A stretch of 64,000 nucleotides of DNA from Proteiniphilum sp. X52 (lineage in GTDB: Bacteria > Bacteroidota > Bacteroidia > Bacteroidales > Dysgonomonadaceae), in the NCBI RefSeq assembly GCF_003712195.1, contig NZ_RDSD01000008.1:1-64000 (forward strand), read 5' to 3'. A program made the translations under genes and the position numbers. The notes under the pieces are model-generated. The model worked only from the letters and a program-made list of their open reading frames with translations. It had not been told where the DNA came from and made no database searches. Each line of letters opens with the position of its first letter. Position 1 is the stretch's first letter. This document shows, piece by piece, positions 1 to 64,000 of this stretch.

Positions 1-194
1 TTTTTTGCCGCCGGGTTGGCCGCGTTTACCGCTGCCACATTTATATGGTGGTTCTTTCTCACCACTTTGGTTGCCCGGTTACGCAAACATTTTAACCGGA
101 GAGGATTGGTAATTCTTAACCGGAGCGTAGGAATCATACTGATGTTGCTGGGAGCAGGCGAGAGCATCCTGTCACGGTTTCCCGGACTGTTTTA
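1..194 (+). repeat. 194-bp direct duplication, left copy
   Basis: Bases 1-194 match 2218-2411 with one difference that I can find (C at 159, G at 2376). The left copy is cut by the window edge, so the true repeat may be longer. Between the two copies lie about 2 kb with a broken C10 peptidase and a lipoprotein gene. The near identity argues for a recent event. Confidence 0.9.
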
Positions 195-195
195 A
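1..195 (+). CDS. LysE/RhtB-type exporter, 3' end only
   Basis: The window opens inside a reading frame and shows its last 64 residues. They hold two hydrophobic stretches separated by a short basic loop (RLRKHFNRRG) and a LNRSVGIILMLLGAG segment, the usual C-terminal layout of LysE/RhtB amino-acid exporters of the inner membrane. The family call rests on this tail alone. The whole stretch is repeated almost exactly at 2218-2411, so this may be the end of the intact gene with the second copy as the spare, or the reverse. Confidence 0.55.
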   Translation, partial: FFAAGLAAFTAATFIWWFFLTTLVARLRKHFNRRGLVILNRSVGIILMLLGAGESILSRFPGLF

Positions 196-349
196 CCCTT
201 TATATGCAACCCTTTTATTATTGGTTTTTATTTTTAGAAATGATAATTATTCTTTCAACTACTATTTTGTCTTGTTTCGTGAATTAAACAGTTCACGGGT
301 TGTAAGAATATCTGTAAACCCTTTTTCCTGACTTCGACACAGGGACACC

Positions 350-559
350 CTAATAATTCGTCCAAAAATCCTCATCAAAAAGTTGGTCTATAGATTTGTG
401 TCTTGGCGTTATCAGCATAGTTCTTCTACTCATTGTCTCTCCACTTTTCGGGAGTTTGATTTTTAGCGTGGTAATGGCTTTTGCTATACTTAGTACCTTA
501 TCCACACTCTTCCCGACTCTCTTAATGGCATGCTTTCTTTCTTTTAAGTGGCCCGCCAC
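350..559 (-). CDS. small hypothetical protein, 69 aa
   Basis: I do not recognise this protein. It is basic at the N-terminus and acidic at the C-terminus (LFDEDFW), with no signal peptide or membrane span. The frame opens with GTG inside a copy of the interspersed repeat described at 541-634. In other copies the same opening (MAGHLKE) is followed by an early stop, whereas here it runs on for 69 codons. It could be a remnant of a longer parent of the repeat or a chance frame. Confidence 0.35.
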   Translation of the reverse strand: MAGHLKERKHAIKRVGKSVDKVLSIAKAITTLKIKLPKSGETMSRRTMLITPRHKSIDQLFDEDFWTNY

Positions 560-634
560 ATTTCAATAAATGAAAACCCAAATCCATCAAAAAATTGCTA
601 AAAAACAATGGATGAAAAAATTCAAAACGGATTC
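541..634 (-). repeat. MITE-like short repeat, partial copy A
   Basis: In minus orientation this segment carries the left end of the repeat (GTTTTGAATTTTTTCATCC), the CCATTG...TTTTTTGATGG hairpin region and the GTGGCGGGCCAC block. It then departs from the other copies after about 94 bases. The right end is missing or replaced by the 350-559 frame. Confidence 0.75.
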
Positions 635-742
635 TAACATAAAATAACTTTAATCGCTGCTTTTTATGGATAAATAACATAATTTATTTGGAATTTTGCT
701 TTTTCTGTTTTAATTTCGTGGAAAATCTAAAAAACATACCAC

Positions 743-1520
743 ATGAAAAAAAACCTATCACCAATCGGACTTGCTTTTTTGTTAGCAATTTTATTACAGA
801 GTTCGTTTACAAGTTGTAGTAAGATGGATAATCTGCTATATACTCATGATATGGAAAGAGATATATCTATTGGCGATTCGGATAAGAAAATAACAAATCT
901 GTCCAATCAAGATGAAACTCTGTATAAAGTAACCTTGGATGACGCAAAGAATCTTTTAAAGGCGCTCCAATATAATGAGCGTTCAAAAATTGAGGCGTTC
1001 GAGGTAAATAGTGACACGCTCCTGTATATAGTCAATCACAACAAAGGATGGACTATTATTGCAGGAGACAAACGAATAAATCCAATCATTGCAGAATCTG
1101 ATGAAGGAATGCTTTTAAAATCCTCTACCAATGAAAATTTAATGACGTGGATAGACAGCTACGCTGATGCACTCAGAGTTATCCAATCGGGTGATACTCT
1201 ATCTATTAAAACAAACAATAAGGTCACAGAAAACGAATACACAAAATTGTGGTCGAAAATCTCTCCGAATAAGTCAAAAGTTGACTTGGAAACGACAAAA
1301 TCGGTTACATACAAATGGGCTGTTGTGTCTTATACTTACTTTGATCGTGAGACTTCTAACCTAGTGATACCTCCTTTGATATCCACAAAATGGGGGCAAG
1401 GATTGGGGATATGATGGAGATAACGACAATGGTCTTTTCAGCAGTTATCCGGACGCAACATGGACATATTTGGATAGAGAATATAAATACGATAAGAAAA
1501 TTCATTATGACTTCAGGTAG
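743..1520 (+). pseudogene. C10 (streptopain-like) peptidase, catalytic domain deleted
   Basis: The first 223 codons encode a lipoprotein signal (lipobox-like SFTSC) and a Spi/C10 propeptide, recognisable by LLYIVNHNKGWTIIAGDKR and by PLISTKWGQG just before the mature enzyme. Right after WGQG the frame stops. In the next frame the DNA continues as DWGYDGDNDNGLF, the conserved block near the extreme C-terminus of C10 peptidases, then a short tail ending at 1520. The catalytic Cys and His region between these points is gone, so no active protease can be made. The gene is AT-rich compared with the core genes. Confidence 0.75.
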
Positions 1521-2205
1521 AATTTTTATTTATTTGTTTACAGCGATATTAGTGATGTCCTGCAGCGGCGAAAACGATACAATAGTTGGAAATCATGGAT
1601 GGCACTTGAATTACATTCATCGGCCGGCTGAGAGTTTAATAGCCTATCACAATGATTATTTGCCAAGCATCATTGACACCACATGCGCAGATTTACATAT
1701 CTTTGTAACAAGTGCTCTCAAAGTACAACCAGGCTATTCCACACCTCACCACTATTCCATCGATGGAGACAAGGCGATTGAGCTGCAACTTGCAAACTTT
1801 CTTGATCCTGATAATGACAAGTACACTGGCGATGTGCCTATTCATGTAGAATACAGAACAGAGGCTTGCAAGTCTATTCGCATCACCATGTATGATAAGA
1901 ACGGTTCATTCATATCTGATATAACAGACCAGGCACGTTTCTTTTATGTCAGCAATCCAAACTCCCACTCGGAAGTAGGAGAAAATATTATCATCGATTC
2001 TGAGAAAAAACTGTTAGGCAAAATTAAGATAGGAACAACCATAAAAGAATACTTGTCCTATAATCCCCTTGTGTTTGCTGAAGCTCATTTTATTTTTGAC
2101 GGAATTGACAAGGAAAGCTTCTCGAATGGAAATTATACAGAAGTTGAAATCGAATTGAGTAACGGAATCATATTGACATCTTCTTCTTCCATTCGTGGAA
2201 AATAA
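1507..2205 (+). CDS. lipoprotein of unknown function, next to C10 relic
   Basis: The predicted protein has 232 residues and starts with a signal peptide ending in a lipobox-like LVMSC, so it should be a lipid-anchored envelope protein. The start at 1507 was chosen because it gives the signal peptide; the frame stays open upstream to 1390. This ATG lies 14 bases before the end of the broken peptidase, which suggests the two were translationally coupled. C10 peptidases of Bacteroidales often sit beside small inhibitor or partner genes, so a partner role is possible. I see no named domain. Confidence 0.65.
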   Translation: MTSGRIFIYLFTAILVMSCSGENDTIVGNHGWHLNYIHRPAESLIAYHNDYLPSIIDTTCADLHIFVTSALKVQPGYSTPHHYSIDGDKAIELQLANFLDPDNDKYTGDVPIHVEYRTEACKSIRITMYDKNGSFISDITDQARFFYVSNPNSHSEVGENIIIDSEKKLLGKIKIGTTIKEYLSYNPLVFAEAHFIFDGIDKESFSNGNYTEVEIELSNGIILTSSSSIRGK

Positions 2206-2217
2206 GAAATATCAAGT

Positions 2218-2412
2218 TTTTTTGCCGCCGGGTTGGCCGCGTTTACCGCTGCCACATTTATATGGTGGTTCTTTCTCACCACTTTGGTTGCCCGGTTACG
2301 CAAACATTTTAACCGGAGAGGATTGGTAATTCTTAACCGGAGCGTAGGAATCATACTGATGTTGCTGGGAGCAGGGGAGAGCATCCTGTCACGGTTTCCC
2401 GGACTGTTTTAG
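2218..2412 (+). pseudogene. LysE/RhtB 3' fragment, duplicate copy
   Basis: This repeats bases 1-194 with one change and encodes the same 63-64 C-terminal residues, ending in TAG instead of TAA. No start or N-terminal part precedes it: the neighbouring lipoprotein gene stops 12 bases earlier. It is a gene fragment left by a duplication or by insertion of the cassette between the copies. Confidence 0.8.
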
Positions 2413-2550
2413 TTTCTTTTCCCATCTTTCCACCTCTCCACCTTTCCACCTCTCCACCTCTCCACCTCTCCATCTTTTCCCCTTTTCACTTTTCACTTTT
2501 CCCCTTTTCCACCTCTTCACCTTTCCGCCTTTCCACTCCCTCCACTCCCT
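2413..2550. repeat. pyrimidine-rich simple repeat
   Basis: The plus strand here is almost free of G and built from imperfect CTCTCCAC/CTTTCCAC units. It fills the gap between the LysE fragment and the metallophosphatase gene and has no coding signal. Confidence 0.8.
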
Positions 2551-3048
2551 CTACTCCGGTTTCCCTATCTCGATCACTTCCAGATCTCTGATATCGCCGT
2601 CGTCCAATACAAAACGGAGAAGGGTACGCACCTGGTGAAACCCGTACTTGCCGGCAGCGCCGGGATTCATGTAGAGACATTCCAGTTTCTTATCGTACAT
2701 CACTTTGAGAATATGGGAGTGCCCGGCAATAAACAGTTTCGGAGGGTTTGCCCGTAATTGTGACAGGACGCCGGGATGGTAGCGACCGGGATATCCCCCT
2801 ATATGGGTGATCATTACGTCCACCTTCTCCAACATGAATCGCAAGGTGTGCGGATAGGCGCTGCGGACTACCGCATCGTCGATATTACCATACACTGCCC
2901 GAAAAGGCTTTAATGCTTCGAACCGTTGGGCCAGTGCCGCGGAGCCGATGTCGCCCGCGTGCCATATCTCGTCGCAGGAGGTAAAGTACGTCTCGAATTT
3001 CTCATCCCAATGGTTATGAGTATCGGAAAGCAGGCCGATTTTTTTCAT
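2551..3048 (-). CDS. YfcE/MJ0936-type metallophosphatase
   Basis: The 165-residue protein carries the calcineurin-like metal-binding motifs in order: SDTHNH at residue 8, HAGDIGS near 31, YGNID near 54, THIGGYPG near 81 and AGHSH near 108. These ligate two metals in small cytoplasmic phosphodiesterases of the YfcE/MJ0936 group. The substrate cannot be read from the sequence. Length is normal for the family. It stands alone, divergent from ppk, with a 182-base gap that holds the ppk promoter. Confidence 0.85.
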   Translation of the reverse strand: MKKIGLLSDTHNHWDEKFETYFTSCDEIWHAGDIGSAALAQRFEALKPFRAVYGNIDDAVVRSAYPHTLRFMLEKVDVMITHIGGYPGRYHPGVLSQLRANPPKLFIAGHSHILKVMYDKKLECLYMNPGAAGKYGFHQVRTLLRFVLDDGDIRDLEVIEIGKPE

Positions 3049-3192
3049 ACGCTTGAACTCTTTTTTATCGGTTTAATACAAAGATAAATTTTTTCGCACA
3101 AAGAAATCCGAAGTAAAAGGGCTTTACTTCAGGCTTTGGATCTAAAACGGCGAAGATGAGTCTTCAAAGAGGGTTTATTCGAACAAACTTTG

Positions 3193-3200
3193 TATTTTTG
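3193..3200 (+). promoter_or_regulatory. -7 element upstream of ppk
   Basis: TATTTTTG fits the Bacteroidota -7 consensus TAnnTTTG and lies 30 bases before the ppk start. I do not see a clear -33 TTG at the usual spacing. Confidence 0.45.
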
Positions 3201-3230
3201 AGGTTTAATGTGTAAATAAAGTCGGCTATA

Positions 3231-5309
3231 ATGGGAAATCATCAATACTCTTATTTCAAACGTGATATCAGCTGGTTGTCATTCAACTACCGCGTATTGC
3301 TGGAAGCGAAAGACGAACGGTTGCCGGTGTATGAGCGCATCAAATTTCTCTCCATCTATTCTTCCAATCTCGAGGAATTTTATAAAATACGTGTTTCAGG
3401 ATACCATAGTTCTCTGCTGGAAAGCATAGACCGGGATGAATCTGTAGAGGAGGCGAAGAAAACTCTCGTGCGGATCAACAGGGAAGTCACTGCCCAGGAG
3501 AAGGAGTATGATGATATCTTCAATAAGATGATCCTGCCGGAACTCAAGCGCAACGGTATCATATTATATCAAACCGACAAGGTGGAGCCGTTCCATCAGG
3601 AATATGTGAAGAAGTATTTTAACGAAGAGGTATTTCCCTATTTGCAGCCCATGATCATTCAGAAGGATGATATTCATTCGTTCATTCAGGATGCCCGCAT
3701 CTACCAGGTGATCAGTCTCCTGAAAAAGAAGAAAAAGTCTGACAAGCTGGGATATACCTATGCCATGATGAAGATCCCCTATACCAAAATTCCCCGGTTT
3801 ATTCAACTTCCCTCGTATGAAGGCAATCATTATATCATGTTTATCGATGATGTGATCAAAGCGAATATGCGGAGTGTATTTCCCGGATATGAAATTGTGG
3901 ATTGCTTCAGCATCAAGATTTCACGTGATGCCGACTTCTCATTGGAAGATGAAGACAGGAAAGATATTGCCGAAGAGATCCTGCGCAAGGTGCGTAAACG
4001 TAAGATAGGGGCGGTTACCCGTTTCCAGTATGATAAAAATATACCGGATTATTTTCTGCGATATCTCCGTGACGTATACGAGATCGAAGAGGAGGAAATG
4101 CTTCCTTCCGGCCGTTATTTGAACAGAGCCGATCTTGCGAAACTACCCAATCCGGTGGGTGACTCACTCAGACAACAATTACCTCCACCCCTCAGGGTGC
4201 CGGAATTGGAAGCCAACAACTCTCTGCTGAGGGTACTGCGGAAACAGGATGTGCTGCTGCATTTTCCCTACCAGTCGTTCGACTATCTGCTGCGATTCCT
4301 CTTACAGGCGGCTTTCGATCCGAAGGTGCTGGAGATCAAAGTGACCCAATATCGGGTGGCGGAGAACTCGGCAGTCATCAACAGCCTGATCAGCGCGGCG
4401 AAGAACGGGAAAAGGGTGACGGTCTTTGTCGAACTAAAAGCCCGCTTCGATGAGATGAATAATTTCCTTACCTCCGAACTGATGCAGCAGGCAGGGGTGA
4501 AGATCATTTACAGCCTGCCGGGGCTGAAGGTGCATGCCAAGCTGGCTTATGTGCGCAAGCGTAGTAACGACCCGGATGATCCTATCAAAGGTTACGCTTA
4601 CCTGGGGACAGGCAATTTCAATGAAAAAACGGCCCGTATCTATTCCGACAAGGGGTTGCTTACTTCGAATAAAGAGTTTATCAAAGATATCGACGAAGTA
4701 TTCCGTGTGTTGGAGGGAAAACCCCACATGCGTACCTTCAAGCATTTGTTGGTGACGCAGTTCAATATGCTTCCCGAAATCCAGCGGTTGATTGAACGGG
4801 AGATCGAACATGAGAAAAGTGGAGGCACAGGGCATATCATCTTAAAGATGAACAGCCTGGAGGACAAGGGGATGATCAATGCGCTTTACCGCGCCAGCGA
4901 GGCGGGGGTGAAGATCGACCTGATTATACGCGGTATCTGCTGCCTGGTGCCGGGACAGCCCTTCAGCAAAAATATCACCGTGACCCGTATCGTGGACGCC
5001 TATCTGGAGCATTCGCGGGTCTGGTATTTCTTCAATGGGGGCGAGGAGGATATTTACCTGACGTCGGCCGACTGGATGCGGCGTAACCTGCACCGCCGCA
5101 TCGAGGTGGCCTTTCCCATTTATACCCAGCCGCTGAAGCGGCAGATCATCGACATACTGAAAATACAACTAGCCGACAACCAGAGCGCGGCGTGGATCGA
5201 CGAGAACCTACAAAACATGTTCAAACGGGATGTGAAGCCGGAGGATGCCTCCCCTGTGCGCGCGCAGCAGGCAATTTATGAATACCTGAAAAAATCGACC
5301 GGGCAGTAA
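3231..5309 (+). CDS. ppk1: polyphosphate kinase 1
   Basis: This 692-residue protein makes long-chain polyphosphate from ATP, reversibly. It shows the four PPK1 parts: the helical N-domain (FKRDISWLSFNYRVL), the head domain, and two catalytic domains. GLKVHAKL near residue 430 contains the histidine expected to be phosphorylated, and YLEHSRVWYF near 592 contains the second conserved histidine. TSADWMRRN follows. Length is normal and no key residue is missing. It is transcribed alone on the plus strand and runs toward the rpoC terminator region. Confidence 0.96.
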   Translation: MGNHQYSYFKRDISWLSFNYRVLLEAKDERLPVYERIKFLSIYSSNLEEFYKIRVSGYHSSLLESIDRDESVEEAKKTLVRINREVTAQEKEYDDIFNKMILPELKRNGIILYQTDKVEPFHQEYVKKYFNEEVFPYLQPMIIQKDDIHSFIQDARIYQVISLLKKKKKSDKLGYTYAMMKIPYTKIPRFIQLPSYEGNHYIMFIDDVIKANMRSVFPGYEIVDCFSIKISRDADFSLEDEDRKDIAEEILRKVRKRKIGAVTRFQYDKNIPDYFLRYLRDVYEIEEEEMLPSGRYLNRADLAKLPNPVGDSLRQQLPPPLRVPELEANNSLLRVLRKQDVLLHFPYQSFDYLLRFLLQAAFDPKVLEIKVTQYRVAENSAVINSLISAAKNGKRVTVFVELKARFDEMNNFLTSELMQQAGVKIIYSLPGLKVHAKLAYVRKRSNDPDDPIKGYAYLGTGNFNEKTARIYSDKGLLTSNKEFIKDIDEVFRVLEGKPHMRTFKHLLVTQFNMLPEIQRLIEREIEHEKSGGTGHIILKMNSLEDKGMINALYRASEAGVKIDLIIRGICCLVPGQPFSKNITVTRIVDAYLEHSRVWYFFNGGEEDIYLTSADWMRRNLHRRIEVAFPIYTQPLKRQIIDILKIQLADNQSAAWIDENLQNMFKRDVKPEDASPVRAQQAIYEYLKKSTGQ

Positions 5310-5326
5310 GGCCATTTTTATCTTCG

Positions 5327-5464
5327 TCACTCTCCAAAGCGTACCCCCATTACTTCAATAAATTTGGAGATGAGCTTGGATAAACTCACATTATTTTCTT
5401 TGGCGTATGATCTCGCATATTCAATGATATCCTTATCAATGTTTAATGTTAGTTTAGTAGTCAT
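5327..5464 (-). CDS. DUF6364/RHH antitoxin-like protein, 45 aa, short
   Basis: The frame starts MTTKLTLNIDKDIIEYAR and continues with VSLSKLISKFIE, the beta strand plus two helices of a ribbon-helix-helix DNA-binding fold, closest to the DUF6364-type antitoxins I know. Those are usually about 80 residues with a PIN toxin next to them. This one ends after 45 residues and no toxin gene is beside it. It sits in the gap between convergent ppk and rpoC. It is either a truncated orphan antitoxin or a minimal regulator. Confidence 0.6.
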   Translation of the reverse strand: MTTKLTLNIDKDIIEYARSYAKENNVSLSKLISKFIEVMGVRFGE

Positions 5465-5520
5465 ATTTCATACTATTTGTTACGTGCAAGTATAATTATA
5501 TATTACGTAGCAAACAAATG

Positions 5521-5570
5521 AATCAAATAAAAACCCGTGCCGGAAATTCCGGTACGGGTTTTATTTGATT
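5521..5570. terminator. bidirectional terminator after rpoC
   Basis: A long hairpin: 11 bases of AT-rich outer stem (5521-5531 with 5560-5570), then ACCCGTGCCGGA pairing with TCCGGTACGGGT (5533-5544 with 5548-5559, one G-T pair) around a 3-base loop. The AT flank supplies a T-run on either strand. It lies just downstream of the rpoC stop. Confidence 0.9.
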
Positions 5571-5586
5571 GTTTCCGAAGAGGTGT

Positions 5587-8500
5587 TTATTCCGTGGCCT
5601 CCTGGAACAGGTTTACACGTTTGTTGGCGTTCAGCTTTTCGAAGTCTTCGCGTGAGCCGACTACCAGTTTGTCGAATTCCCTCTGGCCGGTTCCGGCGGG
5701 GATAAGATGGCCGCAGATCACGTTCTCCTTCAAGCCTTCGAGGGTATCGGTCTTGCCGTTGATGGCGGCGTCGTTCAATACCTTGGTGGTTTCCTGGAAG
5801 GAAGCGGCCGACATGAAGCTGGTCGTCTGGAGCGCGGCGCGCGTGATTCCCTGCAACACCTGGTTGGCGGTGGCGGGAACGGCATCGCGTGCCTCCACCG
5901 GTTTCAGGTCGCGACGCTTCAGCGAGCTGTTCTCGTCGCGCAACTTGCGGGCGGTGACGATCTGTCCCGGTTCGAACAATTGCGAGTCGCCGGCGCTGAC
6001 AATCACTTTCTTGCCCCAGATGCGGTCGTTCTCTTCCATCATCTCGCTCTTGTCGACGAGTTGTTGTTCGAGGAAGCGGGTGTCTCCCGGATCCACCACT
6101 TCCACCTTGCGCATCATCTGGCGTACAATCACTTCGAAGTGTTTGTCGTTGATCTTCACGCCTTGCAGACGGTACACGTCCTGTACCTCATTTACGATAT
6201 ATTCCTGCACGGCAGTCGGCCCCTTGATGGCCAGAATGTCGGATGGGGTGATAGCTCCGTCGGAGAGCGGCATCCCCGCGCGTACATAGTCGTTTTCCTG
6301 TACCAGTATCTGCTTGGAGAGCGGCACCATGTATTTCTTTGTCTCTCCTGTTTTGGAGGTGACGGAAATCTCCTGGTTACCCCGTTTGATCTTACCGAAC
6401 GATATCTCGCCGTCGATCTCGGCCACTACCGCCGGATTCGACGGGTTACGGGCTTCGAACAGCTCGGTCACACGCGGCAGACCTCCCGTGATATCACCGG
6501 CTTTACCAACGGCACGCGGTATCTTCACCAACACATCCCCCGCTTTGATATCGTCGTTCTCGTTCTTCACGATGTGAGATCCGAGCGGCAGGGTGTAGGT
6601 ACGCAGGATATCGTCGTTCTCATCCGCGATATGTGCCGAAGGCGCTTTGGTTTTATCGCGCGATTCAATGATCACTTTCTCCTTCAAGCCGGTCTGTTCG
6701 TCGGACTCGACTTTGTAGGTGATATTCTCGGTGAAATTTTCGAACCGGATTTTTCCGGACGCTTCGGAAACGATGACCGCGTTGAACGGGTCCCATTCGC
6801 AGATCAGGTCGCCTTTCTTCACTTTGTCGCCCTGGTTGAAATAAAGCTTCGAGCCATAGGGAACGTTATGTGCTAACAGCACGATCTTAGTGTTGGGATC
6901 TATGATGCGCATTTCCACCAACCGGCTTACCACCACCTTGTAGGGCTTGCCTTCGGCGTCGGTGGTCTCCACGTAGCGGAGCTCGTCGAATTCGAGCGTG
7001 CCGTCGTATTTGGTGACGATGCTGTTCTCGGTGGCGATGTTGGAGGCGATACCTCCCACGTGGAACGTGCGCAGCGTAAGCTGTGTTCCCGGTTCGCCGA
7101 TGGACTGGGCGGCGATAACTCCTACTGCTTCGCCCCGTTGCACCATTCTTCCGGTAGCAAGATTCCTGCCGTAACATTTGGCACAGACACCGTGCGATGA
7201 TTCGCACGTGAGCACCGAACGGATCTCCACCCGTTCAATGGGCGATTCCTCAATTTTCTTGGCTATATCTTCAGTGATCTCTTCTCCCGCGTTCACAATG
7301 ATTTCTCCTGTGTTGGGATGTTGCACATCGTGTACCGACACGCGCCCCAGGATGCGTTCATAGAGCGAGGCGATCACCTCGTCGTTGTTCTTGATGGCGG
7401 TGGCAACCAGGCCACGCAAGGTGCCACAGTCTTCTTCGGTGATGATCACATCCTGCGATACGTCTACCAGACGGCGGGTGAGATACCCGGCATCGGCCGT
7501 TTTCAACGCGGTATCGGCAAGACCCTTGCGGGCACCGTGGGTGGAGATGAAGTACTCGAGCACCGACAATCCCTCTTTGAAGTTCGCCAGGATGGGGTTC
7601 TCGATGATCTGCGCTCCTTCAGCACCGCTCTTTTGCGGTTTCGCCATCAATCCGCGCATACCCGACAGCTGCCGGATCTGTTCGCGCGAACCGCGGGCGC
7701 CCGAGTCGAGCATCATATATACCGAGTTGAATCCCTGGTCGTCTTCGGCAAGTTGTTTCATCAGGATATTCGAAAGCTTGGAGTTGATATGCGTCCAGGT
7801 GTCGATGATCTGGTTGTAACGTTCGTTGTAGGTGATGAAACCCATATTGTAGTTATCCATGATCTGCTCCACTTCGGCATATCCCTCGGCGATAAGCGTC
7901 TCTTTTTCGGCAGGGATGATCACGTCTTCGAGGTTGAACGAGAGTCCGCCCTTGAATGCCATGTAATAACCCAGGTCCTTGATATCGTCGAGATACTGCG
8001 CTGTACGGGCTACCCCGCAGGTCTTGATCACTTTACCGATGATGTCGCGGAGCGATTTCTTGGAAAGCAGTTCGTTGATATATCCTACTTCTTTAGGGAT
8101 GGCTTCATTGGTGATCACGCGTCCCACGCTCGTTTCGTGCATCTTGCGGATCGGATTGCCTTCTTCATCGATGTCATCCACGATCACTTTCACCAAAGCG
8201 TGCACATCTACTTTGCCTTCGTTGTAAGCAATGATAGCTTCCTCTTCCCCGTAGAAGGTCATGCCTTCCCCTTTGGCGCCGGGACGGATCTTGGTAATAT
8301 AGTACAATCCGAGAACCATGTCCTGTGAAGGAACGGTGATGGGGGCCCCGTTGGCGGGGTTGAGGATGTTGTGGGAGGCCAGCATCAGCAATTGCGCCTC
8401 GAGGATAGCCTCGTTGCCGAGCGGCAAATGGACTGCCATCTGGTCGCCGTCGAAGTCGGCATTGAAGGCGGTACATGCGAGCGGGTGCAACTGAATGGCT

Positions 8501-9867
8501 TTCCCCTCGATCAGCTTGGGCTGGAATGCCTGGATACCCAGACGGTGGAGGGTGGGGGCACGGTTCAGCAGTACCGGGTGACCTTTCATCACATACTCAA
8601 GGATATCATATACCACCGGCTCTTTTCTGTCGACGATCTTCTTGGCAGATTTTACCGTCTTGACAATACCCCTCTCGATGAGCTTGCGGATGATAAACGG
8701 TTTATAGAGTTCGGCCGCCATGTCTTTGGGCAGTCCGCATTCGTGCATTTTGAGTTCGGGGCCTACGACGATTACCGAACGGGCGGAATAGTCCACACGT
8801 TTTCCGAGCAGGTTCTGACGGAATCGTCCCTGTTTCCCCTTCAAACTGTCGGAAAGAGATTTCAACGGACGGTTTGATTCGGTTTTGATGGCACTCGATT
8901 TGCGTGAGTTGTCGAACAGCGAGTCCACCGCTTCCTGCAACATACGCTTTTCGTTCCGCAGGATCACATCGGGCGCTTTGATGTCGATAAGACGTTTCAG
9001 ACGGTTGTTGCGGATAATCACACGGCGATAGAGGTCGTTCAGGTCGGAAGTGGCGAAACGTCCCCCATCCAGCGGCACTAACGGACGCAGATCGGGCGGA
9101 ATAACGGGGATCACTTTCATGATCATCCATTCCGGTTTGTTGATGTTTTTCGATCCGCGGAAAGCTTCTACTACCTGCAGTTGCTTCAACGCCTCATTTT
9201 TGCGCTGTTGCGAGGTGTCAGTGCTTGCGCGGTGACGCAACTGGTGAGCCAGCTTGTCAAGGTTGATCCTTTCCAGAAGTTGGAGGATAGCCTCCGCCCC
9301 CATCTTCGCGATGAACTTGTTGGGGTCGCTCTCTTCGAGCAATTGGTTTTCCTTGGGCAGCGTGTCGAGCAACTGGAGGTATTCATCCTCGGTGAGGAGG
9401 TCTCTCTCGGCCACCTGACCTTCCAGCGCCCCGGGTTGGATCACCACATATCTTTCATAATAGATAATGGAGTCCAGTTTCTTGGTCGGGATTCCCAGTA
9501 GGTATCCTATCTTGTTGGGAAGTGACCTGAAATACCAGATGTGAGCCACCGGAACCACCAGGTGGATATGTCCGGTACGTTCGCGGCGCACTTTCTTCTC
9601 AGTCACTTCCACCCCGCACCGGTCGCAGACAATGCCTTTATAGCGGATGCGTTTGTATTTTCCGCAGTGACATTCGTAATCTTTTACCGGTCCGAAGATC
9701 CGCTCGCAGAACAAACCGTCACGTTCGGGTTTGTAGGTGCGATAGTTGATGGTCTCGGGTTTCAACACTTCGCCGAAAGAGTTTTCCAGAACCTGTTCGG
9801 GCGAGGCCAGCCCAATCGTGATTTTTGAGAAGTTACTCTTTATTTTGTTCTCTTTTCTAAATGCCAT
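5587..9867 (-). CDS. rpoC: RNA polymerase beta' subunit
   Basis: The 1426-residue protein is the beta' subunit of the core RNA polymerase. Visible marks are the N-terminal zinc site ([20 protein letters not shown] near residue 70), the catalytic [12 protein letters not shown] loop near 467 whose three aspartates bind the active-site magnesium, and the second zinc site ending in GVCAKCYG near 900. Length is normal for Bacteroidota. It follows rpoB by 155 bases; that gap holds short CAATGTGC repeats and a small CCCGA/TCGGG hairpin. Confidence 0.98.
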
Positions 9868-10022
9868 ATACTAATCAGTATAAAGAGTTATTTTGTTTAA
9901 TTTGCTAATAATTCAATGTGCCAATGTGCCAATGTGGCGATCCCGACAAATCGGGACAAGCAATGCCAATGGTTACAGTTGTTGTGAGCATGATGCGTGT
10001 CGGGACATTAAATTATTGTTGA

Positions 10023-13000
10023 TCAGTCGAGACTGACGTTAAGGCCCAGTCCTTTCAACTCGTGAAGCAAGACGTTCAATGATTCGGGGATCCCGGTCTG
10101 TGGCATCGGCTCACCTTTCACGATGGCTTCATATGCTTTGGAGCGGCCTACCACATCGTCTGATTTGACGGTGAGTATTTCCTGAAGGATATGTGCCGCG
10201 CCGAATGCCTCGAGCGCCCAAACCTCCATCTCTCCGAAACGTTGACCCCCGAACTGCGCCTTACCGCCCAACGGCTGTTGCGTGATAAGCGAGTAGGGAC
10301 CAATGGAACGGGCATGCATCTTGTCTTCCACCATGTGGCCGAGTTTGAGCATGTAGATGATACCCACGGTTGCGGGTTGGTCGAAACGCTCACCGGTACC
10401 ACCGTCATAGAGATAGCTCTTGCCGTATGCCGGCACCTTGGCCCTATCTGTCCAGGTGTTCAGGTCCTCGAGCGACGCTCCGTCGAAGATGGGAGTGGCG
10501 AATTTCACCCCCAGTTCCTGTCCGGCCCATCCAAGGACGGTCTCGAATATCTGCCCGAGGTTCATACGTGAAGGCACGCCCAGCGGGTTGAGTACGATAT
10601 CCACAGGTGTCCCGTCGGCAAGGAAAGGCATGTCTTCCTGGCGTACAATCCTGGATACTATCCCCTTGTTGCCGTGGCGCCCTGCCATTTTGTCTCCTAC
10701 CTGTATCTTCCGCTTTTTGGCCACATATACTTTGGCGATCTGCATGATTCCCGAAGGAAGCTCGTCACCAATGGTAAAGTCAAAACGTTTCCGTTTCAAT
10801 TCCGCATCCAGTTCCTTGTGACGGTGCAGATAGTTGATGACCGTGGTGCGGATCTGCTCGTTCTTTTGGGCATCAGCCGTCCATTTGTTCAATTGGATCG
10901 ATTGGTAATCGATCTCAGCGAGCACCTTGTGTGTGAATTTTGCTCCTTTGGGAACAATATCCATATTGGTGTAGTCTTTCACTCCCACAGAGGTCCTGCC
11001 TTCGGTGAGTGCGAGCAACTTGTTGATAAGCAATTTCTTCAACTCTTCCATTTTGAGCTCGTACTCCTCGTCGAGTTTGGGAAGAAGCGCTTTGCTGGAA
11101 AGTTTGGTCTTTCCTTTCTTGGATGCTTTCGAGAAGAGGTTCGTATGAATGACCACCCCTTTGAGTGAAGGGGATGCCTTCAGGGAGGCATCTTTCACAT
11201 CGCCGGCTTTGTCACCGAAGATGGCGCGGAGCAGTTTTTCTTCGGGTGACGGGTCAGACTCCCCTTTAGGGGTGATTTTACCGATGAGGATATCTCCTGG
11301 TTTGATGCGCGCTCCCACGCGGACGATCCCTCTTTCATCGAGATCTTTGGTCGCCTCTTCACTCACGTTGGGAATATCGGAAGTGAGTTCTTCCATCCCT
11401 CGTTTGGTTTCACGCACCTCAAGAGAGAATTCTTCCACATGGACAGAGGTGAAGATGTCTTCACTTACCAACCGTTCGTTCAATACAATAGCATCCTCGA
11501 AGTTATAGCCTTTCCATGGCATGAAGGCCACTTTCAGGTTTCTTCCCAGTGCCAGTTCTCCGTTTTGCGTGGCGTATCCTTCGGTGAGGATTTGGCCCGC
11601 TTTCACCTTTTGCCCCACTTTGCATACAGGACGAAGGTCGACGGTGGTATTCTGATTGGTCTTCCGGAATTTGGGAATGTTGTAAGTTTTTACGGCATCC
11701 TCGAAACTGGTGAATTCCTCCTCCTCAGTCCGGTCATATTTTATTTTGATGGTAGTGGCATCTACATAGAGTATTTCACCGCTTCCTTCGGCCATGATCT
11801 GGGTACGGGAGTCTTTGATAACCTGACCCTCAATACCTGTGCCCACGATAGGCGATTCGGTTCTCATCAACGGAACGGCCTGGCGCATCATGTTCGATCC
11901 CATCAACGCGCGGTTGGCATCGTCGTGTTCAAGGAACGGAATTAACGAGGCGGCGATAGAAGCAATCTGCATGGGAGAGACATCCATCAGTTCCACCTGT
12001 TCCGGGGCGATCACGGGATAGTCGGCATCCTGCCTTGCTTTCACGCGCGGGTTAATAAATCTCCCCTTGTCGTCAAGCGGCGCGTTTCCCTGTGCGATCA
12101 GCTTGTCTTCTTCCTCCTCGGCGGCAAGATAGATGACCTCGTCGTTGTTGATGTTCACCACCGCGTTCTCTACCTTGCGGTAGGGAGTTTCGATGAATCC
12201 CAGATCGTTGATCTTCGCATAGACGCAAAGCGAAGAGATAAGCCCGATATTCGGTCCTTCAGGTGTTTCTATCGGACAAAGACGGCCGTAGTGGGTGAAG
12301 TGCACGTCGCGTACCTCGAATCCGGCGCGCTCACGCGAAAGTCCGCCCGGTCCGAGCGCCGAGAGACGGCGTTTGTGGGTGATCTCAGCAAGCGGGTTGG
12401 TCTGGTCCATGAACTGCGAGAGCGCGTTGGTGCCGAAGAACGTATTGATGACCGACGAGATGGTTTTCGCGTTGATCAGGTCTATCGGGGTGAAAACCTC
12501 GTTGTCACGCACATTCATTCTTTCACGGATAATACGTGCCATGCGGTTCAGACCTACGCCGAACTGAGTATACAATTGTTCCCCTACCGTGCGCACACGC
12601 CGGTTGCTGAGGTGGTCGATATCGTCCACCACGGCTTTGGAGTTGACAAGCTCGATAAGGTATTTGATGATCTCAATCATGTCTTCTTTGGTGAGGACAC
12701 GTGTATCGACATCGATATCGAGATTCAGTTTTTTGTTGATCCTGTAGCGGCCCACGTCGCCCAGGTCATATCTTTTCTCCGAGAAAAAGAGATTGTTGAT
12801 TACCTCCCGGGCGCTGGCGTCATCAGCCGGCTCCGCGCTCCTGAGCTGACGGTAGATGTGACGGATGGCATCGATTTCCGTATTACTCGGGTCTTTCTGT
12901 AATGTGTTGTAAATGATAGAATAGTCGGAGGTGTTGGCCGTTTCCTTGTGCAACAGGATAGAAGCGACACCCGATTCGATGATATCGTCGATATGCCCCT

Positions 13001-13835
13001 GTTCCAGGACGGTCTCACGTTCAATGATCACCTCATTCCTTTCGATGGAGGTTACCTCACCGGTGTCTTCATCGACAAAATCTTCCATCCATGATTTCAG
13101 CACGCGGGCAGCTAACTTGCGTCCCAGCACTTTTTTGAGGTTTGCCTTATTGACTTTTACCTCTTCAGCCAGGTCAAAGATCTCAAGAATATCCTTGTCG
13201 CTTTCGAAGCCTATGGCCCGAAGCAGTGTGGTGACCGGTAATTTTTTTTTCCGGTCGATATAGGCATACATCACATTGTTGATGTCCGTAGCGAATTCAA
13301 TCCACGAACCCTTGAAGGGAATGATACGGGCTGAGTAAAGCACGGTGCCGTTCGCGTGCAAGCTCTGTCCGAAGAATACGCCGGGAGAGCGGTGCAATTG
13401 TGAGACAATTACCCGCTCGGCGCCGTTGATGACGAACGTGCCCTTTTCGGTCATATAGGGAATGGTACCGAGATATACATCCTGAATGACAGGAGTGAAA
13501 TCTTCGTGGTCGGGATCGGTACAATAGAGATACAACTTTGCCTTCAGCGGGACACTGTAAGTGAGCCCTCTGTCTATGCACTCGTCGATGGTATAGCGCG
13601 GAGGATCCACATAGTAATCTAAAAATTCAAGGACGAAGTTGTTCCGGGTATCCGCGATGGGGAAATTCTCCGTGAAAACCTTATACAATCCTTCATTCTT
13701 TCTACTTTCGGGGGGGGCGTCGAGTTGAAGGAAATCGTGAAACGATTTTAACTGTACCTCCAGAAAATCGGGAAATTCAAGCGGATTTTTTATCGACGCG
13801 AAATTGATTCTTTGATTGGCGTTATTTGAAGACAT
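10023..13835 (-). CDS. rpoB: RNA polymerase beta subunit
   Basis: The 1270-residue beta subunit forms the active centre with beta'. The rifampicin-binding cluster reads [20 protein letters not shown] then [15 protein letters not shown], with the residues usual for sensitive strains. Downstream, [14 protein letters not shown] and [12 protein letters not shown] (near residue 1040) are the expected catalytic-region motifs. It lies between rplL and rpoC in the standard rplKAJL-rpoBC order. A strong hairpin at 13875-13907 separates it from rplL. Confidence 0.98.
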
Positions 13836-13874
13836 GGATGTGAGTTTTTGAACCTACTATATATTGACACAAAA

Positions 13875-13907
13875 GGTTAAGAATCTTCAGGTAGAAGATT
13901 CCTAACC
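13875..13907 (-). promoter_or_regulatory. hairpin between rplL and rpoB, possible attenuator
   Basis: On the minus strand GGTTAGGAATCTTC pairs with GAAGATTCTTAACC (one mismatch) around a 5-base loop and is followed by TTTTGTG. This looks like a weak intrinsic terminator or processing site placed between the ribosomal-protein and polymerase genes, as is known for the E. coli rplL-rpoB gap. The function here is inferred. Confidence 0.65.
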
Positions 13908-13931
13908 ATATTAACCTAAATTAGGTAAATG

Positions 13932-14309
13932 TTATTTAAGTTCAACTTCTGCTCCCGCCTCTTCAAGTTGTTTTTTCAAAGCGTCTGCCTCGTCTTTTGA
14001 TACACCTTTTTTCAATTCGCTGGGAGCGCCGTCCACCAAATCTTTGGCTTCTTTCAAGCCAAGTCCGGTGAGTTCCTTTACAGCCTTAACTACAGCAAGT
14101 TTTGCCGAGCCCGCGCTCTTAAGGATTACATCGAATTCAGTTTTTTCTTCAGCTACAGCTTCTCCGGCTGCGGCAGGACCCGCGGCAACGGCAACAGCCG
14201 CGGCTGCCGGTTCAATACCATATTCGGTTTTTAAAATTTCAGCCAGTTCATTAACCTCTTTTACTGTCAGGTTAACCAGGTCTTCAGCAAATTTTTTTAA
14301 GTCTGCCAT
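13932..14309 (-). CDS. rplL: ribosomal protein bL12 (L7/L12)
   Basis: The 125-residue protein has the dimerising N-domain, an alanine-rich hinge (residues 34-55) and the C-domain ending [10 protein letters not shown] that recruits translation factors at the ribosomal stalk. Length and hinge are typical. It follows rplJ by 175 bases. That gap is longer than the others in the cluster and holds no gene; small hairpins such as CAAAGC/GCTTTG are visible there. Confidence 0.97.
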
Positions 14310-14484
14310 TGTTGTATTTGTTTAATTGATTACTAATTCTGTTTGTTGTGAAATTAATTTTGCACTATTTCGTTGAGCACATGCGGAAACAAAGCTTGCT
14401 TTGATCATGCTGGGCGGAGAAATAGTCTAGTGGATTGGATTGGTCGACTATCTGGTCCGGCAAAACAAGTTGCCCGCGGGATAG

Positions 14485-14997
14485 TTATCTTTCCGACAAT
14501 GTCTTTAACACCCCGTGGATCGTGTTGCCACCGGATTGAAGTGCGGAAATGACGTTCTTTGCAGGTGATTGCAATAATGTGATCACGTCTCCGAGTAACT
14601 CTGTCTTGCTCTTGATATTCACCAGTTCCTGTAAAGTGTTTCCTCCGATGAAGAAACTTTCCTGAACGTAAGCGCCTTTTAAAGCCGGTATTTTATCGGC
14701 TTTATACTTGTCGATGAGCTTGGCAGGAGTATTCGCTACGTTGGAGAACATAATGGCTGTGTTCCCTTTCAAAAGGGGATACAGTTCGCTGTAATCTCTT
14801 TCGAGCGATTCGAATGCTTTCTGCAATAAGGTGTTCTTCACCACTACCAGCTTGATCCCCTGCTTGGAGCATTCCCTTCTTAAATTACTCGTCTTCGCCG
14901 CATTGAGTGTGGCGATGTCGGTAAGATAGAAGTTTTCATACTCCTGGAGATTAGCGGCTATCTGCTCTATTATCTGTTTTTTATCTTCCTTTTTCAT
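14485..14997 (-). CDS. rplJ: ribosomal protein uL10
   Basis: The 170-residue protein anchors the bL12 stalk dimers to 23S rRNA. The N-terminal KKQIIEQIAANL and the LVVVKNTLLQKAF block identify the family. Only 17 bases separate it from rplA, so there is no room for a separate L10 leader upstream; any autoregulatory site would have to be inside the rplA end or farther up. Confidence 0.96.
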   Translation of the reverse strand: MKKEDKKQIIEQIAANLQEYENFYLTDIATLNAAKTSNLRRECSKQGIKLVVVKNTLLQKAFESLERDYSELYPLLKGNTAIMFSNVANTPAKLIDKYKADKIPALKGAYVQESFFIGGNTLQELVNIKSKTELLGDVITLLQSPAKNVISALQSGGNTIHGVLKTLSER

Positions 14998-15014
14998 ACG
15001 ATTCCCTCACTTTT

Positions 15015-15716
15015 TTAGTTAGACTCATCCGTCGACTTCGTGTCCACTTTAATACCCGGACTCATCGTACTGGAAAGATAAATACTCTTGATATAGGTAC
15101 CTTTTGCCGCAGTCGGTTTTAATTTGATCAACGTTTGGATAAATTCTTTTGCGTTGTCTCGAATTTGTTCGGGCGTGAAAGATACTTTTCCAATAGAGGT
15201 GTGAATAATACCGGCTTTGTCTACCTTAAAGTCGATTTTCCCTTGTTTTACCTCATTCACGGCTTTCGCCACGTCAGGGGTAACGGTTCCGCTCTTGGGG
15301 TTTGGCATCAGTCCTCTTGGCCCTAAAATACGGCCGAGGGCGCCAATCTTACCCATGATCTGCGGTTGTGTGATGATTACATCCACATCGGTCCAACCTC
15401 CTTTAATCTTTTCGATATATTCATCGAGTCCCACATAGTCTGCGCCGGCCTCTTTGGCAGCGGCTTCAGCTTCTGGAGAGCACAATACGAGAACTCTTAC
15501 TTGTTTACCTGTTCCGTGAGGAAGGGATACAACCCCTCTCACCATCTGGTTAGCTTTACGCGGATCCACGCCGAGGCGCACATCGATATCCACAGAAGCA
15601 TCGAACTTGGTGGTGGTGATTTCCTTCACCAGTGCCGCGGCTTCTTTTAGTGAATAGGTCTTTCCCTCTTCAATCTTGCTTAAAGCCAACTTTTGATTCT
15701 TTGTCAGTTTACCCAT
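15015..15716 (-). CDS. rplA: ribosomal protein uL1
   Basis: This 233-residue protein binds 23S rRNA at the L1 stalk near the E site. The central signature [19 protein letters not shown] is intact, as is the N-terminal [10 protein letters not shown] start. Spacing to rplK is 16 bases, consistent with one transcript and with the translational feedback known for L1 on the L11 operon. Confidence 0.97.
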
Positions 15717-15732
15717 GTCTCAATTGAAGTTT

Positions 15733-16179
15733 TTAATTAATATTTTCCGGGAAATCCCCTTTGACTGCGATACCCATGCTCCGAGCCGTTCCGGCTACCA
15801 TCCGCATCGCTGATTCAAGTGTGAAGCAGTTCAAATCGGGCATTTTTTCCTCGGCAATAGCCTTTACCTGTTCCCAGGTAACTTCCGCTATTTTCTTACG
15901 GTTAGGTTCTGCTGAACCGCCCTTTTGTTTGCTGACTTCTAAAAGCTGAATCGCAACCGGTGGAGTTTTAACAATAAAATCAAAAGACTTGTCGGTATAA
16001 TAAGTGATCACCACTGGCAACACTTTTCCGGCTTTGTCCTGAGTTCTGGCATTGAATTGCTTGCAAAACTCCATAATGTTGATCCCTTTGGAACCTAACG
16101 CAGGCCCTACCGGGGGAGATGGATTTGCAGCTCCTCCTTTGATTTGTAATTTTAGTTGTCCGGCAACTTCTTTAGCCAT
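15733..16179 (-). CDS. rplK: ribosomal protein uL11
   Basis: The start at 16179 ([12 protein letters not shown]) gives 148 residues, normal for uL11; the frame is open 12 codons farther upstream but that extension is not conserved. The protein carries the proline-rich N-domain ([17 protein letters not shown]) and the 23S-binding C-domain ([20 protein letters not shown]). It forms the GTPase-associated base of the stalk. Confidence 0.97.
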
Positions 16180-16254
16180 TTTTTTGATTTTAATAAATTG
16201 GGGTTTTCGAAACACTTTAAAGAATTTACAGAATCTGCGTAACCAAATATCTGA

Positions 16255-16797
16255 TTATTCTTTCTCTACTTGCATATAACCCAACTCGAGGAGTTGTTTT
16301 CTTCCGAAAATTTTCACCATCACCTTGAGTTTCTTCCTCTCTTCATTCACCTCTTCTACCACACCGGAGAAACTGCTGAAAGGACCTCCGATCACTTTCA
16401 CGCTTTCACCCACGTAGTATTTCATATCCATTTCATCGCCTGCTTCTTCCAACTCGTCCATCGTTCCCAGGATCCGTTTTACTTCCGACTCCCGCAAAGG
16501 TTGGGGGTCAGTTGTGTTGGGTAGAAAGCCGGCAACATAATTGATATTCTTTAGTTCGTGAATTACCTCACCCGTCAGTTCCGCTTCAATAAGCACATAG
16601 CCGGGAAGATAAGCGCGTTCTTTCATCACTTTCTTTCCGTTGCGTATTGAGTAAGTCTTTTCTGTGGGGATGAGAACCTGAGAAATGTACTTCCCCAGAT
16701 CGGTCTTCTTCATCTCTGATTCAAGATACTCTTTGACTTTATTTTCTTTTCCACTAACGGAACGCAGTACGTACCATTTTTTTCTCTCATCAGTCAT
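16255..16797 (-). CDS. nusG: transcription elongation/antitermination factor NusG
   Basis: The 180-residue protein has the NGN domain at the N-terminus (KKWYVLRSVSGKENKVKEYL), which binds the RNA polymerase clamp, and a C-terminal KOW domain beginning GESVKVIGGPFSSFSG that contacts S10 or Rho. It lies between secE and rplK, the universal position. No unusual insertion is visible. Confidence 0.96.
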   Translation of the reverse strand: MTDERKKWYVLRSVSGKENKVKEYLESEMKKTDLGKYISQVLIPTEKTYSIRNGKKVMKERAYLPGYVLIEAELTGEVIHELKNINYVAGFLPNTTDPQPLRESEVKRILGTMDELEEAGDEMDMKYYVGESVKVIGGPFSSFSGVVEEVNEERKKLKVMVKIFGRKQLLELGYMQVEKE

Positions 16798-16820
16798 AGT
16801 CAGTCTCTTTCTTTCAGATT

Positions 16821-17012
16821 TTATAAAATACCATAGAGAAGCTTTAATATCCGCTCAAACAGAGAGTCCATCCCGAACACTATCACGGCGATTATAAGGG
16901 AAGCAATCAATACAATTACCGTGCTGCCGGAGAGTTCTTCTCTGGATGGCCAGGATACCTTATGAACCAATTCATTGTAGGAATCACTGAGATATGCAAC
17001 TATTTTTTTCAT
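16821..17012 (-). CDS. secE: preprotein translocase subunit SecE
   Basis: This is the short one-span type of SecE, 63 residues. The amphipathic KVSWPSREEL segment is followed by one membrane helix (STVIVLIASLIIAVIVFG), and the protein clamps SecY in the inner membrane. It starts 21 bases after tRNA-Trp and is followed closely by nusG. Confidence 0.95.
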   Translation of the reverse strand: MKKIVAYLSDSYNELVHKVSWPSREELSGSTVIVLIASLIIAVIVFGMDSLFERILKLLYGIL

Positions 17013-17033
17013 TTAATTCGGATAGTTTTTTTG

Positions 17034-17106
17034 CACGGGTCGAGAGACTCGAACTCCCGACACCTGGTTTTGGAGACCAGTGCTCTACCAACTGAGCTAG
17101 ACCCGT
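17034..17106 (-). tRNA. tRNA-Trp (CCA)
   Basis: The minus strand folds as a 73-base cloverleaf: acceptor ACGGGTC with GACCCGT and discriminator G, U8-A9, D-arm, anticodon stem CTGGT/ACCAG with loop CTCCAAA (anticodon CCA), and T-arm GGGAG-TTCGAGT-CTCTC. No CCA tail is encoded. It lies between tuf and secE. Confidence 0.95.
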
Positions 17107-17211
17107 GTATAAACCCCGCCTATTCCCAACCGGACAGGAAGGTGCATTGCAGGCAGGGTTTTTATGTTACTTCCCTATCTTTTCCTGCGAAAAGGATAGG
17201 AGAGGGTTGCT

Positions 17212-18399
17212 TTAGTCGATTAACTCGGTGATCTGACCGGCACCTACTGTGCGGCCACCTTCGCGGATAGCGAAACGGAGACCCACGTGGCATGCCACCG
17301 GATAGATCAGGTCTACCTCAATGGTTACGTTGTCACCGGGCATTACCATCTCCACTCCTTCGGGCAACTGGATCTCTCCGGTTACGTCGAGTGTGCGGAT
17401 GTAGAACTGGGGACGGTATTTGTTATGGAAAGGAGTGTGGCGACCGCCTTCTTCTTTCTTCAGGATATACACCTCGGCTTTGAATTTAGAGTGAGGTTTC
17501 ACTTTGCCCGGGTGAGAGATCACCATACCGCGTTTGATTTCGTCTTTGTCGATACCACGGAGCAACAGACCCACGTTGTCACCGGCCTGCCCTTCGTCAA
17601 GGATCTTACGGAACATTTCCACTCCGGTAACGACTGACTTCTTGCCTTCCGCGCCGAGACCGATGATCTGTACTTCTTCTCCTGTTTTGATGATACCTGT
17701 CTCAATACGGCCTGTGGCAACTGTGCCACGACCCGTGATCGAGAATACGTCTTCTATCGGCATAAGGAACGGCTTGTCTATGTCGCGCGGAGGCAGCGGG
17801 ATCCATGAGTCAACGGCATCCATCAGCTCTATGATCTTTTCTTCCCATTTGGGATCTCCATTCAATCCACCAAGAGCCGACCCCTGAATGACAGGCGTGT
17901 TGTCACCATCGAAATTATAGAATGAAAGAAGTTCTCTTACTTCCATTTCAACCAGTTCCAACATTTCCTCGTCGTCTACCAAGTCCACTTTGTTCATGAA
18001 GACAACCAGCTTGGGAACGTTTACCTGACGTGCCAAAAGAATGTGTTCGCGTGTCTGGGGCATCGGACCGTCGGTCGCGGCAACTACGATGATGGCACCG
18101 TCCATCTGGGCAGCACCGGTAACCATGTTCTTCACATAGTCGGCGTGGCCGGGGCAGTCAACGTGTGCATAGTGACGGTTTGCAGTTTCATATTCAACGT
18201 GAGAAGTATTAATGGTGATACCTCTTTCCTTTTCTTCGGGAGCGTTGTCGATGGAATCGAACGAACGTACTTCAGAGAAACCTTTTTTCGCTAAAACGGT
18301 TGTGATAGCAGCCGTCAAAGTGGTTTTACCGTGGTCAACGTGGCCGATTGTACCGATGTTCACATGCGGTTTCGTCCGGGAAAAATGTTCTTTTGCCAT
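17212..18399 (-). CDS. tuf: elongation factor Tu
   Basis: The 395-residue GTPase delivers aminoacyl-tRNA to the ribosome. GTP-binding motifs are complete: GHVDHGKTT (P-loop, near residue 18), the [12 protein letters not shown] switch II block near 80, and NKVD near 135. Domains 2 and 3 end in [10 protein letters not shown]. It is the only tuf in the window. Between its stop and tRNA-Trp lie two hairpins on the minus strand (a CTTTTC/GAAAAG stem and an AAACCCTGCC/GGCGGGGTTT stem) that may end or process the transcript. Confidence 0.98.
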
Positions 18400-18511
18400 A
18401 AAATATACTATTAATTAGTTTAAATAAATTATATATGCATTATAATAAACAGTAAAACGCAAGAGACAGGACAATAAGCCTTTTCTTGAAATCCGTTGAT
18501 CTATCTGTTTG

Positions 18512-18583
<72 letters not shown>

Positions 18584-18721
18584 GGAAAGAGCGTAATTCC
18601 CCGATAAGTATCGGGATTCCCTCCCGACTGGAGGTTCTTGCACGCTTCAGAGCCACGGGACGGGACTTTCCAGTGAGGCCGGTAATTTGCCGCGAACCAG
18701 ATTGTGCTCTCTTTCTTTAAG

Positions 18722-18794
18722 AGCGGAAGACGGGACTCAAACCCGCGACCCTCAGCTTGGAAGGCTAATGCTCTATCAACTGAGCTACTTCCGC
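18722..18794 (-). tRNA. tRNA-Gly (TCC)
   Basis: A 73-base cloverleaf on the minus strand: acceptor GCGGAAG/CTTCCGC, anticodon stem TTAGC/GCTGA with loop CTTCCAA (anticodon TCC), T-arm CGGGTTTGAGTCCCG. Confidence 0.95.
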
Positions 18795-18882
18795 AACATC
18801 GATTTGATGATTGGCCGATGCGCGGATTTGCCGATTAAATCGACTCATCATCCAAGTGCCGCATCATCACATCAAACTCGGG

Positions 18883-18965
18883 TGGGCAGTGATGGATTCG
18901 AACCACCGAAGGCGTAAGCCAGCTGAGTTACAGTCAGCCCCATTTGGCCACTCTGGTAACTGCCC
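18883..18965 (-). tRNA. tRNA-Tyr (GTA)
   Basis: An 83-base class II tRNA on the minus strand with acceptor GGGCAGT/ACTGCCC, anticodon stem GCTGA/TCAGC with loop CTGTAAC (anticodon GTA), a long variable arm (GGCTTACGCC) and T-arm TGGTTCGAATCCA. Confidence 0.95.
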
Positions 18966-18991
18966 TTGTGCATTTCTTTCTTTACCTTTTG

Positions 18992-19065
18992 AGCCTCTTG
19001 TCGGATTCGAACCAACGACCCCGAGATTACAAATCACGTGCTCTGGCCAACTGAGCTAAAGAGGC
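18992..19065 (-). tRNA. tRNA-Thr (TGT)
   Basis: A 74-base cloverleaf on the minus strand with acceptor GCCTCTT/AAGAGGC, loop TTTGTAA (anticodon TGT) and T-arm TTGGTTCGAATCCGA. The anticodon stem CGTGA/TCTCG has one T-T mismatch. Confidence 0.93.
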
Positions 19066-19172
19066 TTATAGTCTTGAATTTAACCGCTTCTCTCCAGATT
19101 TTAAGAGAGAAACGGTCGCAAAGGTAGTGATATTTTTTTTGATGCCAAAACTTTTGTCTGAATTTTTTGGCG

Positions 19173-19469
19173 CTATCTCTCCTTTTTTTCTTTGGTTTTA
19201 AAAATCTGTTTTTCGATCGCCACAACACACAGGTCAATGGCTTCTTCGAAGGTGTCAGCCGTTTTGTTGGCAAACGCCTCACTATGGCGGAGTTTCAATT
19301 TCACGGCTGCGTCTTTATTCTTTGCAGTTTCCGGTTTGACCACTTTCAGGATCACTTCCGCCAGGATGATGTCGTCGGAGAATCGTTCCAGTTTTTTGAT
19401 CTTTTTTTCCACAAACGCTTTCAGTTGGTCGGTCGCGTCAAAATTTACAGATTGAATTGTCAGTTCCAT
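19173..19469 (-). CDS. hpf: ribosome hibernation-promoting factor, short form
   Basis: The 98-residue protein matches the HPF/RaiA fold: MELTIQSVNFDATDQLKAFV at the start, the DVILKV-like strand and the AFANKTADTFEEAIDL helix. The short form lacks the dimerising C-domain of long HPFs. It sits between xerC and the tRNA cluster, its usual Bacteroidales place, and blocks the 30S decoding site in stationary phase. Confidence 0.9.
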   Translation of the reverse strand: MELTIQSVNFDATDQLKAFVEKKIKKLERFSDDIILAEVILKVVKPETAKNKDAAVKLKLRHSEAFANKTADTFEEAIDLCVVAIEKQIFKTKEKKER

Positions 19470-19481
19470 ACTTTTCCTCCT

Positions 19482-20372
19482 TCATTTTTTTGCTCTGGGA
19501 TGAGCGTATTGATATGCTTTTTTCAATTCCTCAAAAGTAACATGTGTATAGACCTCCGTGGATGCCAGGCTGGAATGGCCCAGCAATTCTTTTACCGCAT
19601 TGATCTCGGCCCCGTTGTTCAGCATCTCGGTGGCAAAAGAATGGCGCAGCACATGCGGGCTTTTTTTTGCCAGGGTGGGGATGCGGTTGAGATGGTTGTG
19701 TATGACATTATAAACAAGTTTAGGGTATAGGGGCTTTCCATCCTCCTTAACAAACAGAAAAGGGGATTTGTTTTCTATCTCTGCGTCCCGGATAGCGATG
19801 TATTCTTTGAGCTTTTCTTTTGTCGCGTCGGAGAAAGGGATGATGCGTTGTTTGTTGCGTTTCCCCGTTACCCGGAGCGCGCAGGCTCCGAAGTCGATGT
19901 CGGTGTCTTTCAGGGCGATCAGTTCCGCGCGACGCATGCCGGTAAGGTAAAGCAGTTCGATCAGGAACCGATCCCGGTGTCCCCGGAAATCGTCGGAATA
20001 TTCCAGCGGATCATCGATCACTTTTGTCATCTCCGGGTCATTTACAAATGAGGGGAGTTTTTTAGCCGCTTTTGGGCCGGTGACTGATTCCGCGGGATTT
20101 CGCGCGATCACCCCTTTTTTCTTCAGGTATCGGAAGAACGACTTTACCGCACTGAGTTTTCGGTTCACTGAACGGGGCTTTATTCCCTGTTCCATCAGGT
20201 GGCTCATCCATGCGCGGATGTCGTCGCCGTCGATGCGCGCGGGATCGAATGTGTTGTTCCCCGCAGCAATGAATTCCTCAAATTGAGTAAGGTCATCAAA
20301 ATAAGAAATCTCCGTGTGGGAAGAATAGTTCTTCTCAACACGGAGATATTGTATGAATTTTTCTTTCCACAT
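19482..20372 (-). CDS. xerC: tyrosine recombinase XerC-type
   Basis: The 296-residue protein has the core-binding domain (residues 1-85) and the catalytic domain. The catalytic set is complete: Arg in LTGMRRAELIAL, His and Arg in HVLRHSFATEM, His in LLGHSS, and the nucleophile Tyr in STEVYTHV. It fits chromosome-dimer resolution recombinases that act at dif. Its fixed place next to rpsU and hpf argues that this is the housekeeping enzyme and not a mobile-element integrase. Two 24-bp direct repeats lie in the gap toward rpsU. Confidence 0.92.
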   Translation of the reverse strand: MWKEKFIQYLRVEKNYSSHTEISYFDDLTQFEEFIAAGNNTFDPARIDGDDIRAWMSHLMEQGIKPRSVNRKLSAVKSFFRYLKKKGVIARNPAESVTGPKAAKKLPSFVNDPEMTKVIDDPLEYSDDFRGHRDRFLIELLYLTGMRRAELIALKDTDIDFGACALRVTGKRNKQRIIPFSDATKEKLKEYIAIRDAEIENKSPFLFVKEDGKPLYPKLVYNVIHNHLNRIPTLAKKSPHVLRHSFATEMLNNGAEINAVKELLGHSSLASTEVYTHVTFEELKKAYQYAHPRAKK

Positions 20373-20431
20373 TTCGTTGGCCCGTCGATGAACTTACGAA
20401 AGTAAAGAAAATTTTTTGAAATCCGACCCCA

Positions 20432-20521
20432 ATCCGGTTATAATAATCCTTAAAAGATAACAGCATCAGTGAACAACACTTTCGGCGCCCGCACCTCATC
20501 CGATTATAATAATCTTTAAAA
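20432..20521 (-). repeat. pair of 24-bp direct repeats between rpsU and xerC
   Basis: ATCCGGTTATAATAATCC plus TTAAAA at 20432-20455 recurs with two changes at 20498-20521, 66 bases apart. On the transcribed strand each copy reads TTTTAA(A/G)GATTATTATAA. A role is not clear; it could be a processing or regulator-binding site. Confidence 0.6.
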
Positions 20522-20557
20522 CCCGGAGGGATGAATATTCCCGTTACGTTAAACGCG

Positions 20558-20749
20558 TTATTCTTCGTTTTGTTGCATTTGCTGCACGTAAACGGCGTGT
20601 TGTTTGCGTTTGCGTTTCTGCACCGAAGGTTTGATGAATGCCTGACGGCTACGCAGTTCTTTTACAACACCGGTTTTTTCGTATTTGCGTTTGAATTTCT
20701 TCAGGGCTCTTTCTATATTTTCGCCCTCTTTTAATTGTACAATGATCAT
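20558..20749 (-). CDS. rpsU: ribosomal protein bS21
   Basis: The 63-residue basic protein MIIVQLKEGENIERALKKFK... is a standard bS21, which sits near the anti-Shine-Dalgarno end of 16S rRNA. In Bacteroidota this protein is tied to the general lack of Shine-Dalgarno use. The leader is about 150 bases and has AAGGAAAT some 26 bases before the start, too far for a normal ribosome-binding site. It is the first gene of the long minus-strand block. Confidence 0.95.
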   Translation of the reverse strand: MIIVQLKEGENIERALKKFKRKYEKTGVVKELRSRQAFIKPSVQKRKRKQHAVYVQQMQQNEE

Positions 20750-20916
20750 GTTTTTATTGTCTGTTTAATTATTTCCTTGTGAGAGATTATTGTGATAATG
20801 AATGCATAGGCAGGCCTGTTATCGCTGCTTTAGCCCCCAGCCTGAAAGATAACTGTTTTTTATTCCTTCTTTTCCTGATTTCTCCTGTACAATAACCTCC
20901 TCTCTGTTTCGGGCTG

Positions 20917-20946
20917 CAAAGGTAAAAATAAAATTATAAATATCAA
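20917..20946 (-). promoter_or_regulatory. promoter of the rpsU cluster
   Basis: On the minus strand TTG (20944-20946), 19 bases, then TACCTTTG (20917-20924) match the Bacteroidota TTG-N19-TAnnTTTG promoter. It would give a leader of about 155-160 bases before rpsU. Confidence 0.75.
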
Positions 20947-21003
20947 TGGCATATGGGGTTGAATTTTTTATATTCGTTTTCTTCGTAGTAATAGGAATGT
21001 TCT

Positions 21004-21903
21004 TTAATTCTTCAATCGATATTGGTTCGGACTTACCCCTACTTTCTTTTTAAAAAGCCGACTGAAATGATGCGGATATTTAAACCCCAATTCATAGGCA
21101 ATTTCATTGATGGATTTATCGGGGCTATGCAACAGCTCTTTTGCCCGGTCGATAATATTCAATTGCACGTATTCTTGTGCCGACTTCCCGGTTTCTTTCT
21201 TGATCAAATCCCCAAAGTAATTGGCAGACAAATGCGCCCTGTCCGCAAAATACTGGACGGAGGGTAATCCTATGGTTTGAGGTTTATCCGACTCGAAATA
21301 AAGGTGGAGTTCCGTTTCAAAACGCGACAAGATGTCTTTATTGATGTTTTCCCGTGTAATGAATTGGCGGTCGTAGAAACGGGTGCAGTGATTGAGAAAA
21401 ACCTCCAGATTCGCGATGACGATTGATTTGCTGTGCTTGTCGATCGAATGTTCCAATTCATCCTTGATTTCCTGAAAACAATGGATAATGGTCGCTTTCT
21501 CGCGCTCCGACATGTGCAGGGATTCGTTCGATTCGTAAGAAAAGAAGGAGTAGTCTTTCATCTTTTGTCCCAAGGCGGTACCTCTCAACAAATCCGGGTG
21601 AAAACAAAGTCCCCATCCCTTCATGCGGAAGACTTCTCCCGTATCGTCTTTTCCCGCCACTTGACCGGGACCTATGAATACCAGCGTTCCCTCTTGATAA
21701 TCGTATGTATGGCGTCCATATATCAGGTCGCCGCATTTCACTTGTTTCAGGAAAATCATGTAGAAGCCATATCTTTTGCGTGCATGTTTGAACTCCCGGG
21801 TCACTTTTGAGAAATCAATCGAACTGATGAAAGGATGAAATGTCTCTACTCCCAGAAAAGTGTTGTATTCGTGTATCGTGTCGAAATTCAGGATAGTACT
21901 CAT
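21004..21903 (-). CDS. AraC-family transcriptional regulator
   Basis: The 299-residue protein has an N-terminal sensing domain and two helix-turn-helix motifs in the last 100 residues (VQYFADRAHLSANYFGDLIK and INEIAYELGFKYPHHFSRLF), ending GVSPNQYR. It is divergent from a redox locus (truncated reductase, flavodoxin, aldo/keto reductase). The shared upstream region holds two 24-bp direct repeats 50 bases apart, the arrangement expected for AraC-type sites, just before a good promoter. I infer that it controls that locus; the inducer is unknown. Confidence 0.88.
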   Translation of the reverse strand: MSTILNFDTIHEYNTFLGVETFHPFISSIDFSKVTREFKHARKRYGFYMIFLKQVKCGDLIYGRHTYDYQEGTLVFIGPGQVAGKDDTGEVFRMKGWGLCFHPDLLRGTALGQKMKDYSFFSYESNESLHMSEREKATIIHCFQEIKDELEHSIDKHSKSIVIANLEVFLNHCTRFYDRQFITRENINKDILSRFETELHLYFESDKPQTIGLPSVQYFADRAHLSANYFGDLIKKETGKSAQEYVQLNIIDRAKELLHSPDKSINEIAYELGFKYPHHFSRLFKKKVGVSPNQYRLKN

Positions 21904-21987
21904 GTTGCCTTCGATTCAATGAAACGTTTTGCAAAAGTAACGACTTTCTATCGTATTTCGGCAAGGAAGAGCGTATTATCGGTAATT

Positions 21988-22061
21988 ATGGTATAAAAAA
22001 CCGTAATTCGTGTATCCTTGTTTTTCCATCCGTAAAAATGGTATGAGAAACCGTAATTTGT
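21988..22061. promoter_or_regulatory. direct-repeat operator candidate for the AraC regulator
   Basis: ATGGTATAAAAAACCG plus TAATTCGT at 21988-22011 recurs as ATGGTATGAGAAACCG plus TAATTTGT at 22038-22061: 21 of 24 bases agree and the spacing is 50 bases, near five helical turns. The right repeat ends 4 bases before the -33 element of the plus-strand promoter, a typical activator position. Confidence 0.65.
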
Positions 22062-22064
22062 CTA

Positions 22065-22095
22065 TTTGCATGACATGTTTTTCAGCCTACTTTTG
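22065..22095 (+). promoter_or_regulatory. promoter of the redox locus
   Basis: TTTG (22065-22068), 19 bases, then TACTTTTG (22088-22095) fit the Bacteroidota promoter consensus. The start codon of the first ORF is 46 bases downstream. Confidence 0.7.
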
Positions 22096-22141
22096 TAGCG
22101 ATGAAAAGGTTCAAATCCGTAAGCAAAAAAACAGAAGGAAT

Positions 22142-22456
22142 ATGCTAAAAAAAATCATTATGGCTGCTTCCTTCGTTTTTCTGGGATGGGCAGCTTACCC
22201 ACAAACGGCACCGACTGTGCCTTATATCACTTTGTATAACGGCATCGAAATGCCGCAGTTTGGATTGGGCCTCAATCTCGACCACATTGATTTTTTTAGC
22301 CATTTTTTGATGGATTTGGATTTTCTTTTTTTGAAATGTGGCGGGCCACTTAAAAGAAATGAAAGTTCACAGGCGCGAAAAAGGGCAAAAAACAATATGA
22401 AAGAGTGGAAAAATAAGCGTGAAATAATTACTCGTAAAATTCAAAACAGTTTCTAA
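22142..22456 (+). pseudogene. secreted aldo/keto reductase, N-terminal stub fused to repeat
   Basis: The frame begins with a signal peptide (KKIIMAASFVFLGWAAYPQ) and then ITLYNGIEMPQFGLG, the first strand of the aldo/keto reductase barrel. It is similar to AITLNNGVEMPQLGYG in the intact gene at 23037. After about 49 residues it runs into copy B of the interspersed repeat and finishes in repeat-encoded residues (MKEWKNKREIITRKIQNSF). The remaining reductase, including the Asp-Tyr-Lys-His catalytic set, is gone. It lies first behind the AraC-type promoter, so it may still be transcribed. Confidence 0.75.
22290..22453 (+). repeat. MITE-like short repeat, copy B, left end lost
   Basis: From TTTTTTAGCC to the right end AAAATTCAAAACAGTTTC this matches copies C and D. 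The left inverted end (GAAGCTGTTTTGAATTTT) is missing, replaced by reductase sequence. Confidence 0.85.
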
Positions 22457-22470
22457 ATTCATTAAACGAT

Positions 22471-23034
22471 ATGAAACGAATTTTTTTAGCCGTGACAGGT
22501 ATCATTTTACTTGCCGGAAGCGCTTACGCGCAAGAGAACGACAAACGGAACACCATCTTGTCCAACGCATTGATCGTCTTTTTTTCCGCAACGGGAACCA
22601 CGGCGGAGGCGGCCCAAAAGTTGGCTCATGTGACGGGCGGCGAACGCTATGAGATTGTGCCCCAAACGCCCTACACAAGCGCCGACCTCAATTGGCGTGA
22701 CGAAGAGTCGCGCAGTTCGCGGGAAATGGGTGATCCCGCGTCGCGTCCCGCGATTCAAGGGAAAAAAGAAAACATTGACGACTATGCCATCATTTTCATC
22801 GGTTATCCTATCTGGTGGGATGTCGCTCCCAGAATCGTCAATACATTTATCGAAAGTCATAACCTGAAAGGCAAGACCGTTATCCCCTTTGCCACCTCGG
22901 GCAGCAGCGCTATCGACCATAGTGTGGCCGAGTTGAAAAAAACGTATCCGGAAATAAAGTGGAGAACCGGCAAATTGCTGACCCATGCAACCGAACAAGC
23001 CATTCGTGAATGGGTAGCGAGTGAAGTCGAATAA
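22471..23034 (+). CDS. secreted flavodoxin-like protein
   Basis: The 187-residue protein has a signal peptide (FLAVTGIILLAGSAYA) and then a flavodoxin fold of the Flavodoxin_4 type. VFFSATGTTAEAAQKLA is the FMN phosphate loop, IFIGYPIWWDVAPR near residue 108 the second FMN-contacting loop, and ATSGSSAIDHS the third. It should carry electrons by FMN outside the cytoplasm, unusual for flavodoxins but known in Bacteroidota. It is followed at once by an aldo/keto reductase, probably one operon under the AraC regulator. Confidence 0.85.
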   Translation: MKRIFLAVTGIILLAGSAYAQENDKRNTILSNALIVFFSATGTTAEAAQKLAHVTGGERYEIVPQTPYTSADLNWRDEESRSSREMGDPASRPAIQGKKENIDDYAIIFIGYPIWWDVAPRIVNTFIESHNLKGKTVIPFATSGSSAIDHSVAELKKTYPEIKWRTGKLLTHATEQAIREWVASEVE

Positions 23035-23036
23035 GA

Positions 23037-23912
23037 ATGGGAATATTAACGTATAAAATGACGAACCATATGCAAGCCATTACATTGAACAACGGCGTTG
23101 AAATGCCGCAATTGGGATACGGGGTATTCCAGGTATCACCGGACGAGTGTGAGAGATGTGTGACCGATGCCATCAGCGTGGGTTATCGTTCCATAGACAC
23201 AGCCCAGGCTTATGCGAATGAAGAAGGTGTGGGCAATGCCGTTAGAAAAAGCGGTATTGACCGCAAGGAGTTTTTTATCACCACCAAAGTGTGGATCTCC
23301 AACGCAGGATACGAAAAGGCCAAAGCCTCTATTGACACGTCGTTACGCAAACTGCAAACCGATTATATCGACCTGCTGCTCATTCACCAGCCCTTTGGCG
23401 ACTATTACGGCACTTACCGCGCCATGGAAGAAGCTTATCAGGCGGGGAAACTGCGCGCTATCGGCATCAGCAACTTCGGCACCGACCGCTATCTGGATTT
23501 GGCGCACTTTGTAACCATCAAACCTGCCGTCAATCAGGTGGAAACACACATTTTCACCCAACAAGCCGAGTTGCAGGAAATCATGAAAAAATACGACACG
23601 AAACTCATGTCGTGGGGGCCGCTCGCCGAAGGAAAAAACGATTTTTTCAACCATCCGACCCTGAAAGCCATTGGTGAGAAATATGGAAAATCGGTAGCAC
23701 AGGTAGCTTTACGGTTTCTCGCCCAAAGAGGGATTATCCTCATTCCGAAAAGCGTGAACAAGAACCGGATGGCGCAGAATTTCAGTATCTTCGACTTCGA
23801 GCTTTCCGACGAAGATATGGCCACCTTGTCCGCCATCGACACCCGTCAACCGCTGATAGTCGATCACCGTAACCCACAGTTCGTGGAGATGGTTATCGGC
23901 TGGAAAGCTTAA
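23037..23912 (+). CDS. aldo/keto reductase
   Basis: The cytoplasmic NADPH-dependent reductase carries the full catalytic set: Asp and Tyr in SIDTAQAYANEEGVG, Lys in FFITTKVW and His in LLLIHQPFGDY. The NADPH-binding end IPKSVNKNRMAQN is intact. The frame opens 2 bases after the flavodoxin stop, but the conserved protein starts at MQAITLNNG, so 23058 or 23070 may be the real start (about 281 residues). Substrate unknown; the neighbours suggest removal of reactive carbonyls or a redox stress role. Confidence 0.9.
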   Translation: MGILTYKMTNHMQAITLNNGVEMPQLGYGVFQVSPDECERCVTDAISVGYRSIDTAQAYANEEGVGNAVRKSGIDRKEFFITTKVWISNAGYEKAKASIDTSLRKLQTDYIDLLLIHQPFGDYYGTYRAMEEAYQAGKLRAIGISNFGTDRYLDLAHFVTIKPAVNQVETHIFTQQAELQEIMKKYDTKLMSWGPLAEGKNDFFNHPTLKAIGEKYGKSVAQVALRFLAQRGIILIPKSVNKNRMAQNFSIFDFELSDEDMATLSAIDTRQPLIVDHRNPQFVEMVIGWKA

Positions 23913-23947
23913 TATGCAAGAAAAATGAATAAAATCTCAATAATTAC

Positions 23948-24835
23948 CTACAATAGACATTTAGCTTTTAGGTCATTCAAATACTTTCTGATATCCGTTT
24001 CCAGTTTCGCAGGATACTCATAATCCAGCATTTTTGACAACTCATTTCCAATTTCGCCTACCAGGTCTGCCATTGCGAACAGCGCGTTCCAATTATCCGC
24101 AATGCTTCCCCCTGAAAATGTTTGTTCTACTTTTTTCCACATGGTGGCAGTCAAGTGTTTTTTAAAAAGCCTTCCATACTTATTGGTCGTGATATCCCAA
24201 TTGTGTTGACTGGCAATATACCATTCAATCAAAGGGATGAGGTAGTCGGTTCTGATATTGTTTTCAGACATGAATTTTGCAAAAAATATTTCATCCCTTA
24301 CAAGGCATTTGGCCACATAAGTTGTATCCCACCAGAAATCATTCAAAACCTGTCTGAATTTCGCTTCCCCTGGCTTTTTAATAATGGAGACCTGATAGGT
24401 GGGCTGCTTCATGCCCTGTGTCAACCCTTCTTTATCAATCAATATTTTATAACCAATATCCCAATCCTTGTCAAGCTCACTCCGATTTACCTCCTTTATA
24501 AAATTGGGTTTACTATATAATTTGAAATCAACTTTTCCATAATCATCATACAAAACCATTTTCATCGCGTGTTTATGATCGAAGCAAGTCTCATCTTCTT
24601 CGACCATTGCGATAGGATTGCCGAAAAAATGCGTCCAGCAATTGTCTAAAATATATTCTGCATTGTCTTCAAAAATGATTTCAATATCTATGTCGCTAAA
24701 TTCATCAACAGGCGCCAAGGGATTCACCAGGGAACTGGTTAGCAAAACTACTCTCACATCATTGTTCTTTTCCGACCAATTCATGATAGCTTTTAACCTT
24801 TGGTCTCTTAAGTCTATTTTCCCGGCACTTTTCAT
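23948..24835 (-). CDS. aminoglycoside 6-adenylyltransferase-like protein
   Basis: The 295-residue protein resembles ANT(6)/AadS enzymes that adenylate streptomycin. The nucleotidyltransferase motif is present near residue 32 (TSSLVNP...DEFSDIDIE, with the metal-binding aspartates), followed by the DKDWDIGYKILIDKEG and FWWDTTYVAKCL blocks of the ANT(6) family. Whether it confers resistance cannot be told. It is more AT-rich than the core genes and lies beside an IS256 relic and a large palindrome, so it may have been brought in by a mobile element. It is convergent with the aldo/keto reductase gene. Confidence 0.8.
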   Translation of the reverse strand: MKSAGKIDLRDQRLKAIMNWSEKNNDVRVVLLTSSLVNPLAPVDEFSDIDIEIIFEDNAEYILDNCWTHFFGNPIAMVEEDETCFDHKHAMKMVLYDDYGKVDFKLYSKPNFIKEVNRSELDKDWDIGYKILIDKEGLTQGMKQPTYQVSIIKKPGEAKFRQVLNDFWWDTTYVAKCLVRDEIFFAKFMSENNIRTDYLIPLIEWYIASQHNWDITTNKYGRLFKKHLTATMWKKVEQTFSGGSIADNWNALFAMADLVGEIGNELSKMLDYEYPAKLETDIRKYLNDLKAKCLL

Positions 24836-24987
24836 TTCAAATATTATGGGTGTTACAATTAGCTTGTTATTGGGCGACGAAATAGTATGATTTCGGAGGA
24901 AACACGGTAGTGTTACATTGAGTGTGTCTCCAGTCTAGTTTCTTTATCAGTCTTGAAACAAAATTATTCATTTTTTCTTTTTCAACC

Positions 24988-25101
24988 AATCCTTGATCAG
25001 TATTTTTTAATTCCGATACTTGCACAAGGATTACCGGCGTGGCCTGTAACTTGCTTGTCCTTGTGCAAGGTAAGAGGAATTAAAGACCTTTGTCAAGGAT
25101 T
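24988..25101. repeat. nested 114-bp imperfect palindrome
   Basis: Three pairs of inverted segments share one centre near 25044: AATCCTTGA (24988) with TCAAGGATT (25093), AATTCC (25009) with GGAATT (25076), and CTTGCACAAGGA (25019) with TCCTTGTGCAAG (25058). It sits between the adenylyltransferase gene and the IS256 relic. It could be a terminator pair, an end of a lost element, or a cruciform-forming site. Confidence 0.7.
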
Positions 25102-25113
25102 AGGGAAAAACAT

Positions 25114-25738
25114 CTACTGCTCCCAGGGGAACAATGACTTATCCTTGTCTATACCGGGTAACTCCCTGTCATACGCGTCCTTGTCCATCGCCACTTTTCC
25201 CATGAGCACCAAAACAGAGTCTTCATTGGGCATGGCGCCACGCATCCTCAGCACCCGGCGGAAATCCTTGTTCAGCCGCTCTATCCAGTTTGTGGTGTGG
25301 ATCATTGACTGGATTGCGTGATGGTACTGCAAATAGGTGAAGTAATACTTGTAGCCGATTTCCCCACCCATTTTTTTGATGCTCGACATGAATGGCATCC
25401 ACGAAAACAATCGGTTAATAACTCTCCGGCGGGCGGTTTAACCATCTCCCGACATCGGAGCGCGGGTAATCGATCATGCGCGGGATGCCGGCCTTGCCAT
25501 AGTGCTCCCCGTAAATCTCTCCAAAGATCCCACCAACCTGACTCTGTGTCAGACCCCTGCGGTAAAGACTGCCGGCCAGACGCCCGCACTCCATCTCCTG
25601 GTCACGAAGCAACGCCAGGATCTTGGGGTGAAAGTTGCCGTAGTTTGTCTTTTTGTCTATCGTTTTTTCTGTTATTCTTGTGTTTTCTACAATACAATTA
25701 TTAATACAAAAATCCAAATATCCAAAGCGGAATTTCAT
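25114..25738 (-). pseudogene. IS256-family transposase relic
   Basis: Two parts of a Mutator/IS256 transposase remain. The N-part holds LAGSLYRRGLTQSQVGGIFG and EIYGEHYGK, then an in-frame TAA, then PIVFVDAIHV with the first catalytic Asp. After VE the central half is deleted and the frame shifts to the C-part, SMIHTTNWIERLNKDFRRVL and RMRGAMPNEDSVL, ending at 25114. The other catalytic acids are gone. Its 5' end overlaps the 3' end of the AAA ATPase gene. Confidence 0.8.
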
Positions 25739-26903
25739 TGCGGAAACCTGTTGTTAAGCCGTCAAGGGCAAGAAAAGCATTGTCTAACTCTTTGATCTGC
25801 TTTGTGGTTTTGTTTTTACCACCGATTTCAAAATAATATTTTCCGTCAACACAAAAATCTGTTTGTTTCGTATACGTAACTTTGTGATTCTGTTGTAGTT
25901 GATTAAAGAAGAAAGTTTCACGCAAGTTGCCGATTTCTGGATTTTCTGCCGAAAGAGCATAACTGTAATTGGTGTTTTGCAAGTAAATCTTTTCGGGTTT
26001 AACCATTTGTCGTATTCCTGTCGCTTTCTGTCTGAGCAACAAGACGCTGTGAGATTTTTCGAGAAGTTGCAAATAATTCATTAAACTTGTTCGGGTTACA
26101 TCAACCATTTGGCTTAATTGTGAAATGTTAGGCGTAAAAGGAACCATTTCCGAAAGGATGTAAAACAACTTTTTTATTCGGTTAATTGAGTAAAAATCAA
26201 TGTTTTCTACGTTTGGCAAATCACTTTCCATTACGGTATTGAACGTTTGTAAAACACGTTCGCCGTAACCCGCAATATCTTCTTGATAATAAGGGTAATA
26301 TCCGTATTGAAGGTATTTCTGAAAAGCGGGCAATGGCGTAATTTCTCTTATTAGTTTTTGGGCAATTGAAACGTGATTTTCAAGAATTTCTTCGAGCAAA
26401 AATGGCGTTTGCGACTTTCGGAGTAATCCTTCGAAAATTAAAAACTCCCTAAACGACAAGCCAAACAACTGGAAATGCCTCACACGACGGCTCAAATCGG
26501 CATCTGCCTTGAAAATTTGCAACATTGACGAACCTGTAAAAACCATTTTCAGTTTCGGGAAATCGTCGTAAATGTTTTTGATTTCCTGCGCCCAAGTAGG
26601 ATATTTATGCACTTCGTCAAGATACAGTTCCTTTCCGCCAAGCGAATAAAAATCATCTGCAAGCGAATACAACTTATTGGTACTGAAATAAATATTGTCT
26701 AAACTTACAAACAACACATCTTCGGGATTATTGCCGTACAGCTCTTTTATGTGCTGTAAAAGCATAGTGGTTTTTCCCGTTCCGCGTGCGCCTGTTATGG
26801 CTGTCAAACGGTTGTTCCAATCTATTTGACTTTTAAGATAGCGTTCAAAACGCATATCTGTTTCTTCCAGTTTGCGATAAAACGCCAAAAATAACTGTTT
26901 CAT
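25701..26903 (-). CDS. AAA ATPase with DUF4143 tail
   Basis: The 400-residue protein belongs to the AAA_14/DUF4143 group. Walker A is ITGARGTGKTT near residue 38, Walker B KELYLDEVHKY near 94, and VFTGSSMLQI follows. The C-half matches DUF4143, with a winged-helix-like SQLSQMVDVTRTSLMNYLQLL and the terminal nuclease-like fold (FCVDGKYYFEIGGKNKTTKQI). These proteins are common in Bacteroidales accessory regions and their role is unclear. Its last 38 bases overlap the IS256 relic. Its promoter spacer contains a perfect palindrome. Confidence 0.85.
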   Translation of the reverse strand: MKQLFLAFYRKLEETDMRFERYLKSQIDWNNRLTAITGARGTGKTTMLLQHIKELYGNNPEDVLFVSLDNIYFSTNKLYSLADDFYSLGGKELYLDEVHKYPTWAQEIKNIYDDFPKLKMVFTGSSMLQIFKADADLSRRVRHFQLFGLSFREFLIFEGLLRKSQTPFLLEEILENHVSIAQKLIREITPLPAFQKYLQYGYYPYYQEDIAGYGERVLQTFNTVMESDLPNVENIDFYSINRIKKLFYILSEMVPFTPNISQLSQMVDVTRTSLMNYLQLLEKSHSVLLLRQKATGIRQMVKPEKIYLQNTNYSYALSAENPEIGNLRETFFFNQLQQNHKVTYTKQTDFCVDGKYYFEIGGKNKTTKQIKELDNAFLALDGLTTGFRNEIPLWIFGFLY

Positions 26904-26920
26904 ATCTCTGAAATTTTCTG

Positions 26921-26952
26921 CAAAGATACGAAATGTATTTTATAAAATACAA
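26921..26952 (-). promoter_or_regulatory. promoter with embedded 16-bp palindrome
   Basis: On the minus strand TTG, 21 bases, then TATCTTTG (26921-26928) form a Bacteroidota promoter 18 bases before the AAA ATPase start. The spacer is largely the perfect palindrome GTATTTTATAAAATAC (26935-26950). A second half-site GTAAAATAC lies a little upstream, near 26972. This is where a repressor would act. Confidence 0.65.
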
Positions 26953-26995
26953 AAATACCTGTTTTTTGTGTTCTGTAAAATACAAAAATAAGGCT

Positions 26996-27469
26996 TTATA
27001 GCTCTTTCAGAAAATCAAAACAAAGTTTATCTTTCTTTTCTCTTACCTCATCGGCTTTTTTACTGGAATATTCCCATTTTCCAACATAATCAGTATTGAT
27101 TAGCTCTTTAATAACATCATCTTTGTAATAATCACGCATAAAATCAACATCTTCGCCATAGTCAAAATAATCGGAAACTGATTTTGGAATATTAAAATCG
27201 TCTTTGCTTATATTTACTCCATCTTTACGAATGTTTGTAACTTCAATGTACAGATTGTAATCGCGTAAAAATGTAGAAACATTTTTACCTGCAAATTTAT
27301 CTCTATCAGAATAACTTACTTCCCAATACCCAATTCTTGGAGCAGAAAGCGGGTCTGTTTCGATACATCTATGTTTCTCATAATACTTACTATCGCTGTT
27401 AATTTTGGCTTGGTATCCGTAATTAAAACGAATTTGTTCAACAGTACCTTGTAATGGCGTTAAAAACAA
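26996..27469 (-). CDS. hypothetical protein, possibly a fragment
   Basis: I do not recognise this 157-residue frame. It is rich in aromatic and charged residues (YFDYGEDVDFMRDYYKDD), without signal or membrane span. It overlaps the end of the upstream frame by 32 bases, and its first residues (LTPLQGTVEQIRFNYGYQ) read as the middle of a protein, so the true N-terminus may have been lost in the same event that joined the two. AT-rich. Confidence 0.45.
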   Translation of the reverse strand: MFLTPLQGTVEQIRFNYGYQAKINSDSKYYEKHRCIETDPLSAPRIGYWEVSYSDRDKFAGKNVSTFLRDYNLYIEVTNIRKDGVNISKDDFNIPKSVSDYFDYGEDVDFMRDYYKDDVIKELINTDYVGKWEYSSKKADEVREKKDKLCFDFLKEL

Positions 27470-27896
27470 AGTTTATTTCGGCTGTTCTAACATTAGGTTG
27501 TAAGCCCGTAACATACTCATCATTACCATAATTTGGGTGTACTGTTTCGGTTTTTTCGTAAATACCGACCAATTCCCAACCGTCTTTTCCAAACAAATTT
27601 AATGACTCATCAGACACATCAAATTTGTTTTGTTGAAACTTTGCCATTGTTTCCTGGTCGGGATGAGCGTAAGTTCCACCATATCGCCCTGCGGTAGCTT
27701 TCAATCCAATTGCATTTGTCTTTTCGACCCATTCTTTTACGCTTATTTTATAGCTATTTAGCCCTGCTTGACTTTTAATTATGGCGAATTCGCCATAATT
27801 AAAATTAGGATTGTAAACCGTTTCCCAAATACCAAGATATTCAATCTGCGCAGCTCCCGCCCGATGTGCAAAAGGAGCGAAGTGGATTTTGCACAT
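27438..27896 (-). pseudogene. KilA-N fragment joined to a WELV (DUF4177-like) tail
   Basis: Residues about 20-75 (IWETVYNPNFNYGEFAIIKS, KISVKEWVEKTNAIGLKA, GRYGGTYAHPD) match a KilA-N domain. They switch abruptly to a second module, FGKDGWELVGIYEKTE with the terminal AEINFVF typical of short WELV/DUF4177-like proteins. The KilA-N core is incomplete and the N-terminus is not conserved. It looks like two gene pieces joined by deletion, though a real short fusion protein cannot be excluded. Confidence 0.5.
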
Positions 27897-28075
27897 CGCA
27901 CAAATATACGCAACTTTATTTATTCCCGAATAGAATAAATAATATTTTTTTACAATTCAAGTAAAATAACTATTTATAAGAACTTTACAGGGGTATTGAT
28001 TGTTGCGTGTATGGTGTTATATGTTTATATTCACATTTAAAAGTAACTACTATTAACGTATTAAGAATACGCATT

Positions 28076-28425
28076 ATGAGTTTTACAGACAAGCGGTTTC
28101 AGTTTCAACCGGGCGAGCATAACGGGGAAAGAGTTATCTGGATTCGTTTTGAGCGAAACCAGGAATTGATTACTTATTTGCGTTCGCAAACCAAAGCGCG
28201 TTGGTCTGCATCACGAAAGGCATGGTATGTAACCGATAATCGTCATCATAGGCAATTGTTCGGCATTGAACCGGTTATTGTAGGAAAAGAGGTGTTAAAC
28301 AAAATACACATCGTAAACATATCGGCATTTAAGCGTTTTCAGGAGCAGCTCAAGTTGAAAGGATACAGCGAAAATACGTTGCGAACCTACTCGTTGGAGT
28401 TTGCGCGACTGCTTTATATCCTGAA
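28076..28425 (+). pseudogene. tyrosine recombinase, N-terminal fragment
   Basis: About 116 residues remain, starting MSFTDKRFQF. They contain an N-terminal arm (ITYLRSQTKARWSASRKAWY) and the start of the SAM-like core-binding domain (FKRFQEQLKLKGYSENTLRT). The catalytic domain is absent. At about 28425 the frame runs into an unrelated EttA fragment, so the original gene was cut by a rearrangement. Confidence 0.7.
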
Positions 28426-28427
28426 AT

Positions 28428-29374
28428 CGATGCCGAGTCGATCGACTGGCTGGAACAGCATTTGCAGCAGTACAAGGGAAGGTGATCTGCATCACCCACG
28501 ACCGCTACTTCCTCGATCATGTGGCCGGCTGGATCCTCGAACTCGACCGCGGCGAAGGAATCCCCTGGAAGGGAAATTATACCTCATGGCTTGAACAGAA
28601 GACCAAGCGGATGGAGCAGGAAGAGAAGCAGGTGAGCAAGCGTCGCAAAACCCTGGAACGGGAGCTGGAATGGATCAACCTGGCGCCCAAGGCGCGCCAG
28701 GCGAAAGGAAAAGCGCGTCTGAACTCCTACGAGCGGCTGTTGAATGAGGATCAGAAAGCGCGTGAGGAGAAACTGGAGATTTTTATTCCCAACGGCCCCC
28801 GGCTGGGAAACAAGGTGATTGAAGCGGTGAACGTGAAGAAAGCCTTTGGCGACAAGCTGCTGTTCGACAACCTCAACTTCATGCTTCCGCCCAACGGTAT
28901 TGTCGGGGTAATTGGCCCCAACGGTGCCGGAAAAACGACTCTCTTCAGGCTGATTCAGGGAATAGAGACGCCCGACGCGGGAAAATTCGAAGTGGGTGAG
29001 ACCGTGGTAACGGCTTATGTGGATCAGGCGCACGAAGCCATCGACCCGGAAAAAACGGTTTACCAGGTAGTGTCCGGCGGTTCGGAATTCGTACGTGTAG
29101 GCGGAAAAGAGATCAATGCCCGTGCCTATCTTTCCCGTTTTAACTTCTCCGGCGCCGACCAGGAAAAACTCTGCGGCGTGCTGTCGGGCGGTGAGCGGAA
29201 CCGTCTCCATCTGGCGCTGACGCTCAAAGCCGTTGCCAACCTATTGTTGCTCGACGAGCCGACCAACGATATCGACGTGAACACTTTGTGCGCGCTGGAA
29301 GAGGGGCTGGAAAACTTTGCCGGATGTGCCGTGGTGATCTCGCACGACCGGTGGTTCCTGGACCGTATCCTGTA
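28428..29374 (+). pseudogene. EttA-type ABC-F ATPase, frameshifted internal fragment
   Basis: The fragment begins inside the first ATPase domain ([17 protein letters not shown]), loses one base near 28481, then reads [20 protein letters not shown] in the next frame. It continues through the ABC-F linker and the second domain with Walker [10 protein letters not shown], signature [13 protein letters not shown] and Walker [11 protein letters not shown]. It ends after [11 protein letters not shown], lacking the normal tail. The N-terminal third is missing, so no working translation factor can result. Confidence 0.8.
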
Positions 29375-29442
29375 ACCCCGTCGAAGGCGTCCGCCTGCGG
29401 GCGGGAGCAGCATCCAATTCGCGCCTGAGTCCCCTTTTTTTT

Positions 29443-29610
29443 GTGAAAGGATACCTGGCCTACGGTTTTAAGGACCGGCAGCTCAAGTACCGCGGAGAAG
29501 CCGTCTGGTCGTTCGAAGAGGCCTATCTCCAGCAGAAACGCAAACGAATACCTGTCGATGTGACAGGCCCCGTCTTTTTTTTTCACTGGGCAGGGTACGG
29601 GTGGATGTGA
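29443..29610 (+). pseudogene. unidentified gene fragment
   Basis: An open stretch of 55 codons begins VKGYLAYGFKDRQLKYRG and continues EAVWSFEEAYLQQKRKR. Composition looks coding but I cannot name the family. It follows directly on the EttA fragment and is followed by the convergent TonB receptor gene, so it is probably a third unrelated piece in this scrap region. Confidence 0.35.
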
Positions 29611-29654
29611 CGTTGTGAAAATCTGAAACTCGATATTCAATACGCCGCCAATTC

Positions 29655-31976
29655 TCAGATGGATTTGATTTTAATCCCGAAGAAAATGCTGCGGGGTAAA
29701 GCCGGCCCATAGATGTAGTTGCTGTCCCTGTTTTTGCCGCTGTCAAAATCGGACTGATACGTGTTGAAGATATTTTTCACTCCCCCGAATAGTTCCAGTC
29801 CGGTATTCAGCTTTTCCATCCCAAAAAGATAAGAGAGCTTGATATTGTTGTCAAAAAACGACCGGGTATCGACATAGCGGTCTTCCGGATTCTCGGGCGC
29901 GCCACCGGCGTGCATGATGAGCATGGATCCGGTATATACCCCGCTTATTGACGCGTTGAACTTTTTGTTGGGAGAAAATGTCAATGTATAATATCCATAG
30001 CGGTCGGGAGTCCGGAGGTATTCTTTCCTTGCCTCGAGGTCTTCCGAGTTGGCTATGGGATCGTCATATCCGCTCTTTTGCAAGGTAAATCCGGTTTCCA
30101 GTTGAATTTTCCCGTCGTAATTCCCTCTCAGCTCCCATGTAAGCCCCTGTACGGCCGAACCGGTTGAATTGATTTTCTCAAAAATATCGCCGAAATTATC
30201 GGAGCCGACCTGCTCCAGGGCGAAGGCTTTGTCCAGTTTGGTATAGAAACCCTCAAAGGTAAATCCCCAGATGTGTCTTTCCGTAGCTTTATCGTAATTA
30301 ACCGATGCGCTGTAACTGTTTGAACGCTCGGCTTCCAGATTCTCCGCCAGCCTGATGCGGGAAACCCCTCCCCCGGCAAAAGCAATGTGCATGTCGGTAT
30401 CGAAAGCCTGCGGCGCGCGGAAGCCTGTGGCCCAGGAGGCGCGGAACTGCGTGTTTTTCCCTAACCGGTACAAGGCCGAAACACGCGGGTTGACGATGAT
30501 TTTGTCCACCATGCTGTGCTTGTCGGCGCGCGCGCCCAGCAAAAGGTTGAAACCCTTGAACACATCCCAGTCGCTCTGCAGGAACAGACCCATGTTCTTC
30601 GCGGTCTGGTCGGTGATATACGAATAGGACGGAATTTCATCCAGGATGTCATCGTACAAATATTCTGCCCCGGCAGTCAGCAGGTTGGTTCCCGAAAGGA
30701 AATCTTCCAGTTTGTGGTTTATCTGCACGCCTCCCTGCCACGTTGTATTGCGGGTGTCCCCGTAAGGCGGGTTCAGAAAATGGTTTTCGTAAGCTTCGGC
30801 ATCCGTTTCGTCCGGGACAATCCCGGTGTAATGCTTGCGATTGGTGTTTTGGACGGACACATAGGCGATGAAGGCACTTCTGTTGTCGTTAAAATTCAGC
30901 GCGTAATCGAGCCCCCCGGTGATCACATTGTGCATGCGCTCTTCGGATTGCAGGGCAAGGTGGGCGGGTTTATCCACCATCTCCCCCCCATACCGGAATT
31001 CGTAGATGCTGTTCAGGTTGAACTCTATTTTCTGATTTGCGGCCGGTTTCAAGAAAGAGGTCAATCCGAAGGTGTTTGTTTTAAGGAGCGGAAATTCCGA
31101 GAAATTGTCCCCGTTCGCGTCATAATACCCCCGTTCGCGGCGATTGGCAAAAAGCGCGATTCCCGCGTTTCGTTGTCTGGACACGATATTGGTATTTACA
31201 CTGATCTGGTTGTCGTTGGTTTTTCCACCGATTATGGCATTGTTGACGGAAACTTCGTAAGAGTTGTTGAAAGGAATCCTTGTGATGATATTGACAGTGC
31301 CCCCGATAGCGGAAGAGCCGTACAGGGCCGAACCGCCTCCGCGTACAATCTCTATGCGGTCAATCATGTTTGCGGGTATCTGGTCCAATCCGTACAGGCT
31401 CATCACCGAACTGAATACGGGACGGCCGTTTATCAATATCTGGGAATAGGAGCCACCGAGCCCGTTCATCCGGAGTTGGGAGTAATTGCATGTCTGGCAA
31501 TCGGTTTCCACCCGCAATCCGGTTGAAAAGGAAAGCCCTTCGGACAGCGTGTTGGCTTGTATCTTTCCCAAAATGCCGCCGTCAATGACGCCCACGATAA
31601 CGGGGGATTCTGTTTTTCTCTTCGCTGTTTTGGTGCCGGTTACAACAAACTCGTTTAAGGACAGGGAGGATTCTTCCACTTCAAAATTAAGTTCGATCGT
31701 TTCCCCTTTTTTCAGATAAACCGTTTTCTTTTCCTTGTTGTAACCGATGGAATGAACTTCAACCTCGACTTTCCCTTCCGGCACGTTGGTCAGCATATAA
31801 TGGCCGCTCTCGTCGGTGGCCGTGCCCAGGTTTGTTCCCACAACCCTTACCGACGCGTAAGGAAGGTGTTCTCCTTTCGATTTCACATCGCCAAACACAT
31901 TTGTGTCGGTCTTCTGTTGCGCCGACATGCCCATGCACAACACAACCCCTGTCAATAATAAATTAATACGTTTCAT
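29655..31976 (-). CDS. TonB-dependent outer-membrane receptor
   Basis: The 773-residue protein has a signal peptide (LLLTGVVLCMGMSAQ), a carboxypeptidase-regulatory-like domain (residues 26-95), a plug with the conserved INGRPVFS and VRGGGSALYGSSAIGGTVNI blocks (to about 240), and a beta-barrel ending in RSIFFGIKIKSI. It imports a ligand across the outer membrane using TonB energy; the CirA/FepA-like plug and the divergent DtxR-type regulator suggest an iron or other metal complex. A DtxR-like palindrome overlaps its promoter, so repression by metal is likely. Confidence 0.9.
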   Translation of the reverse strand: MKRINLLLTGVVLCMGMSAQQKTDTNVFGDVKSKGEHLPYASVRVVGTNLGTATDESGHYMLTNVPEGKVEVEVHSIGYNKEKKTVYLKKGETIELNFEVEESSLSLNEFVVTGTKTAKRKTESPVIVGVIDGGILGKIQANTLSEGLSFSTGLRVETDCQTCNYSQLRMNGLGGSYSQILINGRPVFSSVMSLYGLDQIPANMIDRIEIVRGGGSALYGSSAIGGTVNIITRIPFNNSYEVSVNNAIIGGKTNDNQISVNTNIVSRQRNAGIALFANRRERGYYDANGDNFSEFPLLKTNTFGLTSFLKPAANQKIEFNLNSIYEFRYGGEMVDKPAHLALQSEERMHNVITGGLDYALNFNDNRSAFIAYVSVQNTNRKHYTGIVPDETDAEAYENHFLNPPYGDTRNTTWQGGVQINHKLEDFLSGTNLLTAGAEYLYDDILDEIPSYSYITDQTAKNMGLFLQSDWDVFKGFNLLLGARADKHSMVDKIIVNPRVSALYRLGKNTQFRASWATGFRAPQAFDTDMHIAFAGGGVSRIRLAENLEAERSNSYSASVNYDKATERHIWGFTFEGFYTKLDKAFALEQVGSDNFGDIFEKINSTGSAVQGLTWELRGNYDGKIQLETGFTLQKSGYDDPIANSEDLEARKEYLRTPDRYGYYTLTFSPNKKFNASISGVYTGSMLIMHAGGAPENPEDRYVDTRSFFDNNIKLSYLFGMEKLNTGLELFGGVKNIFNTYQSDFDSGKNRDSNYIYGPALPRSIFFGIKIKSI

Positions 31977-32100
31977 TGTCTTTTTATTTACGTGTCATTG
32001 ATTTTTTCCTTGTTTGTTCCGGTCGGTTGCTTTGTTGTCCAAATGGTTTTTTCCTTTATTGAAACGCGACCGGTGAAAGAACGAAATATTGTTTCGCGTG

Positions 32101-32130
32101 CAAAGATAATAGATTAGATTAATCTAACAA
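32101..32130 (-). promoter_or_regulatory. TonB-receptor promoter with DtxR-type operator
   Basis: On the minus strand TTG (32128-32130), 19 bases, then TATCTTTG (32101-32108) form a promoter for the receptor gene. The perfect 14-bp palindrome TTAGATTAATCTAA (32114-32127) fills most of the spacer. It resembles DtxR/MntR-type inverted repeats and is placed to block transcription when metal is plentiful. Confidence 0.75.
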
Positions 32131-32162
32131 TAGAATTAGACATATAATATTGAATTGTTTTT

Positions 32163-32170
32163 TATATTTG
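32163..32170 (+). promoter_or_regulatory. -7 element of the DtxR-type gene, very close to its start
   Basis: TATATTTG fits TAnnTTTG and ends only 4 bases before the ATG at 32175. Transcription would begin at or just after the start codon, which points to a leaderless or nearly leaderless mRNA unless another promoter is used. No -33 TTG is seen at the usual spacing. Confidence 0.5.
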
Positions 32171-32174
32171 CAGC

Positions 32175-32822
32175 ATGATTACGCTGACAGAAGAAAATTA
32201 TCTTAAAACCATCCTTGTTCTTTCCATGGAAAAAGGATACGTTCCTGTCCATGTGTTAAGTCAGGAGCTTAATGTTAAAATGCCGACCGCAAATTCGATG
32301 ATGAAACGCTTGGCAGACAAAGAACTCGTGTATTTTGAGCCTTATAAACCGATACGGCTGACGGAGAAGGGCAAGACAGAAGCGGCTTTAATTTTGAGAA
32401 GACACCGCTTGACGGAAACATTCCTTTTTGAAAGGATGGGCTTAGGCTGGGAACATGTGCATTCCATTGCCGAACAAATTGAACACATACAATCCGGTTT
32501 GTTTTTTGACCGAATGGACGAAATGCTCAATTTCCCGGAAACAGATCCGCATGGCGAGCCCATTCCCACAAAAGAAGGAGTAATTTTACCGTCATCGCGC
32601 ACCAGGCTGAGCAATCACAAGGAGGGAGAGACGGTTTGTTTTACGGCTGTGAATGATTCTTCGGAAGAGTTTCTGAGATTCCTCAACAACAAGAACCTCA
32701 AATTGGGGACAGCGATAAAAATCGAGTCCATTGAACCTTATGATGGAAGTTTGACCGTGAGCTATGATGATCGGCAAGAAATTTTAAGCAAAATGGTAGC
32801 GGATAAAATGCTGGTGACATGA
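32175..32822 (+). CDS. DtxR/MntR-type metal-dependent repressor
   Basis: The 215-residue protein starts MITLTEENYLKTI, the first helix of the DtxR winged-helix domain, with the recognition region MPTANSMMKRL. The dimer and metal domain contains HRLTETFLFERMGLGWEHVH with the expected Glu and His ligands. The C-terminal SH3-like (FeoA) domain reads GTAIKIESIEPYDGSLTVSY. It is likely an iron- or manganese-sensing repressor of the divergent TonB receptor and possibly of itself, through the palindrome between them. Confidence 0.88.
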   Translation: MITLTEENYLKTILVLSMEKGYVPVHVLSQELNVKMPTANSMMKRLADKELVYFEPYKPIRLTEKGKTEAALILRRHRLTETFLFERMGLGWEHVHSIAEQIEHIQSGLFFDRMDEMLNFPETDPHGEPIPTKEGVILPSSRTRLSNHKEGETVCFTAVNDSSEEFLRFLNNKNLKLGTAIKIESIEPYDGSLTVSYDDRQEILSKMVADKMLVT

Positions 32823-32859
32823 AGTGTCCCTTCTTCGCGCCTTCCCTTGAAGCATCCAT

Positions 32860-33924
32860 CTAATGGGAAGTTGTTTTATTCTCTTTTTCTATATTTTCTT
32901 TTTCAAACTCCAATAACTTCTTTTTTCTCCACATTCCTCCGCCATATCCTGTGAGCGTGCCATCGGCTCCGATAACCCTATGGCAAGGCAGAATGATGGA
33001 GATTTTATTTTTGCCGTTGGCATTGGCAACAGCCCTAACGGAGGAAGGTTTTCCTAAAGCTTCGGCCTGTTTTCCATAGGTGGTCGTACAACCATACGGT
33101 ATTTGTAGCAGGCTAAGCCACACCTCCTTTTGAAATTCCGTGCCTGCCAAATCCAGCGGGATATTGAAATCTTTTCGCTCTCCTGCGAAATACTCATTCA
33201 ATTGCTCTCGAAGCGTGTCAAAATGAGGATTGTCGCCTTGTATAATCGGAGCTTTGAATTCCTCTTCCAATTGTCTTAATTCCAAATCTATCCACTTATA
33301 GTCGGCAAACTCAAACATGCAGATACCTTTCTCCGTCGCCGCGGCAATCATCAGCCCCAAATCGGTTTCAACATATGTTACGTTGATTACACGCTTGTCT
33401 TTACTTTTTTGCGGAGAAGTACCGATGATATTTTTGAACATGCTGTTGAACCCGCTCAAAGAATCATAACCCGAATCAAAGGCAACGTCCGTTACCTTCC
33501 GGTCGGATTGGATGCGTTGGAAGGCACTGTTCGCCCGGTACATCCTTTGGTAGGCATGGAATGTCTGCTTGTAGTTTTTCAAAAACCACCGGCGTACCTG
33601 ATTTGGCTCTAACCCCATTTCCCGCAAATCGGCATCCTTTATTTTAACCGCAGGATTCTCTTCCATGCATTTCAATAATTGCTTAATGCCGTCAGGCGGG
33701 TTTCCCAGTTTTTCTAACGGTTTACAGACTTTACAAGGCCGGTAACCGTTAAGCATGGCTTCTTTCGCGGAAGGGAAGAATTCCACGTTTTCTATTTTGG
33801 GACTGGCGGGACAAGTGGGGCGGCAGAATATGCCTGTTGTTTTTACTCCGACAATGAATACGCCCTCGAAAGAACTATCCCTTTCAAGGAATGCTTTATA
33901 GAACACTTCTTTTTCCATTTCCAT
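32860..33924 (-). CDS. ada: bifunctional Ada alkylation-response protein
   Basis: The 354-residue protein has all three Ada parts. The N-domain zinc site (FCRPTCPA near residue 35 and CKVC near 65) takes methyl groups from phosphotriesters. The AraC-like helix-turn-helix reads VTDVAFDSGYDSLSGFNSMF. The C-domain carries the O6-methylguanine acceptor cysteine in ILPCHRVIG, followed by GYGGGMWRKKKLLEFE. It both repairs DNA and activates alkylation-response genes. A relic of an AlkA-type glycosylase gene lies just upstream, suggesting a former repair operon. Confidence 0.93.
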   Translation of the reverse strand: MEMEKEVFYKAFLERDSSFEGVFIVGVKTTGIFCRPTCPASPKIENVEFFPSAKEAMLNGYRPCKVCKPLEKLGNPPDGIKQLLKCMEENPAVKIKDADLREMGLEPNQVRRWFLKNYKQTFHAYQRMYRANSAFQRIQSDRKVTDVAFDSGYDSLSGFNSMFKNIIGTSPQKSKDKRVINVTYVETDLGLMIAAATEKGICMFEFADYKWIDLELRQLEEEFKAPIIQGDNPHFDTLREQLNEYFAGERKDFNIPLDLAGTEFQKEVWLSLLQIPYGCTTTYGKQAEALGKPSSVRAVANANGKNKISIILPCHRVIGADGTLTGYGGGMWRKKKLLEFEKENIEKENKTTSH

Positions 33925-33991
33925 TTTTTATACCAGATTATTTTTATACCAGATTAATCGTTTGAGTCGCGTGAAACACCCTGTCAATTCT

Positions 33992-34131
33992 TCAATGTGC
34001 CCGTACGGAAAAAAAGTCGCGATTGACCGTTCTCTCTATCATGCCCACCCGGTCGATGACCGCAGCTAACGGTTTATCAACCTTTCTTAAGTGCTCAATT
34101 TCTTTTTCCCATACTGGAAATAAGCAGCCAT
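33992..34131 (-). pseudogene. AlkA-type DNA glycosylase, N-terminal relic
   Basis: From ATG at 34131 the minus strand reads MAAYFQYGKK, then after a one-base frame slip in an A-run EIEHLRKVDKPLAAVIDRVG and MIERTVNRDFF. This is the N-terminal region of 3-methyladenine DNA glycosylase 2 proteins (YGEKEIEYLKK...AIDRIGMIER-type). It stops after about 45 residues and the catalytic domain is gone. Its place directly before ada fits the usual ada-alkA pairing. Confidence 0.6.
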
Positions 34132-34249
34132 ATTTTGTTTGATGGCAAATTCGCGCTGTAAAGTTACGATTCTATTATTCCAAACACAACCGAAAAATTG
34201 ACAACCTCGTTTATTTGGTTATTTGGAAAGGAGGATAATTATTGTGCCG

Positions 34250-34286
34250 CAATAAATAAAAAAGATTGCCCGGAGATGGACAATCT
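34250..34286 (-). terminator. intrinsic terminator after the Hc1 gene
   Basis: On the minus strand AGATTGTCC pairs with GGGCAATCT (9 pairs, one G-U) around a 6-base loop, followed by TTTTTTATTTATT. Confidence 0.8.
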
Positions 34287-34313
34287 ACAAAATCTTATTG
34301 AACTTGGTCAATC

Positions 34314-34487
34314 TTACTTGGAAGCTTCGATCGACGCTTTACGAAAAGCTTTCAGTTGTTTTTCCAGTTCTAACGAAGCCTTGCGCGCGCGGGCACCAGC
34401 AGCTTTGTTGTTGTTCTCTGCTTGTTGAGCAGCGTTTTCCTGAAACAACTTGATTTGTTCGTTGATGTTTGTTAATAATGCTTGCAT
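34314..34487 (-). CDS. Hc1 histone H1-like protein, 57 aa
   Basis: The 57-residue protein begins MQALLTNINEQIKLFQENAA and contains NNNKAAGARARKASLELEKQ, the core of the Bacteroidota histone-H1-like Hc1 family. These are small helical, charge-rich proteins thought to bind DNA. Length is normal. It stands alone with its own terminator, between the ada region and the CRISPR remnant. Confidence 0.85.
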   Translation of the reverse strand: MQALLTNINEQIKLFQENAAQQAENNNKAAGARARKASLELEKQLKAFRKASIEASK

Positions 34488-34630
34488 AATTCTTTGTCTT
34501 ATTTTTGTAAAATTCCCCGCAAAGGTAATTGATCAGAGCTTTTCTCAAAAATTATCAGGACTTTTTTTTGACTTACTTGTGAAAATTTCCTCCTTTATCT
34601 CGTTTCAATGCCTGAAGTCCGGCTGCAAAC

Positions 34631-34789
34631 ATGCCGGAAGAAGATTATATGGATCATTATTTTTCCATATGCCGTTCGATAGAGATGGCGGACACCACAC
34701 CGGCTCTTGCGACCTACACGAATAGTGAACTTGGGCAAGCGTTCCGCCAGTTAGGAGGACACGGGTACGCTGTTCAGCTCTACTTTTAA
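34631..34789 (+). CDS. short ORF before cas6, unidentified
   Basis: This 52-codon frame starts MPEEDYMDHYFSICRSIEMA and ends 8 bases before cas6. I do not recognise it. It may be a leftover of the gene that once preceded cas6 or a chance frame; an AAGTCCGGC/GCCGGAAG-rich stretch precedes it. Confidence 0.25.
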   Translation: MPEEDYMDHYFSICRSIEMADTTPALATYTNSELGQAFRQLGGHGYAVQLYF

Positions 34790-34797
34790 ATATTTCA

Positions 34798-35532
34798 ATG
34801 ATAAGCCGGTTTGGGAGGATCGGCTCAATTATTTTCTCAGACGATGGAAAAAACAGGTTTTTGTTGATACGTTTTCAAAATGAACTTCCCTTTTCAAAAT
34901 TGGAGTCTTTTCGTGGAGCCATCATTCATGCGTTCAAAGACAAAGATGTTTTGTTTCATAACCACCTTGACAAGGAGGGATTCCGGTATGCCTATCCCAT
35001 GATCCAGTATAAAAGGATCCGTAAAAAGGCAGCCATTCTCTGCATCGAAGCGGGCACGGAAGCTGTGGGTAAGTTATTTCTCGATTCCGATCTGATGTTG
35101 AATATTGCCGGAAAAGAGGAAGCGTTTGTGGTTGAAGGTATAACGGCTTACAAATATCTGATTCAAATTTGGGAGACACGTTTTGTCTATCGCATTCGGC
35201 GTTGGCTTGCCCTGAATCAGGAAAATTACGGACAGTTTCAGCAACTGGAGAGCGTGGCGGAAAAATCGGCCTTTTTAGAAAATGTCCTGAAAGCAAACAT
35301 CTTGTCGTTCGCCAAAGGGTTGGATATCTTTTTCGACCGGCAGGTGGAGTGTAAGATTACCCGTTTGGGCGATCCGGCTGTAATGCAGTATAAAGGAGTG
35401 AAGATGACCGTTTTCGACGCCGAGTTCATCACCAATGTCTCCATTCCCGATTATGTGGGTTTGGGAAAGGGTGCCAGCTTGGGATACGGGGTGACCGTGA
35501 GGAAAAAAGAAAAAACAACACAAAATAGATGA
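34798..35532 (+). CDS. cas6: Cas6-type CRISPR RNA endonuclease
   Basis: The 244-residue protein shows the Cas6 pattern: two ferredoxin-like halves with FRGAIIHAFKDKDVLFHNH and YAYPMIQYKRI in the first, and the C-terminal glycine-rich loop YVGLGKGASLGYG that holds the RNA. The two histidines of VLFHNHLD are candidates for catalysis. Cas6 cuts CRISPR transcripts inside the repeat. The stop overlaps the start of the Cas10-like gene (ATGA), so the two are translated together. The gene itself looks complete. Confidence 0.8.
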   Translation: MISRFGRIGSIIFSDDGKNRFLLIRFQNELPFSKLESFRGAIIHAFKDKDVLFHNHLDKEGFRYAYPMIQYKRIRKKAAILCIEAGTEAVGKLFLDSDLMLNIAGKEEAFVVEGITAYKYLIQIWETRFVYRIRRWLALNQENYGQFQQLESVAEKSAFLENVLKANILSFAKGLDIFFDRQVECKITRLGDPAVMQYKGVKMTVFDAEFITNVSIPDYVGLGKGASLGYGVTVRKKEKTTQNR

Positions 35533-36554
35533 GTATGGGAAAAGAAAAGAAGTACTTGTATGGAGCTGCGGTGCAAGGCATCCAAGGCTTTATCTTTCAG
35601 ACCAACAAACTTCGCGAGATTGTTGGGGCTAGTGAATTGGTAGAGGAAATCTGCACGGATATGTTTGTGGGTTTATTTACTAAAGCCAAAATTAACTATA
35701 AGGATGAAAATTGCATTCTTCATGCTGCGGGCAATATCAAGTATATGTTTGATAATGAAGAAGAGTGTAAAAAAATTGTACGTATATTTCCTAAAATGGT
35801 TGCCGAATTTTCCCCCGGTATCACGGCAAGTCAGGCTGTGGTAAAGATGGAAGGAGCGTTTTCCGATTTTAAGGAAGCTGTCGGGGAGTTGGAGACACGT
35901 CTTCGTGTCCAGCGAAATAAGCCAATGCGTAGTGCCACACTCGGATTGATGGGCATGCTGCGTTGCCGCCAAACCGGATTGCCTGTGGTGTTAAAGCCTA
36001 ATGATAAAGGGAAAAATGACTTGATAGATGCGGGTACATGGGCGAAGCTTTATGAGATTGACAAAAAGAACAATAAGGTAAGGAAAAAAACCACCTTGTC
36101 TTTATGCAAAAAGGCATTTTGTAAAACGGAAGAAGAAAAGAGCTCGCTAAAGGATGATCAGGTGGCATACGATATAGAAAAAATCACCAAGGATAATGAC
36201 TGGATAGCTATCATTCATGCCGATGGCAATGGCTTGGGGCAGATCGTACAGGAAATTGGAAAAGATGAGGATAAGTTCAAGAGATTTTCCGAGAATTTAG
36301 ATAAGGCAACCCAAATGGCAGCGGTAAAGGCTTATAATTCCTTAGAAGATAGAATAAAGGAAAGCAAGATTATTCCTATTCGTCCAATTGTCCTTGGTGG
36401 CGATGATCTTACGGTGATTTGCCGTGCAGATCTTGCTTTGGACTATGTGACCGAATTTATCAAACAATTCGAGGAAAAAACGAAATTTGTTGCAGAGTAC
36501 AAGGATAGATTAGGTTTTGACCACTTAACAGCTTGTGCCGGCATTGGACACTGA
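35529..36554 (+). pseudogene. cas10: Cas10/Cmr2-like protein, truncated after the GGDD palm
   Basis: The frame encodes 341 residues. The N-part (YGAAVQGIQGFIFQTNKLRE, IVGASELVEEICTD) and the second palm domain (IIHADGNGLGQIVQEIG, then VLGGDDLTVI with the GGDD active site for cyclic oligoadenylate synthesis) match Bacteroidota type III Cas10 proteins without an HD domain. After LTACAGIG the homology ends, where a full Cas10 has more palm and a C-terminal helical domain. The TGA stop lies inside the CRISPR repeat that begins at 36549, so a deletion has joined cas10 directly to the array. All other type III subunit genes are absent. Confidence 0.8.
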
Positions 36555-36662
36555 ACGTATCTTCCACTGAAATAAGGATTAAGACTGTGGAAGGATGTGA
36601 CATCCCACAGGAGATAATTCTCACTGAACGTATCTTCTGTAAAAAGGATATTTAAAATCGAC
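36549..36662 (+). CRISPR. CRISPR array relic: one repeat, one spacer, one degenerate repeat
   Basis: The first repeat is 37 nt (36549-36585). It begins CACTGAACGTATCTTC, continues CACTGAAATAAGGA and ends TTAAGAC, giving an ATTAAGAC handle like those of type III crRNAs. A 36-nt spacer follows (36586-36621). The next unit starts at 36622 with the same 16 bases and then decays (TGTAAAAAGGATATTTAAAA), as terminal repeats often do. The 73-base period and the adjacent cas6 and cas10 support the call; only one spacer is left. Confidence 0.75.
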
Positions 36663-36935
36663 AATTTTCGGTAAAGTTAAATCGACATATAATTGATGAG
36701 ACTATTTTGTTTACACAGTTCATTAATTAGGTTGGGCTATTGGTCATCATGGGGCTGTCTTAAAGCGAGACGGCTCTTTGTTTTTATATCAAGCGGCACA
36801 AGATAAGTTTTCACCAACAGTGCCTTCAAGCTTTGTACATTTATAGACCGACGAGATAAAAGCGGCAAAAACGCATAAATAAAGGGGCGTTTTTTTGTGA
36901 TTCAGACGGATTTGTCTTCAGAACCGGCAATATTT

Positions 36936-37103
36936 TCAGCGGGGAATTTTATCGTAACGATTCTTGAAGCCGCCGAGAAAAGGGATAAGCGTGAGGGGAT
37001 CGGTGGGATTGGGAAAGAAATCGTATTGCTGTAATTTGGGAAGATAATTGTCTTCCAGGGTTTTGATGGCTTTGGACTCTTCTTTGGCGCGGTTCTCACG
37101 GTT
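36936..37103 (-). pseudogene. IS1182-type transposase fragment
   Basis: The minus strand reads NRENRAKEESKAIKTLEDNY then LPKLQQYD, a stretch typical of IS1182-family transposases. It jumps to a later part (LTLIPFLGGFKNRYDKIP), and after a frame slip AENIAGSEDKS remains. The middle and both ends are missing. The 280 bases between the CRISPR relic and this fragment hold two small T-rich hairpins and no gene. Confidence 0.5.
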
Positions 37104-37149
37104 TCACATCTAAAATACTAAAATATAATCAGGTGGCAAAGAAAAAACA

Positions 37150-37188
37150 GATAAAAAAAGAGGCTGTCTTTACTTTTGAGACAGCCTC
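37150..37188 (-). terminator. terminator after eno
   Basis: On the minus strand GAGGCTGTCT pairs perfectly with AGACAGCCTC around a 9-base loop, followed by seven T. Confidence 0.92.
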
Positions 37189-37213
37189 CATATTGTAGTA
37201 TGTATCAAGAAAA

Positions 37214-38575
<1,362 letters not shown>

Positions 38576-38668
38576 TCAGAGTTTCTGACCCGCAAATATA
38601 GCTATATTTTTGCTACTTTGGGCTGTGTCGACGTGGAAAGTTCAGTTAAAATGCGGATAATGCCCCGA

Positions 38669-39277
38669 TTACGCGGCTACACCGTTTACAGTTGAGATAA
38701 GCGCGGACAGGTTGGAGGTAAGCAGCTTCACCGATATGGCCATGAGGATGACTCCGAAAAATTTACGGAGGATATAAGCACCACTTTCACCCAGTAATTT
38801 CTTTACCAAATCGAGGTATCTCAGCACCAGGTAGACGATGGCCAGGTTCAGGATTACCGCGATAATGATGTTTATCACATGAAATTCCGCACGCATGGAA
38901 AGCAAGGTGGTGAAGCTGCCGGGTCCGGCAATCAGCGGGAACACGACCGGGAACAGCGTGGAAGAGTTGTCCGCGGAGGTGCTGTCGTTTTTGAATATCT
39001 CCACGCCGAAAATCATCTCTATAGAGAGAATCAGCAGCACCACAGCTCCGGCAACGGCAAAAGCAGAGATGTCGAGTTGGAAGAGTTTCAATATCCACTC
39101 TCCGACAAATAAGAAACCCACCAAAATCAAAAGTGAATAAAACGCCGCTTTTTCAGGATGGATCGTTCTGTTCTGACTTCTCAGGCTCAGAAAAATCGGT
39201 ACCGCTCCCGTCACATCGATGATTGCGAACAAGACCAGAAAAGCGCTGATGATTTCAACTCCGTTAAGAACCGGCAT
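38669..39277 (-). CDS. MarC-family membrane protein
   Basis: The 202-residue protein has six predicted membrane helices and the MarC/UPF0056 layout: PIFLSLRSQ near the start, and PVVFPLIAGPGSFTTLLSMR at the fourth helix. It is an inner-membrane protein of unknown transport function; the older link to multiple antibiotic resistance is not supported for the family. A TAATTTTG promoter-like element lies at 39325-39332 on the minus strand. Confidence 0.88.
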   Translation of the reverse strand: MPVLNGVEIISAFLVLFAIIDVTGAVPIFLSLRSQNRTIHPEKAAFYSLLILVGFLFVGEWILKLFQLDISAFAVAGAVVLLILSIEMIFGVEIFKNDSTSADNSSTLFPVVFPLIAGPGSFTTLLSMRAEFHVINIIIAVILNLAIVYLVLRYLDLVKKLLGESGAYILRKFFGVILMAISVKLLTSNLSALISTVNGVAA

Positions 39278-39362
39278 ACCACTTCATTTTAGAATTATGG
39301 AAGGAAACACTTACCTTTTGAGCGCAAAATTACAAAATATCGGCCAAACGGCAAAACAACAT

Positions 39363-40538
39363 CTAATATTTGTCAACCAGTAAAGCGAAACTTTCATACG
39401 GGAAGGGATGGGGATGTGCCTGGTTAAGATATTTGATAGTCCTGAACGCATTGAAATGGTGGAAAAAGCGTTTCCGGAATGTGGCAAGGGAAGCGCTGTT
39501 CTCATTACAATCCCTGACCAGCTCAAGGAAATCGATTTCCCGCAAGAATCGCAGCAATGTAGGGTGCAGGCCGGCCATCATTATTTCTACCGTTTGCGTG
39601 TCTTTCCCAAAGAAGCCATCTTTCATGTCGAAGAGTCGCTTCAATGCTTCGAACGCCCTCTTCGAATAGGCTCTCACGTTGCCATCCGGTTCATCCACAA
39701 TTCTTTGCAATGAGGGTCCTGTGCCAAATGGAACCCGATCGGAAAGTCGCGCCAGAGGAAAAACCGTGGTGTCTTTCAACTCGCGGATATTCCCAAGGGC
39801 AAACACCTTTTGCAGGAAATAAAAATCTTCCCCTCCCTGTTGCCGTCCCATACCTCCCACCCGCACATAGGCGTCTGCCGACACTGCAAATGCGGATCCA
39901 ATCGTGTGCCAATAATAAGGGAAGCCCGTATATTCCAACATCGACCGAAAATAACGGATATAGGCTTCATACTGCCTTGCCGCGCCTTCCATCAGAGGGC
40001 CGCCTGCTTCCACCCGGTGACGAAAATCATGAATGGTGCCATTCAGCGACTTATCACGGGAGAAAGCCTCCCATATCGTTATTAGGAAATTGGACGAGAC
40101 CGTGCAGTCAGCATCCAGGGAAACGATTATACCTCGCGGCTTCTCATTACGCAGAAAATGCTCCACTGCCAGATCCATCCCTATTTTTCGTGCCAGACCC
40201 ACGCCGGCATGTTTTCGCGGCAAATCTTCGAACAGCAACGGCAAAAAAACGAAACTTCTTTCATTATAACGCTCGGCAAACAGGTTGGTGCTCTCATAAG
40301 AAATCCTATTCTGCCTCACAACCTCCTCTCCGGCGAGCACGCCCGAATTGAGTATAACCAGCGTCAACACGTTTGCGTCAGGGCGATCGGCAGCACAGAG
40401 ATTTTCCAATGTGTCAAACAGGGCGGGTTCGTTGTGGCAGGGAATTACCACGACTATTTCCGCGGCTGTCTCAGGCGGAATAATGGTACACAGGTATTCC
40501 GGCTTCTGCCTTTTGATATAAGCTTCCCAATGCTTCAT
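39363..40538 (-). CDS. family 2 glycosyltransferase
   Basis: The 391-residue protein has a GT-A fold start (VVVIPCHNEPALFDTLENL) and a metal-binding motif in VSLDADCTVSSNF near residue 140. Its C-half has the aromatic-rich YYWHTIGSAFAVSADAYVRV and GEDFYFLQK blocks of large Bacteroidota GT2 enzymes. No membrane helix is evident, so it is probably cytoplasmic or peripheral. The sugar and acceptor are unknown. It stands alone and is transcribed toward marC. Confidence 0.82.
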   Translation of the reverse strand: MKHWEAYIKRQKPEYLCTIIPPETAAEIVVVIPCHNEPALFDTLENLCAADRPDANVLTLVILNSGVLAGEEVVRQNRISYESTNLFAERYNERSFVFLPLLFEDLPRKHAGVGLARKIGMDLAVEHFLRNEKPRGIIVSLDADCTVSSNFLITIWEAFSRDKSLNGTIHDFRHRVEAGGPLMEGAARQYEAYIRYFRSMLEYTGFPYYWHTIGSAFAVSADAYVRVGGMGRQQGGEDFYFLQKVFALGNIRELKDTTVFPLARLSDRVPFGTGPSLQRIVDEPDGNVRAYSKRAFEALKRLFDMKDGFFGKDTQTVEIMMAGLHPTLLRFLREIDFLELVRDCNENSASLATFRKRFFHHFNAFRTIKYLNQAHPHPFPYESFALLVDKY

Positions 40539-40590
40539 CCGATCTATTTATTGAGAATCAAGAGCCAAAACCAGACACTGTTGGGGAGTT

Positions 40591-40688
40591 GGGATACCGG
40601 ACTTGGGATACCGGACTTGGGATACCGGACTTGAGATACCGGACTTGAGATACCGGACCTGGGGTACCGAACTTGGGATACCGGACTT
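40591..40688. repeat. seven tandem copies of a 14-bp unit
   Basis: GGGATACCGGACTT is repeated seven times head to tail with small changes (GAGATACCGGACTT, GGGGTACCGAACTT). It lies 53 bases upstream of the glycosyltransferase start. The period of 14 gives repetitive frames on the minus strand that are not real proteins. Confidence 0.92.
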
Positions 40689-40782
40689 GAGATACCTCCA
40701 ATTGTGAATTGGGCGCTGTCCATTTTCAATTTTCGATTCTCGATACTCTATTCTCATCTCCCTTCTCAACACAAACTTCTTG

Positions 40783-40973
40783 GAAGCTGTTTTGAATTTT
40801 TTCATCCATTGTTTTTTAGCCATTTTTTGATGGATTTGGATTTTCATTGATTGAAATGTGGCGGGCTACTTAAAAGAAATGAAAGTTCAAAGGCGCGAAA
40901 AAGGGCAAAAAACAATATGAAAGAGTGGAAAAACAAGCGTGAAATAATTACTCGTAAAATTCAAAACAGTTTC
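40783..40973 (+). repeat. MITE-like short repeat, complete copy C
   Basis: A 191-bp unit bounded by GAAGCTGTTTTGAATTTT and its near-perfect inverse AAAATTCAAAACAGTTTC (18 bases, one mismatch; the inner 14 perfect). Inside are an ATCCAT/ATGGAT hairpin, a GTGGCGGGC near-palindrome and a short frame MKEWKNKREIITRKIQNSF that runs to the right end. It lies between the glycosyltransferase and OmpH-like genes. The remaining gap bases hold nothing else. Confidence 0.88.
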
Positions 40974-41054
40974 TTAATTCACATAAAATAAAAAAAGGGC
41001 GAAATCACACAGTGACATCCCCTTTTACCCTGTCTTAAAAACCGCGAGACAGGC

Positions 41055-41690
41055 TTATTTTTCCGAAGTGGCGGCTGCTGTGGCCGGACCGTACTTGCTA
41101 TTCAAAAAATCAACCACTTCGTTGGTAATGTCATATTTGTCTTCGGCTAGCAGGATCGTACTGGTGGTCCTGTTGCTGAATATAATCTCATAATGCTTGT
41201 CGCTGTTGAATTCCCTCATTCTTGCCCTGATGGTGTCTTCCATCTGGATATTCAGTTTTTCCTGCTCTATCATAAATTCCTGTGTCAACCGTTCGGCCAA
41301 CTGCTGGTATTCCTGATCCATCTGCATTATCCGGTTTTGTTCCTGCTGCGCTCTTTCCGTGCTTAAGAACGCGTTGTTGCGTAGTTTACGCTCAAAATCG
41401 GCGGCGGCATTACGAATCTGCCCCTCTCTCTGATTCAACGTTGCCCGGGTGCTCTCCTGCTTTCTCAACAGCGATTCGTTCAGGTCCTTGGCAAAATTAT
41501 AATTCATCAACAATGAATCCACATTCACATAACCGATTGGCAATGTAATGGAAGAGTCGTTAAGCAAACTGGTAAGATCTTTTTGCGCGGATCTGCCGTT
41601 GGATGGTTTGGATGTAAAATGTAAAACGTAAAGAATAATGATTGCGACCGCCAACACTCCGCCGACGATGTAAGGAGTAGAATTCTTCAT
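41055..41690 (-). CDS. OmpH/Skp-like periplasmic protein
   Basis: With the start at 41690 (MKNSTPYIVGG) the protein has 211 residues; the frame is open farther up but that part is not conserved. One N-terminal membrane anchor (VLAVAIIILYVLHF) is followed by IGYVNVDSLLMNYNFAKDL and a long coiled coil (about residues 75-155), the OmpH/Skp layout. It probably helps outer-membrane proteins cross the periplasm. The C-terminus (VVDFLNSKYG) is typical. A small membrane protein gene precedes it. Confidence 0.82.
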   Translation of the reverse strand: MKNSTPYIVGGVLAVAIIILYVLHFTSKPSNGRSAQKDLTSLLNDSSITLPIGYVNVDSLLMNYNFAKDLNESLLRKQESTRATLNQREGQIRNAAADFERKLRNNAFLSTERAQQEQNRIMQMDQEYQQLAERLTQEFMIEQEKLNIQMEDTIRARMREFNSDKHYEIIFSNRTTSTILLAEDKYDITNEVVDFLNSKYGPATAAATSEK

Positions 41691-41701
41691 TTTTGAGAGA
41701 T

Positions 41702-41923
41702 TTAAATATTTTCTGATTTCAACATTTTCTCTATCGGACTTTCTCTTCTGCTTATCTCCGCGTCCTGGGATGTGGCGCAATGGATTCCTTTATCCTGCAA
41801 AGGCTTGCTATCACCAATATGGAGGCTGGGAAACTCTCCGTTTTTGGTAAAGAAAACACGTATCCCCATCAATAGAATAGCAATAAACAGAATAGCAAAG
41901 CCTAAAATGAGTATTTTTATCAT
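41702..41923 (-). CDS. small conserved membrane protein, 73 aa
   Basis: One membrane helix (ILGFAILFIAILLMGIRVFF) is followed by FPSLHIGDSKPLQDKGIHCA, a pattern I know from short Bacteroidales proteins of unknown role. The single cysteine and two histidines after the helix could bind a cofactor. It is 11 bases upstream of the OmpH-like gene, so probably in one transcript. Confidence 0.6.
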   Translation of the reverse strand: MIKILILGFAILFIAILLMGIRVFFTKNGEFPSLHIGDSKPLQDKGIHCATSQDAEISRRESPIEKMLKSENI

Positions 41924-42066
41924 AATGATGTTTTTTGATGCCGCAAAGATACTCTAATTAGCCAATTAAACCATATTTTTTGGAATTAAAGATATTAAAT
42001 TTTTGTCTATCCCCCATTTTTCTTGTACTTTTACCCACTTTATAAGCCTTCTAAAATAAAATAATT

Positions 42067-43530
42067 ATGACGATAACAGATTTACAACCTTCGGCCATCT
42101 GGAATTATTTTTACCAGATCACACAAATTCCAAGACCATCCAAGAAAGAGGAGAAAATTCTCGCCTATCTGCTCGATTTTGCCCGTGAGCATGGTTTAGA
42201 AGCAAAGCAGGACAAAGTCGGCAATATAGTAATAACCAAGCCCGCCACTCCGGGGAAAGAGAATATTCCCACGGTGATCCTGCAGTCGCACGTGGATATG
42301 GTCTGCGAGAAAAACTCAGATGTGACGCATGATTTCGATAATAATCCCATAGAGACCATTATCGACGGGGATTGGATAAAGGCAAACGGCACCACCCTAG
42401 GGGCTGACAATGGCATAGGCGTGGCCGCGCAGTTAGCTGTGTTGGCCGCTGATGACATTAGTCACGGTAAAATCGAGGCGCTCTTCACTGTGGATGAGGA
42501 GACAGGACTGACAGGCGCTCACTCGCTCGACAAAAACCTTCTCACCGGGAGTATTCTGCTCAATCTCGACACGGAAGAGGAAGGTGAGATATATATAGGA
42601 TGTGCGGGGGGAAAAGGCACGAAAGCCTATTTCAAATACAAGGAAAAAGAGGCGCCAAAGAACTATTTCTGGTTCAAGGTGCAAGTAAAAGGGCTGCGTG
42701 GGGGTCACTCCGGCAGTGATATCGACAAGAAACTGGGCAATGCCAATAAAATACTCACCCGCTTTCTGCACTCCATTACAAGAAAAAAATATGGCATGGT
42801 CCTCTCCGAAATAGAAGGGGGAAATCTACACAACGCCATTCCCCGGGAAGCTTACGCGCTCCTGGGAGTAAAAGAGAAATACAAAGAAGAGATAAGGGTG
42901 AAACTGAATACTTTTCTGGCTCAGGTGCAAGAAGAATACAAACATACCGATCCCGGTCTCGACATTCAACTTGAGTCTGTGCAGATCCCTTCAAAAGTGA
43001 TCAACAAGAAGACCGCCGAGAAACTGATTGGCGCGTTGTATGCCTGTCCCCATGGCGTTATCGGGATGAGTTGCGATATCCCGGGACTGGTGGAGACATC
43101 GACCAACCTGGCATCTGTGAAGATGATTGACAACCACCTGGTGGAAGTCGGCTCCAGCCAACGCAGTTCCGTCGAGTCGCAGAAAGAGTATGTGGTGAAT
43201 ATGGTGTCTTGTGTGTTTGAACTGGCCGGTGCAAAAATAATCCATAATGACGGATATCCGGGATGGCAACCCAATCCCGACTCCGATATCCTGAAACACG
43301 CGCAAAAAGAGTATGAAGCGCTGTTCGGGAAAAGCCCTAAAGTAAAGGCTATCCATGCAGGCCTTGAATGCGGCTTATTCCTCGAAAAATATCCTCATCT
43401 CGACATGATCTCCATCGGGCCGGATATGACCGATGTGCATTCACCCGACGAAAAAATGAAGATTTCTTCCGTGGGTAAATTCTGGGATTTCTTGGTAAAG
43501 ATCCTGGAAAATATGCCGGCTGAGAAATAA
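42067..43530 (+). CDS. pepD: aminoacyl-histidine dipeptidase (PepD, M20)
   Basis: The 487-residue cytoplasmic zinc peptidase cleaves Xaa-His and other dipeptides. The M20 metal ligands are in order: QSHVDMV near residue 77, LGADNGIG near 115, FTVDEETGLTGA near 143, LNLDTEEEG, and DMTDVHSPDEKM near 460. The lid domain starts near 200. Length is normal. It is followed after 11 bases by a nuclease-family gene and may share its transcript. Confidence 0.94.
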   Translation: MTITDLQPSAIWNYFYQITQIPRPSKKEEKILAYLLDFAREHGLEAKQDKVGNIVITKPATPGKENIPTVILQSHVDMVCEKNSDVTHDFDNNPIETIIDGDWIKANGTTLGADNGIGVAAQLAVLAADDISHGKIEALFTVDEETGLTGAHSLDKNLLTGSILLNLDTEEEGEIYIGCAGGKGTKAYFKYKEKEAPKNYFWFKVQVKGLRGGHSGSDIDKKLGNANKILTRFLHSITRKKYGMVLSEIEGGNLHNAIPREAYALLGVKEKYKEEIRVKLNTFLAQVQEEYKHTDPGLDIQLESVQIPSKVINKKTAEKLIGALYACPHGVIGMSCDIPGLVETSTNLASVKMIDNHLVEVGSSQRSSVESQKEYVVNMVSCVFELAGAKIIHNDGYPGWQPNPDSDILKHAQKEYEALFGKSPKVKAIHAGLECGLFLEKYPHLDMISIGPDMTDVHSPDEKMKISSVGKFWDFLVKILENMPAEK

Positions 43531-43541
43531 GCCCTAAAACA

Positions 43542-44576
43542 ATGCGCCATTTCTTCATTCTCGGCCTTCTACTCATCATCCATACTACGGGGGTCGTTGC
43601 GCAAAACGACTTCCGTATTATGTTTTACAACGTGGAAAATCTGTTCGACACCCATGATGACCCGTTGAAGGAGGACGACGATTTCTTGCCGGATGGTTTT
43701 ATGCGGTGGACCTCATGGAAGTATTGGGAGAAACTGCGGAATATTACCCGTGTGGTTACAGCTGTCGGCGGCATGCAATCTCCCGCATTGATCGGGCTGT
43801 GCGAGATAGAAAACGACTCGGTGCTTTTCGACCTCACAAGACGATCGTCCTTGCGGGCACAGGAATATGATTATATTATTACCGATTCACCGGATGGTCG
43901 GGGGATCAATGTGGCATTGCTCTATCAGCGTGATCAATTCAAGCCTTTACAGACCAGCGAATACGAAATAAAGTTCAGAAGCGAAAAAATCAGGCCTACA
44001 CGCAATATTCTCCACGTCACCGGAGAGCTGCTCAATGGAAATCTCCTCGACATTTTCGTCTGCCATTTCCCCTCACGCAGCGGTGGACAGCGGGAAAGCG
44101 AGCCCGCGCGTGTGGAGGCGGCGGCTCTTCTGAAAGACAAGGCGGACAGCTTGCTTATTCGCCGCGAGAACGCCCATATTGTCATTATGGGAGACTTTAA
44201 CGACCATCCTGATGATAAAAGCCTTTCTCAAGTATTGGGAGCGGAAAGCCTGATGTCACCGCTCCAAAGGGATCGGTTATACAACCTTTTCCGTCACCGG
44301 ACAAAAGAAGCTGAATATGGCACTTACAAATATCAGGGGAAATGGGAGATCCTCGACCAGTTTATTGTCAGTGGGAATCTCTTAATGGAAGGAAGCCGCA
44401 TTCGCGTGAAGGGCAATGAAGCCCATGTCTTCAATGCCGGTTTCCTGTTGGAAGATGATGAGAGGTATTACGGTAAAAAACCTTACAGGACGAGTGCGGG
44501 GCCACGCTATATAGGCGGATTCAGTGACCACCTGCCCGTTTATATGGATCTGGTTCTCATTTTGGAGAATCATTAA
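43542..44576 (+). CDS. secreted endonuclease/exonuclease/phosphatase-family protein
   Basis: The 344-residue protein has a signal peptide (RHFFILGLLLIIHTTGVVAQ) and the metal-dependent EEP fold: FYNVENLFDTHDD, ALIGLCEIEND with the metal Glu, VIMGDFNDHPDD with the catalytic Asp and Asn, and FSDHLPVYM with the general-base His at the end. It probably acts on nucleic acids or phosphoesters in the periplasm. The substrate is not known. Confidence 0.87.
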   Translation: MRHFFILGLLLIIHTTGVVAQNDFRIMFYNVENLFDTHDDPLKEDDDFLPDGFMRWTSWKYWEKLRNITRVVTAVGGMQSPALIGLCEIENDSVLFDLTRRSSLRAQEYDYIITDSPDGRGINVALLYQRDQFKPLQTSEYEIKFRSEKIRPTRNILHVTGELLNGNLLDIFVCHFPSRSGGQRESEPARVEAAALLKDKADSLLIRRENAHIVIMGDFNDHPDDKSLSQVLGAESLMSPLQRDRLYNLFRHRTKEAEYGTYKYQGKWEILDQFIVSGNLLMEGSRIRVKGNEAHVFNAGFLLEDDERYYGKKPYRTSAGPRYIGGFSDHLPVYMDLVLILENH

Positions 44577-44639
44577 ACCGGCCTTGCATATTTTTTCAAA
44601 CTTTATCATAATATTTTCTTTATATCCATAAATAAGTTC

Positions 44640-44647
44640 TATATTTG
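44640..44647 (+). promoter_or_regulatory. -7 element upstream of tatA
   Basis: TATATTTG matches TAnnTTTG and lies 49 bases before the tatA start. No clear -33 TTG is seen. Confidence 0.5.
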
Positions 44648-44695
44648 TATTTCGTAGCAATTGGGACGTATAAACAAATTAAACATAACGCACTT

Positions 44696-44899
44696 ATGAA
44701 TCCATTACTTATCAACTTAAACGGATGGGAAATACCTATCATAGTTTTGGTTATCCTGATTCTTTTCGGAGGGAAAAAAATACCCGAATTCATGAAAGGT
44801 CTCGGAAAAGGCATCAATAGCTTCAAAAAAGGATTGAAAGATATTGAGGAGGATATCAAGGCTGAACCGACAGAAAACAATTCATCATCAAATAATTAA
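44696..44899 (+). CDS. tatA: twin-arginine translocase subunit TatA
   Basis: The start at 44696 gives 67 residues: a short N-terminal membrane helix ([20 protein letters not shown]), the FGGKKIPE hinge and an amphipathic helix ([20 protein letters not shown]). TatA forms the pore that lets folded proteins cross the inner membrane. tatC follows after 152 bases, and no tatB is present, as is usual in Bacteroidota. Confidence 0.93.
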
Positions 44900-45051
44900 A
44901 TAGCCGTGGAAGAAGCCTGCCTGATCATTCCGGCCGGTTCTTCTTTCATGCTATCATCAGTGCCACATAAGATTTATCATTTCGAAGGCAAGACTGGTAA
45001 AATCCGTTTGTCTTCGGGTGTTTACATGTCTATTATATAGCGCAGAAAGAA

Positions 45052-45873
45052 ATGCCAGAGAAAGAAATGTCTTTTTGGGATCATCTGGAGGAGTTCCGAT
45101 GGACCATTATACGTATCATCATTGCTGTGATTGCTTTCTCTGTCGTGGGTTTCATCATTATCCCGAAAATCTTTGACGCCATCATCCTTGCCCCCCGCTC
45201 GTCGGATTTTATTACCTACCGTTTTTTTGAAAAGGCGAGTGAATATATCCCATTCCTGCCGGATTTTTCAGCGGATGCGTTTGCGGTAAGGATGCTCAAT
45301 ATCAACATGACCACGCAATTTATGACCTATATCTCTACCTCATTGATGTTTGGCGTGCTCTGTACCATTCCTTATATCCTGTATGAAATATGGAAATTTA
45401 TAAGCCCCGCACTCTATGAGAATGAGGCGAAAGGGGTGAAAACCGCTTTCGGATTCGGGGGGTTCATGTTTATCATAGGTTGCTTGGTGGGTTATTTTAT
45501 CGTATTTCCCCTGATTTTCCGTTTCCTTATCACCTTTGAGTTGAGCGAATCCATTGAGAATTCAATCTCGCTCGATTCCTATATGAACAACTTCTATACC
45601 CTTATCCTGATCATGGGACTGGTATTTGAACTGCCGCTGGTATTTTGGTTGTTGTCAAAACTCGATTTGATCTACCGTTCTTTTTTCCGGAAATTCCGTC
45701 GCCATGCCGTCGTAGGCTCCCTCGTAGCCGCGGCGCTAATCACTCCCTCGGGAGATCCCTTCTCCCTTTTCGTGGTGACCATACCCATATACATGCTATG
45801 GGAGATCAGCGCCTTTATGGTAAAGAAAGATCCACCTGAAGAAGAAGAAAATCTCCCGGCTGTATTCGAGTAG
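45052..45873 (+). CDS. tatC: Sec-independent translocase subunit TatC
   Basis: The 273-residue protein binds twin-arginine signals. The N-terminal MSFWDHLEEFRWTIIRI carries the signal-binding residues. Six membrane helices follow, with the periplasmic FISPALYENEAKG and the conserved ITPSGDPFSLFVVTIPIYML near the end. It is paired with tatA upstream. The 152-base gap between them holds no gene. Confidence 0.95.
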   Translation: MPEKEMSFWDHLEEFRWTIIRIIIAVIAFSVVGFIIIPKIFDAIILAPRSSDFITYRFFEKASEYIPFLPDFSADAFAVRMLNINMTTQFMTYISTSLMFGVLCTIPYILYEIWKFISPALYENEAKGVKTAFGFGGFMFIIGCLVGYFIVFPLIFRFLITFELSESIENSISLDSYMNNFYTLILIMGLVFELPLVFWLLSKLDLIYRSFFRKFRRHAVVGSLVAAALITPSGDPFSLFVVTIPIYMLWEISAFMVKKDPPEEEENLPAVFE

Positions 45874-45911
45874 GAGTCTCTGAAGCTGGCCCGATCATTT
45901 CCCGGGGGGCT

Positions 45912-46289
45912 TCATTTCACGGCAATCACTTCTATTTCTACCAGCGCATTTTTCGGGAGAGCTTTTACCGCAAAGGCCGACCGGGCCGGAAAAGTACCCG
46001 TGAAGCAACTGCCGTAGACTTCGTTCATCTCCGCGAACAACGACATGTCATCCAGAAAGACCGTCGTTTTCACAATATTATCCATCGTAACGCCGGCTGC
46101 TGTCAGCACCGCTTCTATATTCCTGAATATTTGAGCGGTCTGCTCTTTCACACCACCAGCAACAATATTTCCGTCCGATGGGTCAATAGGTAACATCCCC
46201 GACAGGAACAACATCCCGTTCGCTTCTATAGCCTGGCTGTAGGGACCTATAGCCGCAGGCGCACTGTTTGTTGAAATAACTTTTTTCAT
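45912..46289 (-). CDS. ridA: RidA-family enamine/imine deaminase
   Basis: The 125-residue protein hydrolyses reactive 2-aminoacrylate and related imines. GPYSQAIEANGMLFLSG at the start, the PARSAFAVKALPKNALVEIE block with the active-site Arg and Glu, and the terminal EVIAVK are complete. It is transcribed on the minus strand, downstream of the repeat-filled gap after rlmB. Confidence 0.93.
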   Translation of the reverse strand: MKKVISTNSAPAAIGPYSQAIEANGMLFLSGMLPIDPSDGNIVAGGVKEQTAQIFRNIEAVLTAAGVTMDNIVKTTVFLDDMSLFAEMNEVYGSCFTGTFPARSAFAVKALPKNALVEIEVIAVK

Positions 46290-46298
46290 TTTTTTGAA

Positions 46299-46488
46299 AT
46301 TTGAGATTAGAAATTAGAACTGAGAACTGAGAACTGAGAACTGAGAACTAAGAACTTAGAACTGAGAACTTAGAACTAAGAACTAAGAACTTAGAACTGT
46401 CAACGATGTGATGATAGGTAACAACTAAGACTGAGAACTAAGAACTAAGAAATTAGAACTAAGAACTGAGAGCTGAGAGCTGAGAATT
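46299..46488. repeat. imperfect 7-bp tandem repeat
   Basis: GAACTGA and close variants (GAACTAA, GAACTTA) are repeated about 20 times, interrupted near 46400-46425. It lies in the 338-base gap between rlmB and ridA and has no coding signal. Confidence 0.92.
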
Positions 46489-46511
46489 CAGAAGAGTGAA
46501 GTGGAGAAGGC

Positions 46512-46583
46512 CATTATTCACATTATTCACATTATTCACATTATTCACATTATTCACATTATTCACATTATTCACATTATTCA
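46512..46583. repeat. eight tandem copies of a 9-bp unit
   Basis: CATTATTCA is repeated eight times without change. A shorter CATCACATCAACA repeat follows to about 46635, into the end of rlmB. Confidence 0.95.
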
Positions 46584-46628
46584 CATTAGTCTCATTGCCA
46601 TTAATCATCACATCAACACATCATCACA

Positions 46629-47366
46629 TCAACACCTCCTCTGCCTAACCACCTCATAGATCAATACTCCAGCCGCGACGGATACGTTGAGTGACTGGAT
46701 TGTTCCGGATTGAGGTATCCTTACCAGCTCGTCGCAAATGCGAAGATGTTCGGGAGCCACACCTGTGTCTTCAGATCCCATCACAATGGCGGCCGGCACG
46801 GAAAGGTCGGACTCGGTGTAAAAAGAGGCGGCTTTTTCGGTAGCGGCCACCACTTTTATTCCGCTGTTTTTCAGAAAGCCGATTGCTTCCTTCAGGCTAT
46901 TCTCCCGGCAAACCGGGACAGAATGTAACGCGCCGGCGGAAGTTTTTATCGCGTCGGCATTCACTGAGACGCTTCCCCTGGCAGGGATCACAATGGCATC
47001 CACACCTGCCACCTCACAGGTGCGCGCGATAGCGCCGAAATTCCGCACGTCGGTCAGTCCGTCCAATACCAAGATAAACGGGGTTTTGCCCTCTTCATAG
47101 AGCAACGGTACGATATTTTCCAGTTTCTGATAGGTGACAGCCGAAGTGAACGCGATTACACCCTGATGGTTCTTGCGGGTGATACGGTCTATCCGTTCCA
47201 CGGGCACTTTCCGCATAGGTATCTCATCACGGCGGAGCCGCTCCTGCAACTCCATGAACAGCTCACCCGACAGTTCGCGCTTTACCAGCACCTTGTCTAT
47301 ATCCTTTCCGGCCTCTACCGCCTCAATAACGGCACGAATGCCGAAGATCATCTCTTTTTCCTTCAT
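46629..47366 (-). CDS. rlmB: 23S rRNA 2'-O-ribose methyltransferase, RlmB type
   Basis: The 245-residue SpoU-family enzyme has an N-terminal substrate-binding domain (EMIFGIRAVIEAVEAGKDID) and a knotted SAM-binding domain with motif 1 LTDVRNFGAIARTCEVAG, motif 2 AIVMGSEDTGV and motif 3 IPQSGTIQSLNVSVAAGVLI. It methylates a guanosine ribose in 23S rRNA. Its start is 3 bases after the recN stop, so it is in the DUF4835-recN-rlmB transcript. Confidence 0.92.
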   Translation of the reverse strand: MKEKEMIFGIRAVIEAVEAGKDIDKVLVKRELSGELFMELQERLRRDEIPMRKVPVERIDRITRKNHQGVIAFTSAVTYQKLENIVPLLYEEGKTPFILVLDGLTDVRNFGAIARTCEVAGVDAIVIPARGSVSVNADAIKTSAGALHSVPVCRENSLKEAIGFLKNSGIKVVAATEKAASFYTESDLSVPAAIVMGSEDTGVAPEHLRICDELVRIPQSGTIQSLNVSVAAGVLIYEVVRQRRC

Positions 47367-47369
47367 ATT

Positions 47370-49031
47370 TTAATTTCTGTTCAGCATCACCTTGGCATTT
47401 TCGATTGCCTGTTCCGTGATTTCCGCACCGCTCAGCATGCGGGCAATTTCCTGCACCCGCTCTTCGGGAGTCAGCTCTTTTATTTTTGTGGTTACTATAT
47501 AACCCGAATCCTCCTTATAAACCAGGAAATGGGCAGTTCCCTTGGAAGCGATCTGCGGGAGATGTGTGATGCCGATCACCTGCATTCTGGCACCCATCCC
47601 TTCCATGATAGTCCCTACTCTGTCGGCCACTTCGCCCGATGTGCCGGTATCGATCTCGTCAAAAATGATGGTCGGCAGTGAAGTCGCCCCTGCGATCATC
47701 GCCTTGATGCACAACATCAGACGCGACATCTCACCACCCGAGGCGATTTGCGAGACAGGCTGCAGCAACACGTTCTTATTGGCCGAAAAGAGGAACTGCA
47801 CACTATCGGCACCTGTGGCATCAGGGATGTCTTTGGATTTGAAATCGCACTGAAACCTCACATTGGGCATCCTCAGGTAAGCGAGCCTTTCTACCAGCTC
47901 CTTCTCAATACGAGGCGCGGCCTTCTTTCTCTTTTCACTTAACAGGCCGGCTTTCGCCATCATTGTTTTCCGCTTCTCTTCTGTCTCCCTTTCCAATGCC
48001 TGCAGCCGTTCGTCGAGCGAATCGATATTTTCGAGCTTCCGTCCCATTTCGTCACGCAAAGCGATCAACTCTTCCACGGTAGCCACGGAATGTTTCTTCT
48101 GCAAGTCGTAGATAGCGCTTAATCGCTCCTCCAGCAATTGCCTGCGACCGGGATCAAACTCCACCTCTTCAAAACACCCGGTTATCTCCTCACGCACATC
48201 TTTCAGTTCGATAAAGGCGGAATCTACCCTGGCCACCAATTCAGATAACTTTGGATAGAACCGTTGTACATTATGGAGCGTATCCGCGACTGTCCTCAAG
48301 AGTGACTCCACACTCCGCTCCTCTTCTGAAAGAAGCGCCGTGGCGGTATAAAGCCCTGTCTTGATCTCCTCGGCGTGTGCAACGGCCTCCAATTCCTCTT
48401 CGAGTTGGCCCTGTTCATCCGGTTGCAGGTTCATTTCCGCGAGCGCGGCATATTGAAATCTGAGATAGTCTTCCTCTTCCCGGTTTTTACGGGATTGCTC
48501 CCGGAGATCGTTCAATGCTGTTTCCGAGGCTCGACACGCGGCATACGCCACACCATAGTCGGCACGCTCCATCTTTGTGCCGGCCAGCAAATCCACCACG
48601 TTCAACTGAAAAAGATTGTCGTTCAACGACAAGTTCTGGTGCTGGGAGTGTATGTCGATCAACTTGTCTGCCAATCCTTTCAGGTCATTCAGGTATACAG
48701 GCGAATCGTTCACAAAAGCACGTGATTTCCCGTTACTCCATATCTCCCGTCGAAGAATACACTCATCACCTTCATAGACCCAATCCATCTCTTCAAAAAA
48801 AGGCGCGAGATCATAGGCCGAGACGTCAAAAACTCCTTCTATGACACATTTTTCGGCATCCTGCTTGATCTGTTTCACATCGGCACGTTGCCCGAGGATC
48901 AGTGAGAGTGCGCCAAGGATGATCGATTTGCCCGCCCCCGTCTCACCTGAGATCACTGAAAAGCCGGGATCAAATCCGATCCTGAGAGAATCGATCAGTG
49001 CAAAATTCTGTATGTATAACGATTTTAACAT
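47370..49031 (-). CDS. recN: DNA repair protein RecN
   Basis: The 553-residue SMC-like ATPase has Walker A ISGETGAGKSII near residue 30, a long central coiled coil (about 150-370), the signature SQIASGGEMSRLMLCIKAM and Walker B TIIFDEIDTGTSG near 455. It holds broken DNA ends for recombination repair. It starts 9 bases after the DUF4835 gene. Confidence 0.95.
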   Translation of the reverse strand: MLKSLYIQNFALIDSLRIGFDPGFSVISGETGAGKSIILGALSLILGQRADVKQIKQDAEKCVIEGVFDVSAYDLAPFFEEMDWVYEGDECILRREIWSNGKSRAFVNDSPVYLNDLKGLADKLIDIHSQHQNLSLNDNLFQLNVVDLLAGTKMERADYGVAYAACRASETALNDLREQSRKNREEEDYLRFQYAALAEMNLQPDEQGQLEEELEAVAHAEEIKTGLYTATALLSEEERSVESLLRTVADTLHNVQRFYPKLSELVARVDSAFIELKDVREEITGCFEEVEFDPGRRQLLEERLSAIYDLQKKHSVATVEELIALRDEMGRKLENIDSLDERLQALERETEEKRKTMMAKAGLLSEKRKKAAPRIEKELVERLAYLRMPNVRFQCDFKSKDIPDATGADSVQFLFSANKNVLLQPVSQIASGGEMSRLMLCIKAMIAGATSLPTIIFDEIDTGTSGEVADRVGTIMEGMGARMQVIGITHLPQIASKGTAHFLVYKEDSGYIVTTKIKELTPEERVQEIARMLSGAEITEQAIENAKVMLNRN

Positions 49032-49040
49032 ATGTTTTAT

Positions 49041-49946
49041 TTATCTCAACCGCTCCAATTCATTGTTACGGGCGGGATATAATTTCAAAAGGGCCTCATG
49101 TGCCTGTTTCTTTTCCCGGACATCGGTTTGGGAAAGAAGATTTACCATCTCCTCGAGTTTGGCATCGCCAAAAAGCTTTATCAGCACGCTGGTCGGACGT
49201 TTGGCTTGCAGCGCCGACAAGAACAGTACTGAAGAAACTATTTTTTCCGATCCCGGTGCGCCGTTTGCGGCCGGCACATCCAATCCCTGCCGGTGATAAT
49301 CGAACCACATATGCCGGTAGCCTTCCAGTGCCCCGTCGTTAAAAGCTGCGGCGATAGCCGGACGGTTCCGGTTGCCGCGGCGATCCCATCCTTTCCATCC
49401 GTGGGATTGCGCATTGACAGCGATCAGTTCCATATTGCGGAAACAAGATGTGCCACCTAACGAAGAGCGGGAGTCAAGATCGAGTCCCAAAATCAGATAG
49501 GCATAATATGCGATGATTGCCGTCAGGTTCCCCTGAATAAAATTGAGATCAAACTGCAAGGATTGATGTGAGGTATAGTCGAACTCCATCTCAGTGTCGC
49601 GCACATTCAGCATGGGAGTGCTGTGGTCACTCTTCTCTACCGGTCGGTGCGACTGCACATACAACTCACCCTTAAAGGATCCGGAAGAAAGTGCCTCGGT
49701 AACAACCAAGGTGAAAGAACAATTTACCCGTTTACCCGCCAGAAGCGGGCTGTCCGTCCATCTACGCCCGTTGATAAAAGTCCGCAACGCCTCTTCAAGA
49801 GTATCAAACACCTGCCTGTGGGTGCCCTGAACCCTGGAGCTATTCACTTTTACAAAAGCACTCAACTCCTGCGCGGAAAGCGGAGATATCCCCGCAGCCG
49901 TAAAAAACAGGCTCACCAGCCAACAATACATTTCCCGTCGACTCAT
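49041..49946 (-). CDS. DUF4835-family exported protein
   Basis: The 301-residue protein has a signal peptide (YCWLVSLFFTAAGISPLSAQ) and the DUF4835 body: FVKVNSSRVQGTHRQVFDTL, DYTSHQSLQFDLNFIQGNL and LGLDLDSRSSLGG. In Bacteroidales it is usually next to recN. Some annotations link this family to the type IX secretion system, which I cannot confirm from sequence. It is probably periplasmic. It starts the recN-rlmB transcript. Confidence 0.85.
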   Translation of the reverse strand: MSRREMYCWLVSLFFTAAGISPLSAQELSAFVKVNSSRVQGTHRQVFDTLEEALRTFINGRRWTDSPLLAGKRVNCSFTLVVTEALSSGSFKGELYVQSHRPVEKSDHSTPMLNVRDTEMEFDYTSHQSLQFDLNFIQGNLTAIIAYYAYLILGLDLDSRSSLGGTSCFRNMELIAVNAQSHGWKGWDRRGNRNRPAIAAAFNDGALEGYRHMWFDYHRQGLDVPAANGAPGSEKIVSSVLFLSALQAKRPTSVLIKLFGDAKLEEMVNLLSQTDVREKKQAHEALLKLYPARNNELERLR

Positions 49947-50345
49947 ACCTCTAACACTCAGATATCTTACACATAATCTTCTTTTTGCCCTATTGCCGTC
50001 GCCGTTCTAATTCCGGACCAATTTTATCCGTGAATAATATACCCGCAAATGGTCGTATGCATGTTGAAAGATCGTACCTGGCATATCCTTCCAAATGGAC
50101 ACGTTGAAAATCCCCCCTTTTCATCCCGATATTCTACCTCCATCCAGGCCAAACCATGATTTCCAGCTTTCTTTCGGCAAAGGGTATAAACCCCGTCAGA
50201 TTGAAAGAGCTGACCATAAGAAACCACACTGCCGTCAGCTTACACTGCATTTGTCCTGACTTCGGAGATATTTTGTATGCCCGTTACAAAAATCATGTTC
50301 CAAAGGTAGTAAAATCCTTTTGAACATATCAGGTTCTGCAGGTTA
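49947..50345. other. gene-free gap of about 400 bases
   Basis: This lies between the PorE-like gene (ending) and the DUF4835 gene (starting). A 67-codon minus-strand frame at 50024-50227 has no signal or family likeness. I see no clear hairpin terminator or promoter match. Confidence 0.5.
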
Positions 50346-52349
50346 TTAATGCAATCCGAATTGGTGATCGCCCACTTCGAATGATGTCCTGCGGTTAATC
50401 TGGTCGGTAATCTCTTGTTGATCAGCCGTAAGGGTTTTGATAAACTCTTCGGTCAGTAAATCTCCCTCTTTCAGAAAATCAAATTGTTCCGCTATCTTTT
50501 TTGTCACTCTCACCGGTCGGGTTTTACCAAAACCCTGGGCAGACAAGCGTTGTGAGTCGATACCGTGAGCGATGAGGTAGTCCGCTACCGATTGCGCGCG
50601 ACGGAAGGAGAGGTCGAGATTATACTCATCCGAACCTTTCCGGTCGGTATGGGCCGCAAGTTCTATGCTGACGGATGGATGATCGTTGAGCAGGGCTATC
50701 AACATGTCCAGTTCTTCCTCCGATTCCGGTCGTAAAGTAGCGCTGTCGAAGTCGTAAAATATATTTTCCAATATTACCGGTTTGTGATAAGGTATCATCT
50801 CAAAATCGACATAGTAGAGTGTATCCTTTTCGGCGGGGTCAGTCAATAATCTCTGCCGTTGATTGAGGAAGCCATCAGCAGAAGCCATCAGCAGGTAATC
50901 CACTCCCCTATGGGCCTTGAAGCGGTATTCCCCTTCTCTTCCGGTCACGGAGCGGAATTGCGATCCGTCGCTTCCCACTGCGGTCACACTGGCCCCCGGG
51001 ATGAATTCATCCTCCGGATCCACCGCAAAGCCTTCTATCCAGACGGTCACTTCGGGATAAACGAAAGAGTAGATATGGTCATACCCCCGCGCATCATTCC
51101 GGTTAGAACTGAAAAATCCCTTCTCTGCTTTCGGTTCGAACGTGATTCCAAAATCATCAGCCGGCGAGTTGAGCGGGCATTGCAGGTTACGCACACGCCA
51201 CCGACCTGTCTGCCTGTTTGCCTGTCTGCCTGTCTCCCCTCCGGACGCGACCGCCACGAACATGTCCAGTCCACCCATCCCGGGATGCCCGTCGGAAGAG
51301 AAATAGAGTGTGGTGTCATTTCGCAGATAGGGAAAAAGCTCGTCACCTGGCGTATTGATATCCGGTCCCAAGTTCTCTACAAAAAGGATCTCGTGATTGT
51401 TTCCGATTGCCGCCCGCCAGATATCTTTGCCGCCATAGCCTCCCGGCATATCGGAAACAAAATAGAGGTAACGTCCCGACGGGGAAATTGCCGGGTGAGC
51501 AAAAACCGACAACGAATCATTCTTCACAATCTCCAAAGGCATGCCTTCACCCCATCTGCCGTTCACCCACCGGGAAAGATGGATGTTTGCGGTAGTAGGC
51601 CGGTTGGCATCAACACCACTGAAAGTATAATACATCCACTCCCCATCTTGGGAAAAAGAAGGGGTGCCCTCGTCATTGCCGGTGTTGACACCCGAGTTTA
51701 TCCGTTCCGGCCGCTGCCATTCCCCGTGTACGTTTTTGACTGAACGGAAAAGGTCGTTGTATTTCATTCCGGTAATGGGACTGTTCTCCTCACCAAGCGA
51801 CTCTTCCCTCGAAGAAGCAAAATAGAGACGGTCTCCCCCCTGCGAAAGCATCGGACTGAACTCCCCCCGGTTAGAATTGAACAATTCCATCCTCTCCACA
51901 ATATGCCTGGTGGGATTTTTATTCCATTCCTTTGCCAGTTCCACCCCACGAAGTCCGTTCCGCGCCATCGGATCGTCCGGGCGGAATGCCAGGAATCGGC
52001 GATATGCTTCAGCCGCGTCCTCGTAATTCCCTTCCCGATGCAACATCCGGGCATAATGGAAGTACATGATGGTGTCGGGATACCCGTAACGGATGGCATT
52101 CGTGTAAGCGGCTATGGCCCGGGCAGGCTGACTGAGCCTGCGGTAGTTCTCGGCCATCTCGAAAGCGATGATTCCCCGTTGTACCCGTTCCTCACGCGGG
52201 GTATTGCGGTATAATTTCCGGTAGGTCTCGCTTGCGGCATAATATTCCCCACGCAGGTACTGTTCCCGTGCCACACTCAGTCTTGCCTGATCACACGAGG
52301 GCAGTAGCCACGCCACAGCCAACAAAGTATATAGAACACGAAATTTCAA
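50346..52349 (-). CDS. PorE-like TPR/PD40/OmpA outer-membrane protein
   Basis: A TTG start at 52349 gives LKFRVLYTLLAVAWLLPSC, a lipoprotein signal; the only ATG in frame is 51 codons upstream and would overlap the preceding gene. Then come TPR helices (about residues 20-135), a six-bladed PD40/WD40-like propeller (about 150-400; SPSGRYLYFVSDMPGGYGGKD), a carboxypeptidase-regulatory-like domain, and a C-terminal OmpA domain binding peptidoglycan (ELAAHTDRKGSDEYNLDLSF). This domain order is that of PorE, the peptidoglycan-linked part of the type IX secretion machinery. Related Bacteroidota proteins may do other jobs. Confidence 0.8.
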   Translation of the reverse strand: MKFRVLYTLLAVAWLLPSCDQARLSVAREQYLRGEYYAASETYRKLYRNTPREERVQRGIIAFEMAENYRRLSQPARAIAAYTNAIRYGYPDTIMYFHYARMLHREGNYEDAAEAYRRFLAFRPDDPMARNGLRGVELAKEWNKNPTRHIVERMELFNSNRGEFSPMLSQGGDRLYFASSREESLGEENSPITGMKYNDLFRSVKNVHGEWQRPERINSGVNTGNDEGTPSFSQDGEWMYYTFSGVDANRPTTANIHLSRWVNGRWGEGMPLEIVKNDSLSVFAHPAISPSGRYLYFVSDMPGGYGGKDIWRAAIGNNHEILFVENLGPDINTPGDELFPYLRNDTTLYFSSDGHPGMGGLDMFVAVASGGETGRQANRQTGRWRVRNLQCPLNSPADDFGITFEPKAEKGFFSSNRNDARGYDHIYSFVYPEVTVWIEGFAVDPEDEFIPGASVTAVGSDGSQFRSVTGREGEYRFKAHRGVDYLLMASADGFLNQRQRLLTDPAEKDTLYYVDFEMIPYHKPVILENIFYDFDSATLRPESEEELDMLIALLNDHPSVSIELAAHTDRKGSDEYNLDLSFRRAQSVADYLIAHGIDSQRLSAQGFGKTRPVRVTKKIAEQFDFLKEGDLLTEEFIKTLTADQQEITDQINRRTSFEVGDHQFGLH

Positions 52350-52414
52350 GCCTGTCGTTTTGGCTGTAAACGGCTTTTTTTGAAAAATATTGTGTAATGA
52401 CTGAATAGCTCCCC

Positions 52415-53932
52415 TTACTGGTGTTCCGGCCGCAACAGGTCGTTCACTGTCTTCACCGGATTGAAAGTGGAAACAGGCACTTCCACGAAAATAGTGTTCC
52501 AATCACTCATGGCTCCGTTCCATAATCCGGGCAGTTCCAACGCTTTGAGTTCTTTTCCGTTCTTCGACTTGTAGGATATGAATCCGGTATTTCGATCCAC
52601 AAATTTCGTCAGATTGTATTTGTTTCCCTGATTGCATTTCACGCCACACACCACATCCACGGGATTAAAATGGGAACCGTTCCTGAATGCCTCCATTGCG
52701 GCGGGATCATTCTTATCGATCTGGGAACTTTCCAGTATTTGAAGAGAAGCGGTTCCGTCGGGATTGACAGCGATGAAAGGTCCGCCCCCCGGTTCTCCTT
52801 GGTTTTTCACCATGCCACAGACCCGGAAAGGGCGGTCGAGTTTCCTCTTCAGGTATTTTTTCAGTTCATCCTCCGAGGCAAATTCTCCGGGACGGGAAAT
52901 CGACAGTTCCTTCTCGGTGAAAGCCAGCATCTCTGCCAGTTCCTCCGCGGTAGCTTCTCCTGATTCCAGCCGGTTGAGGTAAGCATGTGTGCGTTGTTGC
53001 ATGGTGACAAGAACACCTGCCAACAACCTTTTATAACGCGCTTCATTCTCTTTCAACCTGTCAGGAACCACATTGTCGATATTTTTTATAAAGATCACAT
53101 CAGAATCGATATCGTTCAGGTTCTCAATCAGCGCGCCATGGCCACCGGGGCGAAACAGGAGGGAGTTGTCCTCATTTCTGAAAGGTTCATTGTTCATATC
53201 CACGGCGATGGTATCGGTAGCCGGTTTCTGAATACTATATGATACCGAGAAGGTCGCGCCCAATTTGAATTCGTAGTTTAGTTTCCTGGCCGCCACCAAT
53301 AATTCAAACATCTCTTTATGTTCGGGCGACACGGTGAAATGCACACTCACCTCTCCGGATTTATTCCTGGCATAGTATGTTCCTTCGGTAAGATGCTCTC
53401 CCACAGGAGTCCGATTCCCCTCGGGATATTTGTGGAAGAGGAGCAGTCCCTTGGGCAAGCTCCCATATTCCATTCCTCCAGCATCGAGCAATGCGGAAAC
53501 CACATCTTTATATCGTCCTTCTTGACACAATGTCGCGATATCTCTGGCAAATAAATCCTTACATGTCTCATCAAGCGAACCGAAAAATGCAAACCGCTGT
53601 ATCTTATCAAAGAATTCCTTCTCAAACGGTGTGGTGGGCACATCATAATCAGCATCCCAAAAGGCAAACAAATCCTTAAACATACGGCTGGCCGCCCCGG
53701 AAGCCGGCACAAATTTCGTCACTTTTTTCCCACTACCCAGAAAATCCTGCCAGGCATCCAGATACACCTTTTCCTCCTCTTCTCCCACTTTCATTATACC
53801 CTTCCCTACGGAAGCAGCAGCTACGATGGAAAGATAGGGAAATCCTGTGGCAAAATAATTCAGTTGCGTGTCGATTTGATCCTGGGTGATTCCTTTTTCA
53901 CGCAGTAATTCCAGGTCTTGTTGTGTATACAT
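52415..53932 (-). CDS. DUF4301-family protein
   Basis: The start at 53932 (MYTQQDLELLREKG) gives 505 residues; an in-frame ATG 16 codons upstream is less likely. The protein matches DUF4301: FVPASGAASRMFKDLFAFWD near 80, then LLFRPGGHGALIENLN, and ending VSTFNPVKTVNDLLRPEHQ. The PASGAASRMF and GGHGAL motifs resemble nucleotidyltransferase loops, but the activity is unknown. Cytoplasmic by sequence. The PorE-like gene follows. Confidence 0.87.
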   Translation of the reverse strand: MYTQQDLELLREKGITQDQIDTQLNYFATGFPYLSIVAAASVGKGIMKVGEEEEKVYLDAWQDFLGSGKKVTKFVPASGAASRMFKDLFAFWDADYDVPTTPFEKEFFDKIQRFAFFGSLDETCKDLFARDIATLCQEGRYKDVVSALLDAGGMEYGSLPKGLLLFHKYPEGNRTPVGEHLTEGTYYARNKSGEVSVHFTVSPEHKEMFELLVAARKLNYEFKLGATFSVSYSIQKPATDTIAVDMNNEPFRNEDNSLLFRPGGHGALIENLNDIDSDVIFIKNIDNVVPDRLKENEARYKRLLAGVLVTMQQRTHAYLNRLESGEATAEELAEMLAFTEKELSISRPGEFASEDELKKYLKRKLDRPFRVCGMVKNQGEPGGGPFIAVNPDGTASLQILESSQIDKNDPAAMEAFRNGSHFNPVDVVCGVKCNQGNKYNLTKFVDRNTGFISYKSKNGKELKALELPGLWNGAMSDWNTIFVEVPVSTFNPVKTVNDLLRPEHQ

Positions 53933-54219
53933 AGCGCTTGGGTTTAGAATTGTTATCTTTTTAAACAAAAGGGTAGGCAAAAACCTTACCTCCTTCTTTA
54001 ATCTTTATTTACCAAAGATAGAGATTATTTTTTTAAATGAGGGCCATGAAAGCATAAAATTAAAAACCGTCATATTGGCAGAAACTTCATTGCTTCAAAA
54101 ATTTGGCACAACATTTGAGAGAGGAATAATGAGTTGAAGCAGACCGCCGATGACCGGGGGATTTTTGACAAACAAATTAAAACAGGAAATAAATCATAAA
54201 AATAACAACACAATAAATT

Positions 54220-56130
54220 ATGGGAAAAATAATAGGAATAGACTTAGGGACAACCAACTCGTGTGTTTCCGTCATGGAAGGCAACGAACCCGTTGTAATC
54301 CCCAATAATGAAGGAAAACGAACCACACCTTCGGTGGTAGCGTTTATGGAAAACGGCGAACGCAAAGTGGGCGACCCCGCCAAGCGACAAGCCATTACCA
54401 ACCCCAATAATACAATCTCCTCCATTAAAACATTCATGGGGGAAACTTTCGACCAGGTGCAGAAAGAGACCGGACGTGTACCTTATAAGGTGGTGAGGGG
54501 AGACAACAACACTCCGCGTGTGGATATCCACGGCCATCTTTATACCCCGCAGGAAATTTCGGCCATCATATTGCAGAAGATGAAAAAAACAGCCGAAGAC
54601 TATCTCGGACAAGAGGTGAAAGAAGCGGTGATTACCGTGCCGGCATACTTTAGCGACGCCCAACGTCAGGCTACCAAAGAGGCCGGAGAAATTGCGGGAC
54701 TCACTGTCCGTCGTATCGTTAACGAGCCGACAGCCGCCGCGCTGGCTTACGGACTCGACAAGCAAAACAAAGACTCCAAAGTGGCCGTATTCGACCTCGG
54801 TGGTGGCACGTTCGATATCTCCATTCTCGAATTGGGCGACGGTGTTTTCGAAGTGAAATCTACCAATGGCGACACCCACCTGGGAGGGGACGACTTCGAC
54901 CATCGCGTTATCGATTGGCTTGCTGATGAATTCATGAGGGATGAGGGAGTGGATCTGCGTAAAGACCCGATGGCGCTTCAACGTCTGAAAGAAGCGGCAG
55001 AGAAAGCAAAGATCGAGCTCTCAAGCGCTACCAGCACCGAGATCAACCTGCCTTACATCATGCCGGTGAATGGTATCCCCAAGCACTTGGTAAAAACGCT
55101 GTCACGCGCCAAATTCGAACAACTGATCGACGATCTGTTGCAGAAATGTAAAGAGCCGTGTCTGACAGCAATGAGAGATGCCGGATTAACCAACTCCGAG
55201 ATCGACGAAGTGATCCTCGTGGGTGGTTCCACCCGTATACCCGCTGTACAGGATATGGTGGAAAAACTGTTCGGAAAGAAACCCCATAAAGGTGTAAACC
55301 CCGATGAGGTAGTTGCCGTTGGCGCCGCTATCCAGGGAGCCGTGCTGACAGGAGAAGTAAAGGATGTTCTTCTGCTGGACGTAACCCCGCTTTCCCTCGG
55401 GATCGAAACGCTGGGCGGGGTGATGACCAAGCTGATCGACGCCAACACCACCATCCCGACGAAGAAGAGCGAGACATTCTCGACCGCGGCTGACAACCAA
55501 CCCTCCGTACAGATCAATGTATTGCAGGGTGAACGCTCCATGGCGCGTGACAACAAACAGATCGGCGTGTTCAACCTTGACGGTATACCGCCCGCACCGC
55601 GTGGAGTACCTCAGATCGAAGTGACCTTCGATATCGATGCCAACGGTATCCTGAGCGTTTCCGCCAAGGACAAGGCTACGGGCAAAGAGCAGAAGATCCG
55701 TATCGAAGCCTCTTCAGGCCTGAGTGATGATGAGATCAAACGGATGAAAGAGGAAGCGGCCGCCAATGCCGAAGCCGACAAGAAAGAGAAGGAGCGTATC
55801 GACAAACTGAATCATGCAGACTCGCTCATCTTCCAGACTGAAAAACAGTTGACAGATCTGGGCGACAAGATACCTGCCGACAAGAAAGCGCCGATTGAAG
55901 CAGCCCTCACCAAACTGAAGGAAGCCCACAAAGCACAGAACCTCGAAGGTATCGACGCGGCGACCAACGAGTTGAATACAGCCTTCCAGGCCGCCTCGCA
56001 GGAGATGTACAATGCCTCCAATGCACAAGCCGGCCCGCAGCAGCCCGGAGCGGACGCGGGGCAACAGTCGCAGGGCAACAATCAGCCCAACGACGATGTC
56101 ACAGATGTAGACTTCGAGGAAGTGAAGTAA
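54220..56130 (+). CDS. dnaK: molecular chaperone DnaK
   Basis: The 636-residue Hsp70 has the nucleotide-binding domain ([46 protein letters not shown]), the linker [19 protein letters not shown], the peptide-binding domain and a lid ending [11 protein letters not shown]. It stands alone without grpE or dnaJ. The 287-base upstream region shows no match to a heat-shock element I can name. A strong terminator follows at 56162-56194. Confidence 0.98.
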
Positions 56131-56161
56131 AGTAGATTAAAATCGATAATCAAATATTAGC

Positions 56162-56194
56162 AAACCGCAGTAAACATATGATTTACTGCGGTTT
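56162..56194 (+). terminator. terminator after dnaK
   Basis: AAACCGCAGTAAA pairs perfectly with TTTACTGCGGTTT around a 7-base loop and is followed by TTGTTTTTC. Confidence 0.92.
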
Positions 56195-56407
56195 TTGTTT
56201 TTCACAATTATTGAAAATAATATTTGTAGATTGTTTTTTTACCATATATTTGTACCATATTTGTGCGGGGCGCTAATTGGAGAGCATGTGGGTCTTTAAA
56301 TCTGGTTCTTCCGGAATTTGGAGTGATAGCTATTTGCATCTAATTTGGAGTTACATACGGAAGAAGGACAATATAATTATGTGGTATAATTGCTGGCTGA
56401 TGTCAAT

Positions 56408-57749
56408 GGAATGTCTATAAAAGTGGCAAAATACAATGGATTTGACCGTGTTGACTTGATCCAGCTACGGAAAAGAATGTTTCAAACTCTTATTGCAGAT
56501 TGCCAATATCCGGACGGATGGAAACATTCTCCCTCAGCCCATCATGACAGTAGAAAAGTTCCATTTTGATGAGGGGGACGTATTGGTTGCAGAAGTTCAG
56601 CCCTCAGAATTTCCTCCTGTACGTTATCGCGGGCGCGTTTGGGTACGTGTGGGGCCTCGAAAGAGTACTGCAACAGAGGCAGAAGAAAAGATACTTACCG
56701 AAAGACGGCACTCCAACGTTCATACCTTTGATGCCATGCCTTGCCTGGAAACGAGCATTGACGACTTGGATGTATCTCTCATTCGTAAGGAGTTTTTGCC
56801 CAAGGCAGTGGCAGAGGATGTTCTCGGTGAAGACAAACGAGATATTACGGATCAACTTGTCTCTCTTGGCTTATATGATTTGCGTTATAACTGTCCGACT
56901 AATGGAGCTATTGTCCTGTTCGGAAAGAATCCTGAGCGACACGTACATGGGGCGTATATTCAATATGTACGCTTCAAGGGGAAAGATCGTTCGGGTGATA
57001 TTCTCAATGAACATAAGTTTAGCGGTAATCTTTGCAAGGTATTGCCTAAGATTGATGCTTTTGTCGAGACAAGTATCTCACAAAAGCGTCCCATTCCCAT
57101 AAGTGTACTTCGGGAAGAAACAGTTTCCAAGTACCCATACTGGGCTACTCGAGAGTTGTTGATGAATGCCATTATGCACAGGGATTACGAAGGGAATGCA
57201 CCTATTCAGTTTTATGAGTACGATGACCGCATCGAGATCCAAAACCCTGGCGGCTTATACGGCAAGGTCAGTCCCGACAATTTCCCCAATGTTAGCGATT
57301 ATCGGAATCCCTTTATTGCCGAAGCAATGAAAATCTTGGGCTATGTAAACCGATTCAGCCGTGGAGTCTATCGAGTTCAGAAGGAGTTGGAAGAAAACGG
57401 TAACGGACAAGCCTATTTTGATTTTTCATTAATTACAGCTTTTCGAGTAGTTGAGAACGTCTCTCAAAAGTATTTTGAAGAAGGCTTTGGAGGAGAAACT
57501 GTCCAAGAAAAGCCTAGGAAAGACCCAAGAAAAGCCCAAGAAACTACCCAAGAAACTACCCAAGAAACTACCCAAGAAAGAATTTTAGCAGCTATTCAGG
57601 CAAAGCCTGAAATTACTCAAAAGGAGTTGGCTCAATCTATCGGCATTACTCTTGATGGCATTAAATATCATATTAAGAATATGACTAAGCAAGGACTCAT
57701 CAAGCACGAAGGCTCTACAAAGGCTGGAAAGTGGATAATAATCAAATAG
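56408..57749 (+). pseudogene. AlbA_2/HATPase_c_4-type regulator, 5' end decayed
   Basis: From 56493 (TTG) or 56544 (ATG) a frame of about 400 codons encodes the C-terminal parts of a Schlafen/AlbA_2-type ATP-binding protein: PPVRYRGRVWVRVGPR, the HATPase_c_4 block TRELLMNAIMHRDYEG...EIQNPGGLYG, a run of QETT repeats (near 57540-57580) and a winged helix (LAQSIGITLDGIKYHIKNM). Upstream, DPATEKNV and FKLLLQIANI lie in different frames about one base apart, and a stop precedes DPATEKNV, so the AlbA_2 domain is broken. A shortened protein might still be made. Confidence 0.65.
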
Positions 57750-57752
57750 AAC

Positions 57753-58202
57753 GTGAAGAATGTATTAAAGAGAGGCAAGTATCTGTTTTTGAAAGATAAA
57801 ATGAACTTTACAGACAAGCAATCGATTGCTTTCGAGGCTATCTCGAAGGCTAATTACGAAGTTTCCCGGGCTTGGAGAGTAAAGGAAAATTTCAGAGACA
57901 TCGCCTTTCGTCAAAACAGGTTGGACGCCCTTGCGATATACTCATTTTGACGTTTGGATGCCCTAAGAGCCAATATCAAAGAAGTTAATCAGGTAGTGGA
58001 TATGTTCGACAGACATCAAAACGGAATTCTCAACGCAATAGAAACAGGCTCAACAAATGCAAGAGGCGAAAGGCTAAACAGTTCAACACAAAAGATAAAA
58101 TCAATAGCAAGGGGATACAGAAATGATGATAATTTCAGAATCGCAACACTGTTTTTTTCATGGAAATTGAGATATGTATCCGTAAATGTGGAGTCATATT
58201 AA
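57753..58202 (+). pseudogene. ISL3-family transposase, 3' fragment with nonsense codon
   Basis: The frame matches the C-terminal third of ISL3 transposases: NYEVSRAWRVKENFRDIAF, then LDALRANIKEVNQVVDMF, HQNGILNAIETGSTNARGE, and KIKSIARGYRNDDNFRIATL. A TGA at 57948-57950 interrupts it in frame (IYSF-stop-RLDAL) where the family has a conserved Trp, so a single TGG to TGA change is likely. The N-terminal two thirds are missing. Confidence 0.75.
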
Positions 58203-58305
58203 AAATCATAGGGCCATAAATAAAATTAAATGCAATTAAAGTGCTCGGTTATTGCGGGCTAATACACACAAAATAAAAAACTAAACACTTTAAAACAACT
58301 ATTTT

Positions 58306-58902
58306 ATGAAACGAATTTATTTTATCAGCCTTTTATTGTTTGTGTGGGCAACTACCTTTGCGCAAACGGAAAGAGGGAAATTTATGGTTTCAGGCAGAAG
58401 CTCGATTGATTTTATTTATTCCAACACGAAATTTAAAGGGAGCAGTATCCAGAGCAGTGAAGCGACCGGAGAAACGTACAATTTTAATATCGCGCCTGCC
58501 TTGGGTTATTTTGTAGTTAATGATTTTGGCATATCGCTGCAAACGTCGTATGCCATCAGTAATGGCAATACGGATAGTCAAATGTCGCAATTTTCTGTTC
58601 TACCCGGTGTCATTTACTATGTTCCCACCGGAAGTATCGTTCGCCCATTTGTTCAAGCCGGTGGCGGATATGTGAATATTAGTACAAAGATTCCGTTGTC
58701 GAGCGGAGGAAAAGCCACTAATTGGTTCAACGGATATATGCTGGCGGGCGGTGTAGGCGTGGCTTTTTTCGTGAGAGAAAACATCTCTATTGAGTTAGCA
58801 GGACAATATGCGTCTGTTAAGACCAGTTTTTCCGGTGACTCTTCCATTAAAATGAATATGGATGGGTTTTCAGGCAGTATCGGTTTCTCTCTTTTCTTTT
58901 AA
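58306..58902 (+). CDS. small outer-membrane beta-barrel protein
   Basis: The 198-residue protein has a signal peptide (YFISLLLFVWATTFAQ) and alternating strands typical of the OMP_b-brl group: ISLQTSYAIS, YVPTGSIVRPFVQAGGGYVN, GVGVAFFVRENISIEL. It ends in Phe (IGFSLFF), the usual barrel signal. It probably forms an eight-strand barrel of unknown role. The next gene (11 bases downstream) is a diverged paralog with the same FFVR-N-ISI motif. Confidence 0.82.
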   Translation: MKRIYFISLLLFVWATTFAQTERGKFMVSGRSSIDFIYSNTKFKGSSIQSSEATGETYNFNIAPALGYFVVNDFGISLQTSYAISNGNTDSQMSQFSVLPGVIYYVPTGSIVRPFVQAGGGYVNISTKIPLSSGGKATNWFNGYMLAGGVGVAFFVRENISIELAGQYASVKTSFSGDSSIKMNMDGFSGSIGFSLFF

Positions 58903-58913
58903 TATCGGCAGTT

Positions 58914-59522
58914 ATGAAAAACAAAATTATAGCAATTTCATTGATGGCGTTGTTTGCCTGGGCAAACCTTCAGGCGCAAACAGAAAAAGGCGGGTTTATC
59001 ATCGGAGCAGGCGGTTCGGTTGATGTGTCGAATACCAAGGTAGGACTTTCGGGCGCTCCTTCCAAAACAAGTAACACTACCATCATTATTAAGCCCGAAG
59101 TGGGGTATTTTCTTATTGATGACTTTTCTGTGGGGTTATCCTTTTCAGTAGAGGGTTACACAGGCGACGCAGGAGGCGCTCATGCCGATTTACTGTCCGA
59201 GTTTAAGTATTTTTTCAAAGGAACCAACTTTCGTCCTTTTGTGAAAGTAAATGCAGGATATAAATATAAAGATTTCTGGGGACTTTTCGCACAAAGTATA
59301 CCTGTAGGCGATGTTCAGGGATTTGCGTTCGGCGGCGGGGCAGGGGGCGCTTTTTTTGTGAGAAATAATATTTCCATCGATTTAGGATTACAATACCTGC
59401 ACTCAAATTTAAAACGATTCAGTGTGCCTTATTCAAGTTTCGGTCCGATAAAAGAAGATAATCCGCTGAAAGCCAATATGAATGAGGTAAAGGTGTATGT
59501 TGGCTTTTCGATATATTTGTAA
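58914..59522 (+). CDS. small outer-membrane beta-barrel protein, paralog
   Basis: The 202-residue protein has a signal peptide (IISLMALFAWANLQAQ-like) and barrel strands (VGYFLIDDFSVGLSFSVEG, FRPFVKVNAGYKYKDFWG, GGAFFVRNNISIDLGLQYL), ending VGFSIYL. It resembles the preceding protein in strand order and motifs, consistent with tandem duplication. Function unknown. Confidence 0.82.
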   Translation: MKNKIIAISLMALFAWANLQAQTEKGGFIIGAGGSVDVSNTKVGLSGAPSKTSNTTIIIKPEVGYFLIDDFSVGLSFSVEGYTGDAGGAHADLLSEFKYFFKGTNFRPFVKVNAGYKYKDFWGLFAQSIPVGDVQGFAFGGGAGGAFFVRNNISIDLGLQYLHSNLKRFSVPYSSFGPIKEDNPLKANMNEVKVYVGFSIYL

Positions 59523-59603
59523 AGAAGTTCAGCCGGGGCTGTGTCAAAAGAGATATGGAAGAATTTCCTCATTTAAATCAACACAATATTTCAAATAAAC
59601 AAT

Positions 59604-59611
59604 TATATTTG
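59604..59611 (+). promoter_or_regulatory. -7 element upstream of the barrel-lipoprotein gene
   Basis: TATATTTG matches TAnnTTTG, 50 bases before the start at 59662. This separates the next genes from the two small barrels upstream. Confidence 0.5.
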
Positions 59612-59661
59612 CACGACATATTTCAATGCTATAATTAATAAAGACACAACAGCTTAATAGG

Positions 59662-60705
59662 ATGAAAAGCATAATACGTTTAATCGTTCTGACCGTATTA
59701 TCCGGTCTGATGTTTTCCTGTGCGCCCAAAGTGGTGACACAATTAATTAAAAGTTATCCGCCTTTGCCCGAAACCGAAGAAGTAATTGTTTATGAACGTG
59801 AAAAAGATGACACCGTTCCTGCCGGCGCCGAAACAATAGGCAATATTGCCGTGGTGGATAACGGCTTTTCGACAAAAGCAAAAGGATCGTTTGAGCAAGT
59901 GGTGGAACTGGCATCGGAAGAAACCCGCAAAAATGGCGGAAACGGACTGCTGATAACCGACCACCTGAAGCCTTCGTTCTGGGGAAGCACCATTCATCAG
60001 ATAGCCGGCGTAATGCTGAAAGTTGATACAACGGACACGGATTTTGTCTCTTCGCGCGAAGCATACGTGAGCATTCAGGAAGATAACGAGCGCAAGCGCA
60101 TCAACATTCCCGTACACACTCTGATGATAAATACGGGCTACGGCAATCTTGGCGGGAACACGGATGGATTTGGTTCCGAAGAGAAAAAAATGGTGGATAA
60201 ACTGCATCAGGGCATTACCTGGGATGTTCGGTATTACTATCATCACAAAGGATTTCCCTATGGCGTGGGATTAATGGTGTCGCAGTTTTATTCCAGTCCG
60301 TTTCAGGAGTTGGTTTACAACAATATGAAAAACAACGTGCGGTTAGATTACGCCGGCTTGTCGTTTGGATGGCGCAACGCTTTTTCTCCCAAATGGATAG
60401 GCTCACTGTATTTTGGACTTGGATACCTGGGAATTATGCAGAAATTCTCAAATCCCGGCAATCCAAGCGAGTACGGTACCTTGACCGGATCAACCGTAGG
60501 CCCGCATTTTGGTGTGGGGTTTGAATATCAGGTTTCCAAGCGCATCGGCATCGGTGTCGATCTTACAGAAATAAGTGGTTATTTAACTTCCGTCAATTAC
60601 AACAACCTGACCAGAGACCCTTCGTCGCCCGAAATCAGTTCCGAAAACAGGTTAAACGTTAGCCGCATAAATGCCACCGTGGGGGTGAGGTATTATTTGA
60701 AGTAG
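59662..60705 (+). CDS. lipoprotein domain fused to outer-membrane barrel
   Basis: The 347-residue protein begins with a lipoprotein signal (LIVLTVLSGLMFSC). Residues about 25-130 form a globular domain (VPAGAETIGNIAVVDNGFS; VELASEETRKNGGNGLLIT) like small YajG/DUF-type surface lipoproteins. From about 150 the sequence turns into a beta-barrel (THDVRYYYHHKGFPYGVGL-like strands, FGWRNAFSPKWIGSLYFGLG, ending VGVRYYLK). A lipid-anchored domain joined to a barrel in one chain is unusual. Function unknown. Confidence 0.75.
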   Translation: MKSIIRLIVLTVLSGLMFSCAPKVVTQLIKSYPPLPETEEVIVYEREKDDTVPAGAETIGNIAVVDNGFSTKAKGSFEQVVELASEETRKNGGNGLLITDHLKPSFWGSTIHQIAGVMLKVDTTDTDFVSSREAYVSIQEDNERKRINIPVHTLMINTGYGNLGGNTDGFGSEEKKMVDKLHQGITWDVRYYYHHKGFPYGVGLMVSQFYSSPFQELVYNNMKNNVRLDYAGLSFGWRNAFSPKWIGSLYFGLGYLGIMQKFSNPGNPSEYGTLTGSTVGPHFGVGFEYQVSKRIGIGVDLTEISGYLTSVNYNNLTRDPSSPEISSENRLNVSRINATVGVRYYLK

Positions 60706-60762
60706 TGCCAATAGCTCCAATTTTAACTGAAATAATGAACATCTTTATCCATTATCACCAAT

Positions 60763-61464
60763 ATGAAACTAAAAATTTTGACTGTTTTATGTGTGCTGAG
60801 CAGCATTCTATCGGTGAACGCACAGGAACTTCCAAATGTAAGAATAAACATTACAGGCGGATACAGCCGTTTTTTGGTTACCGACCTTAACTCCGAAATA
60901 GGAGATAAGTTTATCAGGGACGACGCTTTCAGGAAAGTTGACCGACAAGGGAAATGGGGATTAAACGTGGAGGGAAACGTTCATTACATCTTCAACAACG
61001 GATTAGCTTTGGGAGCAAAATACCGTTATATGATGGTGGATGTTCCGAAGACGGATTTGCTGTACGATGCCGGACAAGACCATTATGGCGTGGTGTCTCT
61101 CTCGGAGAACAACGATATAATGTTTATCGCACCGTCGCTTATGTATGCCCATTGGCTTGATAGAAACGGAAAGTTGTTGGCTACGGGAGCTTTATCGGCC
61201 GGTTATGTCCATTTAGAGAGTAAAGGATCCGTAGATGCAACAACGGCTATGTTCTCAGGGAATAATGTGGGGTTTCAGGCAGATTTGGGAGTCGATTACT
61301 TTCTTACCAAAAATATTTCGGTGGGGATAAGTACGGGTTATTTTTATTCCAAAATAAAAGAAGTAAAGGTGAATTTGAGTGAAGTCAAAACCAAACTGCC
61401 CGAAGACGCGCAACCCAATCTATCGAACATTAAGCTGAATCTCTCCTTATCGTTAAACTTTTAG
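60763..61464 (+). CDS. outer-membrane beta-barrel protein
   Basis: The 233-residue protein has a signal peptide (ILTVLCVLSSILSVNAQ) and barrel strands (INITGGYSRFLV, LALGAKYRYMMVDV, FLTKNISVGISTGYFYS), ending LNLSLSLNF. Its stop codon TAG takes its last base from the first base of repeat copy D, so the repeat has landed right at the gene end without changing the protein's final Phe, or only slightly. Confidence 0.8.
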   Translation: MKLKILTVLCVLSSILSVNAQELPNVRINITGGYSRFLVTDLNSEIGDKFIRDDAFRKVDRQGKWGLNVEGNVHYIFNNGLALGAKYRYMMVDVPKTDLLYDAGQDHYGVVSLSENNDIMFIAPSLMYAHWLDRNGKLLATGALSAGYVHLESKGSVDATTAMFSGNNVGFQADLGVDYFLTKNISVGISTGYFYSKIKEVKVNLSEVKTKLPEDAQPNLSNIKLNLSLSLNF

Positions 61465-61647
61465 AAGCTGTTTTGAATTTTTTCATCCATTGTTTTTTAG
61501 CCATTTTTTGATGGATTTGGATTTATTGAAATGTAGCGGCCACTTAAAAGAACTGAAATTTCAAAGGTGCGAAAAAGGGCAAAAAACAATATGAAAGAGT
61601 GGAAAAACAAGCGTAAAATAATTACTCGTAAAATTCAAAACAGTTTC
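61464..61647 (+). repeat. MITE-like short repeat, complete copy D
   Basis: A 184-bp unit with the same inverted ends as copy C (GAAGCTGTTTTGAATTTT and AAAATTCAAAACAGTTTC) and the same internal blocks, differing by a few small deletions and substitutions. It sits between two envelope-protein genes, and its internal frame reads on into the next gene. Confidence 0.88.
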
Positions 61648-61656
61648 TTAAAATCA

Positions 61657-62058
61657 ATGGCAATGAAAACCTGTAAAATTATTTCGATACTCGTTCTGCT
61701 GACCATGGCTTTTTCCTGTTCCGAAACGTATGTTATGCAACAGGCGTCCGAACCTTCTTATGTGGTATATCCGGGAGTGTTTGAAGTAAAGCAAACCGGA
61801 GGAAAATTTGTTACCGGACAAATCTCCAAAACTGCTTTAGAGGGGGGCGAATATAAGATCATCGCTTTTCCCAATGCGCTTCAACTCAAGTCGTATTATG
61901 TGAAAGCCGATGCGCAAGGGAATATCTCCCTTGAGTATAAACTCGAAAAATCATTCGATGTAACATCCGGTCACGATGGCGTCATTATCGGTGTTATGCA
62001 GATTACCACCTTGAAACACAATAGAATTCTTAATGTTCCGGTTGGCTATTTGCCTTAA
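61657..62058 (+). CDS. small lipoprotein
   Basis: From 61657 (or 61663) the 133-residue protein has a lipoprotein signal (ISILVLLTMAFSC) and a body of beta-rich sequence (YPGVFEVKQTGGKFVTGQIS, NRILNVPVGYLP) without a family I can name. The open frame extends upstream through repeat copy D to 61567, but that part is repeat sequence. It closes the cluster of envelope proteins that starts at 58306. Confidence 0.7.
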   Translation: MAMKTCKIISILVLLTMAFSCSETYVMQQASEPSYVVYPGVFEVKQTGGKFVTGQISKTALEGGEYKIIAFPNALQLKSYYVKADAQGNISLEYKLEKSFDVTSGHDGVIIGVMQITTLKHNRILNVPVGYLP

Positions 62059-62077
62059 CCCATAAATCGATTATTGA

Positions 62078-62236
62078 AGACTAAATAAAGAACTGAGCGC
62101 CGCTTCTGCTCGAATCCTCCGATGGATGGACAAGTTCCTTTCGCGTGTGAAAGAGAAAAAAGACTGCAAGTGTGTTGAAAAACGACAAAAGAGGAGTGAT
62201 ATGGAAAAGCTCAAAGAGATTGGCAAACTCGAGTGA
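62078..62236 (+). pseudogene. unidentified coding-like fragment, 52 codons
   Basis: Without a start codon, the frame reads RLNKELSAASARILRWMDKF and continues with lysine-rich helical sequence (MEKLKEIGKLE) to a TGA. It looks like the end of a helical protein, perhaps a mobile-element gene, but I cannot name it. The rest of the 62059-62551 gap has no other gene; a frame at 62286-62546 has no family features. Confidence 0.3.
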
Positions 62237-62505
62237 ATAGGTAGTAACAAAGATAGCTATTGGAAAATAAAATAACCTCAAAATCATGGATTATCGAAAA
62301 ATCAACACCCATATTATTCCGCTCTTATTGCTTATAGCGGGTGAGAATTTGCTCCAACTTGATAAATACATCGAATGCTATATGCGAAAGCTACCTCTTC
62401 CAAATAATATGACACCCATCAAAACGAAGAAACAAAACAATAACGACTTAATGTTTTTGACACCCCTAAAAATGCGGACAAATTGCGGACACGGAGAGCA
62501 AAACA

Positions 62506-62544
62506 AAAACGCTAAATATTTTATTATTAAATATTTAGCGTTTT
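62506..62544. terminator. bidirectional terminator near tRNA-Leu
   Basis: AAAACGCTAAATATTT pairs perfectly with AAATATTTAGCGTTTT (16 bases) around a 7-base loop, with A and T runs on both sides. It lies just downstream of tRNA-Leu on the minus strand. Confidence 0.88.
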
Positions 62545-62551
62545 AAAATCG

Positions 62552-62635
62552 TACCCAGAGCCGGGATCGAACCGGCATGGAAGTGAATCCACTGGTGTTT
62601 GAGACCAGCGCGTCTACCAATTCCGCCATCTGGGC
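62552..62635 (-). tRNA. tRNA-Leu (CAA)
   Basis: An 84-base class II tRNA on the minus strand with acceptor GCCCAGA/TCTGGGT, anticodon stem CTGGT/ACCAG and loop CTCAAAC (anticodon CAA), a variable arm (GTGGATTCACTTC) and T-arm CCGGTTCGATCCCGG. Confidence 0.95.
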
Positions 62636-62988
62636 ATTGCCAAAAAGTGGATGCAAAAATACGCATATTTTTGGTATTTTGAAATAAGTTCCCATTCTTT
62701 TTTGCAGATATTCGATCAATCCGTGTTTTTAATTGGAGTTTTGATCGCCTGAGGTATGTTCTGATATCTTTTACGGATATTTTTTGGATCACTTCCTATG
62801 ATTTTCATGTTATGTTTCTGGCTGCTTCAGGATGTTGTTTCCGTTTTGTTTTGTATCTTTAAAGGCAAATTTGAGGAGACCATAAACAAATTGTCGCGGA
62901 AGGATGTTATTTAACTAAAAAGGAACCCGTGCAAAGAAAAAGTAGATAAAGGTGAAATTCATTTTTTTAAACATATATAATCTTAGGA
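62636..62988. other. gene-free gap before the guanylyltransferase gene
   Basis: About 350 AT-rich bases lie between divergent tRNA-Leu and the guanylyltransferase gene. They must contain both promoters. I see TATCTTTA near 62850 as a weak -7 candidate on the plus strand and nothing else that stands out. Confidence 0.5.
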
Positions 62989-64000
62989 ATGAGAAACAAT
63001 CATAATTATTGTGTAATCATGAGCGGCGGGGTGGGAAGCCGCTTCTGGCCCTTCAGTAAAGAGGGAAAACCCAAACAGTTTCTTGATTTTTTCGGAACAG
63101 GACGGTCGTTGCTGCAAAGTACTTTTGACCGGTTCAAGCAAATAGTTCCGGCAGAGAACATATACATTGTGACGAACAACGCATACGCTGAAATGACGAA
63201 AAAGCAGTTGCCCGAGCTGAAAGATAACCAGCTTTTGCTGGAGCCCATCAGGCGAAATACTGCTCCTGCCATTGCTTACGCTTCTTTCCGGATAAACGCG
63301 ATCGATCCCAAAGCGAATATAGTTGTCGCTCCGTCGGATCACCTGATCATGAATACTGACGAATTCGTGGCCGATATTCAAAAGGGGCTGGATTTTGTAA
63401 ACACCAATCCGGTCTTACTCACGCTCGGAATCAAACCCAGTCGTCCCGAAACAGGCTATGGCTATATTCAGGTGAATGAGGAGGAGACGGGTGGAATACA
63501 TAAGGTGAAGGCGTTTACCGAAAAACCTAATTTGGAACTGGCCAAAAAATTTGTCGATAGCGGTGAGTTTGTATGGAATTCGGGTATTTTCCTGTGGAAT
63601 GTAAACACCATCCTGGATGCTTTTAAAAAGTACCTTCCGGATATCAACCAGAAGTTCAGCGAGGGAAAAGAGGTGTTTAACACGCCCGGCGAGAAAAAAT
63701 TTGTCGATGCGAGTTTTCCGTTTTGTCCTAATATATCCATCGATTATGGTATCCTGGAGAAAGCGGACAACGTATATGTGAACATCTCCAACTTCGGGTG
63801 GAGCGACCTGGGAACCTGGGGCGCCCTGCATGAAATCTCGGATAAGGATGGGGAAAGCAATGCCAGCCTGCACTGTAAAACCCTGTTTGTCGAGAGCAAC
63901 GATAATGTCGTCGCGATGAGTGAAGACAAACTGGTCCTCTTGCAGGGTCTTGACGGCTATATCGTCGCCGAGTCGGACAACGTGCTGATGATCTGCAAGA
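62989..64000 (+). CDS. manC: mannose-1-phosphate guanylyltransferase, cut by window end
   Basis: The visible 337 residues begin MRNNHNYCVIMSGGVGSRFW with the nucleotidyltransferase signature continuing PFSKEGKPKQFL. Then come VVAPSDHLIMN (metal and nucleotide contacts), KAFTEKPN near residue 175, and VWNSGIFLWNV near 195. The enzyme makes GDP-mannose from GTP and mannose-1-phosphate for surface polysaccharides. The single-domain layout is of the short type, but the C-terminus is outside the window, so a fused isomerase domain cannot be excluded. Confidence 0.9.
   Translation, partial: MRNNHNYCVIMSGGVGSRFWPFSKEGKPKQFLDFFGTGRSLLQSTFDRFKQIVPAENIYIVTNNAYAEMTKKQLPELKDNQLLLEPIRRNTAPAIAYASFRINAIDPKANIVVAPSDHLIMNTDEFVADIQKGLDFVNTNPVLLTLGIKPSRPETGYGYIQVNEEETGGIHKVKAFTEKPNLELAKKFVDSGEFVWNSGIFLWNVNTILDAFKKYLPDINQKFSEGKEVFNTPGEKKFVDASFPFCPNISIDYGILEKADNVYVNISNFGWSDLGTWGALHEISDKDGESNASLHCKTLFVESNDNVVAMSEDKLVLLQGLDGYIVAESDNVLMICK

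Follow-up and report, generated by a model that had tools for sequence, protein, structure and literature searches.

A truncated cas10 joined to a CRISPR repeat in Proteiniphilum sp. X52, the probable remnant of a type III-D locus

The window analysed here (the whole stretch of 64,000 nucleotides at the start of contig NZ_RDSD01000008.1 of Proteiniphilum sp. X52) contains a cas10-like gene whose stop codon lies inside a CRISPR repeat, which raises the question of how a type III gene came to be joined to an array and what the remaining pieces could still do. The gene is preceded by a complete cas6 (34798..35532, forward strand, 244 aa) with Cas6b-type N and C domains, and the two frames share the 4 bases ATGA. 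The cas10 piece (35529..36554, forward strand) comprises the 5' two thirds of a type III-D gene, including most of Palm2 and a GGDD motif at residues 290–293 (DNA from 36396), and is cut after residue 339. At the junction (36547..36549), cas10 homology extends to the G at 36546, the unassigned bases GA follow at 36547–36548, and a 37-nt repeat, CACTGAACGTATCTTCCACTGAAATAAGGATTAAGAC, begins at 36549 on the forward strand and runs to 36585, with the TGA stop of the cas10 frame (36552–36554) formed by its bases 4–6. A sole remaining spacer of 36 nt (36586..36621) separates this full repeat from a degenerate last repeat (36622..36659, also forward). The sequence-only reading of this stretch had described the overlap, the motif, the stop within the repeat and the single spacer before a degenerate final repeat, all of which were reproduced; its start at 34798 also holds, while the feature ends near 36659 instead of 36662.

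Identity and truncation of the gene pair

The identity of both genes is clear from profile searches. Cas6 matches Pfam Cas6b_C (9.5e-35) and Cas6b_N (2.5e-23) and the PADLOC Cas6 model (3.4e-50), and Cas10 matches PADLOC PDLC02058, Cas10d (E 2.5e-119, 397 bits), which places it in the III-D lineage. By these sequence matches the subtype of the remnant is III-D, a refinement of the earlier assignment to type III. The best PDB sequence match of Cas10 is 8s9t_C (4.5e-29), a chain of what we take to be the Synechocystis type III-Dv complex; the likeness runs to residue 376 of 575, and the C-terminal part that follows is missing from the window. No HD domain was matched by Pfam in the window Cas10. 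The structural study of that complex states that the majority of III-D Cas10s have, by prediction, no HD domain, that the HD pocket of the Synechocystis protein is disrupted, and that its helical C-terminus extends along the Cas7 filament of a complete, multi-subunit complex (PMC11026444). In contrast to the protein described there, the window Cas10 stops before the helical C-terminus.

The point at which the gene is cut can be placed to within a few bases. When aligned with eight Cas10s of 488–607 aa, the window protein follows them through ACAGI, ending at residue 339, and then breaks off; residues 340–341 consist of junction and repeat, with the repeat supplying the last codon (CAC) and the stop. 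Where the window reads GGA, seven of the eight relatives have GC[ACT] (Ala) and one has TCT. The Pfam Palm2 match stops at profile position 99 of 133, and neither this search nor the alignment with the eight relatives found a complete Palm2 or a C-terminal part, with 34 Palm2 profile positions and the remaining C-terminus gone.

An open frame of 341 aa with an intact GGDD could also belong to a family of short stand-alone GGDD proteins carried with a mini-array and without any history in a full type III locus; a short GGDD family was part of what the sequence-only reading had named as overturning a deletion. A scan of contigs with the single protein returned no relative, and an alignment-based scan returned 152, from which the best 80 were taken. 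Among these best 80 of 152, 78 Cas10 frames are uncut by a contig end, and 76 of them span 476–607 aa; the other two, of 427 and 138 aa, are broken genes, and none of the 78 ends near 341. Together with a last codon supplied by the repeat, these lengths leave such a family a negligible probability, and the 341-aa protein is a truncation of relatives of about 500 aa. Several other III-D cas10 genes in the order are broken as well, one followed by phage- or Mu-like genes as judged by eye (L074, 7764–9038), one by stops and shifts (L148, 5281–5688) and one joined to unrelated DNA (L154, 252–737). A plasmid search with Cas10 returned 11 records with a distant relative, 24.3–34.8% identical.

The repeats point to the same subtype. 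The repeat finder did not list the window pair, probably since the second copy is degenerate, and the copies were for that reason compared directly: the first 16 bases of the last repeat are conserved and the remainder diverges, with 25 of 37 positions alike. The window thus holds two direct repeats around one regular spacer, an array of the form R-S-R' with a period of 73 nt; spacing in the relatives' arrays is 65–78 nt among the values listed. Several of those arrays also have a last repeat whose 3' side is degenerate, which is why the window piece is taken as the trailer end of an array. The full repeat agrees with the array repeat of an intact III-D locus (G119) at 25 of 37 positions, including all of the last 14, and 37-nt repeats with this 3' end adjoin intact type III-D loci, where they stand within arrays. 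With one full and one degenerate 37-nt repeat and the same 3' end, the window array is III-D-like, and the deletion idea withstands a comparison with known repeats. Folding of three repeats as RNA gave no significant hairpin. For the spacer, a blastn search of 36580–36630 for a phage origin gave no match, one 23-mer and two 20-mers had no exact match in viral contigs, and the plasmid search returned three Rhizobium records only, at E = 4, which were taken as chance.

Loss of the locus and the rest of the genome

In the intact locus of G119 (L024), the genes run cas6, cas10, Cas7, Cas5, Cas7, Csx19, Cas7, two Card1-like CARF proteins, cas1, a primase-like gene and cas2, followed by an array of 37-nt repeats, and 12,486 bases separate the point of cas10 equivalent to the break from the first repeat. 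The III-D loci of Bacteroidales (G119/L024, G453/L017 and Porphyromonas uenonis L105) resemble the window in that cas6 and then cas10 head the operon, in 37-nt repeats ending AAGGATTAAGAC where the stretch includes such a repeat, and in the degenerate last repeat of several arrays. Unlike them, the window has no genes beyond two thirds of cas10, has one spacer left, and has cas10 directly meeting a repeat. Arrays of at least 3 repeats, sought with one repeat pattern, were found in 14 loci among the best 80 of 152 relatives, many of whose stretches do not extend far enough to include an array. The array is oriented as cas10 is in 11 of the 14, lying downstream of cas10 in seven of these 11 and upstream only in four.

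Set beside these loci, the window very probably preserves what is left of a once complete type III-D locus from which all sequence between codon 340 of cas10 and the last full repeat has disappeared, most simply by one deletion. The ancestor would have had the order cas6-cas10-cas7-cas5-cas7-csx19-cas7-CARF effectors-cas1-primase-like gene-cas2-array, as in the intact relative, an order that is uncertain because in some relatives the array is found upstream of cas10. This ancestor we infer from Cas10s that are 37–63% identical to the window protein (the best 80 of 152 relatives), besides one broken piece at 70%. The sequence-only reading had proposed a single deletion from within cas10 to the array: the loss of III-D genes and array is borne out by comparison with relatives, and that it was one event we infer, since the 101 family genomes searched yielded no intact sister locus. 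The few repeats and the want of a working cas operon recall orphan CRISPR arrays such as those that one report describes in Bacteroides fragilis (PMC5704556). The window array differs from the orphan arrays of that account in that it remains joined to part of the operon that was lost.

The genome (99.97% complete, 96 contigs) was searched for the missing genes with models for RAMP, Card1-CARF and CARF-HEPN proteins. The RAMP backbone model for Cas7 and Cas5 (PF03787) has no match genome-wide and matches in four of 14 control genomes; on the intact L024 it finds three of the four Cas7/Cas5 genes above the cut-off and Cas5 weakly, below it (0.0039). The absence of effector subunits, which the sequence-only reading had noted for the window, thus extends by this model to the genome. 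Neither the Card1 CARF model (PF23400), a weaker negative with a control match in one of 14 genomes that fell below the cut-off, nor the CARF-HEPN model (PDLC01824), with matches in two of 14 controls, has a match genome-wide. Without a Cas7 or Cas5 match in the genome, and with a Cas10 that lacks the end of Palm2 and its C-terminal part, what remains can hardly form a type III effector complex; with no Card1-type or CARF-HEPN effector found, a cyclic oligoadenylate signal would have no receiver of these types.

Arrays are often collapsed by assemblers, and with 96 contigs the join of cas10 to the array might itself be a misassembly. However, no contig carries a RAMP, Card1-CARF or CARF-HEPN match, and outside the two local copies the first half of the repeat is absent, so there is no second place that could mislead an assembler. 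Hence the probability of an artefact is very slight. A lost piece hidden in an assembly gap is possible, though the contig spans the junction.

The window repeat was found nowhere else in the genome. The 24-nt pattern TTCCANTRNAAYAAGGATTAAGAC, of which about 2e-6 occurrences would be expected by chance in the genome, was found once, and on another contig the 3' end recurs a single time, over 14 nt and with a mismatch; the reversed control pattern scored 3 there. The sole Cas1 match belongs to a separate system on contig C11 (L028, 4499–16394), which also matches Cas6_C (4.3e-25), Cas3 C (3.3e-29), Cas4 (1.2e-47), Cas1 (3.1e-91), Cas2 (3.0e-20) and the Cas7-like DevR (1.9e-7); its Cas5 and Cas8 candidates have no Pfam match. 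Its array consists of at least 30 identical copies of a 30-nt repeat unrelated to that of the window and continues up to the contig end. Judged from gene order, we take the system to be I-B-like, and it has its own Cas6, Cas3, Cas4, Cas1, Cas2 and array.

These results bear on whether cas6 and the GGDD fragment have been kept as a working module, for crRNA processing of other arrays or for making a signal. Both frames are open and retain most of their near-invariant residues, and undecayed frames of this kind do not alone exclude use. Against a retained module stand the lack of the window repeat elsewhere, save for the one mismatched place, a second system that has its own Cas6 and an unrelated repeat, the negative Card1-CARF and CARF-HEPN searches, and the loss of the end of Palm2 with the rest of the C-terminus, so that retention for use is very improbable. 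In particular, the suggestion of the sequence-only reading that the leftover Cas6 might process arrays elsewhere in the genome finds no support in the arrays found. On the deletion reading, Cas6 may still be produced and may cleave the transcript that encodes it at the single well-preserved repeat, but it has no known partner to serve.

Genomic site, distribution and age

The remnant occupies a variable site. It is flanked by a small histone-like gene and by enolase (both by eye), and stretches of eight congeners match the window from about 37189–37224 onward, which by eye corresponds to the enolase end. The stretch from G051, alone among the eight, is also alike on the other side, up to 34592, and has in the interval a sulfatase-like gene (by eye) and no CRISPR piece; this other gene between 34592 and 37189 is the reason that the site is considered variable. 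Just 5' of cas6, window 34631–34789 holds the open tail of an unknown protein (MPEEDYMDHYFS...), perhaps a further remnant, and a comparison of this tail frame (~34631–34789) with the loci of the relatives gave no convincing match.

Within the family, two of 101 genomes have a Cas10 match, these being the window genome and one weak case (E 2.9e-4), and an order-wide draw of 393 genomes gave 11, the window genome included. Two of the best 80 of 152 relatives (L101 and L115, Cas10 48% identical) carry the label Dysgonamonadaceae, and should this be the host family, it does contain full-length Cas10 genes, in genomes beyond those searched.

The retained frames were compared with their relatives at conserved columns, leaving out of the Cas10 set four of the 80 loci (L074, L120, L139 and L148) as broken or cut, and using for Cas6 53 of the 62 relatives with a match. 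Window Cas10 departs from the consensus at two of 82 columns conserved at 90%, equal to the median of 77 sequences and with the junction codon accounting for one of them, at one of 61 at 95% (rank 51 of 77) and at one of 37 at 98% (rank 72 of 77), hence it is not flawless. Cas6 departs at two of 32 columns at 90% (rank 36 of 54) and at none of 18 at 95%. Because neither retained frame shows clear decay, the loss was probably recent. In itself the remnant is ordinary, and the sequence-only reading of it was essentially right; it represents one more case of CRISPR-Cas loss, probably caught early, since the remaining genes look undamaged.

A second fusion and the position of the junctions

What is new here is a separate cas6::repeat fusion in a congener. 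A Cas6 search of 39 genomes of the genus gave one match besides that of the window, in G072 (L153, 4033–4312), where the first 57 cas6 codons run directly into a 37-nt repeat, followed by a 36-nt spacer and another repeat with slight changes. As in the window, a cut cas gene sits directly on a repeat, with one spacer and a changed second repeat; in contrast to the window, the cut gene is cas6 instead of cas10 and the surroundings are other. The two full repeats are identical at 32 of 37 positions, and 33 of 52 aligned residues of the cas6 piece are identical to window Cas6. The G072 fusion is taken as a separate event because it differs from that of the window in which gene is cut, in its 11 kb of surroundings and in its repeat. 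The G072 piece is slightly nearer the cas6 of G039 (38 of 57). In G039 itself (L183, 740–1863), a cas6 about 61% identical to that of the window is followed by a gene for an HD-domain-like protein and then by a transposase-like gene (by eye); the HD-domain-like protein has weak matches to Cas3-HD (2.1e-6) and Cas10 (5.9e-6), and cas6 genes of this kind may pair with different type III effectors.

A search for further fusions covered the family and the order. The repeat pattern occurs in eight of 101 family genomes, two of which, those of the window and G072, have a fusion; the repeats of G002 and G037 follow cas2 or a primase-like gene, those of G039 and G091 start at contig edges, and G092 has a single repeat with no cas match nearby. 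In G038 (L180, 122–817), a HigBA-like toxin-antitoxin pair (by eye) lies between two repeats, and the stop of the second gene is inside a repeat. Order-wide, the pattern occurs in 28 of 393 genomes, including the window genome and G092. A tblastn search with 45 cas proteins, in which short cas fragments above E 1e-3 could escape, found no further cas::repeat fusion in 15 stretches from 14 of these 28, with two of the stretches (L214 and L221) reaching back no further than about 130 and 330 bases from the first repeat. The upstream sequence was read for nine of the 15 stretches and for G092, and stretches around an intact cas10 were fetched for G119, G287, G349, G352 and G453, five of the 12 remaining pattern genomes.

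In both fusions the cut gene meets the repeat at or near its first base. In G072, cas6 abuts the first base with one shared C (an offset of 0 or 1 base), and in the window the two bases GA intervene (an offset of 2). If junctions fell uniformly over the 73-nt unit, the chance of two such positions would be about 0.0017 within 3 bases and 0.0047 within 5, values that were computed after seeing the data and concern two cases. The gap before the repeat is next to nothing in both fusions, unlike in the eight loci with cas2 ahead of the array, where about 120 to 1,470 bases separate the end of cas2 from the first detected repeat: 123 in G119, 278 in G002, 224 in G366, 158 in G161 (which contains a further repeat end), 391 in G202, 1,417 in G269, 1,328 in G257 (with a broken cas2) and 1,467 in G103 (which contains another gene).

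These positions suggest a route by which CRISPR-Cas loci could delete themselves, in which Cas1-Cas2 would handle a free 3' end in a cas gene like the end of a prespacer and attach it to the 5' border of a repeat, in place of spacer insertion. A study of a type II system has Cas1-Cas2 joining the 3' end of a prespacer at the repeat 5' border (PMC6895254), and it is because this border is the Cas1-Cas2 joining site that the two junctions suggest integrase joining. The expected product, if this is true, would be a cas-gene::repeat fusion that is in the sense orientation and has neither leader nor spacer remnant at the join, as in the window and G072. The explanation is nevertheless doubtful. It is weakened because the usual target is the leader-side repeat, yet both remnants keep one spacer, and one-spacer remnants under integrase joining need short arrays or later contraction; further, the window junction is two bases off, and no third fusion was found in the stretches examined. 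The wider value of the observation is that separate fusions, each placing a cut cas gene against the opening bases of a repeat, occur in two species of one genus, and should further fusions cluster at the repeat 5' border, the integrase would be implicated in losing its own locus. A search of the literature returned no report of such cas::repeat fusions, a negative limited to that search. A deletion of another form, internal to the adaptation genes and next to long arrays, is found in G257 (L225, 6345–6736), where the start of cas1 (residues 1–87) runs into the end of cas2 (114–157).
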